NCBI RefSeq assembly: GCF_900098745.1
Contig: NZ_FQTT01000010.1
Span: 264,567 to 328,566 of the forward strand
Source: Actinomyces glycerinitolerans
GTDB lineage: Bacteria > Actinomycetota > Actinomycetes > Actinomycetales > Actinomycetaceae
DNA length: 64,000 nt
Direction of reading: 5' to 3'
Shown here: in pieces, positions 1 to 64,000 of the stretch
How the letters are laid out: each line of letters opens with the position of its first letter
Numbering within the stretch: the stretch's first letter is position 1
Notes under the pieces: model-generated
Databases searched by the model: none
What the model saw: the letters and a program-made list of their open reading frames with translations, nothing else
What the model was told of the DNA's origin: nothing
Position numbers and translations under genes: made by a program

Positions 1-309
1 ATCGCCGTCGTCGTCGTACATACCGGAAGGGATGTGGGCCCGGTATCGGCCGTGCCCCAGGCCCAGGAGGTGGCCCTGCTTCCCGGAACCGTCTTGTACA
101 CCGGCCGCTTCCTCCAGGTCGCCGGACACACCATCGAACTGATCGAGCAGCTCATGCCCACCGACGACCAGCAGTGGGCCAGCCAGCTCACCAACGACGC
201 CGTCGCCCAACTCATGCGCGCCGTCGCCACCACCATCACCAACGCCCAGGGCCAAACACCCCCGGTAGACCCCGCCTACTGCGCCCGCTTCGCCGTACCA
301 ATCGCATGA
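1..309 (+). CDS. C-terminal fragment of an unidentified protein, possibly an ADP-ribosyltransferase-type toxin domain
   Basis: The frame is open to the left edge of the window, so this is the end of a longer gene; the first in-window start codon (a GTG at 34) is probably internal. The segment QEVALLPGTVLYTGRF followed by an HTIELIEQL strand resembles the last strands of ADP-ribosyltransferase exoenzyme folds, where a hydrophobic LLP-G turn is typical. That is a resemblance only; no catalytic residues are visible. A hairpin follows the stop codon. The secretion substrates 1.3 kb downstream would fit a secreted polymorphic toxin, but this is inference. Confidence 0.5.
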   Translation: MAVVVVHTGRDVGPVSAVPQAQEVALLPGTVLYTGRFLQVAGHTIELIEQLMPTDDQQWASQLTNDAVAQLMRAVATTITNAQGQTPPVDPAYCARFAVPIA

Positions 310-314
310 AACAG

Positions 315-338
315 CCCGGCACATGCTGCAGTGCCGGG
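315..338 (+). terminator. hairpin terminator after the left-edge gene
   Basis: A perfect 8-bp stem CCCGGCAC/GTGCCGGG with an 8-nt loop begins 6 nt after the stop codon. There is no U-tract, which is usual in this high-GC window. Confidence 0.6.
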
Positions 339-403
339 ACGACGGGTTGATCAACTCACTGACAAGCTGAACCAGCACCCGGCTCCACAGCAGCCAGAGC
401 CGA

Positions 404-1306
404 TCACCGCAGCCCGTAACGCCGCTCCTGACTCTCACGCACCACCTGCTGCGCCTGCCAGGTGACGCCCGACAGCGGAATGTACTCATGCGTCTCCTGC
501 GTGTAGCCGCGGGCCACCGCCCAGTCCCAGATCCGCGAGCACTGGGCCACGGCCCGAGCCTCCAGCGACGGCGGCCACGCCCCCATCCAGGACAGTCCCG
601 TCAGCGCCACCGCCTGTCCATCCGGCATCACCATGTAGGCATCCGCGCTCTTAACCACCTTCCCCAGCGTCACGCGGGCGAACAGGCTGGTGCGCGAGGT
701 CGGCCAGGGGAAGTCGCGCGTTTGTCCGAACACATGCAGGTGGATTCCGGTCGTGTCCAGTACGGTGTGACTGCGCGCCATGGTGACGACCAGAGCCAGC
801 GACGCCAGGCCCGCGAACAGCGCCACCAGCATGTAGCCGATCCTGTCCGGCTCATTCACCAGGTACCAGCCGGCGCCGTACAGGCAGGCAAGTCCGAAAC
901 CCGCCGTCAACCAGAAGGCAAAGCCACCGGATGTCGTGATGTTGGACTTGAGCACGAGCCGCTCCTGCGAGAGCGGGATCGGGGCCAGTTCAACTTTCAG
1001 GGGCTGCTCCTCACCCGCCATTCCCGGCTGCTGAAAACCCGCAGGATAAGGCTGCCCGGCCGACGGCGTCGTCGCCCCCTGGCCGGCCGGGGGGCCCGGC
1101 TGCACGTAACCGTAGCCGGACTGCGTGGGGACGTGCCCATACTGACCGCTCCCGAGCGCCTGCCCGCCGGCATCTGAGCCGTACTCGGGAGCTCCATACC
1201 CGCCGGGCTGCCCGTACTGGCCGTAACCCTGCACGCCCGGGCGCAGCCCTTGCCCCTGCACCTGAGGCTCCTGGCCCTGCCCCCGTCCCGGTGTCGGCTG
1301 CGTCAT
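404..1306 (-). CDS. Gln/Gly/Pro-rich N-terminus, two-membrane-segment protein
   Basis: Not a family I can name. The first roughly 100 residues are rich in Gly, Gln, Pro and Tyr and low in complexity. Two membrane segments follow (GFAFWLTAGFGLACLYGAGW and a second around YMLVALFAGLASLALVV), then a soluble domain whose start (TVLDTTGIHLHVFGQ) resembles the first strands of bacterial PH-like domains. I chose the ATG at 1306 because GAGGAGAG lies just upstream; an in-frame GTG at 1324 is the alternative. It faces the secretion-substrate genes and may belong with them, which is inference. Confidence 0.65.
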   Translation of the reverse strand: MTQPTPGRGQGQEPQVQGQGLRPGVQGYGQYGQPGGYGAPEYGSDAGGQALGSGQYGHVPTQSGYGYVQPGPPAGQGATTPSAGQPYPAGFQQPGMAGEEQPLKVELAPIPLSQERLVLKSNITTSGGFAFWLTAGFGLACLYGAGWYLVNEPDRIGYMLVALFAGLASLALVVTMARSHTVLDTTGIHLHVFGQTRDFPWPTSRTSLFARVTLGKVVKSADAYMVMPDGQAVALTGLSWMGAWPPSLEARAVAQCSRIWDWAVARGYTQETHEYIPLSGVTWQAQQVVRESQERRYGLR

Positions 1307-1640
1307 CTCACTCTCCTCTGTCACGGGACGATCATGATAACGACCGGGGCTAGTCGACGGGAACCCCGGGATGACGCGGCGGCGAGGCAGATGTCACGCC
1401 TTCAGCGCCCGCACAACGGTGACAGTCCGGACACAACTGGCGTAGCGTGTTCGTGACGTGTGGGTGGTCGGCCCCCCCACCACGCCTGGCGCTTCGACGT
1501 CGGCGCGAGGGTGGGGAGCGCTCCCCACTCTCATGCCTTCAGATCAATGCCCTCACCGGCTACGGTCGTTCACATACGGCTCCACCGCCACCTCAACCAC
1601 TACAGATTTACATCCGCCCCTGCGAACAGTTGGAGACACA
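1307..1640. other. 334-nt intergenic region between divergent genes
   Basis: This must hold the promoters of both flanking genes. I see no convincing -10/-35 pair, RNA structure or repeat. Several longer open frames cross it, but their composition does not look like coding sequence. Confidence 0.4.
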
Positions 1641-2054
1641 ATGTCCGGTACTTTCTCGGTCGACTACGACACCGCGACGAGCAACTCCGCCAAGATGGCC
1701 ACCGCCTCCGACGAGTACGCCTCACCAGCAGCAACCAGCGTGGACTCGGTCACCGTCAACCAGTCGACCACGACCTGGTCCACCCACACCCAGGCCCACT
1801 CCTGCATGCGCGCATACACCGATGTGCTCGATCAGCTCCAGGCCTGCATCGCCTCCACGCAGAAGGATCTGGACACGCTCAAGACGAACTATGACGCCGC
1901 CGTCACCGCCTTCACCGAGCAGGACGAGCAGAGTAAGGAAGACGCGTTACAGACCCTTAAGAAATGGAGCGAGAACCGCTCCGAAATCCCCGACACATCG
2001 AGGCCGCGAGGGCTGCCCGGCGGTCCCGCTCAGGCAAGGCCCACCGCCGAGTAG
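1641..2054 (+). CDS. small helical type VII secretion (ESAT-6/WXG-like) substrate
   Basis: A 137-residue protein, mostly helical, with Trp in the middle (STTTWSTHTQ), no signal peptide and a polar tail. Size, helicity and the pairing with a larger helical-plus-Gly-rich protein suggest a WXG100-like type VII secretion substrate. The canonical W-x-G is not present: the hinge reads TWSTHT. The start ATG has TGGAGA 8 nt upstream, and the first residues (MSGTFSVDYDT) look like a typical N-terminus. The open frame extends upstream, but that part does not look coding. Family assignment is inference. Confidence 0.6.
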   Translation: MSGTFSVDYDTATSNSAKMATASDEYASPAATSVDSVTVNQSTTTWSTHTQAHSCMRAYTDVLDQLQACIASTQKDLDTLKTNYDAAVTAFTEQDEQSKEDALQTLKKWSENRSEIPDTSRPRGLPGGPAQARPTAE

Positions 2055-2156
2055 CCTCCACCGCCCGCGGCCGTACGATTCGCACGCGCCTCGGCCCGGC
2101 GTAGAGAAACCAAGATGACTGACATACGACGAAGGATCGACAAGGACTAACGAAGC

Positions 2157-3482
2157 ATGGGAACGAACGCCGACGAGTTGAAGAAGATCCACGACCTCGA
2201 CCTGGACGACTACGGGGACGACGTCATCCTCGCCCAGATCCGGTCGAACTTGGTCTCCTGCGACGACACCATCCGCACGATCGCCGCCAGCCCCGCCTTC
2301 GAGGGCGAGACCCAACTCGCCGTCAACGGGGCACTCGCCCAGCTGCAGGCGGAGGTGCGCAAATGGTACGCAGCAGTAGACGCCATCAAATCCGAGCGCA
2401 CCACGGCCCGCGACTCCATGCGCACCGCCAAGCCCAAGTACGACGAACTGCCCGAGCACACCTCAGACATCATGGATGAAGAAATCGTCATTGAGGACAG
2501 GCGTAACAGGCAGGCCGCCGAAGCGCTCTCCCCCATGGACACCACGCTGACCGCCTCGGCAGCGGCCCTGCGCGCGATTGACCTCTCACGGCCGGAGTTC
2601 GACCCGAATCGCCAGGTCAACCAGACACCGCTCGACGAGCTTCCCAGCTCCAGTTCCGCAGGCAACGGCGGCGGCGGTGGCACCACTTCGGGAGCAGGCG
2701 CCGGCGGCGGTGGGGCCGCAGGCTCCGGAGGAGCCGGGAGCACCGCCGGCTACGGGGCAGGCACTTACGCCACCGGTCACGCCGTCCCCCTCGTGCCAAC
2801 CGCAACCGGTACAGCCGCAATCGGTACGACGGCGGTCACCGCGACTTCGCGTCTCGTTCCCAACACCCATATCGGTCACTCCGTCACCCAGGTTGATCGC
2901 TTCACCAGCAGAGTCAACGGTCCGGCTTCGACACAGAGCACCGCATTTGCGTCGGCACGCTACACGGTTGAGAACGGCAAACTCATCCCCCTGGCATCCG
3001 CAAGTCACACCACGTCAGTCGGCGGAGCGGGCGGTCCCGGCACCACCGGCCTTGTCGCCGGAACTGCTGGCACTGTCGGCGCCACAGCCGCGGCCGCGGC
3101 TGTCGTGCGCGGGTTGAGCGGAGCCAGCGGAACCGCAGCCGTCGGCACCAGCGCAACAATGGGCGCCACCACGACCGCCGGCATCAACGGCAGCACCGGA
3201 ATGGCGGCTACCACTGCTGGTGCCGCTTCCGCTCAGGGCAGCAGCACCGCGGGATCCGCCGCGCACGGCGCAACCGGACGCCCCGCCATGGGTGCGCCGG
3301 CCGCGGGACGCGGCGGGGGGCAGTCGCGCCAACGGCGGCGCCCCCACGGCACCTACGACATCCCACTGCTGGAAGACGAGGTCCAGGAGGACTACATCGC
3401 GGATCCCGGGGTGGCCGGGCAGGCGGGCTCGCTGGAGACCTTGACCACCCCGGAGTGGACCCAGGAGTCCGACTCCTGGTGA
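2157..3482 (+). CDS. large helical plus Gly/Ala/Thr-rich protein, probable type VII secretion substrate
   Basis: A 441-residue protein. Residues 1-150 are predicted helical with heptad character and begin KKIHDLDLDDYGDDVILAQI. Residues 160-390 are a low-complexity Gly/Ala/Ser/Thr region, and the tail is short and charged. There is no signal peptide or membrane segment. This layout, with a small helical partner 100 bp upstream, resembles LXG/PPE-like substrates of type VII secretion, with the low-complexity part as a surface or wall-spanning region. AAGGACTA lies upstream of the ATG. No secretion ATPase (EccC/EssC) is in the window, so the export route is inferred. Confidence 0.6.
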   Translation: MGTNADELKKIHDLDLDDYGDDVILAQIRSNLVSCDDTIRTIAASPAFEGETQLAVNGALAQLQAEVRKWYAAVDAIKSERTTARDSMRTAKPKYDELPEHTSDIMDEEIVIEDRRNRQAAEALSPMDTTLTASAAALRAIDLSRPEFDPNRQVNQTPLDELPSSSSAGNGGGGGTTSGAGAGGGGAAGSGGAGSTAGYGAGTYATGHAVPLVPTATGTAAIGTTAVTATSRLVPNTHIGHSVTQVDRFTSRVNGPASTQSTAFASARYTVENGKLIPLASASHTTSVGGAGGPGTTGLVAGTAGTVGATAAAAAVVRGLSGASGTAAVGTSATMGATTTAGINGSTGMAATTAGAASAQGSSTAGSAAHGATGRPAMGAPAAGRGGGQSRQRRRPHGTYDIPLLEDEVQEDYIADPGVAGQAGSLETLTTPEWTQESDSW

Positions 3483-3549
3483 CCCCGACGAACAACGCCT
3501 GAACGCGAGCGGCGTCCTTCGCCTCCCGGAGCGGCTAACGGATGTTCTC

Positions 3550-4278
3550 TCAGTCGTCCAGCTCCAGGAGCATGCGGGTATTGCCCAGGGTGTTGGGCTT
3601 GGCACGCGCCAGGTCGAGGAACTCGGCGACGCCGTCGTCGTGGCTGCGCAGCATCTCCACGAAGATGTCGGTACCCACGGGCGTGCCCTGAATCTCCTTG
3701 AACCCGTGGGCGGCGAAGAAGTCGACCTCGAAGGTCAGGCAGAACACCCGCCGCAACCCCAGGGTGCGGGCACGGTCCAGCAGGTTGTTCAAAATGGCAT
3801 GGCCGACGCCGTGGTGCAGGTGGTCGCGGCGTACCGCCAGCGTGCGCACCTCCGCGATGTCATCCCACATGACGTGTAGGGCGCCGCAGCCGATCAGCCC
3901 CGACTCGGTAGCGCCGTCGAGTTGGCCGGTGCCCTCCGCGACGGTGAACTCCTGAATGTCCTCGAAGTAGTTGATCAGGTCCTTACCGATCAGGATGCGC
4001 CGCTCCGCATAGGGGCGCACGAGCTCGGCGATGGCGCGCGCGTCGGCAGGGCGGGCGGGGCGCAGCACGGTGCGCCAGGCCGCGTCCCGGAAGCGGTCGG
4101 GCAGCCGGGCGGCAGCGTCGGACGCAGCCACGGGTACCGCCGGCGATGCCGTCGGGGCGGCAGACGCCGCCGCATCCGCCGCGGTGGTCGCATCCGTTTC
4201 GGCTCCCGCGCTGGTTGCGGGCACCACGGCGCTCGACTCAGCGTTGTCGGTGCTGGGCATATTGCGCATGCGGCCCAT
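3550..4278 (-). CDS. GNAT acetyltransferase, amino-acid N-acetyltransferase (N-acetylglutamate synthase) type
   Basis: 242 residues. The C-terminal 170 residues are a GNAT domain starting at VLRPARPADARAIAELV, with an acetyl-CoA loop around RRDHLHHGVGHAILNNLL and the end FFAAHGFKEI. This matches the short actinobacterial amino-acid N-acetyltransferase that makes N-acetylglutamate for arginine synthesis. The first ~65 residues form an Ala/Thr-rich extension outside the domain. Three nearby ATGs are possible (4278, 4269, 4260); GGAAGGAG 10 nt before the first favours it. The gene overlaps the end of the SorC regulator by 41 bp, so the two are probably cotranscribed. The enzymatic role is inferred from domain similarity. 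Confidence 0.75.
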   Translation of the reverse strand: MGRMRNMPSTDNAESSAVVPATSAGAETDATTAADAAASAAPTASPAVPVAASDAAARLPDRFRDAAWRTVLRPARPADARAIAELVRPYAERRILIGKDLINYFEDIQEFTVAEGTGQLDGATESGLIGCGALHVMWDDIAEVRTLAVRRDHLHHGVGHAILNNLLDRARTLGLRRVFCLTFEVDFFAAHGFKEIQGTPVGTDIFVEMLRSHDDGVAEFLDLARAKPNTLGNTRMLLELDD

Positions 4279-5266
4279 GTTCGCGCTTCTCCTTCCGTGC
4301 GGCCAGCGCCAGCACCGCGCGGGCGGTCGCGTCGTCGACCACCAGGTCGGTGGCCACGCGGGCCCGCAACGCCGCCAGCAGGGCGCGCGTCTTGCCGACA
4401 CCCGCCACCACACACAGTCTGCGAGGAATCCGCGACAGCTGCGCCGGCGTCGGACCGGTGGCGCGCACATTGAGGGCGACGTCACGCCAAGTGCCGTCCT
4501 GACGCAGCATGACGGTGCACACGTCACCGACGACGCCGTCGCGCAGCAGCAGGGCGCGGTCCTGCTCGCTCAGGTGCCCGCCGCTGTAGACCTGACTGGG
4601 CAGCGCCGCATTCGGATCCAGTGAGCCGACGCCGAAAACCGCCAGGCTCGCCCGGTCCGCGAGCGCCAGCACGCGCCGCACGGAACGCTCCGACCACATG
4701 GCCTCCCGGGTGGCGGCGTGGTCGAAGAACGCGGGAACCGGGAAGGCAACCGTGCGCGCGCCGAGTCGCTCGGAGAAGTCGGCCAATACCTCCCCCACAT
4801 TCGGGCCGTCGCCCTCGGGTGCGGTGGCCCCGTTGAGTTGAACCACGGTCAGTCCCGGCACGCGGCGCCGCGGCAGGGCGGCGGAGACCTCCGACATGGT
4901 GGTGCCCCAGGCCGCGCCCATCACCCCGTTCTCGGGGGCGAGGGCCACCAGCTCCTCGGCGGCCACGGCGGCAACCTGCTCCAGCCGGTGAATCTCGGTG
5001 GTGCCCTCACGCACGGGCACGATCCGGGCGGAGACGTTGAAGGTTTCCCTCAGTGCGGCCTCCAGGGTGCCGGCACCGCCGGGCGCGGTCAGGGTTATGC
5101 GGACAATGCCGTCGGCGCGTGCCCGCGTCAGCAGGCGGGACACGGTGGAGCGCGACACGCCCAGGTGGCGGGCGATCACGTCCATGGTCTCCCCCTGGAC
5201 GTAGTACATCGAGGCGGCCTCATAGCAGCGCTCGGGTGAGACCGTGCTGCCGGCCCCCTCCGTCAT
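4238..5266 (-). CDS. SorC-family sugar-binding transcriptional regulator
   Basis: 342 residues. The N-terminal helix-turn-helix (MDVIARHLGVSRSTVSRLLT) is followed by a SorC/DeoR-C effector domain with motifs typical of sugar-phosphate binding (GAAWGTTM, VVQLNGATAP, FGVGSLDP, CVVAGVGKTRALLAALRA). Such proteins bind phosphorylated sugars or polyols and control catabolic operons. I chose the ATG at 5266, preceded by AGGGGGA; a GTG 15 nt further up and an ATG at 5308 are also in frame. It lies downstream of glpABC on the same strand, and its own upstream region has three regularly spaced repeats that are candidate operators. Its target operon is unknown; glycerol control is possible but unproven. 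Confidence 0.88.
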   Translation of the reverse strand: MTEGAGSTVSPERCYEAASMYYVQGETMDVIARHLGVSRSTVSRLLTRARADGIVRITLTAPGGAGTLEAALRETFNVSARIVPVREGTTEIHRLEQVAAVAAEELVALAPENGVMGAAWGTTMSEVSAALPRRRVPGLTVVQLNGATAPEGDGPNVGEVLADFSERLGARTVAFPVPAFFDHAATREAMWSERSVRRVLALADRASLAVFGVGSLDPNAALPSQVYSGGHLSEQDRALLLRDGVVGDVCTVMLRQDGTWRDVALNVRATGPTPAQLSRIPRRLCVVAGVGKTRALLAALRARVATDLVVDDATARAVLALAARKEKREHGPHAQYAQHRQR

Positions 5267-5357
5267 GCATCCCCCTGTCACCCACTGGCCTGCACGTTCG
5301 TGCGCCATGAGCGACCATTATCGCATGCGCCGGCGGCTGCCCTTGACACCTGGCACC

Positions 5358-5405
5358 GGTTTGGACCCCGTAAGTCGGTCTGGACCGCTCGCGTCAGTTT
5401 GGATC
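5358..5405. repeat. three 10-bp direct repeats at 19-bp period, candidate SorC operators
   Basis: GGTTTGGACC at 5358, GGTCTGGACC at 5377 and AGTTTGGATC at 5396 are spaced by exactly 19 bp, close to two helical turns, and lie 90-140 bp upstream of the SorC regulator start. A similar inverted copy (CCCAAACC) lies near 5428. This arrangement suits a multimeric regulator binding one face of the DNA; autoregulation is inferred. Confidence 0.5.
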
Positions 5406-5498
5406 GCCCCAGTAGCACACTGCGACGACCCAAACCGAAAGCATGGGTCCGAACAGGAGGGTGGCGGCCCAAACGGGTTGGACGCGGTATCCGCGGGA

Positions 5499-6869
5499 TC
5501 AGCGCGCCCGGTCGGCGCGCTCCGGCTTGGGCTCGATGCCGGCCAGCCGGGACAGGCCGTAGGCGGCGTGCAGCACCCAGATCGGGTGGACCGTCTTGAC
5601 GCCGCTGGACTGCTCGATCTGCCAACGGCAGGTCTCGGTCTCACACACCGCCAGGTTCGGGTTCACCTCACGCACGATGTCGAACAGGGGTCCACCGACC
5701 GCCTGGGCGACGTCGTACTTCTCCTTCTTCAACCCGTAGGTGCCGGCGATGCCGCAGCAGGCCCGGCCGGACTCGACCACGTGGAAGCCCGGCACCAGTT
5801 CCATGAGCTCGATCGCGGGCATCCCCATGTTCTGCCCCTTGAGCTGGCAGGGGGCGTGGTAGGCGACCGTGGCGTCGATGCGGCGGAAGTGGTGCGGCAA
5901 CTCACCGGCGTCGTCCAGGTCGCGCAGGAACTCCGACAGCTCCACGGTCCGCGGGGACACGTCGGCGAGTACCTCGGCGTCCACGCCCATGATCTCGTGA
6001 GCCTCGTGCTTGAGCATGCCGGCGCAGGAGCCGGAGGAGGACACGATCGTCAGGTCCTTGCCGGCCGCCGCCAGCTGCTCGCACAACTTGACCACGTTGG
6101 CCGACGCCTGCCCGTACAGGCCGTTGGACTGGGCGGCCAGGCCGCAGCAGCCCTGCTTGGGCACGATCACCTCATAGCCGATGTGCTCAAGCACCTCGAT
6201 GGCGCGCTTGGAGGTCTCCACCTCGAAGTAGCCACCGGCGCAGCCGTGGAAGAACACGATCGGCCCACGCGAGCCGGCGGGCACCAGCGTGCGGGCCCGC
6301 TTGGTGCGACGACGCAGCCAGCCGGCCAGTGACTGCGGCTGTGCGTGCGGCATGGGCGCGTCGCGGTGCACCCCGACCGTCTTCTCCATGACCACGCGGA
6401 TGGGCTTGTTGGCCAGTGCGGCGTTGGCCAGCGGCGCGATAGGGGTCATCACCTTGCCCATGAGGGTGGTCTGGGTGATCAGCCGGTCGCGCACGGGCAC
6501 AGCGTTGTTCTGCGCGCGCATGACGGCGCGGGCCTGGTTGTTCAGTTCGGCGATCTTCACGCCCTGCGGGCACACCCGCGTGCAGGTGCCACAGGAGGAG
6601 CAGTAGTCGATGGAGTGGTCCACGCTCTCCCCGTTGCGGTAGCGCTCCGCCTGCGGGCCGACGAACTTCGGGCCGGGGAACAGGTCGGTGACCTCCATGA
6701 CCGGGCACATCGTCTCGCAGATGGTGCACTTGACGCAGCAGTCAAGGCTGGCTCGAGCCAGCGAGTGGGCGGCGGTTTCGACGGCGGCGGCGCCGCTCTT
6801 GACCCGCGCCCCGCCCTTGCCGGGCAGCGGCAGGTCCCAGCGCTGAGCCAGGGTGTCGACGTCGAACAT
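5499..6869 (-). CDS. glpC: anaerobic glycerol-3-phosphate dehydrogenase subunit C
   Basis: 456 residues. Two [4Fe-4S] motifs are visible: CCVKCTICETMCP near residues 44-56 and CSSCGTCTRVCPQG near residue 90. They are followed by two CCG-type cysteine-rich domains (HGCAGGYFEVE...CCG and APCQLKGQ...CCGIAGTYG). GlpC anchors the GlpAB dehydrogenase to the membrane and passes electrons to the quinone pool during anaerobic glycerol-3-phosphate oxidation. Its ATG overlaps the glpB stop codon by 4 bp, so translation is coupled. The open frame runs much further upstream, antisense-like, but the homologous start is MFDVDTLAQRW. Confidence 0.95.
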   Translation of the reverse strand: MFDVDTLAQRWDLPLPGKGGARVKSGAAAVETAAHSLARASLDCCVKCTICETMCPVMEVTDLFPGPKFVGPQAERYRNGESVDHSIDYCSSCGTCTRVCPQGVKIAELNNQARAVMRAQNNAVPVRDRLITQTTLMGKVMTPIAPLANAALANKPIRVVMEKTVGVHRDAPMPHAQPQSLAGWLRRRTKRARTLVPAGSRGPIVFFHGCAGGYFEVETSKRAIEVLEHIGYEVIVPKQGCCGLAAQSNGLYGQASANVVKLCEQLAAAGKDLTIVSSSGSCAGMLKHEAHEIMGVDAEVLADVSPRTVELSEFLRDLDDAGELPHHFRRIDATVAYHAPCQLKGQNMGMPAIELMELVPGFHVVESGRACCGIAGTYGLKKEKYDVAQAVGGPLFDIVREVNPNLAVCETETCRWQIEQSSGVKTVHPIWVLHAAYGLSRLAGIEPKPERADRAR

Positions 6870-8323
6870 CAGTCCTGCTCCTTCGTTACGTTCAAGCTGT
6901 CGTTGTTCGCGTCCGGGGCCGCGCCGTGGCCGAGCTCGGCCATCACCGCGGCGGCCGCCGCCTCGGCCGAGCCGAGCGCAATGCCCTCCCCCGACTTCTC
7001 GCTCCAGCGCACCGCGCCGGCCAGCACCCCGCCGGCGGCATGGACACCGGCCAGGACGGGGGCGCCATCGGGGCCGAGCGGCCGCATCTGCGCATCGACC
7101 GCCACGCCCACGCGGAACAGTCCCTGGGGCGCGCCCCAGTAATCGTGGTGGATCAGGCGGCGCAGGTTCTCCTGCCCGTCCGCGCTGACCCCGGCCAGCG
7201 GCAGGCCCAACACCGTGTCGGTGACCTGCCCGTGGGAGTCCATGGTCAGGGCCCCGGACTCGAAGCCGCCGGCGGCCAGGATGAAGGCGTCGGCACGGTG
7301 CTCGCGGGGTCGGCCCGCGGCCGCACTGGTGACGGAGACCAGTCGGCCGCCCTCGATGCGGCTGTCGACGACGCGTGCCCCCATGACCACGCGCACGCGC
7401 TCGGCGGAGGCGAGCCGGTCCAGCCAGTGCTCCAGCCGCAGCCCGGGTACCGACGGCGGCACCAGGGGAATCTCGCCGACGGGCGCGCCGAGGCGGTCGG
7501 CGAGTTCCCGGAAGACGCCGGGGCGGTTCAGCCCGAGCACGGCGGGCAGCAGCACGGTCTCGCCGTCGCGCACCCTGCCGTCCAGCAGGCGGGCGAGCCG
7601 GTCGATCCCGTCCGGGTGGTCCAGGGCGCGGGCATGCCCGACCGCGTTGGTGTCGCTCTCGCCTGCGCGGGCCTCGAAGTCGACGGTGATGGCGCGCGCC
7701 TGCACGCGTCCGCCGCCGGGCAGTTCGGCGCGCCCCAGGTTCCCGGCCACCATGTCGGCGGTGAAGTCCTTGAGCCGGGCTAGGCCGACCACCAGGTAGC
7801 GGCCGCCGTCGTGCAGCACGGACGCCTGCATGGAGGGCTGCACCAGCAGGGTGGGGCGCACGGCCCCCAGCGCCGTGGGCAGCCACAGGTTCGCGGGCCC
7901 CTCGCCGCTGTTCACGGCGGAGCCGCCCTGCCCCGTGCCGGCGTCCTCCGCGGCGCCGTCCGGGCGCGCGGTCAGCAGGTCGGAGCCGACCAGGGCGGCG
8001 AAACGATCCACGCCGGCGGCAGTGGCCTCCCGGCCGATCACCCGATAGGGATGGCCCTCCGGCAGCAGGTCGGCCGCGGCAATGGCGGCGTAGGGGTGGG
8101 TGATGGCACGGCGTGCGGCTCGCTCCGCCTCGCCTCCGGCTCCCGGACCGGCCGGTCCGGCCGCGCCGCCGAGCCGTCCGAGCACGTCGATGGTTCCGGG
8201 CGACAGGGCCAGCCCGCCCATGCCCTTGGTGACCAGGGTGACGCCGGCTCCGGCCCGGCGCAGCCGCAGGGCGGCGGCGTAGCCGGCGATCCCGGCGCCG
8301 ATGACGACGACGTCGCTGTTCAT
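6869..8323 (-). CDS. glpB: anaerobic glycerol-3-phosphate dehydrogenase subunit B
   Basis: 484 residues beginning with a dinucleotide-binding fold (DVVVIGAGIAGYAAALRLRRAG). The C-terminal FAD-binding part (ILAAGGFESGALTMDS, VHAAGGVLAG) is typical of GlpB. It forms the catalytic complex with GlpA and links it to GlpC. It overlaps glpA and glpC by 4 bp each (ATGA), marking a single operon glpA-glpB-glpC. The Ala/Gly-rich insert around residues 105-115 and the Asp/Gly-rich stretch near 130 are slightly longer than usual but do not interrupt the fold. Confidence 0.94.
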   Translation of the reverse strand: MNSDVVVIGAGIAGYAAALRLRRAGAGVTLVTKGMGGLALSPGTIDVLGRLGGAAGPAGPGAGGEAERAARRAITHPYAAIAAADLLPEGHPYRVIGREATAAGVDRFAALVGSDLLTARPDGAAEDAGTGQGGSAVNSGEGPANLWLPTALGAVRPTLLVQPSMQASVLHDGGRYLVVGLARLKDFTADMVAGNLGRAELPGGGRVQARAITVDFEARAGESDTNAVGHARALDHPDGIDRLARLLDGRVRDGETVLLPAVLGLNRPGVFRELADRLGAPVGEIPLVPPSVPGLRLEHWLDRLASAERVRVVMGARVVDSRIEGGRLVSVTSAAAGRPREHRADAFILAAGGFESGALTMDSHGQVTDTVLGLPLAGVSADGQENLRRLIHHDYWGAPQGLFRVGVAVDAQMRPLGPDGAPVLAGVHAAGGVLAGAVRWSEKSGEGIALGSAEAAAAAVMAELGHGAAPDANNDSLNVTKEQD

Positions 8324-10068
8324 GCACGGACCTCCTGGTTGGCTGCGGCAGTGGCGTGGGTCGCGCCGGCGAGGGCCGCGGCTTCGGCGTCGAGCCGGGG
8401 AGCTGCGGCCAGGGCGGCCAGGGCCTCCGCCAGTTCGTCGGGCCGCTGCTCGCCGTCCTCCGCGTTCTCAATCGGGGTGGCCGCGGCGGCGGGGGCCGCG
8501 GCGGCGGGCAGGTCCTCGACGTCGAGCGTGCCCTGCAGCATCCAGAAGTCCAGGGCCGCCTCGCGGACCTGCTCGCCGTGCAGGATGGACCACAGCCCGA
8601 TCCAACGGTGCCGCAGGAAGGTACGCAGCAGCTCGGTCGCCTCGGCAGCATCGGTACGCCCCTGGCACACGTGTACGCCGGCCACGCGGGCGGCGCAGAA
8701 ACCGCCCTGGCACGGGCCCATGCCGATGCGCAACTGGCGGCGCAGGTCGTCGAAGGAGGCGTCGGGCTGCTCGTCCATCAGGTCGGTGAGCATCTTGCGG
8801 GTGACCAGTTCGCACTCGCAGATGATCTGGTCCTCCAGCCGATCCTGCTCCCGGGCCGCCAGCCGGTGGGTGATGCGGTAGTTGTGGCCGGACTCGGAGC
8901 CGGGGACGGACTCGGTGTCCGTGGTGCACGGCCGCTCCACGCCCAGCTCGGCGCAGACGGCGTCGACCGTGTTCTTGGCCATCAGCCGGTAGGTGGTCAG
9001 CTTGCCGCCGGCCACGGTGATCAGCCCGGCCAGGCCCTCGGCCTCGCTGTGCCGCAGCACGGTCATGCCGCGGCTCATGTGGCGGGTATCGGTGCCGGAT
9101 ACGCGCTTGTCGCGCACCAGTGGCCGGGCGCCGGCCCAGGCGTGCACCAACCGCGTCTGCCGGAACCCGGGGATGAGGACCTCGCCGGCGTCGAGCATCT
9201 GGGCGACCTCTTCGCGGGGAATCGGGATGTGATCGGGGTCGGGGATGCGACTGTCGGTGGTGCCGATGATGGACACCGTGTGGTCGGGGACGAGGATGTC
9301 GCCGTCGGCGGGGTAGACGCAGCGATTGATGACGTGGTTGACCAGCCGGTGGTTGACGGCGATCATGATGCCCGCGCCGGCCACGATCTCCACCGCCTCG
9401 GAGCCGGCCATGGCGGCCAGGCGCCCGCCCCAGGGGCCGGCGGCGTTGACGACCATGGCACAGGAGATGGTCAGGTCCTCGCCGGTCTTGAGCCCGTGGG
9501 CCCGCACGGCGACGACGCGGCGGTCTTCCCCCTCGCCCTCAACCACCAGGTCGGTGACCTCGTGGTAGGTCAGGATCTCGGCGCCGTGAGCCCGGGCCGA
9601 GCGGGCGGCGCCCCACACCATCTGCCAGCCGTCCACGGCGGCGTCGTTGACGGCGAAGGCTCGCTTGATGCCGGGGTTCAGGCGCGGCTCCAGCCGCAGC
9701 GCCTCGGACAGGCTCAACTCCTCGCAGGCGACGCCGGTCTCCTGCGCGCCGATGAGGAAGCGGTCGGAGAATTCCAGGTCGTCCTCGGGGGTGACGACGA
9801 ACATGCCGCCGGTGCGCTCGACGGCGTCGGCGTGGACGCGGGAGACGATGGCGTTCTCCTCGGCGCACTCGCGGGCGGAGCCGGGGTCGGATACGACGTA
9901 GCGGCCGCCGGAGTGCAGCAGCCCATGGAAGCGGCCGGAGGTGCCCTGTGCCAGGTCGGCGCGCTCCAGCAGCACGACGCTCAGGCCACGCATGGCGGCG
10001 TCCCGGGCGACCCCGACGCCGGTGGCGCCGCCGCCGACGACGACCACGTCGGCAGTCATGGCTCTCAC
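8320..10068 (-). CDS. glpA: anaerobic glycerol-3-phosphate dehydrogenase subunit A
   Basis: 582 residues. The N-terminal FAD fold (VVVVGGGATGVGVARDAAMRG) and DAO domain oxidise glycerol 3-phosphate to dihydroxyacetone phosphate. Near residue 420 lies a BFD-like [2Fe-2S] domain (CECELVTRKML, then GPCQGGFCAARV). The last ~70 residues are Ala-rich and beyond the usual end of the family. I chose the GTG at 10068 because GGAGG lies 9 nt upstream; the ATG three codons later is less well placed. First gene of the glpABC operon, divergent from glpF-glpK. Confidence 0.95.
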   Translation of the reverse strand: MRAMTADVVVVGGGATGVGVARDAAMRGLSVVLLERADLAQGTSGRFHGLLHSGGRYVVSDPGSARECAEENAIVSRVHADAVERTGGMFVVTPEDDLEFSDRFLIGAQETGVACEELSLSEALRLEPRLNPGIKRAFAVNDAAVDGWQMVWGAARSARAHGAEILTYHEVTDLVVEGEGEDRRVVAVRAHGLKTGEDLTISCAMVVNAAGPWGGRLAAMAGSEAVEIVAGAGIMIAVNHRLVNHVINRCVYPADGDILVPDHTVSIIGTTDSRIPDPDHIPIPREEVAQMLDAGEVLIPGFRQTRLVHAWAGARPLVRDKRVSGTDTRHMSRGMTVLRHSEAEGLAGLITVAGGKLTTYRLMAKNTVDAVCAELGVERPCTTDTESVPGSESGHNYRITHRLAAREQDRLEDQIICECELVTRKMLTDLMDEQPDASFDDLRRQLRIGMGPCQGGFCAARVAGVHVCQGRTDAAEATELLRTFLRHRWIGLWSILHGEQVREAALDFWMLQGTLDVEDLPAAAAPAAAATPIENAEDGEQRPDELAEALAALAAAPRLDAEAAALAGATHATAAANQEVRA

Positions 10069-10457
10069 TTTTTAGGACCTCCTCGTCCGGCTCGGCGGGG
10101 CGGCCACGCCGGGCCACCCGAACTGTTTGTCATTTTCATGACTACACGGCGTCGGGAGCTCGTGCACGCCGAATGCGCAAACGTTCACCGCGCGACACGA
10201 CGGCGCGCACCTATTTCCCGTAACGATCGGACAAACCCCCTTTTTTCTTTGCAAATCCGCCGACTTCGCAACTGAGTTTCACCTCACCAACCTTCCGTCC
10301 CGGCGGTGCAGAGCTCCGAATCGGGGGCCGCCGTCGAGTACTTTCTAGGGTGTTCGGGCACAGCAACGACTCCGCCCGATCCTTCGTGGAACGCGGGCGG
10401 CGGCAGGCCGCTCGCCCTACACATCGAGCACGCTGTCGTGCAGAAAGTGAGCAGGCC
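10069..10457. promoter_or_regulatory. divergent control region between glpABC and glpF-glpK
   Basis: 389 nt with no gene that I can support. It must contain the promoters of both glycerol operons. It includes a pyrimidine-rich tract (CCCCCTTTTTTCTTT near 10236) and the palindromic core AACGTT in CAAACGTTCACC near 10179, either of which could be part of a regulator site. I cannot assign a -10/-35 pair with confidence. Confidence 0.45.
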
Positions 10458-11192
10458 ATGAGTCTCGCCCAGATCTTCCTATCGGAGTTCTTCGGGACGT
10501 TCATCCTCATCCTCTTTGGTGCCGGCGTCTGCGCCGCCGTCAATCTCCCCAAGTCCAAGGCGCAGGGATCCGGCTGGATCGTCATCGCCTTCGGATGGGG
10601 CCTGGCGGTCTTCATGGGCGTCTACGCCGCCTACGCCACCGGCGGTCACCTGAACCCGGCAGTCACCATCGGCCTGGCCGTAGCCGGCAAGGATCTGGCG
10701 GCGGGTGTCCCTGCCACCGCCGCGAACATCTGCATCTACATCCTCGCCCAGATGCTGGGCGCCATCGTCGGCGCTGTCGCAGCCTGGCTGGCCTACAAGA
10801 AGCACTTCGACGAGCAGGCCCCCGGCGAGGTCAAGCTCAGCTGCTTCTCCACCGGCCCCGGCATCCGCTCCTACGGCTGGAACGTCGTCACCGAGGCCAT
10901 CGGCACCTTCGCCCTGGTCTCCTGGGTGATCTACAACGGCAAGTCCCCCTCCGAGCTCGGCCCGCTGGCGGTGGCCTTCGTGATTGTCGCCATCGGCCTG
11001 TCGCTGGGTGGCCCCACCGGCTACGCCATCAACCCCGCCCGTGACCTGGGTCCGCGCATCGCCTACGCGTTCCTGCCGATCCCGGGCAAGGGCTCCGCTG
11101 ACTGGGCCTACTCCTGGGTGCCGGTGGTCGGCCCGCTCCTCGGCGGCGTCGTCGCCGGTCTGCTCATCCCGAACATGGCCGGGCTGTTCTGA
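10458..11192 (+). CDS. glpF: glycerol facilitator (aquaglyceroporin)
   Basis: 244 residues, six membrane segments. Both MIP signatures are present: NPA at residues 66-68 (GGHLNPAVT) and NPARD at 192-196. The Asp after the second NPAR is characteristic of glycerol facilitators rather than water-only aquaporins. It lets glycerol diffuse in for trapping by GlpK, encoded 45 bp downstream in the same operon. I took the ATG at 10458, where MSLAQIFLSEFFGTF matches the family N-terminus; the open frame extends upstream without coding character. Confidence 0.95.
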   Translation: MSLAQIFLSEFFGTFILILFGAGVCAAVNLPKSKAQGSGWIVIAFGWGLAVFMGVYAAYATGGHLNPAVTIGLAVAGKDLAAGVPATAANICIYILAQMLGAIVGAVAAWLAYKKHFDEQAPGEVKLSCFSTGPGIRSYGWNVVTEAIGTFALVSWVIYNGKSPSELGPLAVAFVIVAIGLSLGGPTGYAINPARDLGPRIAYAFLPIPGKGSADWAYSWVPVVGPLLGGVVAGLLIPNMAGLF

Positions 11193-11236
11193 CATTCGCC
11201 CGCAATCACAATGAAGTGAACTGAAAGGACTCGTTC

Positions 11237-12775
<1,539 letters not shown>

Positions 12776-12854
12776 GCGTCGGCGTCCGGGCCGCCGCGTG
12801 AGTCCCAGGCCGGCTGACGCGACCTCAACCCGAGCACCCGCACACCGAAACCTG

Positions 12855-12889
12855 CTGGGGCCCGGCACCGTGATGGTGCCGGGCCCCAG
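12855..12889 (+). terminator. terminator of glpF-glpK
   Basis: A perfect 15-bp stem (CTGGGGCCCGGCACC with its complement) and a 5-nt loop, 80 nt after the glpK stop codon. No U-tract follows. Confidence 0.8.
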
Positions 12890-12974
12890 TGCCTACCCGA
12901 CAAACCCGGCCCCGTGCGGGCGGTGCCGCATCAGGTTCCCCAATCAGGTTTCCCAAGCTTCATGTGACGAGAGC

Positions 12975-12995
12975 GAATTGATGTGATAATTCAAT
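12975..12995 (+). promoter_or_regulatory. AT-rich palindromic promoter element upstream of the lactate permease gene
   Basis: In an otherwise GC-rich region, ATTGA-9 nt-TCAAT and GAATT-8 nt-AATTC form overlapping inverted repeats around TGTGATAAT, which reads as an extended -10 (TGn-GATAAT). The start codon is 85 nt downstream. The overlap of palindrome and -10 suggests an operator, perhaps for a GntR-type lactate regulator; that regulator is not identified here. Confidence 0.5.
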
Positions 12996-13074
12996 GGTCG
13001 CCGTCGCCGCACGGCCTCGTCACGATCCCAACCGACTTCGACACCGTCGTCGCCCACCCCGCCCGGAACAGCTC

Positions 13075-14751
13075 ATGACACTTACAGCATCCCTGCTCGC
13101 CACGGCCTTCACGCCCTCGACGACCGCCGTCGGTGGCAATGTCTTCCTCACCGCGATCATCGGTCTCCTGCCACTGATCGCGTTCTTCGTACTCATGGGC
13201 GCCTTCAAGGTCGCCACCCACTGGTGCGCGATCATCTCCCTGGTGCTTTCCGCCGTGATCGCCGTCGTCGCCTTCCACATGCCGGTGGGGATGACGGCGC
13301 TGTCGGCCACGCAGGGCCTGGCCATGGGCTTCGTGCCGATCATCTACATCATCATCGCCGCCGTCTGGCTGTACAACCTCACCGAGACCTCCGGCCGCAG
13401 CCAGGACCTGAAGGCCGTGTTCAACGCCATCGGCAAGGGCGACCAGCGCGCCCAGGCCCTGATCGTCGCCTTCTGCTTCTGCGGCCTGCTGGAGGGGCTG
13501 GCCGGTTTCGGCGCCCCCGTGGCGATCACCGCCGCCATGCTGGTGACCCTGGGGGTGCCCAAGCTCAAGGCCGCGATCACCACCATCGTGGGCAACGGCA
13601 TCTACGTCGGCTTCGGCGCCATGTCCATCCCGGCAACCACCGCCGGGAACCTCGGCGGCGAGGATCCGGTTTCCGTCGCCCAGAACATGGGTCACCTGAC
13701 CTCCCTCATCTGCGTGCTGGTGCCCTTCCTGCTGCTGTTCATCCTCGACGGCGCCCGCGGGGTGCGGCAGCTGTGGCCGCTGGCGCTGGTGGCCGGCATC
13801 GCGGCCGGCATCGGCCATTTCGTCACCCCCAGCCTCTCCTACGAGCTGACCTCGGTGGTGGGCGCGCTGCTCGCCTTCGCCGCCTGCTACCTGTTCCTGC
13901 TGGCCTGGACGCCGAACACGCCGGGTGAGTACCACTCCGAGGTCGCGGCCGCCGACAAGCCCGACCGCGAGCGCGTCATCCTGGCGCTGCTGCCCTACGT
14001 GCTCGTGGTGGTCATCATCGCCATCACCAAGTTGTGGAAGCTCGGCGTGGACCTGTCCGCCGTCCTGTCCGGCACCGATATCAAGATCCCCTGGCCGGGC
14101 GTGTACGGCAACCTGCTCACCGCCGACGGCGAGGCCTCCAGCTCCGCGGTCTACAACCTCCAGACGCTGTCCAACCCGGGCACCTGGATCCTGCTCACGG
14201 CGGTGATCGTGTGCATCGTCTACGGCACCCGTTCCTCGGGCGGGCGCTTCCAGACCTCCATCGGCGCCATGTTCGCGGTGCTGCCGCGCACGATCTACAC
14301 GCTGCGCATGTCCATCCTGACCATCGCCTCCGTGATGGCCCTGGCCTACGTCATGAACTTCTCCGGCCAGACCACGGCCGTGGGCGCCGCCCTGGCCACC
14401 ACCGGCGCGGCCTTCGCCTTCCTGTCCCCCGTGCTGGGCTGGGTCGGCACGGCGGTGGCGGGCTCGGCCACCAGCGCCGGCGCGCTGTTCGCCAACCTGC
14501 AGGCCACCGCCGCCGCACAGGCCCACCTGGACCCGCGCATTCTGCTGGCCGCCAACACCATCGGCGGCGGCCTGGGCAAGATCGTCTCCCCGCAGAACTT
14601 GGCGGTGGTCACCACGGCCGTGGACGCCCCCGGCACCGACGCGGAGATCCTCAAGAAGGCCGCCCCCTACTCCATCGGGCTGCTGCTGGTGCTTTGCTGC
14701 CTGGTGCTGGCCGCCTCCCAGGGCTGGCTGGGCGCCTACATGCCGGCGTGA
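13075..14751 (+). CDS. L-lactate permease
   Basis: 558 residues, 12-14 predicted membrane segments, matching the LctP/LldP family (proton-coupled lactate uptake). Typical motifs include GLLEGLAGFGAPVAITAAML in the first half and FSGQTTAVGAALATTGAAF with GWVGTAVAGSATSAGALF in the second. It would supply lactate to the LutABC oxidation complex encoded 1.2 kb downstream. I chose the ATG at 13075 (MTLTASLLATAF); an upstream in-frame start would add 27 Arg/Pro-rich residues unlike a membrane protein N-terminus. Confidence 0.93.
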   Translation: MTLTASLLATAFTPSTTAVGGNVFLTAIIGLLPLIAFFVLMGAFKVATHWCAIISLVLSAVIAVVAFHMPVGMTALSATQGLAMGFVPIIYIIIAAVWLYNLTETSGRSQDLKAVFNAIGKGDQRAQALIVAFCFCGLLEGLAGFGAPVAITAAMLVTLGVPKLKAAITTIVGNGIYVGFGAMSIPATTAGNLGGEDPVSVAQNMGHLTSLICVLVPFLLLFILDGARGVRQLWPLALVAGIAAGIGHFVTPSLSYELTSVVGALLAFAACYLFLLAWTPNTPGEYHSEVAAADKPDRERVILALLPYVLVVVIIAITKLWKLGVDLSAVLSGTDIKIPWPGVYGNLLTADGEASSSAVYNLQTLSNPGTWILLTAVIVCIVYGTRSSGGRFQTSIGAMFAVLPRTIYTLRMSILTIASVMALAYVMNFSGQTTAVGAALATTGAAFAFLSPVLGWVGTAVAGSATSAGALFANLQATAAAQAHLDPRILLAANTIGGGLGKIVSPQNLAVVTTAVDAPGTDAEILKKAAPYSIGLLLVLCCLVLAASQGWLGAYMPA

Positions 14752-14764
14752 CGTCGGGCCAAAC

Positions 14765-15370
14765 ATGACGTCCTCGAACCGTCGTACTCGTTGCGCGCGT
14801 CGGCACCTGAGAAGCGGGGGCCTCGGCACGGCAGTCGCCTGCATAACTATGAGCGCAGTCCTTCTCCTTGGCGCGTGCTCCTCTGCGCCCTCACAGGAAC
14901 AGGGCAATGGGCAGGACGAACGTTTCGCCGAATTCACGCAGTACGTTCCCGACCCACTGACCGTGCAGACCTCCCTGGACTCGGTCACCAGCCGCATGCC
15001 GGCCATGGGTGCCACGGACGTGCACTTCGTCGGGCAGTATCGGGTCAACAAGGGCGAGTCCCGGCTGCCGGAGCCCGATCGCCCCTACTGGTTCCACGCC
15101 GTCATCGAAGTCGACCGGGCCACCAGCCAGGCTCTGAGCGACGCCGCGACTACCACGCCCGACCTGCTGCCGCCGATCTACCCCGACCTGCACCAATACG
15201 TTCCCCAGGACTGCACCTTCGTCACCGTCCCGGAGTCCGACGCGAACCGGATTCTCGACACCGAGAACGCCGACCTCGAGGGAGGCTCGGAGCGGTTCAC
15301 CGTGGATGAGCTGGCACTGTCCACCGAGCGCAACCTCGTCGTCATGGTCGGCACCGGGCACTACTCCTGA
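14765..15370 (+). CDS. hypothetical lipoprotein
   Basis: 201 residues with a basic N-terminus, a hydrophobic stretch and a lipobox ending at Cys38 (LLLGAC), so it is probably a membrane-anchored lipoprotein on the outer face. The mature part contains no motif I recognise. It begins 13 bp after the permease stop codon and may be cotranscribed with it; a role in lactate uptake is possible but not supported by the sequence. Confidence 0.75.
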   Translation: MTSSNRRTRCARRHLRSGGLGTAVACITMSAVLLLGACSSAPSQEQGNGQDERFAEFTQYVPDPLTVQTSLDSVTSRMPAMGATDVHFVGQYRVNKGESRLPEPDRPYWFHAVIEVDRATSQALSDAATTTPDLLPPIYPDLHQYVPQDCTFVTVPESDANRILDTENADLEGGSERFTVDELALSTERNLVVMVGTGHYS

Positions 15371-15925
15371 CGGCGTAACACCATGCTCAAGGGGGCAGGG
15401 CTCGTGGCGGGGTGGCAATTCCCGTAGGGATCCCTTAAGCGGCGGGACGACGCTTCGTACCTTCCGGTGGACGCTTCGTACCCTCCGGTGACGGTTCGGC
15501 ACTCCAGGGTACGAACCGTCGCCGGAGGGTACGAAGCGCTGATGCCAAGTGCCGAAGCGTCGTCGGAAGTGCCGAAGCGTCGGCGCCAGGTGGCCAACCG
15601 CAAACAGCCGCGCACCCCGGAAACCGCCCCGCCCCCACACCCGCACCCTCGAACCGGAAGAGTCAGCCAACGACATCGTCGGCCGCACGCGGCAACAGGT
15701 GAGGAAAACCGAAGACCGGACTTGCGGAATGTGATCCAAAACGCGCCCGCCGCGGCGCCCACACGACCACCCGCCGACCCGAAACGCCACCACTTTCCCC
15801 CGAGATTCCAGGCCTCACCCAGGGAGCTCGAAGGTGCTCGCGCCGACCGGTGGAGACGGCCGCGCCGCCGTCCTAACCTGGTCACGGTTACGCCAACGCC
15901 GCCGTGGAGGAAAGGACCCCATCCC
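15371..15925. other. 555-nt intergenic region upstream of lutABC
   Basis: Contains the repeat cluster at 15450-15582, described separately, and the lut promoter. An open frame crosses the whole region into lutA, but its predicted protein is rich in Arg/Pro and matches nothing. CTGGTCACGGTTACG near 15880 could be a regulator site; I cannot assign it. Confidence 0.45.
15450..15582. repeat. cluster of short direct and inverted repeats upstream of lutA
   Basis: ACGCTTCGTACCTTCCGGTG at 15450 and ACGCTTCGTACCCTCCGGTG at 15471 are 21-bp tandem copies. ACGGTTCG (15491) and CGAACCGT (15512) are inverted around 13 bp. CCGGAGGGTACGAAGCG (15522) is the reverse complement of the 15471 copy. AAGTGCCGAAGCGTCG occurs at 15547 and 15567, a 20-bp period. 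The whole cluster can fold into nested hairpins and resembles a REP-type intergenic element. Confidence 0.75.
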
Positions 15926-16726
15926 TTGCGCATCGCACTATTCGCCACGTGTCTGGCAGACACGATGTTCCCTCAGGCCGCACAGGCCACCGTCAGTATT
16001 CTCGAGCGCCTCGGCCACGAGGTGGTCTTCCCCCAGGGGCAGGCCTGCTGTGGTCAGATGCACGCCAACACCGGTTACTTCAAGCAGGCCGCCTCCATCG
16101 TGGCCAACCACGTCAAGACCTTCGAGCCGGTCCTGGACGGGGAGTGGGACGCAGTCGTCGTACCCTCCGGGTCCTGCGCGGGCGCCGCCCGGCACGAACA
16201 GCGGCTCGTGGCCGAGCACGTGGGCGACGCCGCCCTGGTCAAGCGGGTGGACGCCCTGAGCAAGTACACCTACGACATCTCCGAGTTCCTCGTCGACGTA
16301 CTCGGCCTGGAGGACGTGGGCGCCTACTTCCCGCACACGGTCACCTACCACCCCACCTGCCACTCCATGCGGGTGGCGCACGTCGGCGACCGCCCCTACC
16401 GGCTGCTGCGGGCCGTCGAGGGCCTGACCCTCATCGAGCTTCCCGATGAGAAGGTGTGCTGCGGCTTCGGCGGCACCTTCTCCATCAAGAACTCCGACAC
16501 CTCCACCGCCATGGTCGCGGACAAGGCCGCCAACGTCATGTCCACCGGCGCCGAGGTGCTGTGCACCGGCGACTACTCCTGCCTCATGAACATCGGCGGG
16601 GCCCTGTCCCGCGTCAACTCCGGCGTGCGCGTCATGCACCTGGCGGAGATTCTCGCCTCCACCAAGGAAGCCCCGTTCGAGGGCCACGTCTCCTTCCAGC
16701 CCAGCAAGGATCAGGTGCGACTGTAA
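15926..16726 (+). CDS. lutA: lactate utilization protein A (Fe-S protein)
   Basis: 266 residues. The CCG domain cysteines are present: ACCGQMHANTGY at residues 40-51, SGSCAG, the paired HPTCHS, and VCCGFGG near residue 180. LutA, LutB and LutC together oxidise L-lactate to pyruvate. The start is a TTG: the conserved N-terminus MRIALFATCLADTMFP begins exactly there, and GGAGGAAAGGA lies just upstream. First gene of lutABC; its stop codon overlaps the lutB start by 1 bp. Confidence 0.93.
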   Translation: MRIALFATCLADTMFPQAAQATVSILERLGHEVVFPQGQACCGQMHANTGYFKQAASIVANHVKTFEPVLDGEWDAVVVPSGSCAGAARHEQRLVAEHVGDAALVKRVDALSKYTYDISEFLVDVLGLEDVGAYFPHTVTYHPTCHSMRVAHVGDRPYRLLRAVEGLTLIELPDEKVCCGFGGTFSIKNSDTSTAMVADKAANVMSTGAEVLCTGDYSCLMNIGGALSRVNSGVRVMHLAEILASTKEAPFEGHVSFQPSKDQVRL

Positions 16727-18315
16727 TGACCCAGACGTTTCTAGGCATGCCCGCCTCCGCCCCCGACGAGCAGCCCCACACCGGTGGCTGGCGCACCAAT
16801 GTCGCGGTCCCGCAGGACACGCTGCGCTGGGGCCACACCTTCCCCGAGGGCGCCCACAAGACCCTCGCCAACACCCAGATGCGCCGCAACCTGGGCCACG
16901 CCACCCGCACCATCCGCAACAAGCGGCAAATGCGCGTGGACGAGATGCCCGACTGGGAGGACCTGCGCAACGCGGCGGAGGCCGTCAAGTTCGAGGTCGC
17001 CTCCCGTCTACCGGAACTGTTGGAGCAGTTCGAGGCCAATGTGACCGCCAACGGCGGCATCGTCCACTGGGCCCGCGACGCCGCCGAGGCCAACCAGATC
17101 GTCGCCGACATCATCAAGTCCAAGGGCGTGGACGACGTCGTCAAGATCAAGTCGATGGCCACCCAGGAGACCAACCTCAACGAGTACCTGGCGGACGAGG
17201 GCATCACCGCGCACGAGACCGACCTGGCCGAGATGATCGTCCAGCTCGCCGACGACATGCCCTCCCACATCGTGGTTCCGGCCATCCACCGCAACCGTTC
17301 CGAGGTGCGCGGCATCTTCCTGGACCGCATGGGCGACGCCCCCGAGAACCTCTCGGACAACCCGCAGGAGCTCACCGCCGCCGCGCGTGCACACCTGCGC
17401 CGCAAGTTCCTGCACGCCAAGGTGGCCGTCTCCGGCACCAACATGGGCGTGGCCGAGACCGGCACCGTCTCCATCTTCGAGTCCGAGGGCAACGGCCGCA
17501 TGTGCCTGACCCTGCCGGACACGCTGATCACGCTGATGGGCATTGAGAAACTGGTCCCCCGCTTCCAGGACGTGGAGATCTTCACCCAGCTGCTGCCCCG
17601 CTCCGCGACCGGCGAGCGCATGAACCCCTACACCTCCATGTGGACGGGCGTCACTCCCGGCGACGGCCCGCAGGAGTTCCACCTGATCCTCATGGACAAC
17701 GGCCGCACCAAGGTGCTCACCGACCCGATCGGTCGGCAGGCCCTGGCCTGCATCCGCTGCGGCTCGTGCATGAACATCTGCCCCGTCTACCAGCACACCG
17801 GCGGGCACGCCTACGGCTCGGTCTACCCCGGTCCGATCGGCTCGATCCTCACCCCCCAGCTCACGCAGGGGCTCGACGACGACGATCCGGTCCACACCCT
17901 GCCCTTCGCCTCCTCCCTGTGCGGGGCCTGCGGGGAGGTGTGCCCGGTCAAGATCGACATCCCCACCATCCTGATTCACCTGCGGGCCCGCAGCGTGGAC
18001 GTCAAGCGCCGCCTGGTGCCGGACATGTGGGACGTGGCCATGAACGCCACCACCCCGATCATGTCCAATGGCAAGGCCTGGCTGGCGGCCACCGAGGGGG
18101 TCAAGGCCACCCGGCTGATCGGGCATGACGGGCGCATCGGAGCCCTGCCCTTCCCCGCCTCCCTGTGGACGCGCTCGCGCGACCTGCCGATCGCCCCCAA
18201 GGAGTCGTTGCGGCACTGGTGGAAGCGCACCCATCCAGATGGCGTCACCCCGGCCCGCCCGGCCACCGACGCCGTCGACGCCGCCCAGCCCGCCGCCACC
18301 GAGGAGAACCGCTGA
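16726..18315 (+). CDS. lutB: lactate utilization protein B (ferredoxin-like LUD protein)
   Basis: 529 residues. The N-terminal two-thirds is a LUD domain (GTNMGVAETGTVSIFESEGN is the family hallmark), followed by two [4Fe-4S] motifs, CIRCGSCMNICPVY near residue 342 and CGACGEVCP near 399. It carries electrons in the LutABC lactate dehydrogenase complex. The start at the ATG overlapping the lutA stop gives MTQTFLGMPASAP; the open frame upstream is antisense-like. The C-terminal ~40 residues are Ala/Thr/Pro-rich. Confidence 0.94.
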   Translation: MTQTFLGMPASAPDEQPHTGGWRTNVAVPQDTLRWGHTFPEGAHKTLANTQMRRNLGHATRTIRNKRQMRVDEMPDWEDLRNAAEAVKFEVASRLPELLEQFEANVTANGGIVHWARDAAEANQIVADIIKSKGVDDVVKIKSMATQETNLNEYLADEGITAHETDLAEMIVQLADDMPSHIVVPAIHRNRSEVRGIFLDRMGDAPENLSDNPQELTAAARAHLRRKFLHAKVAVSGTNMGVAETGTVSIFESEGNGRMCLTLPDTLITLMGIEKLVPRFQDVEIFTQLLPRSATGERMNPYTSMWTGVTPGDGPQEFHLILMDNGRTKVLTDPIGRQALACIRCGSCMNICPVYQHTGGHAYGSVYPGPIGSILTPQLTQGLDDDDPVHTLPFASSLCGACGEVCPVKIDIPTILIHLRARSVDVKRRLVPDMWDVAMNATTPIMSNGKAWLAATEGVKATRLIGHDGRIGALPFPASLWTRSRDLPIAPKESLRHWWKRTHPDGVTPARPATDAVDAAQPAATEENR

Positions 18316-18968
18316 TGGATGCCAAGACCGCCATTCTCGCCCGTGCCCGCGAGGCCATCTCCCGCTCTCAGCAGGGCCGCCCGGTGCGCGAGATCCCGCG
18401 TGACTACATTCGTGTCGGCGCCGATGCCCCCGGCTCGGAGCCGGTGGTGACGGACATGATCGAGAAGCTCGAGGACTACTCCGCGAAGGTGGTACAGGCC
18501 TCGAAGGACGCCGCCATCCTGGACGGTATCGACGAGCTGCTCGGAGAGGCGAGGACCGTCGTCGTCCCCGCCGGGCTGCCCGCCGCGTACAAGGAAGCGG
18601 CCGCCCGCAACGGACGCAAAGTGGTGGAGGACTCCCGCGAGCAGCAGATCCCCACGCTCGAACTCAACGAGATCGACGCCGTCGTCACCTGCTCCCGGGT
18701 GGGCGTGTCCCTGTCCGGGACGATCTGCCTGGACGGAGAACCCGATCAGGGCCGGCGCGCCATCACCCTCGTGCCGGACAAGCACGTGATCGTGCTGGAA
18801 CGCGAGATGATCATGCCGACCGTGCCGCAGGCCGTCGACGTGCTCGGCCGGCACCCCACCCGCCCGATGACCTGGATCGCCGGCCCCTCGGCGACTTCCG
18901 ACATTGAGCTGGTGCGTGTCAACGGCGTGCATGGCCCGCGCAACCTGGGCGTGGTCATCGCCCACTGA
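18315..18968 (+). CDS. lutC: lactate utilization protein C
   Basis: 217 residues, LUD domain. The family core VVTCSRVGVSLSGTICLDGEPDQGRRA, broken here for quoting into VGVSLSGTICLDG and its flanks, and the ending VNGVHGPRNLGVVI are clear. It completes the L-lactate oxidation complex. The ATG overlaps the lutB stop codon (TGATG), with GAGGAGAA upstream. A strong hairpin follows immediately, ending the operon. Confidence 0.93.
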   Translation: MDAKTAILARAREAISRSQQGRPVREIPRDYIRVGADAPGSEPVVTDMIEKLEDYSAKVVQASKDAAILDGIDELLGEARTVVVPAGLPAAYKEAAARNGRKVVEDSREQQIPTLELNEIDAVVTCSRVGVSLSGTICLDGEPDQGRRAITLVPDKHVIVLEREMIMPTVPQAVDVLGRHPTRPMTWIAGPSATSDIELVRVNGVHGPRNLGVVIAH

Positions 18969-18970
18969 GA

Positions 18971-18998
18971 CCAGTGCCGCCTATCGGGGCGGCACTGG
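18971..18998 (+). terminator. terminator of lutABC
   Basis: A perfect 11-bp stem CCAGTGCCGCC/GGCGGCACTGG with a 6-nt loop, 3 nt after the lutC stop codon. Confidence 0.8.
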
Positions 18999-19028
18999 CG
19001 GCCGGTACCTGACGGCAACGAGGCTCGC

Positions 19029-19826
19029 ATGAACAACGGCACCCCTGATCCACTCCCGGCGCGCTCGGACACTCGGTCGCGACGGGAGGCGCTCATCCGC
19101 TACCTGCGTGAGCGCGGGGAAACAGAGGTGGCCGCCCTGCCGGAGCGGTTCGGCGTGTCTGTGGAGACCATCCGCCGCGACCTGCGTCAGTTGGAGACGA
19201 GCGGCCGCATCATCCGCTCCTACGGCCGGGTCACGGCCGCCGAGTCCGCCGCCTACGAGACCACGCAGGCGTTCCGCTCCAGCCACAACGTCGCCGAGAA
19301 GGACCGCATCGCCCGGGCGGCCGCCGCGTGCCTGGGTGACGCGGAGACGGTCTTCCTCGACGAGGGCAACCAGCCGCTGCTGGTGGGGCGCGCCCTGCCC
19401 GCCGACCGCGAGCTCACCGTGGTGACCACCTCCCTGCCGACGGCGATCGAGCTGGCCGAGCGGCCGCGCTACACCGTAATCGCCGTCGGCGGCCGGGTAC
19501 GGCCGAAGACCCTGGGCGCCGTTGATCACTGGGCCACCACCATGCTGGAGCGTATGGAGCCGGACCTCGCCTTCATCGGCGCCAACGGGGTGACCGACGA
19601 CGGCTGGCTGACCGCCCCGGACCCGGCGGTCGCCGCGGTCAAGGAGACGGCGCTCGCCGTTGCCCGCCGCGCGATATTCGTTGGCAATCACTCCAAGTTC
19701 GGGCATTCCACCTTCGTGCGCTTCGTCCATGTGCGGTCCCTGGAGCGCATCATCACCGGCCGGGAGCTGCGCTCCGCGACGGCGCGCAGACTCGGCGGCC
19801 TGGGCCCACAGGTCGAGCGGGTCTGA
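19029..19826 (+). CDS. DeoR-family transcriptional regulator
   Basis: 265 residues. The N-terminal HTH (EVAALPERFGVSVETIRRDLRQLETSGRIIRSYG) is split as VAALPERFGVSVETIRRDL and LETSGRIIRSYG; it is the DeoR signature. The C-terminal DeoRC sensor has VFLDEGNQPLLVGRAL, TTSLPTAIEL and FIGANGVTDDGWLT, where sugar phosphates bind. It lies upstream of a polyol transporter and dehydrogenase on the same strand and probably controls them, acting on the repeated sites at 19904-20032. These are inferences from position. Confidence 0.9.
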   Translation: MNNGTPDPLPARSDTRSRREALIRYLRERGETEVAALPERFGVSVETIRRDLRQLETSGRIIRSYGRVTAAESAAYETTQAFRSSHNVAEKDRIARAAAACLGDAETVFLDEGNQPLLVGRALPADRELTVVTTSLPTAIELAERPRYTVIAVGGRVRPKTLGAVDHWATTMLERMEPDLAFIGANGVTDDGWLTAPDPAVAAVKETALAVARRAIFVGNHSKFGHSTFVRFVHVRSLERIITGRELRSATARRLGGLGPQVERV

Positions 19827-19903
19827 GCGCGCGAGGCGGGCGGGCCCGCCGGCCGGGAGAGGCCGCGCCCAAGCGCGCCGCCGCCGTCGGGCCGGGTGCC
19901 GAA

Positions 19904-20032
19904 GCGGTCACGCCTCCGGCCCTGACCGGTCACCGCCCGCCCCAACCGGTCACCTGCGACCGCACCGTTCCAAGGCCAACGGGGCTCAATATCGGTCGCC
20001 CGCGGGCGGTCAACCGGTCAGCAAGACGGTCA
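19904..20032. repeat. repeated CGGTCA motif upstream of the polyol transporter, candidate operator cluster
   Basis: ACCGGTCA occurs at 19925, 19945 and 20013, and the related GCGGTCA or ACGGTCA at 19904, 20006 and 20026. All six read the same way and lie within 210 bp of the transporter start. The core ACCGGT is a palindrome. The adjacent DeoR protein is the obvious candidate to bind here; that is inference. Confidence 0.5.
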
Positions 20033-20106
20033 CTCGGGGACCGCAGACTGGGTTCACCGGCGAAGGACGCCGGCCCTGACCAGCGACCAAAGGTGATCGA
20101 GCAACG

Positions 20107-21423
20107 ATGCCCAGTTCCAACAGGTTCATTGCAGCCATACAGAAAACCGGATTCCCCACCAACCTCGCCACGGGGTTCCTGGCGGTCATCATCTTCGTGA
20201 TCGGCGACGGCATTGAGGCCGTCTGGATCACCAACTACCTGTCCAGCGACGAGGTCGGCTTCGCCGTCTCCCAGGCCTCGATGATCGTCACCTCCTACGG
20301 GGTGGTCGTGGCCATCGCGGCCTTCCTCTCCGGCGCCCTGTGCGATGCGATCGGCTGCCGCCGGGTGATGCTGATCGGCCTGGTGTCATTCCTGGTGTGC
20401 GACGCACTGTTCATCTCGGTGGGGCTGCCCAGCCACAATCTGCCGCTGCTGCTGCTGTTCTACGGGCTGCGCGGCTTCGGCTACCCCATGTTCGCCTACG
20501 GGTTCCTGACCTGGACCATGATCGTCACCCCGCCGGCGCGCCAGTCCTCGGTCTCCGGCTGGTTCTGGTTCGCCTTCAGCCTGGGCATGCAGCTGCTCGG
20601 CTCCTACCTGTCCAGCCTGCTGCTGCCCCACATCGGCCACATCCCCACCCTGTGGCTCGGCTGGGTACTGGCGGCGGTCGGCGGCACTATCGGCATGCTG
20701 TTCCTGCGGCTGCACCCCTCCTCGGCGCAGACCCGCGGCAAGTCGGTGGCCGAGTCCGTCGGTTCGGCGGTCTCCGTGCTGTGGCGCTACCCGAAGGTCT
20801 CCATAGGTGGCATCGTGAAGGTCATCAACCTGTCCGGCCAGTACGGCATGCAGGCCTACTACGTGGTCTACCTGCACAAGGTCTACGGCATGCCCGAGTC
20901 CCAGGCGATCCTGGAGTTCTCCATCTTCGGCTTCGTGGCCATCCTCGGCGACGTCTTCTGGGGCGTGATCGGCGACAAGCTCGGCTGGCGCAATACCCTG
21001 CAGTGGTTCGCCACCCCCATCACGGCGGCGGCGCTGGCCTACATCTACCTGATCCCGATCGTCGCGGGCCCGAACTTCTTCCTGATCGCCCTGGGCACCT
21101 CCGCCGTCGGCATCGGGCTCAGCGCACACGTGCCCACCACGCCGTTGATCACCGCCCACGCCCACGGCGAGACCGGCAACGCGTTGGCGATCCTGAACCT
21201 GGGCGCCGGCCTGGGCGCCTTCGTGGGCCCGGCCATCGTCACCCTGCTGATGGGCGACGAGACCACCGCCTCCGGCTACCTGTGGGTGGCCATGGCGCTG
21301 GCCGGCATCTACGTCATCTCCTTCTTCCTGTGCTTCGCCCTGAAACTGCCCGGCAACGCCCGCATCCTCGATACCTTCAGTGATGAGGACGCCGACGAGC
21401 AAAAGGAGGCGGTCACCGCCTGA
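20107..21423 (+). CDS. MFS polyol transporter, RbtT/DalT/CsbX type
   Basis: 438 residues, 12 predicted membrane segments. Features of the polyol permease branch include the opening GFPTNLATGFLAVIIFVIGDGIE, quoted here as GFPTNLATGFLAVIIF and IGDGIE, the GALCDAIGCRRVM loop between TM2 and TM3, and FGYPMFAYGFLTW. Relatives carry D-arabinitol, ribitol or xylitol by proton symport. The next gene is a polyol dehydrogenase, as in the dalTD arrangement of Klebsiella. AAAGGTGAT precedes the ATG. The exact substrate cannot be read from the sequence. Confidence 0.85.
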   Translation: MPSSNRFIAAIQKTGFPTNLATGFLAVIIFVIGDGIEAVWITNYLSSDEVGFAVSQASMIVTSYGVVVAIAAFLSGALCDAIGCRRVMLIGLVSFLVCDALFISVGLPSHNLPLLLLFYGLRGFGYPMFAYGFLTWTMIVTPPARQSSVSGWFWFAFSLGMQLLGSYLSSLLLPHIGHIPTLWLGWVLAAVGGTIGMLFLRLHPSSAQTRGKSVAESVGSAVSVLWRYPKVSIGGIVKVINLSGQYGMQAYYVVYLHKVYGMPESQAILEFSIFGFVAILGDVFWGVIGDKLGWRNTLQWFATPITAAALAYIYLIPIVAGPNFFLIALGTSAVGIGLSAHVPTTPLITAHAHGETGNALAILNLGAGLGAFVGPAIVTLLMGDETTASGYLWVAMALAGIYVISFFLCFALKLPGNARILDTFSDEDADEQKEAVTA

Positions 21424-21547
21424 TCCCGCACCAGCGAAGCCGCCGTCACCCGCCCGGGGCGCATACGGCACCCCGGCTCGACGCCGGCCGCAAACCCCAC
21501 CCACTTCCACACCGCTGAACCCGACTCAAGACAAGGATGTCAACACC

Positions 21548-22990
21548 ATGACCACCACACTCGCCGCCTCTCCGCTCGCCCCCAGCTACGACCGCTCCGC
21601 CATTACCACCGGCATCGTCCACATGGGTGTGGGCGGCTTCCACCGCGCCCACCAGGCCATGTACCTCGACCGGCTCATGCGCGAGGGCAAGGCCCTGGAC
21701 TGGGGCATCTGCGGAGTGGGCCTGCTGCCCCAGGACGCCCGCATGCGCGACGCCCTGACGGGGCAGGACTTCCTGTACAGCCTGACTCTCAAGCACCCCG
21801 ACGGTCACCACGAGCCCGCGATCATCGGCTCCATCTGCGACTACCGCTTCGCTCCCGAGGACCGCGCCGGCGTGCTGGAGGTGATGACGGCCCCCACCAC
21901 GCGCATCGTCTCCCTGACCGTCACCGAGGGCGGCTACAACATCGACGACGCCACCGGCGTCTTTCGGGCCGACACGCCCGGCGCCGCCCACGACGCCGCC
22001 AACCCCCACGTGCCGGAGACCTCCTTCGGTTACATCGTGGAGGCCCTGCGGCTGCGCCGCGAGGCCGGCACCGCCCCCTTCACCGTGATGAGCTGTGACA
22101 ACCTGCCCGGCAACGGGAAGATCGCTCGCACGGCCGTCGTCTCTCAGGCGCGCCTGTCCGACCCGGAACTGGCCGACTGGATCGACGCCAACGTCGCCTT
22201 CCCCAACTGCATGGTCGACCGCATCACCCCGCAGACCACCCCCGCAGACATTGAGGAGGTGCGCGCCGAACTGGATGTGGAGGACGCGTGGCCGGTGGTG
22301 GCCGAGCCCTTCACCCAGTGGGTGCTGGAGGACGACTTCCCGGCCGGACGCCCGCCCTATGAGGAGGTCGGGGTGCAGATGGTCGACGACGTCGTCCCCT
22401 ATGAGCTGATGAAGCTGCGGCTGCTGAACGCCTCCCACCAGGGCCTGGCGCACTGGGGCCGGCTACTGGGCATGGAGTACGCGCACACGGCCGCCGCCGA
22501 CCCCGACATCGCCGCCTGGGTGCGTGCCTTCCTGGAGCGCGAGGCGCGGCCGCGGCTGCTGCCGGTGCCGGGCATCGACTTGGACGAGTACATCGACACG
22601 CTCTTCGAGCGCTTCACCAATGAGGCGATCGCGGACACGCTGCTGAGGCTGGCGCAGTTCGGCCCCTCCGGCATGCCGAAGTTCGTGCTGCCGACCGTGC
22701 GCGACAACCTCGCCGCGGGCGGGGCGATCCGCCTGGGCGCGGCCATGTGCGCCGCCTGGTCGCTGGGGGTGCTCGGCACCGACGAGAACGGTGAGGCGAT
22801 CCCGGTGGCCGATGACCTGCGGCCCTTCGCCGAGAAGCAGGAGGCAGGCGACGAGCTCGGCTTCATCGGCAACCGGGAGATCTTCGGCGACCTGGCCGAC
22901 GACGAGCGCTTCCGCACCGCCTACATCGAGGAGCTGGCGGCGCTCAAGCGCGAGGGTGCCCGCGCCCGCATGCGCGCCCTGCTCGCCTGA
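21548..22990 (+). CDS. mannitol/D-arabinitol dehydrogenase family protein
   Basis: 480 residues, the length of long-chain zinc-independent polyol dehydrogenases. The NAD-binding start IVHMGVGGFHRAHQAMY and the catalytic K-x4-N-x2-H motif (KLRLLNASHQ) are present. It oxidises a polyol at C2 or C4 to the ketose. Together with the CsbX/DalT-like transporter it suggests D-arabinitol to D-xylulose, or mannitol to fructose; no xylulokinase gene is adjacent. The ATG at 21548 follows AAGGA; a longer frame upstream is not coding. Confidence 0.9.
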   Translation: MTTTLAASPLAPSYDRSAITTGIVHMGVGGFHRAHQAMYLDRLMREGKALDWGICGVGLLPQDARMRDALTGQDFLYSLTLKHPDGHHEPAIIGSICDYRFAPEDRAGVLEVMTAPTTRIVSLTVTEGGYNIDDATGVFRADTPGAAHDAANPHVPETSFGYIVEALRLRREAGTAPFTVMSCDNLPGNGKIARTAVVSQARLSDPELADWIDANVAFPNCMVDRITPQTTPADIEEVRAELDVEDAWPVVAEPFTQWVLEDDFPAGRPPYEEVGVQMVDDVVPYELMKLRLLNASHQGLAHWGRLLGMEYAHTAAADPDIAAWVRAFLEREARPRLLPVPGIDLDEYIDTLFERFTNEAIADTLLRLAQFGPSGMPKFVLPTVRDNLAAGGAIRLGAAMCAAWSLGVLGTDENGEAIPVADDLRPFAEKQEAGDELGFIGNREIFGDLADDERFRTAYIEELAALKREGARARMRALLA

Positions 22991-23097
22991 GCCATCACCG
23001 GCCCCCCTTCACCGAGGTCGGTAGACGTTACGTGCCGAGATCGGTCGAGACGGCTAGCGAGGCCGGCACAAGCCACACACCGCGACCAGTAGCAATG

Positions 23098-23129
23098 ACG
23101 GGCCCGACGACTTCCGTCGCCGGGCCCGT
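23098..23129. terminator. bidirectional hairpin between convergent operons
   Basis: A 9-bp stem ACGGGCCCG/CGGGCCCGT extended by one mismatch and 4 further pairs. It lies between the polyol dehydrogenase end on the plus strand and the PTS gene end on the minus strand, and can stop both. Confidence 0.65.
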
Positions 23130-23161
23130 CGTGTGCGTCGAATTCAGGCAGCCGCCCTCGG

Positions 23162-24643
23162 TCAAGCGGCCGCCGCCTTCGCCTTGTTCTCCTCCTGCAG
23201 CGCCGCCCGCTCGGATGCGGGCAGCCAGCCGGTGTTCACCAGCCGTACCTGGTACCACCAGGCCACGGCGAACAGGAGGAGGCCGAAGCCGAGCGCGGTG
23301 AGCGAACCGCCGACGGCTCCCAAACGGCTGAGCACGCCCACGATCGAGCCGAACCAGCCGAAGTCGGCGTCACCGAAGGTGGAGTTGGCCAGGCCGAGGG
23401 ACCCCATGACGGTCAGCAGCGCGGCCGGCAGGAAGGTGATGAGCATGCCGTTGACGAATCCGCCCAGGATCGCGCCCCGGCGCCCGCCGGTGGCATTGCC
23501 GAACACCCCGGCACCGCCGCCGTCGAAGAAGTGCGGGACCATGCCGGGCAGGATGAGCGCCATCCCCCAGGCGGGCCCGAACCAGACGGCGATCAGCGCC
23601 AGCGAGGCCAGACCGCCCAGGAAGGAGGCGATGAAGCCGATCAGTGAGGCGTTGGGGCCGAAGGGGAAGACGATCGGGATGTCGAGCGCGGGCTTGGCGC
23701 CGGGCACCACCCGGTTGGCGATTCCCTGGAAGGCCGGTACCAGTTCACCGAGGATGATGCGCACCCCGTACAGGATGATGCTGACGCCGATCCCGAACTG
23801 CAGTGCCTGCGCAAAGGCCGCCATGATGTAGGAGCCGTAGGTGTCGGAGGTCTGCGTCCCCTCGAAGACCGTCATGAGTTCCTCGCGGGGTACGGCGATC
23901 ATGCCCCAGATGGCGAACACCAGATACAGGACCAGCATGAGCAGGGTCGTTGAGACCATGGAGTCGCGTAGGAAGCGCAGGCCCTGCGGGAACTTCATGT
24001 CCTCGGTGGAGCGTGAGCGCTTGCCGACGGCGCTGCCGAGCGCACCCGCCAGCAGGTAGCCGACAGTGTTGAAGTGACCCACGGCCAGCTTGTCATCCCC
24101 GGTGACCCGGTTCATGTACGGCTGGGCGAAGGCCGGCATCACCACCATGATGATGCCCATGAGCACCGAACCGACCACCACCACGAGGGCGGAGTGCCCG
24201 GGGCCGAAGCCCACCGACAGGACCACGGCCAGCAGCGTCGACATGAACACCATGTGGTGTCCGGTAAGGAACACGTACTTCAGCGGCGTGAATCTGGCCA
24301 GCAGCAGCATCACCAGGAAGCTGAGCACGATGAGATAGGCGGATGTGGTCCCATACTCGCTCGCGGCCTGGGCGGTAATGACCTCGTTGGTCGGGACGAC
24401 GCCGTGGGCGCCGGTAACCGTGAAGATCAGGTCCCCGAACGGCGCCAGCGCGCTCGTGACCACGGTGGCGCCGGCACCGAGAATCAGATACCCCATTGCC
24501 GCCTTGAGTCCTCCGCCGATGACCTGCCCGGCGGACTTGCGCAGCGCGATCAGGCCGACGGCGGCGACGATGCCGATCAGGTAGGCGGGGACGTTGAGGA
24601 TCTCCTGGCTGATGAAATCGAGAACCGCGACCAACGCGTTCAC
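23162..24643 (-). CDS. PTS permease EIIC, ascorbate (UlaA/SgaT) family
   Basis: 493 residues with 11-12 membrane segments. Family motifs include GHHMVFMSTLLAVVL, GHFNTVGYLLAGALG, FPFGPNASLIGFI and MVPHFFDGGGAGVFGNATGG, with the characteristic FFDGG loop. UlaA-type permeases import and phosphorylate L-ascorbate or pentitols with separate IIA and IIB proteins, both encoded just upstream. It overlaps the IIB gene by 4 bp. No downstream ascorbate-6-phosphate enzymes are nearby, so the substrate remains open. Confidence 0.9.
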   Translation of the reverse strand: MNALVAVLDFISQEILNVPAYLIGIVAAVGLIALRKSAGQVIGGGLKAAMGYLILGAGATVVTSALAPFGDLIFTVTGAHGVVPTNEVITAQAASEYGTTSAYLIVLSFLVMLLLARFTPLKYVFLTGHHMVFMSTLLAVVLSVGFGPGHSALVVVVGSVLMGIIMVVMPAFAQPYMNRVTGDDKLAVGHFNTVGYLLAGALGSAVGKRSRSTEDMKFPQGLRFLRDSMVSTTLLMLVLYLVFAIWGMIAVPREELMTVFEGTQTSDTYGSYIMAAFAQALQFGIGVSIILYGVRIILGELVPAFQGIANRVVPGAKPALDIPIVFPFGPNASLIGFIASFLGGLASLALIAVWFGPAWGMALILPGMVPHFFDGGGAGVFGNATGGRRGAILGGFVNGMLITFLPAALLTVMGSLGLANSTFGDADFGWFGSIVGVLSRLGAVGGSLTALGFGLLLFAVAWWYQVRLVNTGWLPASERAALQEENKAKAAAA

Positions 24644-24912
24644 TGAGTCTTCTCCTTCAAGGCGGCCTCGATCTCGGAGATGTCGGTGAAGTTGTGGACC
24701 ACGGCGACCGGCGTGGACAGCCCGGTGAGCTCCTCGGCGAGTTCAGCCGAGGTGATGATCAGATCGGCGCTCTGCGCGGCCCCCTTGGCGGTGCCGATGT
24801 CGGAGGTGCTGACCTCCGCGTCAAGGCCGAGCGAGGCCGCGGCCTGCTCGACGTTCATCTTCAGCAGCATCGAGGTGCCGATGCCCATGCCGCAGACGCA
24901 GGTGATGTTCAT
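24640..24912 (-). CDS. PTS EIIB component, ascorbate (UlaB/SgaB) family
   Basis: 90 residues, the usual size. The phosphorylated cysteine is Cys7 in the loop CVCGMGIGTSM. It takes phosphate from the IIA protein and gives it to the incoming sugar on EIIC. It overlaps both neighbours by 4 bp (ATGA), so the IIA-IIB-IIC order is translationally coupled. Confidence 0.92.
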   Translation of the reverse strand: MNITCVCGMGIGTSMLLKMNVEQAAASLGLDAEVSTSDIGTAKGAAQSADLIITSAELAEELTGLSTPVAVVHNFTDISEIEAALKEKTQ

Positions 24913-25400
24913 TCTTCTTCCAATCCGGTAGAGGTGGTGGTGTCGGTTGAGTTCGGGTCGAGCAGTGCGCGGAGCGCCGCGGGAGTGGGTGCACGGTCCA
25001 ACTCGGTGCGAGCGACAGGGTCGGACAGGGCGCGGGCGAGGGCGGCCATGACGTCCAGGTGCTCCCGCTCGTCCTTGGCTGCCAGCCCGATGATGTGGCG
25101 CACCGGATCGTTCGGGCTGCCGAAGTCGACGGGGTGTGTCAGCCGCACCCAGCTCATGCCGGTGTGCAGCACCGCCGGGGAGGGCCGCGAGTGCGCCAGG
25201 GCGAGACCGGGGGCGATGACGATGTAGGGGCCGTGCTCCTCCACGGCCGCGATCATCTCCTCGGTGTATTCGGGTGTCGCCGCCCCGGAAGCGGTAAGTC
25301 CCTCCCCTGCCAGCCGAAGCGCATCACGCCAGTCGGTCGCGTCGACGTCGAGTCGGAAGGACGTATCCGGTAAAGCGGTGGACAGAGTGAGAACAGCCAT
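24909..25400 (-). CDS. PTS EIIA component, ascorbate/mannitol type
   Basis: 163 residues, fructose/mannitol-type EIIA fold. The active-site histidine is His70 in IAPGLALAHSRPS, which accepts phosphate from HPr. The C-terminal 20 residues are Asp/Ser/Thr-rich and beyond the domain. AAGAGG lies 7 nt before the ATG. First gene of the PTS operon; the ROK regulator gene ends 66 bp upstream on the same strand. Confidence 0.9.
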   Translation of the reverse strand: MAVLTLSTALPDTSFRLDVDATDWRDALRLAGEGLTASGAATPEYTEEMIAAVEEHGPYIVIAPGLALAHSRPSPAVLHTGMSWVRLTHPVDFGSPNDPVRHIIGLAAKDEREHLDVMAALARALSDPVARTELDRAPTPAALRALLDPNSTDTTTSTGLEEE

Positions 25401-25466
25401 CGTTGCCTCTTCTCGTCATGTGTGCCGGTGGGTTCCGGTGGACACGACGATACCGGCCACAACCCG

Positions 25467-26678
25467 TTACGTAAAGAGCTTTACAAAACTGTCCTGGTCT
25501 GGGCGCCGTGAGGTCACTCGGGTCAGCAGCATGTCCAGATGCGCGGGGGCCGTCAGCAGATCCTGAGCCAACAGCGCCGCCCCGACCACGCCGGCGTCGG
25601 CCCCCAACTGCGCCGACGCGACGACGAGCGGCCGAGTCGCCTCCTGGGGCCCGACGGCTTCCAAGGCGGCGCGCAACGGGTCCAGGAACACCGCTCCGCC
25701 GTCGGCGAGGGCGCCGGCGACCACCACCGCGGAGGGATTGAGAACCGCAATGACCGGCGCGAGCGCACGGCCCACGAGTCGCGCCGAAAGCTCGAGCAGC
25801 TCGATACTCAGCGAATCCCCGCGCAGCGCCAGGTCGGCCAGTTCTTCACTACTGCCGACCGTCCAGCCGGCCTCGCTCAGGCGCTCCCGCAGGGCCCAGC
25901 CGCCGGCGACCGATTCCAAGCACCCGAATCGCCCGCAGCGGCACTGCCGCCCCTCCGAAATCCGCATGTGCCCGATCTCTCCGGCCGCCCCAGTGGCGCC
26001 CGTGCGCACGACGCCATTGATCACGGCGGCCGCGGCGATTCCCTCACCCGCCTTAACCAGGATGATGCCGTCGGGGTTGGACCAGTGCATCCGGTACTCG
26101 CCGAGTGCGGTCACCTGCACGTCACTGCCCACGGCCACCGGGACGCCGTCGAAATCCTCTTTCAACTCCGCGGCAAGATCGACCCCGTGCCATCCAGGCA
26201 TGAGCGCCGGGTGGACCAGGCGCCGTGAGACGGGATCGACCGGACCGGGAACACAGACTCCCACACCGAGGACGCTGTCGGCGGCGCCGATCTCCTTGAG
26301 CATTGCCTTCAAACGACGGCGGACCCAGGGGAGCACCGTGCCAGGACCGCCAGAGAGGTCCAGTAGCCGGTCATCGCGTACCAGGATCGTCCCGGCGAAG
26401 TCCGTCACCGCCAGGTTGGTGCGTGAGCTGCCGATGTCGACGGCCAGCAGCACGCCGCAGCCGGGGCGAATTCGGAATACCGTGCGCGGCCTGCCACCGG
26501 TCGAGGCGTCCTGCCCGGCCTCGTCCACCAGCCCCGAGCGCAGCAGCACGTCAAGCCGCTTGCCCAACGTGACTCGTGAAAGCTGCATACGATCCTGAAG
26601 CTCGGACCGAGTGGTCGCCTCTCCGCGCCGGATCAGCCCGAGGAGTTCACTGGCCTCAGCCTCTCGCACGTTCCCCAT
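25467..26678 (-). CDS. ROK-family transcriptional regulator
   Basis: 403 residues. An N-terminal winged helix (SELQDRMQLSRVTLGKRLDVLL) is followed by a ROK domain with AVDIGSSRTNLAV, the structural EIGHM and the zinc-binding cysteines CRCGRFGC. The segment that in ROK kinases carries the catalytic Asp reads VGSDVQVTALGE. Such proteins sense sugars and repress transport operons. The PTS genes follow on the same strand, so they are the likely target. A 14-bp palindrome in the last codons of this gene may be the operator. Confidence 0.9.
   Translation of the reverse strand: MGNVREAEASELLGLIRRGEATTRSELQDRMQLSRVTLGKRLDVLLRSGLVDEAGQDASTGGRPRTVFRIRPGCGVLLAVDIGSSRTNLAVTDFAGTILVRDDRLLDLSGGPGTVLPWVRRRLKAMLKEIGAADSVLGVGVCVPGPVDPVSRRLVHPALMPGWHGVDLAAELKEDFDGVPVAVGSDVQVTALGEYRMHWSNPDGIILVKAGEGIAAAAVINGVVRTGATGAAGEIGHMRISEGRQCRCGRFGCLESVAGGWALRERLSEAGWTVGSSEELADLALRGDSLSIELLELSARLVGRALAPVIAVLNPSAVVVAGALADGGAVFLDPLRAALEAVGPQEATRPLVVASAQLGADAGVVGAALLAQDLLTAPAHLDMLLTRVTSRRPDQDSFVKLFT
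25471..25484. promoter_or_regulatory. palindrome upstream of the PTS operon, candidate ROK operator
   Basis: GTAAAG-AG-CTTTAC, 6-bp perfect arms, lies in the last codons of the ROK gene about 70 bp before the EIIA start. It is AT-rich compared with its surroundings, as ROK operators often are. Function inferred. Confidence 0.4.
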
Positions 26679-26873
26679 GACGCCGCCTCATGTTTGCCCC
26701 TCACGGCGATAGTACCCAATTCGCCGCTTTCGACGGCAGCCCCCGGGACAGAGATCGCACGTTCGAATCGCACGCTCGCTTGCCCCGATCCGCCCACTCC
26801 GATCTGCATTTGCGTCTGCCGACAACGCCGTCGTTTCCGCCTGCACCCGCCCGGCAGGATAGCCTTGGGTCCC

Positions 26874-27536
26874 GTGAGCACCCGCGTCATCCTGCTTGCC
26901 GGCCCGTCCGGCTCCGGTAAGACCTCCCTGCTACGTCGGTGCGGCGCACACCGCCTCAAACTGGACGACTTCTATCGCGACGGCGATGAGCCGGGCATGC
27001 CTCTGCTTGACGGCACGTTCTCAGGCGCCGACGGTGTCAGTCGGGCCGAGGCCATGAGCGCCATAGACTGGGACAACCCGGCCTCCTGGGACGCCGACCG
27101 GGCCATGACGGCGATTCTGGAACTGTGTGCCACGGGCTCGACGACTGTGCCCGTGTACTCGATCCGGGACAACGCCACCGTCGACTACACCACCCTCGAC
27201 GTGGACGCCCTGCCGGTATACGTCGCGGAGGGCGTGTTCGCCGCGGAGCTCGTTGACCGTTGCCGGGAGGCCGGCGTGCTCGCCGACGCGCTCGTGCTGC
27301 GGCGCCCGCGCCTGCAGACCTGGTGGTTCCGACTGCGCCGGGACCTGGCCGAGCATCGCAAGCCCATTCATGTGCTGCTGCGCCGCGGACTGCGGCTGAC
27401 ACGAGAGGAACCCGCCAAGATCGCCGGCTGGGTGGCGAAGGGGTGCCGCCCGGTCGATCGCGCCGAATGCGAGGCGATCATCACTGAATACCTCAGCGCC
27501 GACGTCCAGCAGTCCCGGGCCGACGACGCCGCCTGA
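26874..27536 (+). CDS. uridine-kinase-like P-loop protein
   Basis: 220 residues. It opens with a Walker A loop (LLAGPSGSGKTSLL), then KLDDFYRDGDEPGMP, which matches the substrate region of uridine/panthothenate-type kinases, and DWDNPASWD. The middle DALPVYVAEGVFAAEL provides the Walker B-like strand. Probably a nucleoside or related small-molecule kinase. The GTG start is set by the P-loop beginning eight residues in; the upstream open frame is low-complexity. It is followed 5 bp later by a pentapeptide-repeat gene. Confidence 0.8.
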   Translation: MSTRVILLAGPSGSGKTSLLRRCGAHRLKLDDFYRDGDEPGMPLLDGTFSGADGVSRAEAMSAIDWDNPASWDADRAMTAILELCATGSTTVPVYSIRDNATVDYTTLDVDALPVYVAEGVFAAELVDRCREAGVLADALVLRRPRLQTWWFRLRRDLAEHRKPIHVLLRRGLRLTREEPAKIAGWVAKGCRPVDRAECEAIITEYLSADVQQSRADDAA

Positions 27537-27541
27537 GCCCC

Positions 27542-28201
27542 GTGTCCGACAGGCATCTCCCCCGGCCGCCCCGCGCGAAACCGATCCGACCGCGGGACCT
27601 TGAGTCCGCCGGCGCCGTCGTCCTGCGTGCGGGAGGGTACGTTGACCTAGCCCGGATAAGCGGTGTCGACATCTCTGGGGTGGATCTGCGCGGGTTGGAG
27701 CTGGTTGAGTGCGTCCTGGAGGATGTGCGGGCAGACCGCGCCCACCTTGAGGAGTTCCGCCTGGCGGAGTCGCGTGTGGACGGGCTGACGGCCTCCGAGC
27801 TGCACGCACAGCGGTCGGTGTGGAGAGAGGTCTCCTGGGAGTTCTCACGGGTCGGAGCCTGCGAATGCCACGATACGCAGTGGCGCAGCGTGCTGGTCGA
27901 GGACTGCCGCATCGGCTTCCTGGGGCTGGGGCGGGCCAATCTGCTGGATGTGCGCCTACGCGGTTGCACGGTGGACACGCTCGACCTGACCGCCGCCACG
28001 CTCAACCGAGTGGCTTTTGACGACTGCCGCGTCGGCGAGTTGCGGATCCGGGAGAGCCGACTCAAAGACGTGGACCTGCGGGGACTTCAACTCGAGCAGA
28101 TCGACGACGCCGCGGGCCTGCGAGGAGCGTGGGTGGGCGCCGACCAACTCGTGGAGCTAGCGCCCGCGCTCGCCGCACATGCGGGCCTAAGAATCATCTA
28201 G
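27542..28201 (+). CDS. pentapeptide-repeat protein
   Basis: 219 residues with A(D/N)Lxx-type repeats through the centre (GVDISGVDLRGLELVECVL, CRIGFLGLGRANLLDVRL, CTVDTLDLTAATLNRVAF), predicted to form a right-handed four-sided beta helix. Function of such proteins varies widely and cannot be read from the sequence; some protect gyrase. It starts with GTG five bases after the kinase-like gene and is probably cotranscribed. Confidence 0.85.
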   Translation: MSDRHLPRPPRAKPIRPRDLESAGAVVLRAGGYVDLARISGVDISGVDLRGLELVECVLEDVRADRAHLEEFRLAESRVDGLTASELHAQRSVWREVSWEFSRVGACECHDTQWRSVLVEDCRIGFLGLGRANLLDVRLRGCTVDTLDLTAATLNRVAFDDCRVGELRIRESRLKDVDLRGLQLEQIDDAAGLRGAWVGADQLVELAPALAAHAGLRII

Positions 28202-28453
28202 CGGCCGGCTCCCGCGCCTTTCTAGCTCTCTCCCCATTCCTCCGCTTCGCCGAGACCGGTGCCGGTGACGTTCCCCGACCGGCGGAAGGTATGTCCCGGC
28301 GGCCCGCCGGCTCCGCCGACCGCCCCGGCCCTGGGGTTATCCACAGGGGCCACGGGCCGGGTGGCGACAACGGTGAGGGTCACGGTACGGTTGCGGAGCA
28401 TCGGCACGCCGCCGACACCCCACCCGGGCCCTCAACGAGGAGGCCACCCCAAC

Positions 28454-29152
28454 ATGCCCACACCCGCCACCACGCCGCACGTCAGCCCATGCCACCAGGC
28501 GCGTACTGCCGCACACTCACACACCCCGACACCAGCGCACCGAGCACGCCAAGCAGCGGCGCTGGCCATCTGCCTCACCGTCCTGGGTGCAGGCTGCTCA
28601 AACGCCACTAACCGCACCACCTACACCCCCACCTGGACCCCACCCGCCACCGCCAGCGCTAGCGCCACGCCCACACTCTCGCCCGAGGACGCCGCCGCCC
28701 GGGCCACCGCCCTGGCCATGGAACCACCCGCCCCCTACACCCCGGAGTTCACCCCCGAAGGCGCAGCCACCGCAGCCACATACTTCCTCGAGCTAGTTCC
28801 TTACGTTTACGCCACCGGCGACCTGGTTGCGTTCGAGGGCATGAGCGACGACAACTGCGAATTCTGCAACGGAGTCGGAGCTGAGGCATCCGAAATGCAT
28901 GATGCGGGTGGTTGGACGGATCCGTGGGAGCAGGAGATCACACCCCTGGAGTACTGGGTGGACGACACCGACCCCAACCGCTACGTCATACGAGCCAACG
29001 TCGTCACAGGTGCTCATGCGTCGCACCTGGGGGACCAATCAACACGTGAAATCGAGGGAGCAGAACACACCCTTCTACTCCAAACATATTGGACAGGCGC
29101 TGACTGGACTGTCGAAATAGTTCAGGTAGAGGGCGAGGAGGGAACTGAATGA
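28454..29152 (+). CDS. DUF6318-type lipoprotein
   Basis: 232 residues. A lipobox ends at Cys48 (TVLGAGC) after a long N-terminal region. The mature domain contains EGAATAATYFLELVPYVYATG and the paired Cys of CEFCNGV, the pattern of the DUF6318 family found in actinobacterial lipoproteins. AGGAGG lies 11 nt before the ATG. It overlaps the next gene by 4 bp, so the two proteins are probably made and act together at the cell surface. Confidence 0.8.
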   Translation: MPTPATTPHVSPCHQARTAAHSHTPTPAHRARQAAALAICLTVLGAGCSNATNRTTYTPTWTPPATASASATPTLSPEDAAARATALAMEPPAPYTPEFTPEGAATAATYFLELVPYVYATGDLVAFEGMSDDNCEFCNGVGAEASEMHDAGGWTDPWEQEITPLEYWVDDTDPNRYVIRANVVTGAHASHLGDQSTREIEGAEHTLLLQTYWTGADWTVEIVQVEGEEGTE

Positions 29153-29994
29153 AACCACACATGTCACCTCTTATCTTCGGGACCGCCGCGGCAATGTTGG
29201 TGTTGTACTTTTCAGTCCCCACGGCTACGGCAAGTAGTCAGACAGGAGATGAATACGACGCTCACGGCTACGGTAGTTCTGTGGTGGTGACTGGCAGCAC
29301 GTCTCGTCAGGTTCTCTCGTTTGCGCCGGGCGGGCCGGCCGCAGCGAACACCGCTGTCGGCGGCGGCGTATTCAATGAGCATGCCGCCCAAGTTGCCCAA
29401 CTACGCTACCTAGCCTGCATTGGCATGAGAACCAGCGTGAATACCGGTGTGGGGTCCTTCCTCCTCAACCCCGCCGACTGCGACACAGACGCCGCCCCCA
29501 CAACCACCGCCCAAGCAGCGGACGGCACCATGGTGGCAATTACCGTCACCGCCACCGACGTGTCCACCCTCCTAGCCGACGGGTCCGGTATCACCCGCCA
29601 ACCCCCAGGCCCGGAAGTACTACTGACCAAAGACTTCATCGTCTACACCAACCCCGACACCCAAACCCTCACAACCACCATCGCCGGCACCGAGGTCACC
29701 ATCCACGCCACCCCCACCACCTACACCTGGAACTGGGGCGACAACACCACCACAACCACCACCGACCCCGGAGCCCCCTGGCCAAACCAAACCGTCACCC
29801 ACCAATACACCACCACCGCCCAAGGCGTAACCACCACCCTGACCACCACCTGGCAAGCCACCTACACCCCCACCGGCGGCACCACCACCCCCGTAGTCGG
29901 CACCATCACCACCACCAACACCACCACCGCCTACAACATCGTCCGCACCACCACCTACCTCACCGACCAAGCCGAAACCCAACAAGGACACTAA
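29149..29994 (+). CDS. secreted Thr-rich protein with PKD-like domain
   Basis: 281 residues with a signal peptide (cleavage near ATAS, residue 29). Around residues 190-265 the sequence TYTWNWGDN followed by a Thr-rich run and VTHQYTTTAQG matches the W-x-F/W-G-D-G and T-H-x-Y landmarks of PKD domains. The C-terminal third is almost pure Thr/Pro/Val with synonymous ACC repeats. No anchor is visible. Coupled to the lipoprotein gene by an ATGA overlap. Probably an extracytoplasmic or wall-associated protein; partner unknown. Confidence 0.75.
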   Translation: MKPHMSPLIFGTAAAMLVLYFSVPTATASSQTGDEYDAHGYGSSVVVTGSTSRQVLSFAPGGPAAANTAVGGGVFNEHAAQVAQLRYLACIGMRTSVNTGVGSFLLNPADCDTDAAPTTTAQAADGTMVAITVTATDVSTLLADGSGITRQPPGPEVLLTKDFIVYTNPDTQTLTTTIAGTEVTIHATPTTYTWNWGDNTTTTTTDPGAPWPNQTVTHQYTTTAQGVTTTLTTTWQATYTPTGGTTTPVVGTITTTNTTTAYNIVRTTTYLTDQAETQQGH

Positions 29995-30223
29995 ACACAC
30001 CAACACCGCCACTCGAACCTGGCAGCCCAGCCGCCGAAACTGTCCAAGAACGGCACAAACGCCACCCGGACTTGAGTCGCTGGGCAGGAAAACCGCGTAA
30101 TTTCGGCGATCCGCAAGACGCGGGACGGCCATCCGCGGACGTTCATGCCGATTCCGGACACTTTGCCCAACCGAGTTCCAGCTAGTGAGCGTCCAACCGA
30201 TCCACACCCCATCTACACACCAC

Positions 30224-30245
30224 AGGTATACCTCGCGTGTATAGT
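30224..30245 (+). promoter_or_regulatory. PadR-type palindrome and -10 of a leaderless padR transcript
   Basis: AGGTATACCT (30224-30233) is a perfect 10-bp palindrome directly upstream of TATAGT (30240-30245), a good -10. Seven bases later comes the ATG of padR, with no ribosome-binding site, so transcription probably starts at the start codon. PadR repressors commonly bind such palindromes over their own promoter. Confidence 0.6.
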
Positions 30246-30252
30246 CCGGCTC

Positions 30253-30777
30253 ATGGACACACGCCTCACGCTCCTCGGGCTGCTCAGCACCGGCCCCGGC
30301 TACGGATACGACCTCAAGACGCACTGGGACCGCTGGTTCGCCGGCACCAAGCCTCTCGCCTTCGGCCAGGTCTACGCCACCCTCGCCCGCCTGTTGCGCG
30401 ACGGCCTCATCGTCCAGCTCGGGGCCGAAACCGGCGCCGGCCCGGAACGCAAGCGCTACGAGATCACCGAAACCGGGCGCGCCGCCGTGGAGGAGTGGAT
30501 TCGCAGCCCCGAGGTCCCCTCCGACTCCATCCAGGCCGACCTGTTCGCCAAGACCATCATCGCCATCCTGCTCGACGACGACGCCGAGCACCTCCTGGAC
30601 CTGCAACGCGCCGCCCACACCCAGCGCATGCGGGAGCTCACCCGCCGCAAGGAGGGGGCCGACCTGCACACGATCCTCATTGCCGACCACGCCCTGTTCC
30701 ACCTGGAGGCGGACCTGCGCTGGATCGACCTGACCGCCGCCCGCTTGAACGAGCTGCGCCGGGAGGTCCGGGCATGA
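30253..30777 (+). CDS. PadR-family transcriptional regulator
   Basis: 174 residues. N-terminal winged helix (LTLLGLLSTGPGYGYDLKTH, FGQVYATLARLLRDGLIV, RKRYEITETGRAAVEEWI) with the acidic C-terminal helices of PadR subfamily s2 proteins. It overlaps the ABC transporter gene by 4 bp, making a padR-ABC-FtsX operon; such regulators respond to toxic or signalling compounds exported by the adjacent pump. The palindrome over its promoter suggests autoregulation. Confidence 0.9.
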   Translation: MDTRLTLLGLLSTGPGYGYDLKTHWDRWFAGTKPLAFGQVYATLARLLRDGLIVQLGAETGAGPERKRYEITETGRAAVEEWIRSPEVPSDSIQADLFAKTIIAILLDDDAEHLLDLQRAAHTQRMRELTRRKEGADLHTILIADHALFHLEADLRWIDLTAARLNELRREVRA

Positions 30778-31562
30778 GCACCACACCCTCCGCCCCGAAT
30801 GCTTCGGCCGCCCCAGCCGCTTCACCCACGCCCTCCCCCGCCTCGGCACCCGAGGTGATCGTGCGGGCGCGCGGACTGAAACTCGCCTTCGGCGCCACCC
30901 GCGCACTGCGCGGCATAGACCTCGACATCGCCACGGACGAGGTCCTGGCCATCACCGGCCCCTCCGGCTCGGGCAAGTCCACGCTCCTGCACGTGCTGGC
31001 GGGAGTGCTGACGCCCGACGCCGGCAGCGTGCTCTACGGCGGCCGCGACGTCGCCGCCCTGAATGAGGCCGACCGCGCCCGCCTGCGCCTGGCGGAGTTC
31101 GGCTTCATCTTCCAGTTCGGTCAGCTCCTGCCGGACCTGTCGGCGCTGGACAACGTGACACTGCCACTGCTGCTGGCGGGCGCCTCGCGCCGGGAGGCCC
31201 TTACACGCGCCCACGCCCAACTGGCGGCCCTCGACCTGGGCGACCACGAACGCAAACTGCCCACCCAGCTCTCGGGCGGGCAGGCCCAACGCGTCGCGGT
31301 CGCCCGCGCCCTGGTCACCTCGCCGCGCATCCTGTTCGCCGACGAGCCCACCGGTTCCCTGGACTCCCTGGCCGCCGAACAGACAATGGGCGCCCTACTC
31401 AAGGCCGCGCGTGCGGCGCACTCCGCCCTGGTGATCGTCACTCACGACGCCCGCATCGCCGCCTACGCCGACCGCGAGGTGATCATCCGCGACGGGCGCG
31501 TCAGCCTCAACAACGGCCTGCTCGCCGCAGCCCGGCCCGACGGCGAGGAGCAGACACGATGA
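30774..31562 (+). CDS. ABC transporter ATP-binding protein, MacB/LolD type
   Basis: 262 residues. Walker A GPSGSGKST, Q-loop in IFQFGQLLPDL, signature LSGGQAQR, Walker B ILFADEPTGSLDS and switch His in VTHD are all present. The first ~28 residues are an Ala/Pro/Ser-rich extension. Paired with the FtsX-like permease by an ATGA overlap, so this is an export or lipoprotein-release-type transporter; substrate unknown. Confidence 0.92.
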   Translation: MSTTPSAPNASAAPAASPTPSPASAPEVIVRARGLKLAFGATRALRGIDLDIATDEVLAITGPSGSGKSTLLHVLAGVLTPDAGSVLYGGRDVAALNEADRARLRLAEFGFIFQFGQLLPDLSALDNVTLPLLLAGASRREALTRAHAQLAALDLGDHERKLPTQLSGGQAQRVAVARALVTSPRILFADEPTGSLDSLAAEQTMGALLKAARAAHSALVIVTHDARIAAYADREVIIRDGRVSLNNGLLAAARPDGEEQTR

Positions 31563-33781
31563 GCACGCTCCCCCTTGCCCGCCTGGTCGTGGCCGGAGAC
31601 CGCGTCGCTCGCCGCCGTCTTGCGGGTATTACGGCGGGCGTCATGATCGGCGTCGCACTCTTCCTGCTGCTGGCCGCCGCCGCCCAGGCCTTCGGGCAGC
31701 GCTCCGAGCGCTCCACCTGGACCGAACTGATGCTGACAAACCCGGGGGTGATGCAGCAACTTGAGGAGGACACAGTCTTAACGCCGGAGACGGCCGCCGC
31801 CGTATCAGCCACCGACCATTACGAGGATCGCCTGATCACCATCCTGATGGTCGCCACCACACCGGACACCCGGGTGCGGATCCCCGGCTCCGACGTCGTC
31901 CCCCGCCCGGGCCAGTATCTCTCCTCCCCCGCCCTTGCCGAACTCATCGATGCCGTGCCCGCCGACCAGCTGGGCGAGCGCTACGGCGAGCGCGTGGGAG
32001 TCCTGTCCGACGACGCCATCGAGGGGCCGGACTCCCTGGTGCTGGTGCTCGGGGTGGAACAGTCACGCGTGCTGGAGTGGGAGGGTATGAGCGATCCACA
32101 AGTGGTCACCGAGTTCATCGGCTACGACTACGCCTCCGCGGCGTACCGGATCGTTGCCCTCATCGGGGCGATCGCCGTGCTCATTCCGGTGCTGCTGCTG
32201 ATCGCCATCGTCACCGGTCTCGGCGCGGCACAACGCGCCGAGCGCTTCGCCACCCTACGTCTGATCGGCGCCACTCCCGGGCGGGTGGCGCGGATTGCCG
32301 CGGCGGAGACCGCCGTGACGGCCCTGCTGGGAGCAATGCTCGGCGTCGTCCTGTACCTCCTCCTCATCCCGCTGGCGGCGCGCCTTGAGATCGGCTCCTC
32401 GACCTTCTTCCCACGCGATCTGCTGACCTCGCCGGGAGTCATCGGCGCGACCGTCGTCGCCGTCCCCCTGATGGCGGCGGCGGTGACCTGGTGGACGACG
32501 CTGCGGGCCGACGTCGGCCCCTTGGGCGCCTCCCGCGAGCGCCGCGAACGCCCGCCGCGGCTGCGCTCCCTCCTGCCCCTGCTGCTGGGCCTGGCGGGAC
32601 TGACGACGGTGCGCATTCTCACCAGCACCGTCGAATCCGGCTCGGGGTGGGCCGCCGCCATGCCCACTGGCCAACTGCTGGTGGCCTCATTCGTGCTGAC
32701 CATGCTGGGACTGCTGTGGGCCGGCCCCCTGCTGACCTCATGGGCTGCTCGCCTGGCGCAACGCCGCGCCCGCAATGCGGCGCAGGTGATCGGCCTGGGC
32801 AGGATGGTCCAGCATCCCCGGGCGACCTTCCGCGCCGTCGGCGGCCTCGTCGTCGCCGTGTACGCGGTGACTTTGTTCGCAGTCGCCATCACCGCCGCGG
32901 CCGGCATCCCGGAGCTGCACCAGGGCCGCGGCTACCTGGCGCCGACGACGCTGTACACGCTGCCCGAGCTCGACGCCGCGACCGAGCTCGAGCAGGTGGC
33001 GAACCGTATCGCGCAGGTCGAGGGCGTGACTGCCGTAGCCGTCGCCCCCGACGCATCGGGCGATTCCGAGGACGCCTCCATGCGGCTGGCGCTGCGGACG
33101 GAGGACGCCCGCGCCCTGGGCGCTTTCGACGCCGATTCCCCGGGGGCGGTCGAGGACTCTGAGTGGGTCAGCGTCGGGTGGGACTGGCTCCTCAACGAGG
33201 CCGCCGATCCGCGGCCGTATACCGCTCCCGAGGCCGATGCCGCAGCCATGCTGCTGGTCGCGACCGACGGCGAAGCGGCCTCGGTGGAGCGCGCCCGCAC
33301 CGCCATGGTGAACTCGGCACCGGGAGTGATCAACCAATACCCGATCTCACGCGTCGACAATGTGGTCACCTCCGCCTCCGCGTTGGAGAACCAGTTCGCG
33401 GCCCTGGGCTATATCGGCATCCTCATCGCCGCGGGGGTGTCGGCGGCGGCGCTGGCGGTATCCACCGTCTCCTCTCTACTGGCGCGGCGCCGGGTGCTGT
33501 CCCTGCTGCGCCTGGTGGGGATGCCCCAGCGGACGCTGCGGCATGCGGTCGCCTGGGAGATGCTGCTTCCCGTGGTCACCGTGCTGGCTTTGAGCATTGG
33601 CGCGGCGGTGTACACGGCGTGGGTCGTCATCGTCGGTACCTCGTCGCGGGGAGTCGGCTGGCCTGCGGGCTCCTACTACGTGGTGCTCGGCGCATGCCTG
33701 GCGCTGGTCGGCGTCGCCGTGTTGGCGAGCACGCGGGCGGCGGCCCGGATGGTCGCCTCCGCGACGGTCCGGTTCGAATAG
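31559..33781 (+). CDS. FtsX-like ABC transporter permease
   Basis: 740 residues. One N-terminal membrane segment, a periplasmic-type domain, then two FtsX domains (around residues 195-310 and 640-735) separated by three membrane segments, the layout of MacB-fused permeases with 8 membrane segments. Motifs include AERFATLRLIGATPGRVARI and RRRVLSLLRLVGMPQRTL. It works with the preceding ATPase. A strong hairpin follows. Confidence 0.88.
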   Translation: MSTLPLARLVVAGDRVARRRLAGITAGVMIGVALFLLLAAAAQAFGQRSERSTWTELMLTNPGVMQQLEEDTVLTPETAAAVSATDHYEDRLITILMVATTPDTRVRIPGSDVVPRPGQYLSSPALAELIDAVPADQLGERYGERVGVLSDDAIEGPDSLVLVLGVEQSRVLEWEGMSDPQVVTEFIGYDYASAAYRIVALIGAIAVLIPVLLLIAIVTGLGAAQRAERFATLRLIGATPGRVARIAAAETAVTALLGAMLGVVLYLLLIPLAARLEIGSSTFFPRDLLTSPGVIGATVVAVPLMAAAVTWWTTLRADVGPLGASRERRERPPRLRSLLPLLLGLAGLTTVRILTSTVESGSGWAAAMPTGQLLVASFVLTMLGLLWAGPLLTSWAARLAQRRARNAAQVIGLGRMVQHPRATFRAVGGLVVAVYAVTLFAVAITAAAGIPELHQGRGYLAPTTLYTLPELDAATELEQVANRIAQVEGVTAVAVAPDASGDSEDASMRLALRTEDARALGAFDADSPGAVEDSEWVSVGWDWLLNEAADPRPYTAPEADAAAMLLVATDGEAASVERARTAMVNSAPGVINQYPISRVDNVVTSASALENQFAALGYIGILIAAGVSAAALAVSTVSSLLARRRVLSLLRLVGMPQRTLRHAVAWEMLLPVVTVLALSIGAAVYTAWVVIVGTSSRGVGWPAGSYYVVLGACLALVGVAVLASTRAAARMVASATVRFE

Positions 33782-33790
33782 GGCCGGGCC

Positions 33791-33836
33791 CGACGGCGCC
33801 GGAGCCCGCCCGTGGTGGGTGGCTCCGGCGCCGTCG
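33791..33836. terminator. bidirectional terminator after the FtsX operon
   Basis: A 16-bp perfect stem CGACGGCGCCGGAGCC with its complement and a 14-nt loop, 10 nt after the permease stop and 16 nt before the end of the opposing PTS gene. Confidence 0.8.
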
Positions 33837-33852
33837 TCGATGATGTCGGCGC

Positions 33853-35283
33853 TCATCCCGCCTGCGGAGCCCGTGCCTTCTCCCCGGTTCCGAGCAGCCA
33901 TGCCGCGGTGAAGGCGACCACCACCGAGAAGACTGCCACCCCGATCGCCCCGTAGAAGTTCGACATTGAGCCGTCGGCGGGGATGTAGGCGGGCAGTGAG
34001 GCGAAGCTCGGGCTGGCGATGACGTACTGGGTGGTGCCCAGCAGACCGGCCAGCAGCCCTCCGCCGCCACCGCCGATGACGGCGGCGATCAACGGGCGGC
34101 GCAGCGGGAACAGCACGCCGTAGACGCCGGGTTCGGTGATGCCCAGCAGGCCGGTGATGCCGGCGGAGATCGCCACGGACTTCGTCTTCACCTCCCGGGA
34201 TCTGAGTCCCACGGCGAGGCAGGCGGCACCCACGGACACGTTCGCCGCCAGCATCCCGGCCATCACCAGTGGATCGCCGCCCACTTCTGCCAGGAGGGCA
34301 AAGACGACCGGATACAGAGCGTTGTTCATGCCGAAGAACACCAGGAATGGCGTCGTCGCCCCGATGACGAGCACGGCCAGCGGCGGTGCGGCGTCGTACA
34401 CCGTCGTGACCCCACTCGCCAGCCAGCCGCCGAGCACGTTGCCTATCGGTCCCAGCGCCAGCAGCGTCACCGGGACCGTCACCAGCATGGTCAACAACGG
34501 CAGGAACACCGCGCGCAGTGCCCCGGGCAGAATGCGCCCAAATCCGCGGTACACCAGGCTCATGAACAGCACGCCCAGAATGATCGGGAACACCGTGGTG
34601 TTGTAGGTGACCTGGGCTACCGGGAGTCCCACGAAGGTCAGCCCCTCCGCCCCGTTGATCGTCTCATACAGCAGTACCGTGCCGAGGAAGGCACCCAGGT
34701 AGCCATCCACATTCAGCTTTCGTGCCGCGCTGAAACCGATGAACACGGGCAGGAAGTAGAAGGCGGCCTGGTTGACGGCGTAGAACACCTGGTAGGTGCC
34801 GGAGGTGTCGGCGACGTGGAAGAAGTTCGTCAGCACCGTCAGCACGGCCCCGGTCAGGCCGCCCGCAATCAGCACTGGGATGACCGGCGAGAACGTACCC
34901 CCGATGAAGTCCAGGACGGCGGTCATCCAGCCGCGCCGTCCCTGCTCCCCCGCCTCGACGCTCCCCGCGGAGTGCTGGGCGTCCTCCGCCGCGGCCTGTT
35001 CGTCGACAACGCCGCCGGCGGATTCGAAGTCGCCGAGCTGCACGAACTCGTGGTACAGATCCGTCGCATCCGGGCCGATCACGATCTGATACTGGCCGTT
35101 GCGCTTGACCAGCCCCAGCACCCCGTCACGGCCAGAAATAGCGGCCTCATCGATCTTCGACGGATCTCTTGCCGTCAGGCGCAGACGCGTGTAGCAGTGA
35201 GCCGCCGCCAAGATATTTGCCTCGCCGCCCATGTATTCAATCAGGTCCCGGCTGAGCGCAATACGGTCTTCCTTGATCCCCAT
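33853..35283 (-). CDS. beta-glucoside PTS permease EIIBC
   Basis: 476 residues. The EIIB domain carries the phosphorylated Cys30 in AAHCYTRLRL; the EIIC part has 8-10 membrane segments with GFSAARKLNVDGYLGAFLG and TPFLVFFGMN. No EIIA domain is attached, unlike BglF, so phosphate must come from another IIA. It overlaps the phospho-beta-glucosidase gene by 1 bp and forms an operon with it: import and phosphorylation, then hydrolysis. Confidence 0.9.
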   Translation of the reverse strand: MGIKEDRIALSRDLIEYMGGEANILAAAHCYTRLRLTARDPSKIDEAAISGRDGVLGLVKRNGQYQIVIGPDATDLYHEFVQLGDFESAGGVVDEQAAAEDAQHSAGSVEAGEQGRRGWMTAVLDFIGGTFSPVIPVLIAGGLTGAVLTVLTNFFHVADTSGTYQVFYAVNQAAFYFLPVFIGFSAARKLNVDGYLGAFLGTVLLYETINGAEGLTFVGLPVAQVTYNTTVFPIILGVLFMSLVYRGFGRILPGALRAVFLPLLTMLVTVPVTLLALGPIGNVLGGWLASGVTTVYDAAPPLAVLVIGATTPFLVFFGMNNALYPVVFALLAEVGGDPLVMAGMLAANVSVGAACLAVGLRSREVKTKSVAISAGITGLLGITEPGVYGVLFPLRRPLIAAVIGGGGGGLLAGLLGTTQYVIASPSFASLPAYIPADGSMSNFYGAIGVAVFSVVVAFTAAWLLGTGEKARAPQAG

Positions 35284-36755
35284 CAGTTGCTCATCTCCTT
35301 ACCCCACTGCGTCGCCCCGGAGGCGATGAATGACTGGTACCAGTAGAAGGAGTCCTTGGGAATGCGGGTCAGGGCCAAGGTGGAGACGTCGTCTGTCGCC
35401 TTCTGCTCCTCGTCGGTCGTGTCGATGAAAACGAAGCCGTACCGCTTCGCCATTCCATTGCCGGTGGAAAGCAGATCGGTGAAGGTCCACGCGTTGTAGC
35501 CGAAGACTTCCACGCCGTCCTCGATGGCCAAGCCGATCTGGTAGAGGTTGTCTCGGATGTAGTTCAGGCGCTGCGGGTCATGGACCTTCCCGTCGGAACT
35601 CTTGGACTCGTGGGCGCCGAAACCGTTCTCGGTGATAACCATCGGCAGCCGATAGTGGTCCCAGAGGTAGCGCAGGGCGTAGCGCATCGCAACCGGGTCG
35701 ATCTCCCAGTCCCAATCGGTGTACTCGACGTAGGGGTTGCGGGTGAGCGCGTACTGGCCGGGAACCACCGGGAAAGTGAGCTCCCCCTTATTACCGGACG
35801 CGTTCAACAGGTAGTCCTGCGCCTCGGCGTCGGCCGGGGCGTGCCTGGCGGTATTGGACCGGTAGCAGTTGACTGCGAGGAAGTCGCTCTTCGCCCGTTT
35901 CATCGTCTCGATGTCGCCCGGCCGGATATCCGGGTCGATGCCGTGGTTACGCCAATAGTTGTACAAGAAGGGCGAGTAGTCTCCGTAGGCGTAGGTGTCG
36001 CACCAGATCTTCTCGGTGAACTCCTCCGCGTTCATTGCGGCGATCTGGTCCTCGGGGCGGCAGGTCTCGGGGTAGATCGGCACATACCCGGGAACCGGGC
36101 CGATCTTGCCTCCGGCCACGAGCTCATGACAGAGATTGACCGCCACGGCGTGGCAGAGGTTCATGATGTGGTTGATCTTCCATTTGTCACGGAACCAGTC
36201 CTCGACGCCCTTGGATACGCCCAGCCAGTCGCCGTAGCAGATCTGCATGTTCTGCTCGTTGATACTGAGCCAGTACTTGACACGATCACCGAAGGCTTCG
36301 AAGCAGGTACGCACGTAGTGTTCGAAGGCTGGGATGACGTCTCGAGACCGCCAGCCGCCCAGCTCCTCTTCGACCCAAACCGGCATGTCGTAGTGGTACA
36401 GGGTGACGATTGGAGTGATGCCAGCCGCCAACAGCTCGTCGATGAGGCCGTTGTAGAAGGCGATGCCGTCGGGATTCACAGCGCCGTCGGCGGCCGGGAT
36501 GATCCGCGGCCAGGCGATCGAAAAGCGGTAGCTGGTCAGACCGCACTCCTTCATGAGCGCGACGTCCTCGGCATAACGGTGGTAGTGGTCCGCGGTGAAC
36601 TTGTTGTCGACGAACGGGGCCTTCTTCTGCGAGTTGAGGTCGATGATCGCCGGAGTGCGACCGTCCTCGGTGGTCGCGCCCTCAACCTGCCAGGCGGCAC
36701 TGGAGGCGCCGAATAAGAAGCCCTCGGGAAAGCGAGGATTCCAGTCGTAGTGCAT
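35283..36755 (-). CDS. 6-phospho-beta-glucosidase, glycoside hydrolase family 1
   Basis: 490 residues. Family 1 signatures FLFGASSAAWQVEG, the acid/base region SINEQNM and the nucleophile in VITENGFG are present. Near the C-terminus S-x6-K-x-Y (STGNGMAKRY) matches the phosphate-binding motif of phospho-glucosidases, agreeing with the PTS encoded next. I chose the ATG at 36755, with AAAGGAG 7 nt upstream; an earlier ATG at 36797 would add 14 residues. A hairpin lies over the ribosome-binding site. Confidence 0.92.
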   Translation of the reverse strand: MHYDWNPRFPEGFLFGASSAAWQVEGATTEDGRTPAIIDLNSQKKAPFVDNKFTADHYHRYAEDVALMKECGLTSYRFSIAWPRIIPAADGAVNPDGIAFYNGLIDELLAAGITPIVTLYHYDMPVWVEEELGGWRSRDVIPAFEHYVRTCFEAFGDRVKYWLSINEQNMQICYGDWLGVSKGVEDWFRDKWKINHIMNLCHAVAVNLCHELVAGGKIGPVPGYVPIYPETCRPEDQIAAMNAEEFTEKIWCDTYAYGDYSPFLYNYWRNHGIDPDIRPGDIETMKRAKSDFLAVNCYRSNTARHAPADAEAQDYLLNASGNKGELTFPVVPGQYALTRNPYVEYTDWDWEIDPVAMRYALRYLWDHYRLPMVITENGFGAHESKSSDGKVHDPQRLNYIRDNLYQIGLAIEDGVEVFGYNAWTFTDLLSTGNGMAKRYGFVFIDTTDEEQKATDDVSTLALTRIPKDSFYWYQSFIASGATQWGKEMSN

Positions 36756-36766
36756 ATGCCATCTCC

Positions 36767-36798
36767 TTTGAAGTGCACCAGCGTGGTGGTACTTCAAA
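36767..36798 (-). promoter_or_regulatory. hairpin abutting the ribosome-binding site of the phospho-beta-glucosidase gene
   Basis: On the minus strand CTTTGAAGT-ACCA pairs with TGGT-GC-ACTTCAAAG across a 6-nt loop: 13 pairs with one GC bulge. The right arm runs into the AAAGGAG Shine-Dalgarno sequence, so folding could hide it. It could equally be a protein operator. Confidence 0.55.
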
Positions 36799-36823
36799 GT
36801 TAGAAGCGGCCCGCCCGGCCACG

Positions 36824-36842
36824 GGGTTCATATTCTGAACCC
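36824..36842. promoter_or_regulatory. palindrome, candidate operator of the beta-glucoside operon
   Basis: GGGTTCA-TATTC-TGAACCC, 7-bp perfect arms around an AT-rich centre, 70-90 bp upstream of the glucosidase start and just after the RpiR gene. A likely RpiR binding site; inference from symmetry and position. Confidence 0.5.
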
Positions 36843-36856
36843 AAGCGTCGAAGCGA

Positions 36857-37735
36857 TCAGTCCAGCACACCGTCATCGGGATGCCAACCGGGTTCGAGCG
36901 AGCGCCGAACCGGCTCCGAGGCGAGATAGCGTCGCGTGTACTGGCTGTAGACCAGATCGAAGAACACACTCACCCCGTACTTTGAGTACACGCTTCTGCG
37001 TCCTTGGAGATCCTCGCGACTGAGGTAGATGACCCGGTCGAATAAGCGGTGCAGCTCCGCCGAGCGGTTGGTGGTCAGTACAACGGTGCGTGCACGTAAC
37101 GTTCGCAGTTGTTTAGAAGCGGCCTTGGCGTAGTTGCCCGTCACCGACACGACCACGACGAGGTCCTCCCGGCATAGGCCGTCCAACACCACGGGATCCC
37201 CGGAGCCCTCGGTCAGGACGTGCAGAAGCTTGCCGCCGTAGAGCATCGCCTGCTGGAACTCCCGCACACTCATGGATGAGAAGTCGGAGGCAAGGCACGC
37301 CACCTCGCGCGCCCGGTGCAGATCCTCCACGAACTCCCGCACACTCCGGGAGGCGGCGACGTCACGAATTTCAGAGAGCATGCGGATGATGTGAGCCGAC
37401 AGGTAGGCATCGAATCCAGGCTCGTTCGCGTAGTCGACGAAGTACCGCCAGTGCAGCTGCCATTCATAGGCGGCCGCCTTGACCCCCGTGAAGGTCTCGA
37501 AGCCGATCGCCTGGCAGAAGCGGCGGATGCTCGACCGCGAGATGGCGCACTCCTCGGCGACCTCGTAAACGTTCAGACGGGGCAGGTCATCGAAGTGCTC
37601 CAGCAGGTATTTGGACAACACATAGCCGGGCGAACCCACCTCGGACGCATTGAAGGCGCCAAGCAGCGCGTTGAGCAGGCTGAAGTGCTTGAGCGAGAAG
37701 TGATCCCCGTATTCGGGACGATCTACCGTCAGCAC
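36857..37735 (-). CDS. RpiR/MurR-family transcriptional regulator
   Basis: 292 residues. N-terminal HTH_6 (LNVYEVAEECAISRSSIRRF) followed by a SIS sugar-phosphate-binding domain (VREFQQAMLYGGKLLHVL, VVVSVTGNYAKAASKQL, TVVLTTNRS). It precedes the beta-glucoside genes on the same strand and probably controls them. The start is a GTG with GGGAGGAAGA just upstream. The open frame continues far upstream but there runs antisense to the other genes. Confidence 0.9.
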   Translation of the reverse strand: MLTVDRPEYGDHFSLKHFSLLNALLGAFNASEVGSPGYVLSKYLLEHFDDLPRLNVYEVAEECAISRSSIRRFCQAIGFETFTGVKAAAYEWQLHWRYFVDYANEPGFDAYLSAHIIRMLSEIRDVAASRSVREFVEDLHRAREVACLASDFSSMSVREFQQAMLYGGKLLHVLTEGSGDPVVLDGLCREDLVVVVSVTGNYAKAASKQLRTLRARTVVLTTNRSAELHRLFDRVIYLSREDLQGRRSVYSKYGVSVFFDLVYSQYTRRYLASEPVRRSLEPGWHPDDGVLD

Positions 37736-37788
37736 ATCTTCCTCCCGCCCTGCGCTCCAACCCCGGCATCGCCTTCGCGCCGGCCAAC

Positions 37789-39459
37789 TCAGCCGCGCCG
37801 CACCAGGGGGAAGGTGATGGTCTCGCGGATGCCCTGACCGGTCAGGGCCATGAGCAGCCGGTCCACCCCCATGCCCATGCCGCCGCAGGGCGGGAAGCCC
37901 TGCTCCATGGCCACCAGGAAGTCCTCGTCCAAGACCATGGCCTCGGGGTCGCCCTTGGCTGCGGCCAGCGCCTGCGCCTCGAAGCGCTCGCGCTGGACGA
38001 CCGGGTCGGCCAGCTCGGAGTAGGCGGTGGCGGTCTCGGTGCCGCGAATGTACAGGTCCCACTTCTCGGTGAGCCCCGGGCGGGAGCGGTGGTAGCGGGT
38101 CAGCGGGGAGGTGTCCTCGGGGAAGTCGTAGACGAAGGTCGGCTCCCACAGGTCGTTGCCGACCGTCTCCTCGAAGATGTCCTCCACGATCTTGCCGGCC
38201 ACGGCGTAGTCGTCGACCTCCAGGCCGAGCCGCTCCGCGATCCGGACCAGCTGCTCGCGCGGGGTGGCGACGGTGATCTCCTCCCCCACCGCCTCGGATA
38301 CGGAGGTGTACAGGTCGAGCCGGCGCCACTGGCCGGACAGGTCGTACTCGGTGCCGTCGGCCAGGCGCACGATCTCCTCGCCCTCGCTCAGGTCGAAGGC
38401 GTCGCGGGCCGCCTGCTGCACCAGGTTCTGGGTCAGCTCGGCCATGCCGTTGTAGTCGGAGTAGGCCTCGTAGGCCTCCAGGACCGCGAACTCCGGGGAG
38501 TGGGAGGAGTCCATGCCCTCGTTGCGGAAAACCCGGCCGATCTCGAACACCCGGTCGACGCCGCCTACGACGGCACGCTTGAGGTAGATCTCCGTGGCGA
38601 TGCGCAGGTACAGGTCCATGTCCAGTGCGTTCATGTGCGTGATGAACGGCCGTGCGGCGGCGCCGCCGTGAATCGCCTGCAGCACCGGCGTCTCCAGTTC
38701 GACGTAGTCGCGCCCGTAGAAGTTCTCCCGCAGGCTGCGCACCACGGCGGCCCGGGTGCGCACCATGTCGCGGGCGGCCGGGCGCGTGAGCAGGTCCAGC
38801 TCCCGACGGCGCACCCGCTGCTCCTCCGAGAGGGTCACCGCCTCTCCGGCCTCATTGGTCCAAGTCTTGGGCAGAGGTCGCAGCGCCTTGGAGGCGATGC
38901 GCCAGGCCGGGGTCGCGATGGCGTCGTCACCAAGTTCGGCCAGGGCGGCGGGGTCGGCGTCCGCGCGCAGCTCCGGCTCCGCGAAGACGGACAACTCCCC
39001 GCGCCGGGAGGCACCTACGTGCCCGTGGACGAACAGGTGATCGCCGAGGTCAACGTCGGTCTTGAAGGCGGCGAGGCTCGAGTGACCCGCGCCCGGCAGC
39101 GACTTGGCCGACAGCATCGCCTGGAGAGTCTCGCCTGCGCCGTCCTGCAGGGTGACGAAGCAAAGACGGCCGGTGTTGCGCAGGAACACGACGCGTCCCG
39201 CGACGCCGACGACATCGCTTGTCTCCTCGCCGGCCTGGAGGTGGCCGTAGCGCTCACGCACGGCGGAGATCGTGGTGGTCAGCGGCACGGAAACCGGGTA
39301 CGGCTCCCAACCCTCCTCGCGCAGGCGGTCGCGCTTATCGGACCTGATCCGGAACTGGTCGCCCGACGATGGAGCGGCCTGCCGGGGTTCGGGCCGAGAT
39401 GCGCCCGGCTCGGCGGCCTGCGGCGCGGAAGTCTGCTGGTTGTCGAGGGCTTCACTCAC
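37789..39459 (-). CDS. lysS: lysyl-tRNA synthetase, class II
   Basis: 556 residues. An OB-fold anticodon-binding domain (VVGVAGRVVFLRNTGRLCFVTL, quoted in parts) precedes the catalytic core with motif 2 FRNEGMDSSHSPEFA and motif 3 GMGMGVDRLLMAL. It charges tRNA-Lys. The GTG start is supported by TACACT, a -10, ending 8 nt before it and by the lack of any ribosome-binding site, so the mRNA is probably leaderless. The first 30 residues are low-complexity. Last gene of the pan/fol block in this order. Confidence 0.95.
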   Translation of the reverse strand: MSEALDNQQTSAPQAAEPGASRPEPRQAAPSSGDQFRIRSDKRDRLREEGWEPYPVSVPLTTTISAVRERYGHLQAGEETSDVVGVAGRVVFLRNTGRLCFVTLQDGAGETLQAMLSAKSLPGAGHSSLAAFKTDVDLGDHLFVHGHVGASRRGELSVFAEPELRADADPAALAELGDDAIATPAWRIASKALRPLPKTWTNEAGEAVTLSEEQRVRRRELDLLTRPAARDMVRTRAAVVRSLRENFYGRDYVELETPVLQAIHGGAAARPFITHMNALDMDLYLRIATEIYLKRAVVGGVDRVFEIGRVFRNEGMDSSHSPEFAVLEAYEAYSDYNGMAELTQNLVQQAARDAFDLSEGEEIVRLADGTEYDLSGQWRRLDLYTSVSEAVGEEITVATPREQLVRIAERLGLEVDDYAVAGKIVEDIFEETVGNDLWEPTFVYDFPEDTSPLTRYHRSRPGLTEKWDLYIRGTETATAYSELADPVVQRERFEAQALAAAKGDPEAMVLDEDFLVAMEQGFPPCGGMGMGVDRLLMALTGQGIRETITFPLVRRG

Positions 39460-39466
39460 GCGCGCG

Positions 39467-39472
39467 AGTGTA
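39467..39472 (-). promoter_or_regulatory. -10 element of the leaderless lysS transcript
   Basis: TACACT followed by 7 nt and then the GTG start codon on the minus strand; no Shine-Dalgarno sequence is present. The spacing puts the transcription start on the start codon. Confidence 0.5.
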
Positions 39473-39629
39473 ACCGCTGGCCGTACAGGGCTCATATCCG
39501 GCCGGACGTCATCTCCACCAGCGTTGACCGGGCCCGACCCCAGAACGTTCCCGAGCCCGTCCCGAACATCCACCGACCTATCCTCAGGGGCATCCACAGG
39601 TAGCAGCGGCAGACCACTCCGTGCGCGAG

Positions 39630-39638
39630 TTATCCACA
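39630..39638 (+). other. DnaA-box-like sequence TTATCCACA
   Basis: A perfect match to the DnaA consensus, between divergent genes. An identical one lies at 28337. Isolated boxes are common and may simply titrate or regulate; neither site looks like an origin. Confidence 0.35.
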
Positions 39639-39669
39639 GGCAGGCGACCGGGGCTACACGAGTCGACGG

Positions 39670-40626
39670 GTGCAAGGCCATTATTCCTTCATGGACCTCG
39701 AAGTCGAGCTATTGCTGGAACGCGTCACGGCACTGCACGGTGCGGCGTATGACGATGAGGTCGTTCGCGGTGCGGAGGATAAGCGCATCATCGAAGCCGC
39801 CCTCGCCGCCGAGCTGCTCTACCGCCCCATACCGCGATTCCTTGCGATCCCGGGAACAGATCCACGCATTGTCAAGTGCAGACAGTTTCGAGCGCACCTG
39901 ACCTGCGCGAGCGCCGCCGAGGTACTCGGCTACCCCATGTGGAACAAGCCCGAATCCCTACACCTGGCGGTTCCAAGAAACCACAGTATGCGGCCCAGCA
40001 CTTACCGGGATCTGGATACCGTAACGCTGCATCGCAAGACCCAGATCACACCACTGACAGTGGACGATTTCCCAGTTGTGTCCCCGGCGGAGATAGTCGC
40101 CTGCTGCCTGGTGTGCCTCGACGAACTCGATGCCATATGCGTCGCGGACGCGGCCCTCAACCGCGGCGACACTTCGACGGAGGAGATCTCGGAACTGTTG
40201 ACTGGACGATACGCAGCAAAAGGGCGACAGCGCCTGATGCTCACAGACCCCGCCTCCCGCTCGCCTCTGGAAACTCGCACTCGGCTCGCATTGCGGCATA
40301 TCGGCTTAGCCGTCGAAACAGGCGTAACCATTGAGGGCGTCGGCGAGGTCGACATGCTGGTGCAGAACTGGCTCATCGTTGAGACGGATGGCTGGGAGTT
40401 CCATTCATCCAACGAACAGTTCACGCAAGATCGCCGGCGCGACCAGGAGGCGCTCGCGGGCGGTTACGTTGCCGTCCGCCTCACCGGACAGGATGTGGCA
40501 GCCGGAGAGGACCACATTCGGAGCGTCGTTGCGCGGGCATTCCTCGGCGTTGCACACTCGAGCCGACTGGCTCTCCCAGAAAACCCCGGAATCATGCGGA
40601 ATCTTCGCAAGGCCGCACAAGCGTGA
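39670..40626 (+). CDS. PD-(D/E)XK nuclease-like protein (DUF559-type C-terminal domain)
   Basis: 318 residues. The C-terminal third shows the DUF559/Vsr-like pattern: SPLETRTRLALR, then VGEVDMLVQNWLIVETDGWEF, with the acidic residues of a PD-(D/E)XK core (E..D..E-x-D). The N-terminal two-thirds resembles the regulatory part of AbiEi-type or restriction-like proteins, but no motif is certain. It is the only plus-strand gene between lysS and panD. GTG at 39670 or ATG at 39691 may be the start. Role unknown; defence or DNA repair possible. Confidence 0.65.
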   Translation: MQGHYSFMDLEVELLLERVTALHGAAYDDEVVRGAEDKRIIEAALAAELLYRPIPRFLAIPGTDPRIVKCRQFRAHLTCASAAEVLGYPMWNKPESLHLAVPRNHSMRPSTYRDLDTVTLHRKTQITPLTVDDFPVVSPAEIVACCLVCLDELDAICVADAALNRGDTSTEEISELLTGRYAAKGRQRLMLTDPASRSPLETRTRLALRHIGLAVETGVTIEGVGEVDMLVQNWLIVETDGWEFHSSNEQFTQDRRRDQEALAGGYVAVRLTGQDVAAGEDHIRSVVARAFLGVAHSSRLALPENPGIMRNLRKAAQA

Positions 40627-40633
40627 TGAGCTT

Positions 40634-40666
40634 CCAGTGTGCAGCGAGACCTCCGCTGCACACTGG
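40634..40666. terminator. hairpin after the nuclease-like gene
   Basis: A perfect 13-bp stem CCAGTGTGCAGCG with its complement and a 7-nt loop, 8 nt after the stop codon. It probably ends transcription from the plus strand. Confidence 0.75.
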
Positions 40667-40941
40667 AGGGTGGTCAGACAACCGCGCGGTCCACCGACCA
40701 ATTGGAGTTTTTCGTTGCTATTCCACCATTGCGCCAGCTCCCACCCGGCGTAGGAGATTAGCCGTTGCGTGCAACACCGCGCTCGCTCAGACGCAAAGCT
40801 GCCCTTCGCTTTATGCTCCGCAGCCACAAGATCAGCCGTGGCACTCGACGGGAGATTCGGCGCCGTATGCGCCGTTAGTTGTCGTCGGGAAGCGCGGCTG
40901 GGGCATCGGCTCGACTTGCCCAACCGTGGACACTGCGCAGT
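40667..40941. other. 275 nt between convergent genes, no feature seen
   Basis: With the hairpin just before it, the gap totals 315 nt. I see no gene, repeat or RNA. Frames crossing it have unlikely compositions, and GC content is lower here than in the neighbours. Confidence 0.4.
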
Positions 40942-41397
40942 TCAGCCGCGCACCGCAGCGAGCGGCAGGCCGGAGGACCGCAGTCCCTGCATCCGGGCCA
41001 CGTCGGAGTCCGCGGGAACCTGCCCGGGCTCGGTGCCGCGTTCGACGATGCGGTTGTCCGCGTCCACGAACACCACGTGCGGCAGGTAGGTGCGCGCCTC
41101 GTCATCGCTCAGTTGGGAGTAGCCGATGAGAATCACGATGTCACCGGGACTGACCAGGTGAGCGGCGGCGCCGTTGATGCAGATCTCGCCCGCGCCACGC
41201 TCGCCGGGGATGACGTAGGTGGACAGGCGGTTGCCGTTGGTGCAGTCGCAGATGTCCACCCGCTCGCCGGGCAGCAGATCGGCTGCTTCGAGCAGATCCG
41301 CGTCCACGGTGATGGAGCCGACGTAGTCGAGGTCGGCCTGCGTCACGGTGGCGCGGTGGATCTTGGACGTCATCATCGTCCGAGTGCGAGTGCTCAT
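40942..41397 (-). CDS. panD: aspartate 1-decarboxylase
   Basis: 151 residues. The pyruvoyl-forming site is in [14 protein letters not shown], with cleavage before the Ser, preceded by the family start [14 protein letters not shown]. It makes beta-alanine for pantothenate synthesis, used by PanC encoded upstream. Start codons at 41397, 41376 and 41373 are all possible; 41397 adds seven to eight residues, as in Mycobacterium homologues. No Shine-Dalgarno is visible. Confidence 0.94.
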
Positions 41398-41507
41398 CGC
41401 GTATAAGCGTAGACGCCCCGGGATCGACCGCCGCAGTGTCGTGACAGAGAAGACAGCGTGACGAGGACGACGGGCCCTGGACACAGCGCCCGTCGTCCGT
41501 GACCGCT

Positions 41508-43412
41508 TCAACCGATCTCAGCGGCGCGGGCGAGCCAGCGGTCCAGACGCTCCTGCTGGCGGCGCCGCAGCGCCCGCTCGGAGATGACGCGTTCAATGGC
41601 GGCGGCATCATTCAGGTCCAGGTTGCTCAAGGAGCGTCCGATCTCCGCATCCACCATGTCCAGATGCAGCGCAGCCAGGCCGCGCCGCCGCGCGCAGGGC
41701 CCCTGCACCAGCCGCAGCGACTGGATCCGCTCGTAGGGGATCACGCTGATGCGCCGCCGCCACCGGCCGAGCCGCAGCACCACGCAGGTGTCGGTCAGCG
41801 CAATCGCTTCGCGCCGCCACGCCAGCGGTGAGAACAGACGTCCGCGGGGACTGATACGGATGAAGCCGCGTCCCGGATCCTCTACCGCGAGGTGTGTATC
41901 CCCCACCCCGTCCTGATCCTGCCCGGTCAGGGCAGATTCCAGGAAGGCGTCGGGATCGGCCACACCCAGGTCGGGCGCCACCAGCCACAGCGCCCGCAGA
42001 GCCGTCTCCCGCCGCCCCACCGGCAGCAGCACGTTCGCCCCGGTGTCCTCCACCCCGGAAGACTTGACCTCGGCGGCGGCGCGCCCGGCCACGCTAACCT
42101 GCACCCGCCACCAGTCGGGCCGACGCCACAGCACCCCTTGCTCAATCTGAACGCCATGGACTCGACCGGGCGGGAGTGTGGAGGAGGTTTCCGATGTGAG
42201 TCCGAAGCTGGCCCGGATGCCTGCGGGCGTGGCCGCGGCGCGGAAGTGCCAGCCCTTGTCCAACCGGTTCCAGACGTAACCGCCGAAGGCCAGCGGCACG
42301 GCCAGCAGCGGCAACACGCTTGAGGAGAGCACCGCAAGCGCACCCTCCTTGCCGAAGGCCCCGCCGACCACAAGCGACACCACCAACCCGATGCATCCCA
42401 GCAGTAGGGCCAGCACCGCAATCGTCGCGCCGGAGAGCAGTATCGAACCGATCAGGATGCGCGGCTCCACGGCGTACAGGTCGCGCTCGCCGCCCCGCAG
42501 GCGCGCGTCTCCGATCAGCGGTGCGGCCGCGGCGTCCTCGAATCCGCGGGGCACCGACCGGCCCGCCGCGGCTCCCTCGCGTTGTTCCCCGCCAACGGCG
42601 GGCGCTTCCCCGGGTACGCGCCCCGGCTCCCCGGAGGCACGCATCCCGCGCTCCGCCGAACCCGGCCCCGCCGCCCCGTCGGGGTCAACGAGGCGTCTGC
42701 GCGGCACCGCATCCCCATACGGTTCGCCGACCTCGCCAAGCCGCTCCATCCCCGGGCCCGCAGTCGCATTCGGCTCCACCGCCTCACCCTCGCCGTACAG
42801 CTGGGCTCCGGCCGCCAGCGACAGGATCCGATCGCGCAGCTCCTCCAGCTCGCGCGTCCGCAGGAATCCGATCAGTACGTGCGAATCGCTGCCACCGGCC
42901 ACCTCCACCCTCAGACGCCCCAGGCCGAAGATGCGGCCGAGCAGCGGGTGGACTATGTCGACGGACTGGATGCGCGGCAGGCGCGCGGTGCGCAACTGGC
43001 GGTTGAGAACTCCCGTGCGCAGGTAGACGGCGTCGCGGTCGACGGCGTAGGCGCGCATTCGCCAGGAGAGCCACAGACCGAGGCCAATGACCAGCAGCGC
43101 GCCAACCACCCCCAGGCCGATGCTCAGGATCAGGGTGGGCGGCACGTCGCCCCGGTAGCTTTGAACCGCCGAATACGCCTCCAGGATCAGCTCGGCGTTC
43201 TGCCACAACAGGAAGGCCAGCACCGCCGCGATGATCTTCCACCCCTCGAGCAACGGGGTGACTGGGTGCACGCGCCGCCACTGTGCGTCGGGCGGCAGCG
43301 TGATACTCCGGTCCTCGACGGACGGCCGGCGGCCCTGCCGGCCAACATCCCAGGCTCGCGGGTCGGCCTCCGCGTTGGGCAGCGCACCGTCTGCGCGTCG
43401 GCGGGCGTTCAT
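41508..43412 (-). CDS. PH-domain (DUF304, YdbT-like) membrane protein
   Basis: 634 residues with two membrane segments near residues 60-115 and a pair near 330-370, and bacterial PH domains around residues 125-190, 400-470 and 520-610 ([23 protein letters not shown] and [24 protein letters not shown], quoted in parts). A ~110-residue Gly/Pro/Arg insertion between the first and second parts is low-complexity. Overlaps the smaller PH-domain gene by 4 bp; the two proteins form the YdbS/YdbT pair. Role unknown; envelope-associated. Confidence 0.8.
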
Positions 43413-43930
43413 AGCCCCGCCATCCTCTGTTCGCCACGCTCGGACAGGACCCGACGGAGGCTCTCGGCCTCGGCAACGGGCAGTCCGTTAATGGTCGCGT
43501 CCGTGGAGGCCGACGCCGTATGCAGCTTCACCTCTGCGATGCCCAGGTGCCGCCCCAACGGCCCCTGGGAGGTGTCCACGAACTGCATGCGTCCGTAGGG
43601 AATCACGCTGATTCTGCGGAACATGATGCCCTTGCGCCACAGCAGGTGGTCGTCCGCCATGGCGTACCCCATGGCCCGCACCTGTCGCGGGATGATCCAC
43701 AACTCCCACACCATGCCGACGGCAACCACCGCCGCGCCGGCATAGAACCAACGGCTGGCCAGCATGCCCGCGATCATCAGGCCGAGCAGACACACGCCAT
43801 CGAGGATCAGGTTGGGCACGAGCCGGGCGGTGATCAGGCGTGGGGAGACGGGACGGAACTCGACGCCGACGGGGGCGAAGGGATCGGCCGCGAGCGGCGT
43901 GACCTCGGACGGTGGGACGGAGGGGATCAT
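43409..43930 (-). CDS. PH-domain (DUF304, YdbS-like) membrane protein
   Basis: 173 residues. Two membrane segments (residues 40-80) followed by a bacterial PH domain with [21 protein letters not shown]. Such YdbS-like proteins accompany a longer YdbT-like partner, here directly downstream and coupled by an ATGA overlap. AGGAG precedes the ATG. Function not established; membrane-located. Confidence 0.85.
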   Translation of the reverse strand: MIPSVPPSEVTPLAADPFAPVGVEFRPVSPRLITARLVPNLILDGVCLLGLMIAGMLASRWFYAGAAVVAVGMVWELWIIPRQVRAMGYAMADDHLLWRKGIMFRRISVIPYGRMQFVDTSQGPLGRHLGIAEVKLHTASASTDATINGLPVAEAESLRRVLSERGEQRMAGL

Positions 43931-44020
43931 GGCGGCTCCTGAAGGTCGTTCGCGGCGAGCATCGCAGGCGCCCCCGGCGCACGCATCCTCCTGCGGTAGG
44001 AGCCCTGCGGAACCCGGCAG

Positions 44021-44103
44021 TCCGTTTCGGCGCGGGCTCGGGTGCCTGCACTTTCGGCTGCCGGTCCTGTACCGGCGGTACTCCGTTTCGGCGCGGGCTC
44101 GGG
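44021..44103. repeat. 22-bp direct repeat upstream of the PH-domain genes
   Basis: TCCGTTTCGGCGCGGGCTCG plus two further bases occurs at 44021 and 44082, 61 bp apart, in the 262-nt gap between panC and the PH-domain genes. It may be a duplicated control element or a repeat family; nothing else in the gap is recognisable. Confidence 0.6.
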
Positions 44104-44192
44104 GCTCGATGTCCGCGCCACGCCGACGCCACTCATCCCGGAGCGTCCTCGCGCCCCGGTCGGTGCCCGGCCCTGCCGCGCTCGGTTCCGCC

Positions 44193-45179
44193 TCAGGGAA
44201 GGTCGATCAGCGTGTTGTCGATAAGCCGGGTGCTGCCGACGCGGGCGGCGACGGCGAGCAGCCCCTGGGACGACCGCGCACCGTCCGCCGCACTGCCCAC
44301 TTGCGCGGAGTCCACAGGCTGATTGCGCGTCTCCAGGCCGAGCCCGGCCCCGGCCAGGTCGACGAAGGAATCCGGGTCGACGACGGCGACGTAGTCGACC
44401 TCCACGCCCGCCTCGGCGTCGAGCACCTGCTGGGCGGCCGCGCGCACCGCGGCGGCGTCGGCGCCGGTACGAGCGGCGGCACGCCCGGCCTCCAGCGCCC
44501 GCGACAGCGCGAGCGCATGGCCGCGTTCGGCATCGGACAGGTAGGCGTTGCGTGAGCTCATGGCCAGGCCGTCGGTCTCGCGGCGGATGTCGACGGGGAC
44601 GATCTCAACCGGGACCGCCAGGTCGCGCACCATGGCCTTGACGACGGCGAGCTGCTGGGCGTCCTTGCGGCCGAACATGGCCCAGCGCGGTGCGGTCAGG
44701 TGCATCAGGGACAGCACCACCTGGCACACGCCGGCGAAGTGGGTCGGGCGGATGCGTCCCTCCAGGACGGTTGCCAGCGGACCGGGGTCGATGCGCACCT
44801 GCGGGTCGCCGTAGGGGTACATGACCTCGGGGGTGGGGGCGAAGACCACCAGTCGCCCCACCGCGAGCGCGCCGTCCGCACCCGTCAGGACGGCGGCCAG
44901 GCCGTCCAGGTCCGCCTCCAGGGTGCGCGGGTAGGCGTCCAGGTCCTCCCCGGGCGCGAACTGCAGCGGGTTGACGAAGATGGTGACGACGACGGTGCCG
45001 TCTGCCCCGACGTGGCGGGCGGCCTCGCGCACGAGATCGAAGTGGCCCTGGTGGAGGGCGCCCATGGTCATGACGACGGCGCGGGGGGCGTCGTCGCCGG
45101 CCAGGGCGGAGGCGAGTTCTTCGCGGGTGCGGGCCAGGGCGGTGCGGGCGGGAGTGTCCGGGGAGGTTGAGGCGGTCAT
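44193..45179 (-). CDS. panC: pantoate-beta-alanine ligase
   Basis: 328 residues. The nucleotidyl-transfer motifs TMGALHQGHFDLV and VTIFVNPLQF are present, with RETDGLAMSSRNAYLS supplying the KMSKS-like region. It joins pantoate and beta-alanine to pantothenate. The C-terminal ~45 residues are longer than in most homologues. A 171-nt gap separates it from the DUF2520 gene upstream, so it may have its own promoter. Confidence 0.95.
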   Translation of the reverse strand: MTASTSPDTPARTALARTREELASALAGDDAPRAVVMTMGALHQGHFDLVREAARHVGADGTVVVTIFVNPLQFAPGEDLDAYPRTLEADLDGLAAVLTGADGALAVGRLVVFAPTPEVMYPYGDPQVRIDPGPLATVLEGRIRPTHFAGVCQVVLSLMHLTAPRWAMFGRKDAQQLAVVKAMVRDLAVPVEIVPVDIRRETDGLAMSSRNAYLSDAERGHALALSRALEAGRAAARTGADAAAVRAAAQQVLDAEAGVEVDYVAVVDPDSFVDLAGAGLGLETRNQPVDSAQVGSAADGARSSQGLLAVAARVGSTRLIDNTLIDLP

Positions 45180-45350
45180 GGAACCAACGCTAGATGATCC
45201 GCTCCGAGCGCAGTCACCAGGTTCGCCGGTTGGCCGAATAACGACCGGGAATGCCCGGCGCCAGGAGCGCGCGGCTGAGGCCGCTTCAACCGAGCGCGAT
45301 ATGCAAGTTCTGCCGGCCTCAACGAGGACGACGCGGCGGGCCGGGGCGGG

Positions 45351-46349
45351 TTAGTCGGCGGGACTGGTGTTGGAGTCCCTGCCGGGTTCTGCCGGAGGGG
45401 CCGCGAGGGCTTCGCGCAGGGCGCGCACCTGCTGCTCCCCGAGTGCCCCGGTGGCCTCGCGGCGCTGCAACGTCGCCTCCGCCAGCACCCGGTAGGTGGC
45501 GACGACGTCGTCCAGCGGTCGACCATTCGCGTCGCGCAGCGCGGCCAGCGCCTCCAGGTGGGTACGCACCGTGCCGGCGTCGCCGCGCGCCACGGGTCCG
45601 GTCAGTCCGGCTTCACCCTCCCGCAGGGCACGGTCGAGCGCGGCGGACAGCAGTGGGGTGAGGGTGGCGGCCCCGTCCTCGACGCCGGCGGCGGCCAGGA
45701 TGCGCACGGCCTGGTTGACCAGCGTGACCAGGTGGTTGGCGCCGTGGGCGAGGGCCGCGTGGTAGGCGGGGCGGGACTGCTCCGGCAGTACGAAGGGTTC
45801 CCCGCCCAGTTCGACGGCGAGTGCCTGCCCGATCGGCAGCACCGCGGCGGGGGCGGTCACGGCCATGGGGCAGCCGACCAGGCGGGCGACGTCGGTGGAG
45901 AAACCGCCGAAGGTCATGGCCGGGTGTATGGCGAGCGGGATGGCGCCGCAGCGGCGGGCGGGCTCGAGCACCGCGGTGCCGTAGGCGCCGGAGGTGTGAA
46001 CCACCAGTTGGCCGGGCTGCCACCGCTTCAGATCGGCCAGCCCCTGGACGAGGCCGGCCAGGGCGTCATCAGGGACGGCGAGCAGCACGAGTTCGGCCCG
46101 CTCGACGATGTCCTCCACCTCCAGCAGGGGCACGCCGGGCAGCAGCAGTTCGGCACGTTCGCGTGAGGCCTCGGAGACGGCGTGCACGCCGATGATTTGG
46201 TGGTCGACCGAGCGCAGCGCGGAACCGAGTACGGCGCCGACCCGCCCGGCGCTGATGATGCCGACTCCCAGCCTGCCGGGCCGCGGCGGCCGGGTCGGCG
46301 GGTTCGGGGTCGGTTCGGGGTCGGCGGGCGTGGCAGGGGTCGTGGGCAT
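45351..46349 (-). CDS. DUF2520/Rossmann-like protein
   Basis: 332 residues. An NAD(P)-type Rossmann fold (RLGVGIISAGRVGAVLGSAL) is followed by a DUF2520 helical domain (HPAMTFGG, AAYHAALAHGANHL). This is the usual neighbour of panC in Actinobacteria and is sometimes proposed as a ketopantoate reductase-like enzyme, but that activity is not proven. The first ~28 residues are Pro/Thr-rich. It follows the DUF3180 gene by 33 bp. Confidence 0.85.
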   Translation of the reverse strand: MPTTPATPADPEPTPNPPTRPPRPGRLGVGIISAGRVGAVLGSALRSVDHQIIGVHAVSEASRERAELLLPGVPLLEVEDIVERAELVLLAVPDDALAGLVQGLADLKRWQPGQLVVHTSGAYGTAVLEPARRCGAIPLAIHPAMTFGGFSTDVARLVGCPMAVTAPAAVLPIGQALAVELGGEPFVLPEQSRPAYHAALAHGANHLVTLVNQAVRILAAAGVEDGAATLTPLLSAALDRALREGEAGLTGPVARGDAGTVRTHLEALAALRDANGRPLDDVVATYRVLAEATLQRREATGALGEQQVRALREALAAPPAEPGRDSNTSPAD

Positions 46350-46382
46350 GACGCGATGCTCTCACGGCGCGCCGGGGCGGGC

Positions 46383-46868
46383 CTAGGCGGCGCTGCCGCT
46401 CGGGGAGGAGCCGGTGTGCAGGTCATCATCGTCGTCCTCGCCGATGGCGCACCAGTGCTCGACGATCATGCCGACGCTGATCCACAGCACGCACGCGGCC
46501 AGGCAGGCGGCGGCCGACCAGGCCAGGGCGGTCATGGCCGGGGAGTTCAGGTGCATCAGCGCGACGACGAGCCCGCCGCCGTACACTCCGCCAACCACCG
46601 CCCCGACCCGGGACGACGCCTGTGCGGCGGCCGCGGTCAGGGCGGCGCCGGTGGGGGTCATCCAGGTGGGCTCATGCTCGCGCAGGCGGCGGACCGCCAG
46701 GCCGGCGAGCAGCACAATCGCGGCGATCGCGACGGCGACGGCGGCGCCCCACGGCGTCAACGAGGCCGCCCAGCCGCGGTGGCGCAGCATGAGGTCGGAG
46801 GCCGCCCAGGCGAGGACGGCCGGCCCGGCGAAGCACGCGAGGACGGTCGTCCAGCGCGTGCGCCGCAT
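46383..46868 (-). CDS. DUF3180 membrane protein
   Basis: 161 residues with four predicted membrane segments (VLACFAGPAVLAWAASDLML, VAVAIAAIVLLAGLAV, VGGVYGGGLVVALMHL, ALAWSAAACLAACVLWISVG) and an acidic Ser/Gly tail. DUF3180 proteins sit immediately after folK in most Actinobacteria; function unknown. Start ATG overlaps the folBK stop codon by 4 bp. Confidence 0.85.
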   Translation of the reverse strand: MRRTRWTTVLACFAGPAVLAWAASDLMLRHRGWAASLTPWGAAVAVAIAAIVLLAGLAVRRLREHEPTWMTPTGAALTAAAAQASSRVGAVVGGVYGGGLVVALMHLNSPAMTALAWSAAACLAACVLWISVGMIVEHWCAIGEDDDDDLHTGSSPSGSAA

Positions 46869-48658
46869 CACAGGTCCCGGCCGTTGCGGCCGATGACGTC
46901 GTTCCAGGCCGGCGGGGCCGTCCACTCGCCCGCATCGGCACCAGCGGCGTCACCGTCACCGGAGAACCGGGGTGCGGCCGGCGGCTCGGGCTGGTTCTGG
47001 TCTGGCTGCGGGGGCACAACCGGCTCCGCCTGGGCGGGTGCGATCGGCTCGGGCCGGGCGGGCTCGACGGGGACCGGCTGCGCCGGTGCGGCGGGCACAA
47101 CCGGCTGCTGCTGGGCAGCCTGTTCCGGCTCGGCAGGCACTGCGCGTGCGGCCTCTGCCGGGTCCGCATCCGCGGACGGCGCCGCTTCGGGCTCGGCCGG
47201 CGCCACGGGCTCCACCGGCGCTGCGCTCTCGGGCACAACCGCCGCCTCGGGCTCGACCGGCGCCACGGGCTCGGGCTCCGCTTCCGGCGGGGCAACGTAC
47301 TGCCCGGTCGGCAGGGCGGGCAGGTGGTCGGAGTCGAGCCAGTCGAGGGCGAGCCAGCGCACGCCGTCGCGGTCGGGGGCGGACTCGGCCAGGGCGGCCA
47401 CGGACTGGTCGCCGATCTCGGCGAAGGGGTCGGCCTGTGCCCAGGGCACCAGCACGAAGGCGCGTTGCGCGGCGCGCGGGTGCGGCAGGGTGAGTTCGGG
47501 GTCGGTGGAGGTGACGCCCTCGTAGGTGATGATGTCGGCGTCGAGGGTGCGGGGCCCCTGGGGCCGGGTGCGCACGCGCCCGGCGGCGGCCTCCAGGCCC
47601 TGGCAGACGGCCAGCACCTCCCGCGGGGAGAGGGTGGTGGTCGCCAGCACCACGGTGTTGAGGTAGTCGGGCTGCTCCACGCCGTCGCTGACGACCGCGG
47701 CCGTGCGCGCCAGCGGGGCGACCGTGGTGACGGTGATGCCGTCGGTCTGGCGCAGCGTGTTCACCGCGGTGCGCAGCGAGGGGACGACGCCGCCGACGTT
47801 GCCGCCCAGGGCGATGACCAGCTGCGCGGGCGCCTGCGGGCGCACGGTGAGCGGGTCGACCGGTGGCTGCGGCGGCACGGGCGCGACGGCCGCCTCCGGC
47901 ACGGGCGCGGCGGCCGGAGCCTCCGGGGTGCCGGTCGGCGCCACCGCCGGTGGCTGGGCAACACCGGACTCCGACGGCGCGACGGGGCCCGCGGGCAGCG
48001 GCCCTCCCGCCGGTGCGGCCGGCGGCGCGGCGAGTGGGGCGGCGGGCACCGGCGTCCCGGCGGCGAGGTCGGGCACATCGGGCAACTCGGGGACGACCGG
48101 CGCCTCCGCCGGCACGGTGGGCTGCGCAGCGCCGGCCTCAGCCGGCTGGACCGCCGCCGGCTCGACGTCGGGCTGAGCAAGCGGCTCCACCACCGGCCTG
48201 GACTCGGCAACCGGCTCCGCGGCGGGGGCGACTGCGCCGGGCTCCGCGGCCGGCGTCATCTCGGCGGCGGAGTCGGCGTCGCGGGCGATGCTCACGGACA
48301 CGTCGTCGAAGGCGACGTCCAGGGGCGCCTGGGGCTTGTGGACGGTGACCTCCACGGCGCTTACGCGCGGGAGGGCGAGCACGGCGTCGCTGATGCGCTC
48401 GGCGAGCGTCTCCAGCAGGCCGACCGGCTCCCCCTCGATGACGCCGACCACCTCCCGGGCGATGTCCACGTAGTTGACGGCGTCGTCGAGCGAGTCGGTG
48501 ACGGCCGCGACCGCCGTGCCGCGCTCCCCCAGGAAGACGGTGACGTCGGCGGTGAACAGCTGCCCCTCGGTGCGCTCGAAGGGAAGGAGCCCGTGGTAGC
48601 CGCGGGCGGACAAACCCGTCAGCACGATCCTGTCGGCGTTGGCGTGGTTGGTACTCAT
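46868..48658 (-). CDS. fused dihydroneopterin aldolase / HPPK with long low-complexity linker
   Basis: 596 residues, far longer than the sum of FolB (about 120) and FolK (about 160). Residues 1-130 are FolB (LTGLSARGYHGLLPFER, SLDDAVNYVDIAREV). Residues ~290-440 are HPPK (VIALGGNVG, GPRTLDADIITYEG, LPHPRAAQRAFVLVPW). The ~160-residue linker and ~145-residue tail are rich in Ala, Pro, Glu and Val. Both enzymes act in folate synthesis, and the gene lies between folP and DUF3180 with 4-bp overlaps. See the findings for the odd length. Confidence 0.9.
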   Translation of the reverse strand: MSTNHANADRIVLTGLSARGYHGLLPFERTEGQLFTADVTVFLGERGTAVAAVTDSLDDAVNYVDIAREVVGVIEGEPVGLLETLAERISDAVLALPRVSAVEVTVHKPQAPLDVAFDDVSVSIARDADSAAEMTPAAEPGAVAPAAEPVAESRPVVEPLAQPDVEPAAVQPAEAGAAQPTVPAEAPVVPELPDVPDLAAGTPVPAAPLAAPPAAPAGGPLPAGPVAPSESGVAQPPAVAPTGTPEAPAAAPVPEAAVAPVPPQPPVDPLTVRPQAPAQLVIALGGNVGGVVPSLRTAVNTLRQTDGITVTTVAPLARTAAVVSDGVEQPDYLNTVVLATTTLSPREVLAVCQGLEAAAGRVRTRPQGPRTLDADIITYEGVTSTDPELTLPHPRAAQRAFVLVPWAQADPFAEIGDQSVAALAESAPDRDGVRWLALDWLDSDHLPALPTGQYVAPPEAEPEPVAPVEPEAAVVPESAAPVEPVAPAEPEAAPSADADPAEAARAVPAEPEQAAQQQPVVPAAPAQPVPVEPARPEPIAPAQAEPVVPPQPDQNQPEPPAAPRFSGDGDAAGADAGEWTAPPAWNDVIGRNGRDL

Positions 48659-49536
48659 CGGTTTTCCTTCCAGAGGGAAGCAGTGCGGACGGCGTCCCGG
48701 TTGGCCGGGACCTCGTGGACTCTGACGGCCCAGGCGCCGGCGGCGGCGGCCAGGGTGGTGGTGGCTACGGTGGCGGCGTCGCGCGCGAGCGGGTCGGGGG
48801 CGGCCTCGGGGACGGTGGCGGCGGCCAGGAAGCGCTTGCGGGAAGCGCCGATCAGGACCGGGTGCCCCAGGTCGGCCACGAGCCGCCCGGTGGCGGCCAG
48901 CAACTGCCAGGACTGTGAGTGAGTCTTGGCGAAGCCCAGGCCCGGGTCAAGCACGATCTGCTCCGGGCGTGCCCCGGCGGTGACCAATTCGTCCAGCCGC
49001 GAACGCAGTTCCGCCTCCACCCCGGCGACGACGCCGTCCGGCCCGTAGTCGGTCAGGGCGTCCATGGTCTCGGGGGTGCCGCGCCAGTGCTGGCAGATGT
49101 AGACGACGCCCGCCGCGGCGACGACGCGGTGCATGTCGGGGTCGGCGAGCCCGCCGGAGACGTCGTTAATGATGTGGGCGCCGGCGGCGATGGCGGCGTC
49201 CGCGGTTTCGGCATGCAGGGTGTCGACGGAGACGACCGCGCCGGCGTCGGCGAGCGCACGGACGACCGGCAGTACACGGTCCTGCTCCTGCGCCACCGTC
49301 ACCGGGGCGGCACCGGGGCGGGTGGACTCGCCGCCGATATCGAGTATGTCGGCGCCCTGAGCCAGTAGCTGACGGCCGTGGGCGACGGCGAGCCCGGTGG
49401 TATCCCAGCGGCCGCCGTCGGAGAAGGAGTCCGGGGTGACGTTGATGATGCCCATCACCAGGGTCCGACCGGCGGCGGAGGCGGCCGCGAGCGGCTGCGG
49501 TAGTGGCGCCGGGGCCGTGATGGGGATCGCGTTCAC
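48655..49536 (-). CDS. folP: dihydropteroate synthase
   Basis: 293 residues. Both family signatures are present: MGIINVTPDSFSDGG near residue 30 and DIGGESTRPGA near 70, and the end KRFLAAATVPEA. It joins pABA to the pterin; sulfonamides inhibit this class. It overlaps folBK by 4 bp. A 109-nt gap separates it from folE. Confidence 0.95.
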   Translation of the reverse strand: MNAIPITAPAPLPQPLAAASAAGRTLVMGIINVTPDSFSDGGRWDTTGLAVAHGRQLLAQGADILDIGGESTRPGAAPVTVAQEQDRVLPVVRALADAGAVVSVDTLHAETADAAIAAGAHIINDVSGGLADPDMHRVVAAAGVVYICQHWRGTPETMDALTDYGPDGVVAGVEAELRSRLDELVTAGARPEQIVLDPGLGFAKTHSQSWQLLAATGRLVADLGHPVLIGASRKRFLAAATVPEAAPDPLARDAATVATTTLAAAAGAWAVRVHEVPANRDAVRTASLWKENR

Positions 49537-49645
49537 GCCCCCAGGCTATCGGACGCCGCCCGTTTCCCCAGGATTTCGCGGACACAACCCCGGCACGGCC
49601 CCGCCTGGCCCGGCACGCCCGTCCCGACGGGGCGCTGCGTCGGGG

Positions 49646-50218
49646 TCAGGCGCGGCGGCCCAGCACCAGGCTCATGGCCTCGGAGCGGGTGGCGGCATTG
49701 TGCATGACGCCGCGCACCGCGCTGGTGACGGTGTTGGCGCCGGGCTTGTGCACGCCGCGCATGGACATGCACAGGTGCTCGGCCTCGATCACCACGATCA
49801 CGCCGCGCACGCCCAGGCGCTCCACCATGGCGTCGGCGATCTGCGAGGTGAGGCGCTCCTGCACCTGCGGGCGGCGGGCGTAGCCCTCCACCAGGCGGGC
49901 GAGTTTGCTCAGGCCCGTGACGCGCCCGTCCTCGCCGGGGATGTAGCCGACGTGGGCGACCCCGTGGAAGGGCAGCAGGTGGTGCTCGCACACCGAGTAC
50001 AGGGGGATGTCCCGCACCAGCACCATTTCCTGGTGGTCGGCGTCGAAGACGGTCTCCAGGTGGCGGGCCGGGTCGTCCTCCAGGCCGGAGAACATCTCCG
50101 CCAGGGCGCGGGCGATCCGGTCGGGAGTGCCCCGCAGTCCCTCGCGGTCGGGGTCCTCCCCGACGGCGACCAGCAGCTCGCGAATGGCGTGGCGCACGCC
50201 GTCGGCGTCGTAGCTCAC
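49646..50218 (-). CDS. folE: GTP cyclohydrolase I
   Basis: 190 residues. Zinc ligands are visible in [11 protein letters not shown] and HLCMSMRGV, with the family sequence [15 protein letters not shown]. It makes dihydroneopterin triphosphate, the first step of folate synthesis. The GTG start overlaps the ftsH stop codon by 4 bp (GTGA), so it is coupled to ftsH; the open frame upstream is antisense to that gene's end. Confidence 0.95.
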
Positions 50219-52416
50219 CACTGCCTCCAGGAGTCGTGCTGCTCGTCGGAGTCCGGGTTCTGGCCGGCGTCTGTCGGCCGTTCGCCACTCACGCCCTCCG
50301 ACGGGCCGCTGGCCGTGTCGACGGCGTCGACCGACTCGGACGCGGCCCGGGCGGCCTTGGCGGTGTGGCGGTCGGGGGCCTGGGCGGCGGAGGCGAAGGT
50401 GGCGGAGACGTCGTCGGTCAGGACCAGGGCGTCGTCGGAGTGCCACAGTGGGCGCTGCGGCTGCTTGATCACGGGGGCGAAGATCCGTTCCAGGTCCTTC
50501 TCCAGCAGGGTCTCCTTCTCCAGCAGCTGGGTGGCAAGCTCCTCCAGGATGTCCCGGTTGCGCACCAGGATCTCCCAGGCCTCGCGGTGGGCGGCATCCA
50601 TGAGGGCGCGTACCTCGGCGTCGACCGTGGCGGCGACGTCCTCGGAGAAGTCGCGGCTGGTGGCGTTCAGGCCCAGCACCGTCTCGTTCTCGGTGGTGCC
50701 CAGGCGCACGGCCCCCACGGAGCGGGTCATGCCGTAGTCGGTGACCATCTTGCGGGCCGTCTCGGTGGCCTTCTCAATGTCGTTGGAGGCGCCCGTGGTG
50801 GGGTCGCGGAAGACGATCTCCTCCGCGGCGCGCCCGCCCATGGCGTAGACCAGTTGGTCGAGCAGCTCGTTGCGGGTGGTGGAGTACTTGTCGTCCGCGG
50901 GCATGACCATGGTGTAGCCCAGGGCCTTGCCGCGCGGCAGGATGGTGACCTTGGTGACCGGGTCGGAGTAGGCGCTGGCCGCCGCGCACAGGGCGTGGCC
51001 GGCCTCGTGGTAGGCGGTGATGGCCTTCTCGTGGTCGTTCATGACGCGGGTGCGCTTCTGCGGGCCGGCGATGACGCGGTCGATGGCCTCGTCCAGGGCC
51101 CGGTTGTCGATCAGTTGCGCGTTGGAGCGGGCCGTCAGCAGGGCCGCCTCGTTGAGGACGTTGGCCAGGTCGGCGCCGGTGAAGCCGGGGGTGCGCTTGG
51201 CCACCTGGTCGAGGTCGACGTCGCGGGTCATGGGCTTGCCCTTGGCGTGTACGCGCAGGATGGCGGCGCGGCCGGCCATGTCCGGGGCCTCCACGGACAC
51301 CTGCCGATCGAAGCGGCCCGGGCGCAGCAGGGCGGGGTCGAGCACGTCGGGCCGGTTGGTGGCCGCGATGAGGATAACGTTGGTGGTCGCGTCGAAGCCG
51401 TCCATCTCCACCAGTAGCTGGTTGAGGGTCTGCTCGCGCTCGTCGTGCCCGCCGCCCATGCCGGACCCGCGGTGGCGGCCGACGGCGTCGATCTCATCTA
51501 CGAAGATGATGGCGGGGGCGTTCTCCTTGGCCTGGTCGAACAGGTCGCGCACGCGCGAGGCGCCCACGCCGACGAACATCTCCACGAACTCCGAACCGGA
51601 CATGGAGAAGAAGGGCACGCCGGCCTCGCCGGCCACGGCGCGGGCCAGCAGGGTCTTGCCGGTGCCGGGCGGGCCGTACAGCAGCACGCCCTTGGGGATC
51701 TTGGCGCCGACGGCCTGGAACTTCTCCGGCTCGGACAGGAACTCGCGGATCTCCTCGAGTTCCTCGACAGCCTCGTCCTCCCCGGCGACGTCGTCGAAGG
51801 TGACGTCGGGCATCTCCTTGCTGCCGACCTTCGCCTTGGAGCGGCCGAAGCCCATGGCACCGTTGCGGCCGCCACCCATGCGGCCGATGAACCACCACAT
51901 GAAGGCCACGAAGATCACCATCGGCAGCAGCAGCTGCAGCATGGAGGACCACCAGGTGGTGGTGGGGACGACCGAGTTATAGCCGCCGGAGGGATCGGCG
52001 GCCTGGACGAGCCGGTTGACCTGCCCGGCCTGCGCCTCCGTGAAGGTGAACTGGACCCGGCGCCCCAGGTTCTGGGAGCTCTCACCCTGCCGGTTGGCCT
52101 GGCTGGTGTAGTCCTCGGTGAGGTCGAGCTCCACACGCTGAGTGCCGTCGATCACGGTGATGGACTCGACGGTGTCGGCGCTGTCCTGGAGGATCGCCAG
52201 CCCCTCGGAGGTGTCGATGGAGCGGTATCCGCTGGCGGAGCTCAACAGGGCCCAGCCCAGCAGGATGAGTAGGACGAAGGGAGCGATCCACAGCAGGGGG
52301 TTGCCCAGCGCCGCCCGGCGCCGTCCGCTCCCCGGCTTGGAGCCTCCCTTGTCACCGCCGCGGCCGCTCGGCTTGCTGGAGCGTTCGGTCACGCGGATCT
52401 GACCGGAATCGTTCAT
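50215..52416 (-). CDS. ftsH: ATP-dependent zinc metalloprotease FtsH
   Basis: 733 residues. Membrane segments at residues 41-58 and ~155-178 frame an extracytoplasmic domain. The AAA module has Walker A at 248-255 (GPPGTGKT), Walker B at 303-310 (IIFVDEID) and the arginine-finger region near 365-371. The zinc site HEAGH is at 470-474. It degrades membrane and short-lived cytosolic proteins. The C-terminal ~60 residues are Ser/Asp-rich, as in actinobacterial homologues. ATG at 52416 ([11 protein letters not shown]) chosen over a longer frame. Confidence 0.97.
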
Positions 52417-52780
52417 CGGCGTTTGGTCCCTTCGCACGTCTAACCCCTCTGACGCTAGCGGAAACCGCGCCTGGGTTTCGCCTCCAGCGGCCTCCTGTTC
52501 GCGCCGGGCGTGGGCGGGATGCGGTGCGGAAAGCGGCGTATTCCCTGCACGGAGGGCAACCTGTGCGTTGGCAATGTGTCCAAGTCGAAGGGCGACGCGG
52601 GCCGCATCCATTTGACGCAGGCCGGGTCCCGTCATCTAACGTGTCGGTAACATGCACGCCGGGACTCATCCCTGAGACCGGTGCCACACATTCCCGAGCT
52701 GCACCGGTTCGGTCCCTGGCTCCCAGGGCACGGTCCGCATCGCAGCACCCGCCGCTACACGAGCACAGGAGACCCTGACT
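52417..52780 (+). promoter_or_regulatory. 364-nt region with structured leader before the NlpC/P60-like gene
   Basis: Contains the promoters of ftsH and the divergent secreted protein. Upstream of the latter, ACCGGTGC (52677) pairs with GCACCGGT (52701), and CCCTGG (52714) pairs with CCAGGG (52723). Such tandem hairpins before a cell-wall hydrolase gene recall the c-di-AMP (ydaO) riboswitch of Actinobacteria, but I cannot match its conserved core; it may be simple structure. Confidence 0.35.
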
Positions 52781-53986
52781 TTGTCGTCGATCAAATCCAT
52801 GCACCGATGTGCATCCGCCACCATACGAACCGCCGCTGCCGCCGTCGCCCTCGCCGTCGGCGTCGCCCTACCCGCCGCCCCGGCGCTCGCCGCCCCCAGT
52901 ACCTCAGGCTCGCAGTTCGACACGACCGCCGATCTCATGGCCGCCTCCAACCTGTCCGGCACCGTCTACACCTCGGGCGATGAGACCGCCGACGACGGCG
53001 CCGGCATGCGCTTCAACGTCACCAGCACCCTCCCGGACGGCATTGAGGGCAACATCGCCGTTCCGCTGGCGGATGGGACCTGGGCGGTGCCGCAGGACCT
53101 GCCCACCGCGCCGACGCGCGCTTCCAACTCCGCCCAGGTCGAGGACCTTATCTCCCGCGGCGAGAGCTTCTATGACGCCGGCGCCACGCTGGTCTGGGAC
53201 TCCAGCCGACCCACCCCGTTGACCGGCACCGTGGTACACAGCGCCACGACGGCGCCCTACGGGGTCACGTGCTCCACCTTCGTGAGCATGGTACTGCTGG
53301 GCTGGGACTACACGCACACCACCTACACGGCTGACACCAACACCCAGGTGGGCTACGCCGTCGACTTCGGGGTGGACCCCAGCACCTCCAAGATCTGGCG
53401 CGCGAACAACCTGGCCAGCTGGTTCTACGCCCACGGCGACCTGTGGCTGGAGACGAACGACAACTACGAGCGCGGGGACATCCTGTTCTTCTCCGCGCAG
53501 AACCCGGAGGGACGCATCGACGAGGTGCGCAGTGGCGAGGAGGCCACCTACTTCGGCAACGTCTACCACGCCGCCATCTACCTGGGCGACGGCATGCTGC
53601 TGCACTCCACGGGCACCGGCACCGGCGTGAACATCACCGCGCTCAACCCCTTGCTGAAGGAGGACCTGTCCTTCGTCGCCCGCCCGGAGTTGACCTCCAC
53701 CACCGTCAACAACAGCCAGCCCGCCCCCGCCGGCACGGGCAGCGCGGGCGCCCCCGCCTCCGCCACCGATGGTGCGACCACCGGCGCGTCCGGGGACGAC
53801 GCCAACCCCGGCATTTCCGGGGATGCGTCCGGCGCGCAGCAGGCGCAGACCGGTCAGCAGCGCACAAACACTACGTCGTTCTACTCGGCCTGGTTCGAAC
53901 GGCACTACCCCGGGCACTACGCCACCGCGACCGCGACGCATGCGACCGCAGCGACGAAGTTCCGCAGCTGGGTCTTCTACGGGTGA
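52781..53986 (+). CDS. secreted NlpC/P60-like protein
   Basis: 401 residues. A signal peptide ends near residue 37 (APALAAPS). The catalytic-type cysteine is Cys164 in APYGVTCSTFVSMVLLGW and the histidine is His263 in VYHAAIYLGDGMLLHS, consistent with an NlpC/P60 or related amidase fold acting on peptidoglycan. A Ser/Thr/Ala/Gly-rich linker and a His/Thr-rich tail follow from ~315. The TTG start has AGGAG 8 nt upstream. Substrate specificity unknown. Confidence 0.8.
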   Translation: MSSIKSMHRCASATIRTAAAAVALAVGVALPAAPALAAPSTSGSQFDTTADLMAASNLSGTVYTSGDETADDGAGMRFNVTSTLPDGIEGNIAVPLADGTWAVPQDLPTAPTRASNSAQVEDLISRGESFYDAGATLVWDSSRPTPLTGTVVHSATTAPYGVTCSTFVSMVLLGWDYTHTTYTADTNTQVGYAVDFGVDPSTSKIWRANNLASWFYAHGDLWLETNDNYERGDILFFSAQNPEGRIDEVRSGEEATYFGNVYHAAIYLGDGMLLHSTGTGTGVNITALNPLLKEDLSFVARPELTSTTVNNSQPAPAGTGSAGAPASATDGATTGASGDDANPGISGDASGAQQAQTGQQRTNTTSFYSAWFERHYPGHYATATATHATAATKFRSWVFYG

Positions 53987-54025
53987 TGCCTACCGATAGG
54001 TAGAGCCCTTGGATAGTGCCCTGTT

Positions 54026-54063
54026 CTGCGGCGCCCGACCGAATGTCCGGTCGGGCGCCGCAG
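54026..54063 (+). terminator. terminator after the NlpC/P60-like gene
   Basis: A perfect 15-bp stem CTGCGGCGCCCGACC with its complement and an 8-nt loop, 39 nt after the stop codon. Confidence 0.8.
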
Positions 54064-54089
54064 GTCTTGTCGCCGACATCCGCGCGACA

Positions 54090-54095
54090 TATCAT
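54090..54095 (+). promoter_or_regulatory. -10 of the leaderless antitoxin transcript
   Basis: TATCAT followed by exactly 7 nt and the ATG of the antitoxin gene, with no ribosome-binding site. Same spacing as the padR and lysS promoters. Confidence 0.5.
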
Positions 54096-54102
54096 TGACT
54101 TT

Positions 54103-54474
54103 ATGACTACTTCGGCACTGATCCAAGCACGTACGGCGCACCGTCGCACAACGATGACGGATTGGCGCACAGTAACCAACACGCTCGTCGACAACCTCGG
54201 CACCGGCCTGGTGTCACTGATCGTCGGAGTCGCACCAGAGACCATCATCCGCTGGACGAAGGGCACGTCCGCGAACCCCCGGGAAGCCAACGAACGACGC
54301 ATGCGGGAAGCGTTCCGCATCTACCTGGAATTGGCGGCCACGGACTCACCACACACCGTACGCGCGTGGTTTATGGGCTCGAACCCCGAGCTCGGGAACG
54401 ACTCCCCCGCGGAGGCGCTGTCGGAGGACCGCTTCAAGGAGGTCTTCGCCGCAGCTCGCTCCTTCCAGGCGTAG
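54103..54474 (+). CDS. Xre/ParS-type antitoxin of a Xre-RES system
   Basis: 123 residues. The centre shows a helix-turn-helix-like segment (LVSLIVGVAPETIIRWTKGT) typical of MbcA/ParS antitoxins that neutralise RES-domain toxins, and the C-terminal part may bind the toxin. It is directly upstream of the RES toxin gene, 11 bp apart, and probably leaderless. It would repress its own promoter. ATG at 54103 is chosen by the -10 spacing; an ATG at 54154 would leave only the core. Confidence 0.75.
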   Translation: MTTSALIQARTAHRRTTMTDWRTVTNTLVDNLGTGLVSLIVGVAPETIIRWTKGTSANPREANERRMREAFRIYLELAATDSPHTVRAWFMGSNPELGNDSPAEALSEDRFKEVFAAARSFQA

Positions 54475-54485
54475 TGGCTTCGTAG

Positions 54486-55145
54486 ATGACCATGCTATGC
54501 AAGCCGACGGGACCGCTGTACCGGATCGGTCGAGCGGACTCGCCATTTCACTTCTCGGAGATTTCGCCCGACGTCTCTGAGTTACCCCGGGCAGGCAACC
54601 GCTTCGACGTCCTCGGAGGCGGCGTTCTGTATGCGGCCAGCACTCCTACGGGCGCCTTCGTTGAGACACTGCAGTCGTTCCGACCGACCACGGCGGCACG
54701 GGCCGCTGTCGCGCGCGACGCCCCGGGGCTCATGATTGCTGGATCAGTGCCCCGGGACTGGCGTGAACGGCGTCGGCTCGCACGGCTAACCCTTGAAGAA
54801 CCAAGCCCGTTCATCGATGTGGAGAGTTCCGACGCCTGGCCGGTACTTGAAGACGCGCTGGCCCCTGAGCTGAGCCTGCTCGGCGTGTCACACATTGATG
54901 TCAGCATCGTCCGAGGATCCAATCGACTGGTGACTCGCCTGCTGGCGCGTTGGGCGTATCTCGCCTCATCGGCGTCCGGCGAACCGGCGTACGGCGGCGT
55001 TCGGTACATGTCGAAGCTCGGTCCCTTCGAGTGCTGGGCCATCTTCGACGGCGTTCAGTGGAACCCTGCTGGTCAGACCCGGATTACCAAGCAGGACGCC
55101 GCCTATCGGGAGGCCTGTGCTCTGCTCGAGTTGGTAGCGCACTGA
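54486..55145 (+). CDS. RES-domain NAD-degrading toxin
   Basis: 219 residues. The RES pattern is clear: LYRIGRADSPFHFSEI with the conserved Arg, then NRFDVLGGGVLYAASTPTGAFVETL, quoted in parts, with Tyr and Glu in the positions of the RES signature, and a Ser before RYMSKLG. RES toxins degrade NAD+. Its partner antitoxin is encoded 11 bp upstream. Placed next to a CRISPR array and effector operon, so it may act in the same defence island, though such pairs also occur alone. Confidence 0.85.
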   Translation: MTMLCKPTGPLYRIGRADSPFHFSEISPDVSELPRAGNRFDVLGGGVLYAASTPTGAFVETLQSFRPTTAARAAVARDAPGLMIAGSVPRDWRERRRLARLTLEEPSPFIDVESSDAWPVLEDALAPELSLLGVSHIDVSIVRGSNRLVTRLLARWAYLASSASGEPAYGGVRYMSKLGPFECWAIFDGVQWNPAGQTRITKQDAAYREACALLELVAH

Positions 55146-55547
55146 GCGGCATGCGGCAGGGACGGAGCGTCCGAGCGGCTCGTAGTGCTTGTGGGTGCGG
55201 CGGTTCGGGCTGCGACTGTTACGCGGGTGGACGTACCCGGTCGAGCCTCTAGGCGCAGTCTCCTGGCGCGCCAGGCCGAGACAGTCTGCTACGCCGGTTG
55301 GACGTTAACAACGCTACTTAACGTTCTGCTGTATACCTCGGAGCCCTTCAGCAGAACGTTAACAGGCGTTGTTAACCCCGAAGTGGCGTAGTAGACAGCC
55401 CCACTTCCGGTCCCGGGGATAGCGGCAGTCAATTCCGGCGCAATGAACCGCCACGGCTCACCGGGTTCCTCACCCTGCGACACGCAACCCTCCACGCCCC
55501 ACGCACGAAGAGCCAGGAAATGCTCAGCAGATGATGCCGCCGAAGCC
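55146..55547. other. 402-nt region between the RES gene and the CRISPR array
   Basis: Holds a 48-bp inverted repeat at 55284-55396 (separate entry). The remainder up to the array shows no gene I can support, although open frames exist on both strands across it. If the array is transcribed on the minus strand, this is its downstream end. Confidence 0.45.
55284..55396. repeat. 48-bp imperfect inverted repeat with 17-nt loop
   Basis: Arms 55284-55331 and 55349-55396 have identical block spacing. Going inwards, GTCTGCTACGCC faces GGCGTAGTAGAC, GTTAACAACGC faces GCGTTGTTAAC, and AACGTTCTGCTG faces CAGCAGAACGTT, with 8-nt and 5-nt blocks between that do not pair. GTTAAC and AACGTT are themselves palindromes. 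It could fold into a long hairpin or be the footprint of an element. Confidence 0.75.
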
Positions 55548-56316
55548 GTCTTAATGCACCTTGAGGTGCGAGGTGCTTCCTGACATGCCGGCTCGTATTT
55601 GCCGTCACTCGCGGCCACTGTCTTAATGCACCTTAAGGTGCGAGGTGCTTCCTGACCTGTACGAATACATTGCAGACGCCCTCCGCCAGTAGTCTTAATG
55701 CACCTTAAGGTGCGAGGTGCTTCCTGACCCAAGAGGCGGAGGCGATCGTCAATTTCATCCTTGCACGTCTTAATGCACCTTAAGGTGCGAGGTGCTTCCT
55801 GACCCCAAATGTCCAAGGAAACCCACCAGTGGCTGTCCGAGTCTTAATGCACCTTAAGGTGCGAGGTGCTTCCTGACCCGAGCTGAAAGCCGCCATTGAC
55901 CGGCTGGACGAGTGTCTTAATGCACCTTAAGGTGCGAGGTGCTTCCTGACAGAGAGCTTCCACCTGGATGAGGTCAGCATGACCGATGTCTTAATGCACC
56001 TTAAGGTGCGAGGTGCTTCCTGACCCGAGCTGAAAGCCGCCATTGACCGGCTGGACGAGTGTCTTAATGCACCTTAAGGTGCGAGGTGCTTCCTGACGTC
56101 TCAGTGGCGGATGACCGTCCGCCCTGGAGGGGGTCTTAATGCACCTTAAGGTGCGAGGTGCTTCCTGACCCGTGGCGGTCACACTAGCCTCCACCTGGGG
56201 GCTGACGTCTTAATGCACCTGAAGGTGCGAGGTGCTTCCTGACCCTTGATCAAGGAGGGGTCCACATGAGGTCCCACTGGTCTTAATGCACCTTAAGGTG
56301 CGAGGTGCTTCCTGAC
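55548..56316 (-). CRISPR. CRISPR array, 11 repeats of 37 nt and 10 spacers
   Basis: Repeat units start at 55548, 55620, 55692, 55767, 55841, 55914, 55988, 56061, 56133, 56207 and 56280. On the plus strand each begins GTCTTAATGCACC, continues into the palindrome GCACCTTAAGGTGC and ends GAGGTGCTTCCTGAC. Spacers are 35-38 nt. The 55548 copy (TTGAGG) and 56207 copy (TGAAGG) each differ at one base. Read on the minus strand, the repeat ends ATTAAGAC, resembling the 8-nt 5' handle of type III crRNAs, so minus-strand transcription from the right is likely. The spacers starting at 55878 and 56025 are identical. Confidence 0.95.
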
Positions 56317-56698
56317 CCCTACCCCTGGAAACCGCGTCATACCGCCACTTCCAGAGGCGAGATCGCCACCGACCCCGCAAGCACCCCACGAGACCGACTG
56401 GCACCAGGCCAAAACTACCACCTTTCGTTGAAAACAAGCCAAGCGCCACCGACACCCCTCCAACCCCCTCCAGCCACCAACTTTCAACGAAGTCATGCGG
56501 AAAAGTCAGGGTCAAAACGCACCAAACTTTGTACCGTAGATCGAATCGTGACCATCCGGCGAGCGCCACGCCAGCCACATGTGTCACATAAGAACCAGGC
56601 TGCACACGCGTCACACCTCCTTCCAGGCCCCTCCGCCGTCAAGACAGCCGGTCTCGCGCACCGACCACCAGCACCGCACGGTCGTTCCGCGCCTACGA
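56317..56698 (-). promoter_or_regulatory. probable CRISPR leader
   Basis: 382 nt between the array and the effector operon, AT-richer than its surroundings and free of supportable genes. If the array is read on the minus strand this is its leader. TTTCGTTGAAA (56423) and its inverted form TTTCAACGAA (56482) lie 48 bp apart and could be a binding site. I cannot point to a clear promoter. Confidence 0.55.
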
Positions 56699-59600
56699 TC
56701 ATCCCTCAATTTCCTGCACCAATCGCGTGAACTTGGAGAACCAGGACGCGCCGATGTCCAGCGGGCCGAAGTCGTCCTTACTCTCGCCACAGCCTTCGTT
56801 CTCGTTCCTAGCACCGCTTCCTGTCTTCCCCTTGGCATCACATTCCAAGCGCGCGATAAGCGCATCCAGTAAGTCAGCGAAGGTGAATCCCTCGGGAGCG
56901 TCCACCCGCAGCTCATCCAAAGCACGCTCCAACGCTTCCTGAACGGTGGAACGCCCATGGGTGATCACCAGTCTGTCGCGCACCTCGTAGGGAAGGCGCA
57001 AGAGATCGCCACGTTTTAGACATGCAAACGCAGCTTTTGTGCCAGCTTTCTTCCGCTCGGCTACCTTCTCCTTATTCAGTAGCGTGTCGGGCTCCTGAAG
57101 CAGGCTCTGCCCTCTCTTGGAAAGCCGGCGCGCGTGCACGGCCTCTGCCGCAGCCACCACCAGCCGCGCCTGCGTCAGCCAGTCCGCTTCATCGAATAGT
57201 AGACGTACCGTGCGCAGCACATCCACAATCACTCCAGCGTGGTCGTCGAGCCTTTCCGCCTGCCGCACCTGCACGTATTCCTGACGCAACTCTTCGCATT
57301 TCTCCGCGAGCGCGTCCATGTCCCGATCACCGGCGGCCAGCACCCGCACAGCGCTGAGCAGGTTGAGGCTGCGCAGGCTGATGGCGGCGGCACGCCGCAA
57401 GGCCTCCTCGGCGTCGTAGCGCAGGGCGATCCGGTGAAACTGGGAGGCCGGCTCCTTGATGCCCCGGCCCTTGTCTACGAAGGTCTGGACGAACAGCGGC
57501 ACAGCGTTGAGCGCGCACCACTCCTGCGCCCCCTCGAGCGCGCCGTAGACCGCAGACTTCTCCCCGGTTCCCACAATCACCACCGCGGACGGCATCTGCA
57601 GCGCCAGAACCGCGCCCACACGCTCGCGAACTGTCCACATCGCCTCGGGCACCGCCCGGGCTCCGGAATCCCCCTCACCGTAGTCCAAAAAACTCCAGCC
57701 CGGTTCGGGCAGCTCCCACTCCCGGTGCGCACCGTCGGCGACGACGGTCTGCGCGTTGAGCCAGGCCGTCTTCCTGGATTGGGGATGCGCCGAGTGCAGA
57801 ATGACGAACTCGACCGGCAGGGCGGGGTGCCCGTCCGGTCCCGCGGCGAACGCGTCCCGCTCCAGCAAGGCCCCAGGAACCGCCCGCCGCAGCTCGCGCT
57901 CGGGCTCGGCACGCAGCACACGCTCCGGGATGGTCGGCGACCGGAAGGACCTTCCACAACCGAATATGTACAGGACCGGACGCCGACCCGGCCGCGTCAC
58001 CCACTTCGGCAGCGCCTCAAGGAGAGCCGGCTCCCCCTCAACTACCGCCCAGTCCTCGACGTGCGGCGCCTGGCCGTCGTGAACGGTGCGCTTGGCCAGA
58101 TCATTGAGCGGCCCGGCGGAGGCGAGCCACGCGGTCGAGCCGGGGCAGTCCTCACCCAGGCGGACAGCCTCCGCCGCAGCGTCGGCAACGACCTCGCCGA
58201 GCATCTTCGGTCGACCATTGGCCTTCACGAAGCGCAACGGCGGGCGCGGCTTATCCCCCTTCTGCTCGGCCAGCTCCCGCTCCTTCCCATACAGGCTCCG
58301 GTAACGCCGCTCCACCCAGGCCCGCAGCGCCAGGCCGGCGCCGTGGTCGGCGCGCGCCATGTCGGTGACCGCCAGCGCGGCGAGTGCTCCCGGCTCCCTG
58401 TCATCCCCGTAGCGGGCGCGGTCCAGGGCGGCAGCGAGCGCCTCCGTCGCCTGCTGCTCCCCCGTCGGCAGCGCGGATGCCGCCCCCGTGGTCTCGGCCC
58501 AGTCCGAGGCCTGCTTGGGGTACCCGAGGGATCGCAGCCAGTAGAACGGGGCGACCCGGTTGGCGGCGCGCTCCAGGAACACGGCCCGCTTCTCTCCCTC
58601 CTCCGGGGCGACGGCGAGCCGCCAGTCCAGGCCCATCTGGTCGGCCAGACCCATGACCGCGAACACAACGGCGGTCGCCCCTGCGATGCTGGAGACGATG
58701 ACCTTCCCGTCCGTGATCGCCCCATCGTCATCCAGCCACCGGTGCAGGTCGTCGACGCACTTCCGTTCGAAGAGATCGCCATGCTGGTAGGCCTCGACCT
58801 GTAGCGCCAGCCCGAAGTACTCCTCAAGTTTGGCCTTTACGTCGGGGCGGTTGTAGGCCTGCTCCAGCAGCGCAGCCTCGACGTCGGTTTCGGTGCCCTC
58901 GCGGCCATTGGCCGTGCCCAGGAGGATTACCCGCACGACGGCGCCCCTGCCGCGCAGCGCCTCCAGCACCAGCGCCAGCGGGGTGCGCTTGAAGCGGCCC
59001 GGGCGCCCGCCCTCGTCCGGGGGAATGTTCAGCAGCCTGTTGGACAGCACCTCGGCGTCGGCCTCAGCCACCTGCTGCCGCAGTTCCTTCTGCCGGGCTT
59101 CCTGGGCGTGCAGACGTTCGTCCCGTTGCAGCTCGACGATGTCGGTGCCGAGTTCGCCCTGCCCGACCGGGTGAATGACGGTGATCATCGACTCCCCTCC
59201 GGTTGCTCGCCGTCGGCGCAGAAAACCCCGACCGCCCTCGATGCGGCCGCGCCTGCGCGAACCGATCCCAAGGACGTGACCACCGACTGCGGCACGCCCG
59301 CGGTCCCCTACCGCCCAGCGGTTGCGCCCCGGCGGAGGCCACAGCCTGACGTCAAACCACTTTGCCAGCGCCCAGGCGACCGCCATGGCCACGACGAGCA
59401 GCCCGACACCCGCACCCCACCAGGCCGCCCCTCGCAGGAGGGGACCGCCGTCGTGCAAGTTCGACCAGACCTCCAACACGACCGACAGCGGCAGGCCCAC
59501 AAAAGCGAGGATACCCACGGCCCACTCCATGGCGCGGGCGGAGTCCTGCTGCTCGCGCTCCAGCTTCTCCCGCCGGCGGTCGCGCTCCTGCCGCTCCTTG

Positions 59601-61087
59601 TCAGCGACGTGCTCCTGGCGCTCAATCAGGGTCTGTACGCTCTCCTGCAGCAGCCGCGCCTGCTGGACGGTCTGTTCCACCGCCCGGTCTAGACCCCCTG
59701 CCTGCTGCATCCAAGCCAGCACCATGTCGGCCTGTCGGTGCCGGGTGACATCGATCCACCATTCAGAGGCGAGGAACGAGACCGCCTCGCCGTCGAGCCG
59801 GATCGCCCTGGCGATGACAGGATCCAAGTACTTGGTCGCCACGTCCAAGTTCCCCGACGGCCCGATCTTCTCGGTCGCCACCCTCAGCTCCTGTGCGGTG
59901 GCCGCGAGGCTGAGGGAGAGTGCGCGCACGCGCAGCCGGTCCAAGACCACCAGCAGGTACACGTCCAGGTCGGTGGAACACATCTTGAGCATGGCCTCCA
60001 GAAGGAAGCCGTCGTCCTGGCGCGGCAGGTAGGCGGCGCCTCGCTCCCACACACTCACCGCCCAGCTCTGCGAGAGCACGTGAATGTTCTTCTTCGCCCG
60101 GGAGTAGCGTTCCTCCCCCAACTCGAAGCCCGTGGGGGACGGCAGGCTCCCCCACTGCCAACCCGCCGCCGTCAGCACCGGCAGCGGCAGCCTCGCACTA
60201 GACGTTCTTCCGGCCATCGCCTGGCGCAGATCGTCGAGCGGCTCGGAGCCCACCGGCACCTCCAGGCGCGCGCCGAGACTCTCGGGGGTCTCCCCGAACT
60301 CAGGGATCCACCGCCGACTCACCTCCCGAGGCACCCACGTCAGGGTGAACAGCGGGGCGGAGAACCAGGACTTCCGCGCGGTGTGCTCAGCCGCCAGCGT
60401 CACCCGTGCCGGACCACACACATCGGGACGCGCCAGCAGTTTGTTGATCGTCTCGCAAATGCCGACCACCCGGCTCGGGTGGCGCACGGCATCGTAAAAG
60501 CGCTCATAAGACCGCTCATCGGGTGGCTCTTGCGAGTCCTCATCCGCGTGAGCACCTTCCGAGTGCTCGCCATCCGTCTGCTCGTCATCCGCCGGCTCGC
60601 CGGGCAGCCGCTCGACATATGTGCGCGGGACGACGGCGTGCACCACCAGGATCGCCGTCCCCGCCCCGTCGCCATTCGACACGCGCAGCGCCTCCAGAGC
60701 GCCGATGCGCAGCACCCGCTTGTTGTCCTTGTCGCGGTGATCAACCAGCTTGTGCAACTCCAGGGAGCGGCGGTTGTCCGCGCCCAGCGGCGCGTCGCCC
60801 CCGTCCCGGCCGCTTCCCAGCAGGCGCTCGGCCACCTCCGGGTGGAAATAGGCGGCACGCATGCCCCGGTACGTCTGCCGCAACTTGTCATGGCGGTCCC
60901 TGGCACGGAAACTCAGGGGCTTGGCGGGCCAGTTCCCGAAGGCCTGACTCCAGCCACGATGCACCTCCACCTCCCACACCAAGACCACACGCATCTCATC
61001 GGGGTCCTTCAAGTGGATGAAGCCGGTGCGCGGCGGCCGGCTCGGGGCAGCCCCTTCCGTGGCCGGACGTTCCCGCTCTTCGGTCAT
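56699..61087 (-). CDS. membrane-tethered CARF-HEPN protein, Csm6/Csx1-like module fused to a two-TM N-terminal region
   Basis: 1462 residues, one uninterrupted frame. Residues 1-470 are a soluble region I do not recognise. A coiled coil (~472-518, rich in Glu/Arg/Gln) leads into two membrane segments (~519-541 and ~553-580) and a basic linker. From Met634 comes a module homologous to the upstream 795-residue protein: a Rossmann/CARF-like segment ([11 protein letters not shown], then [12 protein letters not shown]), a second such segment ([28 protein letters not shown]) and a C-terminal helical region with R-D-x5-H ([10 protein letters not shown], Arg1370, His1377), the HEPN pattern. Topology suggests both soluble parts are cytosolic. 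GAGGAGGG precedes the ATG, which overlaps the 150-residue gene. An internal start at 59188 is possible. Confidence 0.8.
59189..59202 (-). promoter_or_regulatory. strong internal ribosome-binding site before Met634
   Basis: GGAGGGGAGTCG immediately before an ATG (59188) inside the long frame, as good as any ribosome-binding site in this operon. It begins exactly where similarity to the free-standing paralogue begins, so a separate 829-residue soluble product may be made as well as, or instead of, the fusion. Confidence 0.55.
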
Positions 61088-61536
61088 CGGCCCTCCTCGT
61101 CCCATTGAGGACCTGCATCCCCACCGCCCACGGCGGCGGCGTCGACCGGCCGCGGCAGGCAACCCAGGCGGCGAGCACCGACCACCTGCCCATCGGCGTC
61201 CCGGATCAGATCATCGGGCCAGACCAGGTCGGTGCGCTGCGGGAAGTGCTCGGCCACCACCCGGCTGGTGACGTAGACCGTGCCGGGCTGGGGTGCGGGC
61301 AGGGGCGGGTCGATTCCGAGCCAGGTGGCGCCGACGGCGATGGGCACCTCCCGCGCACCGGTCGCCTCGCCGGGGTGCTCGGGGTCGTAGACGGTCAGCG
61401 TCTCCTGCCGCCCGTCCGACAGCAGCAGCCGGGGCACGACGGCGGCCCCCGGCAGCCGCAGCGGCCCGCCGTCCAGGTGCAGGATCACCTCGTGCGGGGT
61501 GAGGTTGACCAGAGCGAGAGGTTCTGCGGGTGTCAT
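61084..61536 (-). CDS. 150-residue protein of unknown function in the CARF-HEPN operon
   Basis: No family I can name. Visible landmarks are [17 protein letters not shown] near the start, [12 protein letters not shown] in the middle, and [20 protein letters not shown] then [14 protein letters not shown] towards the end, ending in a Gly/Asp-rich tail. Similar VNLTPH...VTS..VA...P.RTDL layouts occur in small phage- or plasmid-borne proteins of unknown role; this is from memory. ATGA overlaps on both sides couple it to the two CARF-HEPN genes, and GGAGGAG precedes it. It may modify, degrade or sense the same signal, which is inference. Confidence 0.7.
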
Positions 61537-63920
61537 GCGCGCTCCTCCGCCCAGTGCCGCAGTGCCCGGAACCTCTCGGCCCACGACTCGTCAAGACCGG
61601 TGGTCAGATTCCCGGGTCCGGCATTCACCGACTTGATGGCCTGCTCAAGCAGGTCTACATAGCCGAAGTCATCATCGACGTCGACGAACCTGTTGCGCAT
61701 CACCTCCCGCACCGCCTCATCGACCTGGCTGTCTCCGTGAGTGAGACGCACTTCGTTCCTGACCTCGTACAGAAGCCGCAGCAGGTCTCCGCGACTACAT
61801 GCCTCCACTCCATGTCTCTGTGCCGAGTACGCCTTGACGTCCTGCCACGCGTAACGCTCTCGGAACAGCGTTTCGGCGGCCTTCTTGCCCCGTCGCGGGA
61901 AGTCGACCGCCTCGGCTACAACAACCACCAGGCGTGGATCGACATCCCCCTCGGTTTCCAGACAGAGTTCATGGACCGTATCCATGACGGACAGCAGTAC
62001 GCCCGCATGCGCATCGGGATCCTTGGCGTTGACCGCCGCCAGGTACTCCTTGCGCAACTCATCACACGCCTGGGCCCACACATCCATGTCCTGGTCGCCG
62101 GCGCTGAGCACCCGCACGGCACTGAGCAGGTTGAGGCTGGAAAGGCTTGCGGCCGCCGCCTCGCGCAGTGCCGCCTCGGCGTCGTTGTGCAGGGCGATAC
62201 GGTGGAACTGCATTCCCGACCGCTTGATGTTCTGCCCCGGCTGGACCGAGGTCTGCACGAACAGCGGGACTGCGTGCTCGGCGCACCAGGCCTGGGCTGC
62301 CTCGAGGGCGCCGATCGCGACCAACTTCTGCCCCGATGCCACGATGGCGACTGCTGACGGCTGCTTGGTGCGGAGTACTTCACGAAGCATTACGCTCACT
62401 TCGCCAGCCAAGTCATCAACCGGCGCGAAATCATTACTCTCCGCTCCTCCGTAGTCGATGATGTCCACCCCGGGCGCGTACAGGTCCCCCGGCCTCTTTG
62501 CCAAAAGCGCGGAGGCACAGGTTTTGACCGCCGTCTCCTTCGATCCAGGGGACGCCGAGTGCAGCAGCAGAAAATCGACGTCGCCAACACCGCCGCCCTC
62601 AAGCATCCCTCCGGGCACGGCGCGCCTGAACTCCTCATCCGGTCCGGCATCCATGACGCGCTCGATCACCGACGACCGCTGGTAGTTGTCACCCATGCCG
62701 CAGATGTAGAGGACTCTCCCGCGCCCCGGCCAGTGCATCCAGGATGGAACTCGCTCTCCCAGTTCGGGGACCTGATTGACCGTCGCCAAGTCGGATGCCG
62801 TCGGCGCCGCAGCATCATGGACGGCGCGGTTGCCAACCGGCCTCAGGCGATCACCTGTTGTGAGAAGCCACGCGGCCGAGGTGGAGCCCTGGTCCAGCTG
62901 CTCATCGCGGACCAGGCCCAGCACCTTGCCCAGTTCCTTGCCCGGCAAGCGCTTGAACACGCTACTGATCTGATCGTCCTGGGCGCGCCCTGCGTTCTCC
63001 TCGGCCAGCAGGGCCTCATAGTGCTTCTCCACCCAGGCGCGCACGGCCAGACCAGCGCCGTTGTCCGCCCGGGTCATCTCCACCGCCACCAACGAAGCAA
63101 GCTGCTCATCGGTGGCCGCGGCCAACGCCTCTCCCCTCTCCTGCCCCGCGCCGCCGAGCACCGCCTGGAGATCCCGAAGTAGCCGCGTGTGCTCCTCGTC
63201 GATCAGTTCCTCTCGGCCGTTCTGCCGGGCCCACTGAGCGGCTTGCTCCAGATAGCCCAGGGCACGTAGCCAGTAGAAGGGCGCGTTGCCGTGGTGACCG
63301 CGACGGATCAGGCGCGCCTCGGCGTCGTCAGGACTCCCGGCAACCGCCAGACGCCAGTCGTAGCCGAGGTGGTCGACCACTCCCATGGCGCTCAGGCACA
63401 TCATGGTTGCCCCGCCGATCATGGACACCACCACGGGGCTGTCCGCAGCAGTGCCGTGCGCCGCCTCAACCCAGCTGCTGAGGTCTCCGCGGCCTACCTG
63501 CTCGTTCAAGTCGCCGTCGGCGTGAAGCTCCGCTATCACTTCTAACCCGTACCGTTTATGCAGAGCCGCTCTGATCTCGTCACGCTCCAGAAGCGAAGCA
63601 AGGGCCTTGGCAATGTCTGCCGTGGCCCCGTAGCCGGAACTGCTACCGAGCAACAGCACGCGTACCTGCCCCTCGTGGCCATCGTCCTGGATCGCTCCCA
63701 GTTCCAGGGCCAACGGCGTCCACACGAACCGACTCTCAAGCTCTTCAGCCACCGCACCGCGGAGCAGGAGGTCGACGGCCTCGCACCCCGCACCGCCCGC
63801 TGCGGCATTCTGCAGCGTTGTGACGCCGGCACACCTGGCTTGCTGGCGCTGTTCCCCCTCGAGTCTCAGGATGTCGCTACCCAGGTCGCCTTCGCCGACG
63901 ATGTGAACTAGCAGGGTCAT
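61533..63920 (-). CDS. soluble CARF-HEPN protein, Csm6/Csx1-like
   Basis: 795 residues, no membrane segment or signal peptide. Residues ~85-195 form a Rossmann/CARF-like segment ([32 protein letters not shown]). Residues ~400-560 form a second ([33 protein letters not shown], where SGQK resembles the GTK loop of CARF domains). The C-terminal region carries R-N-x5-H (Arg721-His728, [11 protein letters not shown]), as in HEPN ribonucleases. Csm6/Csx1 proteins cut RNA when bound to cyclic oligoadenylate. ATG at 63920 follows GAGAGGA; an in-frame GTG at 63959 exists. Paralogue of the C-terminal half of the membrane protein. First visible gene of the operon; more may lie beyond the edge. Confidence 0.8.
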
Positions 63921-64000
63921 GTCAGGTCCTCTCCGGACAGTGAGCAGGGTGGCTCGCACGGGCCGAGCGGATCGGCATGCCTGCGACGCCGGTCGCCTGT

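What the first reader, a model, noticed from the sequence alone, without database searches (positions are those of the whole stretch)
55548..63920. CRISPR array next to a three-gene CARF-HEPN operon without visible cas genes
The array is immediately downstream of an operon of two paralogous CARF-HEPN-like proteins and a small unknown protein, all with 4-bp overlaps. Repeat handle ATTAAGAC and effector type both point to type III signalling. Seen: the repeats, the paralogy, the R-[N/D]-x5-H motifs. Known: Csm6/Csx1 use CARF plus HEPN. Inferred: cyclic oligoadenylate control.
Basis: partly seen in the sequence, partly recalled or inferred. Interest (0 to 1): 0.9.

Follow-up and report, generated by a model that had tools for sequence, protein, structure and literature searches.

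The report
Type III-D CRISPR signalling effector operon
This is the alarm-and-response arm of an ordinary type III-D CRISPR immune system of an Actinomyces-like bacterium, with a recently described RNA-cutting enzyme, its off-switch enzyme and a membrane channel joined to a second copy of the RNA cutter.

Summary
The cas genes exist: cas10 starts divergently at window 63977, followed outside the window by Cas7-Cas5, Cas7, Csx19, two large Cas7-like genes, RT-Cas1 and Cas6. Four arrays share repeat and leader. Genes, architecture and CorA/Csm6-2 fusion in Actinomyces are in print (2024-2026): a new member of a known kind. Added here: both Csm6-2 copies keep the catalytic and core messenger-binding residues and are under purifying selection; the CorA/Csm6-2 linker is weakly constrained; relative G029 has the two as separate ATGA-overlapping genes; in the window the junction ATG has the second-best Shine-Dalgarno pairing of the ORF's 50 ATGs. 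The 'fusion' may therefore also yield a separate Csm6-2. Which messenger opens the III-D CorA remains open.

The parts
55548..56316 (-). CRISPR array, 11 repeats of 37 nt, 10 spacers; leader on the right, so transcribed leftwards; repeat on that strand ends in ATTAAGAC
   Evidence: one spacer present twice; strand inferred from leader position
56317..56579 (-). CRISPR leader, about 96% identical to the leaders of the three other arrays of the genome
   Evidence: blastn, 258-268 bp including 5 bases of the last repeat; 83% over 452 bp in relative G029
56699..61087 (-). corA/csm6-2' in one open reading frame (1462 codons, ATG at 61087, ATGA overlap with crn4)
59189..61087 (-). CorA-like part: soluble N-terminal region, TM-like helices at about 59456-59533 and 59348-59431, then a poorly conserved linker 59189-59332
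   Evidence: PADLOC CorA PDLC01178 8.5e-126; hydropathy and linker conservation
59186..59200 (-). in-frame internal ATG (59186-59188) with GGAGG at 59196-59200: possible own start of the second Csm6-2
   Evidence: in relative G029 the same ATG is the start of a separate gene
56699..59188 (-). second Csm6-2 copy (CARF-HEPN-CARF-HEPN), joined in frame to CorA
   Evidence: PDB 9w3u_A E 1.7e-137; PADLOC PDLC01975 1.2e-211; catalytic residues kept
61084..61536 (-). crn4a, ring nuclease (the small unknown protein)
   Evidence: PDB 9sma_A (Crn4a) E 3.8e-75; PADLOC Unk_01 4.5e-41; Unk01 identified as Crn4 in PMC12830947
61533..63920 (-). csm6-2, free copy
   Evidence: PDB 9w3u_A E 0, 76.6% identity over 792
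63921..63976 (.). 56-bp intergenic region between the divergent effector and cas operons
63977..64000 (+). first 24 bases of cas10 (continues as L009:10544-12571; GGDD, no HD string)

Best explanation
This is the effector module and one array of a type III-D CRISPR-Cas system in an Actinomyces-like bacterium. Shown from sequence: array, leader, Csm6-2, Crn4a, the CorA/Csm6-2' frame, divergent III-D cas genes with a Cas10 carrying GGDD and no HD string, RT-Cas1 and Cas6. Inferred from published work on close orthologues: crRNA-guided recognition of invader RNA makes Cas10 synthesise cyclic oligoadenylate; cA5 (and weakly cA6) binds the CARF pair of Csm6-2 and switches on its HEPN RNase; Crn4a and Csm6-2's own HEPN activity destroy the messenger. 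Inferred here, less certain: CorA carries a second, catalytically intact Csm6-2 on its cytosolic C-terminus, so messenger binding could act at the membrane, and an internal start could also give a separate soluble second Csm6-2.
For: PADLOC and PDB matches of the effector proteins. Divergent cas set: Cas10 2.4e-103, Csx19 3.9e-52, Cas7/Cas5 III-D models; RT-Cas1 with Pfam Cas1 2.4e-79 and RVT_1 1.2e-25, Cas6 1.4e-12. Cas10 GGDD at residue 391, RT FADD, Cas2-like ORF next to RT-Cas1 (Cas2 judged by eye, no profile run). R295, E299, H369, R723, H730, T175, K533, R25, F68, R422 and S456 (9w3u numbering; roles from PMC13187428) are present in both window copies. Crn4a T13, H15 and R112 (roles from PMC12830947) are at the same positions in the gapless alignment. 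G000/G005 dN/dS: free copy 0.114/0.473, joined copy 0.142/0.473, CorA 0.193/0.622, linker (44 codons) 0.625/0.913. Among 37 genomes of the window's genus, 14 of 16 with a Csm6-2 match also have a CorA match (some degraded, G020's only fragments), against 1 of 21 without (my tally).
Against: No spacer match to a phage beyond chance in the part searched, so the target class is not shown. The AlphaFold model of CorA failed (pLDDT 36.9), so its sensor is unknown. Messenger-contact positions differ in the joined copy (D100R, G101E, Q532E, L530T, and E10Q, L18V) and some in the free copy (D100Y, L530S, and R415Q in this alignment), so cA5 preference need not carry over. Tetramer-interface residues vary even among free copies. 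No expression data.
Confidence: 0.88

Rival explanations
1. The CorA/Csm6-2' ORF is a true obligate fusion: one 1462-residue membrane protein in which cA5 binding to Csm6-2' gates the channel, with no separate product.
For: One uninterrupted ORF in two genomes, G000 and G005; published reports of CorA/Csm6-2 fusions; topology fits, since two TM-like helices put the C-terminus on the same side as the N-terminus (inference).
Against: Linker only 34.1% identical over 44 aligned residues, against 75-85% for the four segments after the junction; internal ATG with the second-best anti-SD pairing of 50 ATGs; G029 encodes the two as separate ATGA-overlapping genes; on the csm6-2' tree the joined genes of G000 and G005 are not neighbours (G000 sits with unjoined G029, 99/95).
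Confidence: 0.36
2. The joined frame is a chance merger by frameshift of two coupled genes (or an assembly error) and works simply as separate CorA and Csm6-2' proteins.
For: Weakly constrained linker, conserved start ATGATCACC in G000, G005 and G029, Shine-Dalgarno in the window, G029 arrangement; joined state scattered on the gene tree.
Against: Two genomes with different linkers are both in frame and stop-free over about 44-48 codons; an assembly error in both is unlikely. The Shine-Dalgarno of G005 and G029 was only looked at, not scored, and seems weaker than the window's.
Confidence: 0.29
3. The CorA of this locus is opened by SAM-AMP, as in Bacteroides, independently of Csm6-2.
For: CorA family membership; SAM-AMP activates a III-B CorA (PMC10600005, passages).
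Against: No gene of a SAM-AMP-degrading type was recognised among the effector ORFs, and the literature notes their absence in III-D/Actinomyces loci and suggests another messenger; CorA is joined to and co-occurs with a cOA effector and a cOA ring nuclease. Similarity to another PADLOC CorA model is confined to residues about 413-517, next to the pore; which CorA clade that model stands for was not established.
Confidence: 0.15

Closest known systems
Actinomyces procaprae Csm6-2 (PDB 9w3u/9w3v/9w3w; PMC11229360, PMC13187428)
   Same: Free copy 76.6% identical over 792 residues; same CARF-HEPN-CARF-HEPN order, catalytic residues kept
   Different: A second copy, 39.5% identical to it, is joined to CorA; contact residues partly changed
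Crn4a ring nuclease (PDB 9sma; PMC12830947, there equated with Unk01)
   Same: 140 of 150 residues aligned without gaps, T13/H15/R112 kept, next to csm6-2
   Different: C-terminal ten residues fall outside the alignment; nothing else notable
Actinomyces CorA/Csm6-2 fusions reported in two loci (PMC11229360)
   Same: Same order, CorA N-terminal and Csm6-2 C-terminal
   Different: Accessions of the two published cases were not seen, so whether relative G005 is one of them is unknown; an internal start is not mentioned in the passages read
Bacteroides fragilis SAM-AMP/CorA/NrN type III-B system (PMC10600005)
   Same: CorA-type membrane effector next to type III cas genes
   Different: Subtype III-D; cOA effector and ring nuclease instead of NrN, DEDD or lyase

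Membership tests
Type III-D CRISPR-Cas | Cas10 with palm/cyclase motif | tested here: met
   PADLOC Cas10 2.4e-103, Pfam Cas10 palm2 1.6e-7; GGDD 391
Type III-D CRISPR-Cas | III-D type Cas5/Cas7 subunits and Csx19 | tested here: met
   Cas5_IIId 1.2e-11, Cas7_IIId 1.9e-47, Csx19 3.9e-52
Type III-D CRISPR-Cas | Array with leader and Cas6/Cas1 in the locus | tested here: met
   Four arrays in the genome; Cas6 and RT-Cas1
Csm6-2 | CARF-HEPN-CARF-HEPN in one chain homologous to 9w3u | tested here: met
   (sequence only; no model made)
Csm6-2 | Catalytic R295, H369, R723, H730 | tested here: met
   present in both window copies, and in 23 of 24 alignment rows; the other row does not cover them
Csm6-2 | Activation by cA5 / cA6 | not testable with these tools
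   T175 and K533 kept in both copies; other contacts vary
Csm6-2 | Homotetramer through CARF2 (V466, L473, L474, I488) | tested here: inconclusive
   kept in the free window copy, changed in the joined copy, but also changed in free copies of G005 (one of four) and G029 (four of four)
Crn4a ring nuclease | Homology to 9sma and residues T13, H15, R112 | tested here: met
   E 3.8e-75, gapless over 140 residues, T13, H15 and R112 at the same positions (roles from PMC12830947)
CRISPR-associated CorA | N-terminal soluble region plus two C-terminal TM helices, CorA profile | tested here: met
   PDLC01178 8.5e-126; two TM-like helices. Fold not confirmed: model failed
SAM-AMP signalling CorA system | SAM-AMP degrading partner (NrN, DEDD or lyase) in the locus | tested here: inconclusive
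   none recognised among the effector ORFs, but no dedicated NrN/DEDD/lyase profile was run on every ORF

The most novel reading that the evidence does not exclude
One frame gives two products: a CorA channel whose every subunit carries a cytosolic, catalytically intact cA5-type sensor-RNase, and, from the internal start at 59188, a soluble second Csm6-2. The III-D CorA would then be gated in cis by cyclic oligoadenylate rather than by SAM-AMP, giving membrane attack and RNA decay one shared trigger.
Probability: 0.25. Interest if true: 0.65.

Novelty: new member of a known kind. Interest (0 to 1): 0.36.

Why it matters
The messenger of the III-D CorA is called unclear in the 2025 classification (PMC12669027, passage), and cA6 was offered as speculation in PMC11229360 (passage). 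A locus with a free Csm6-2, a ring nuclease and a CorA-joined, residue-intact Csm6-2 makes that question testable with one protein. The junction data warn that CorA/Csm6-2 'fusions' may also express a separate effector.

Tried and rejected
Tetramer-loss idea: I first thought the joined copy had specifically lost the published tetramer contacts. Rejected, because the free orthologues of G005 and G029 have changed some or all of them too.

Spacers: the window array gave two weak phage matches (E 0.02, lying partly in the repeat, and E 0.2), the C14 array none; the C19b and C3 arrays were not searched. Cores of 4 of 37 distinct spacers gave no exact match in IMG/VR. Coding-strand test: in 24 of 37 spacers the strand complementary to the predicted crRNA looks more coding, p 0.099, method right in 1433 of 2000 held-out gene pieces: not significant.

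CorA structure: alignment of two rows only (window and A. johnsonii, 29% identical); pLDDT 36.9, pTM 0.27, not used and no fold search run. CorA in IMG/VR: no relative. Crn4 in IMG/VR: none; in phage records: 7 with a match, each below 60% identity. Csm6-2 in plasmids: none. Second CorA profile PDLC01043 over 396 genomes of the phylum: 107 with a match, at model positions 289-453 in the rows listed, that is the C-terminal helix/pore part, so they look like ordinary CorA transporters and tell nothing on the sensor. Rfam (gathering threshold) and tRNA scans of the window: none. phmmer of CorA against PDB: three chance-level matches. The look at the start context of the G012 csm6-2' failed (the script found no such start) and is not used.

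Full report
Observation. The array has 11 repeats of 37 nt. The genome is 3,695,248 bases in 19 contigs; the window is C19:264567-328566. The four arrays hold 11, 8, 16 and 7 repeats: 38 spacers, 37 distinct.

What the genes are. The free 795-residue protein (61533-63920) matches PDB 9w3u_A end to end, 76.6% identical over 792 residues. This is Csm6-2 of Actinomyces procaprae, first reported as cA6-activated (PMC11229360, section 22 and passages read) and later as preferring cA5, with HEPN-mediated self-limitation (PMC13187428; abstract, Results and Discussion read). The 150-residue protein matches Crn4a (9sma_A, 3.8e-75). PADLOC calls it Unk_01, and PMC12830947 (passages read) equates Unk01 with the ring nuclease Crn4. 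The last ORF is one frame of 1462 codons from ATG 61087: a CorA-like protein (PADLOC 8.5e-126) with two TM-like helices, then a second Csm6-2 (9w3u_A, 1.7e-137).

The cas genes. Fifty-six bp from the csm6-2 start, divergently, cas10 begins at window 63977. Beyond the window follow a Cas7-Cas5 protein, a double Cas7 protein, Csx19 and two large Cas7-like proteins on the + strand, then RT-Cas1 with a Cas2-like ORF (by eye) on the minus strand, a second array, and Cas6. Cas10 has GGDD and no HD string. PMC11229360 reports HD domains in 3% of III-D loci and suggests that III-D acts mainly through cOA signalling (passage).

Comparison in the genus. In 59 genomes of genus and order, the Csm6-2 profile matched 17, Crn4 15 and CorA 15. 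Of the 37 genomes of the genus among them, 16 have a Csm6-2 match; 14 of these also have a CorA match (some degraded, G020's only fragments), against 1 of the 21 others (my tally; G012, one of the two without CorA, is only 82% complete). A second CorA search in 49 genomes of the genus matched 19; judged by frame length, the CorA frame runs on into Csm6-2 in 2 of 19, the window genome and G005 (both confirmed by the gene tables). One search gives gene tables for 18 relatives and A. johnsonii, of which G015 and G019 show Crn4 alone. Where both were found there, csm6-2 precedes corA; crn4 lies between them in several, before csm6-2 in G016 and G034, and is fused to csm6-2 in one frame in G031. 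G000, G005 and G029 have a further csm6-2' after corA; G012 has only a csm6-2'-type gene. In a 23-row tree the csm6-2' genes of G000, G005, G012 and G029 form one clade (100/100) and the free copies of G000, G005, G029 and A. procaprae another (100/100), so the two copies are old paralogues; several deeper forks are weak and long-branched.

The junction. In G029 corA ends in a TGA that overlaps the ATG of csm6-2' (ATGA), so they are two genes there; its csm6-2' is itself split by a frame change. In G000 and G005 the same ATGATCACC start is in frame with corA. The linker before it is only 34.1% identical between G000 and G005 (44 aligned residues), and the TM hairpin 39.6% (53 residues), against 85.4% for the first 130 residues after the junction and 63-81% for the four CorA segments before the hairpin. 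Linker dN/dS is 0.625/0.913 on 44 codons, against 0.142/0.473 for csm6-2'. In the window the junction ATG is preceded by GGAGG. Of 50 ATGs in any frame of that ORF, its pairing with a recalled anti-Shine-Dalgarno tail ranks second (-10.0), after the ORF's own start (-12.1); the third is close (-9.4), so this is support, not proof. Shine-Dalgarno-like words also stand before other in-frame start codons of the ORF, and the contexts in G005 and G029 look weaker and were not scored. Within the csm6-2' clade the tree puts G000 with G029 (99/95), then G012, then G005, so the joined genes are not neighbours: either two mergers, or an old one undone in G029. Both speak for a junction that is easily made and broken. 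By raw identity, however, G000 is closer to G005 (77.7%) than to the decaying G029 piece (71.0%).

Residues. With roles taken from PMC13187428, both window copies keep R295, E299, H369, R723, H730, T175, K533, R25, F68, R422 and S456. The joined copy differs at E10, L18, D100, G101, L530 and Q532; the free copy at D100, L530 and, in this alignment, R415. R295, H369, R723 and H730 are present in 23 of 24 rows, the remaining row not covering them. Two of the paper's positions (L171, L561) read I and Q in the printed chain, so single contacts are to be taken with care. The published tetramer contacts are not conserved even among free copies, so nothing is built on them.

Mechanism. Shown: gene content, frames, residues, selection. 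Established for close relatives by others: Csm6-2 is an RNase triggered by cA5/cA6, and Crn4a cuts cA3, cA4, cA5 and cA6. One published result counts against a simple off-switch role: co-expressed Crn4a did not relieve Csm6-2 immunity in a plasmid assay (PMC12830947, passage). Inferred: the window system works so, CorA perturbs the membrane, and Csm6-2' tethers a second cOA sensor to CorA and may also be made alone. Which messenger opens the III-D CorA is unsettled in print (passages of PMC12669027 and PMC11229360).

In print or not. A full-text search for 'Csm6-2' listed five papers; four of them were read in part (PMC13187428, PMC11229360, PMC12830947, PMC12409355), the fifth only as a listing. 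A search for CorA, Csm6, type III CRISPR and 'internal translation' listed ten of 26 papers, with no occurrence of 'internal translation' in those ten. The dual-product idea was not met in what was read; that is not proof that it is unpublished.

Verdict. A sound first-stage observation, correctly interpreted in outline, that turns out to be a new member of a published kind, with one useful open question attached.

Noticed in passing
window 54016-55145: RES-domain protein (Pfam RES 2.3e-8) preceded by a protein with a below-cut-off Xre/MbcA/ParS antitoxin C-terminal match (E 0.035): a possible RES-Xre toxin-antitoxin pair just left of the array.
   Followed up: no
window 55878-55913 and 56025-56060: The same 36-nt spacer occurs twice in the array; the C14 array has two spacers differing by one base.
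   Followed up: no
L009:16764-18980 and L009:18964 to L010:1468: Two tandem large Cas7-like (Csm3/Cas7_IIId) proteins; only one was seen in relatives such as G006 and in each of the two G014 loci, within the stretches fetched.
   Followed up: no
L012:10026-10501 and L011:12445-13582: Two further arrays with the same repeat and leader on other contigs. Ten neighbouring ORFs (five at each) scanned in PADLOC held no cas gene; one weak mad2 match (6.6e-4) at L011:11583-12275.
   Followed up: partly
L068, L076, L082 (G009, G020, G032): CorA is broken or not found while csm6-2 and crn4 stay open, which suggests CorA is dispensable to the module.
   Followed up: no
phage records, e.g. Paenibacillus phage Scottie (H4) and Thermobifida phage P318 (H3): Crn4-like proteins in 7 phage records, possible anti-CRISPR ring nucleases as already proposed in PMC12830947.
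   Followed up: no
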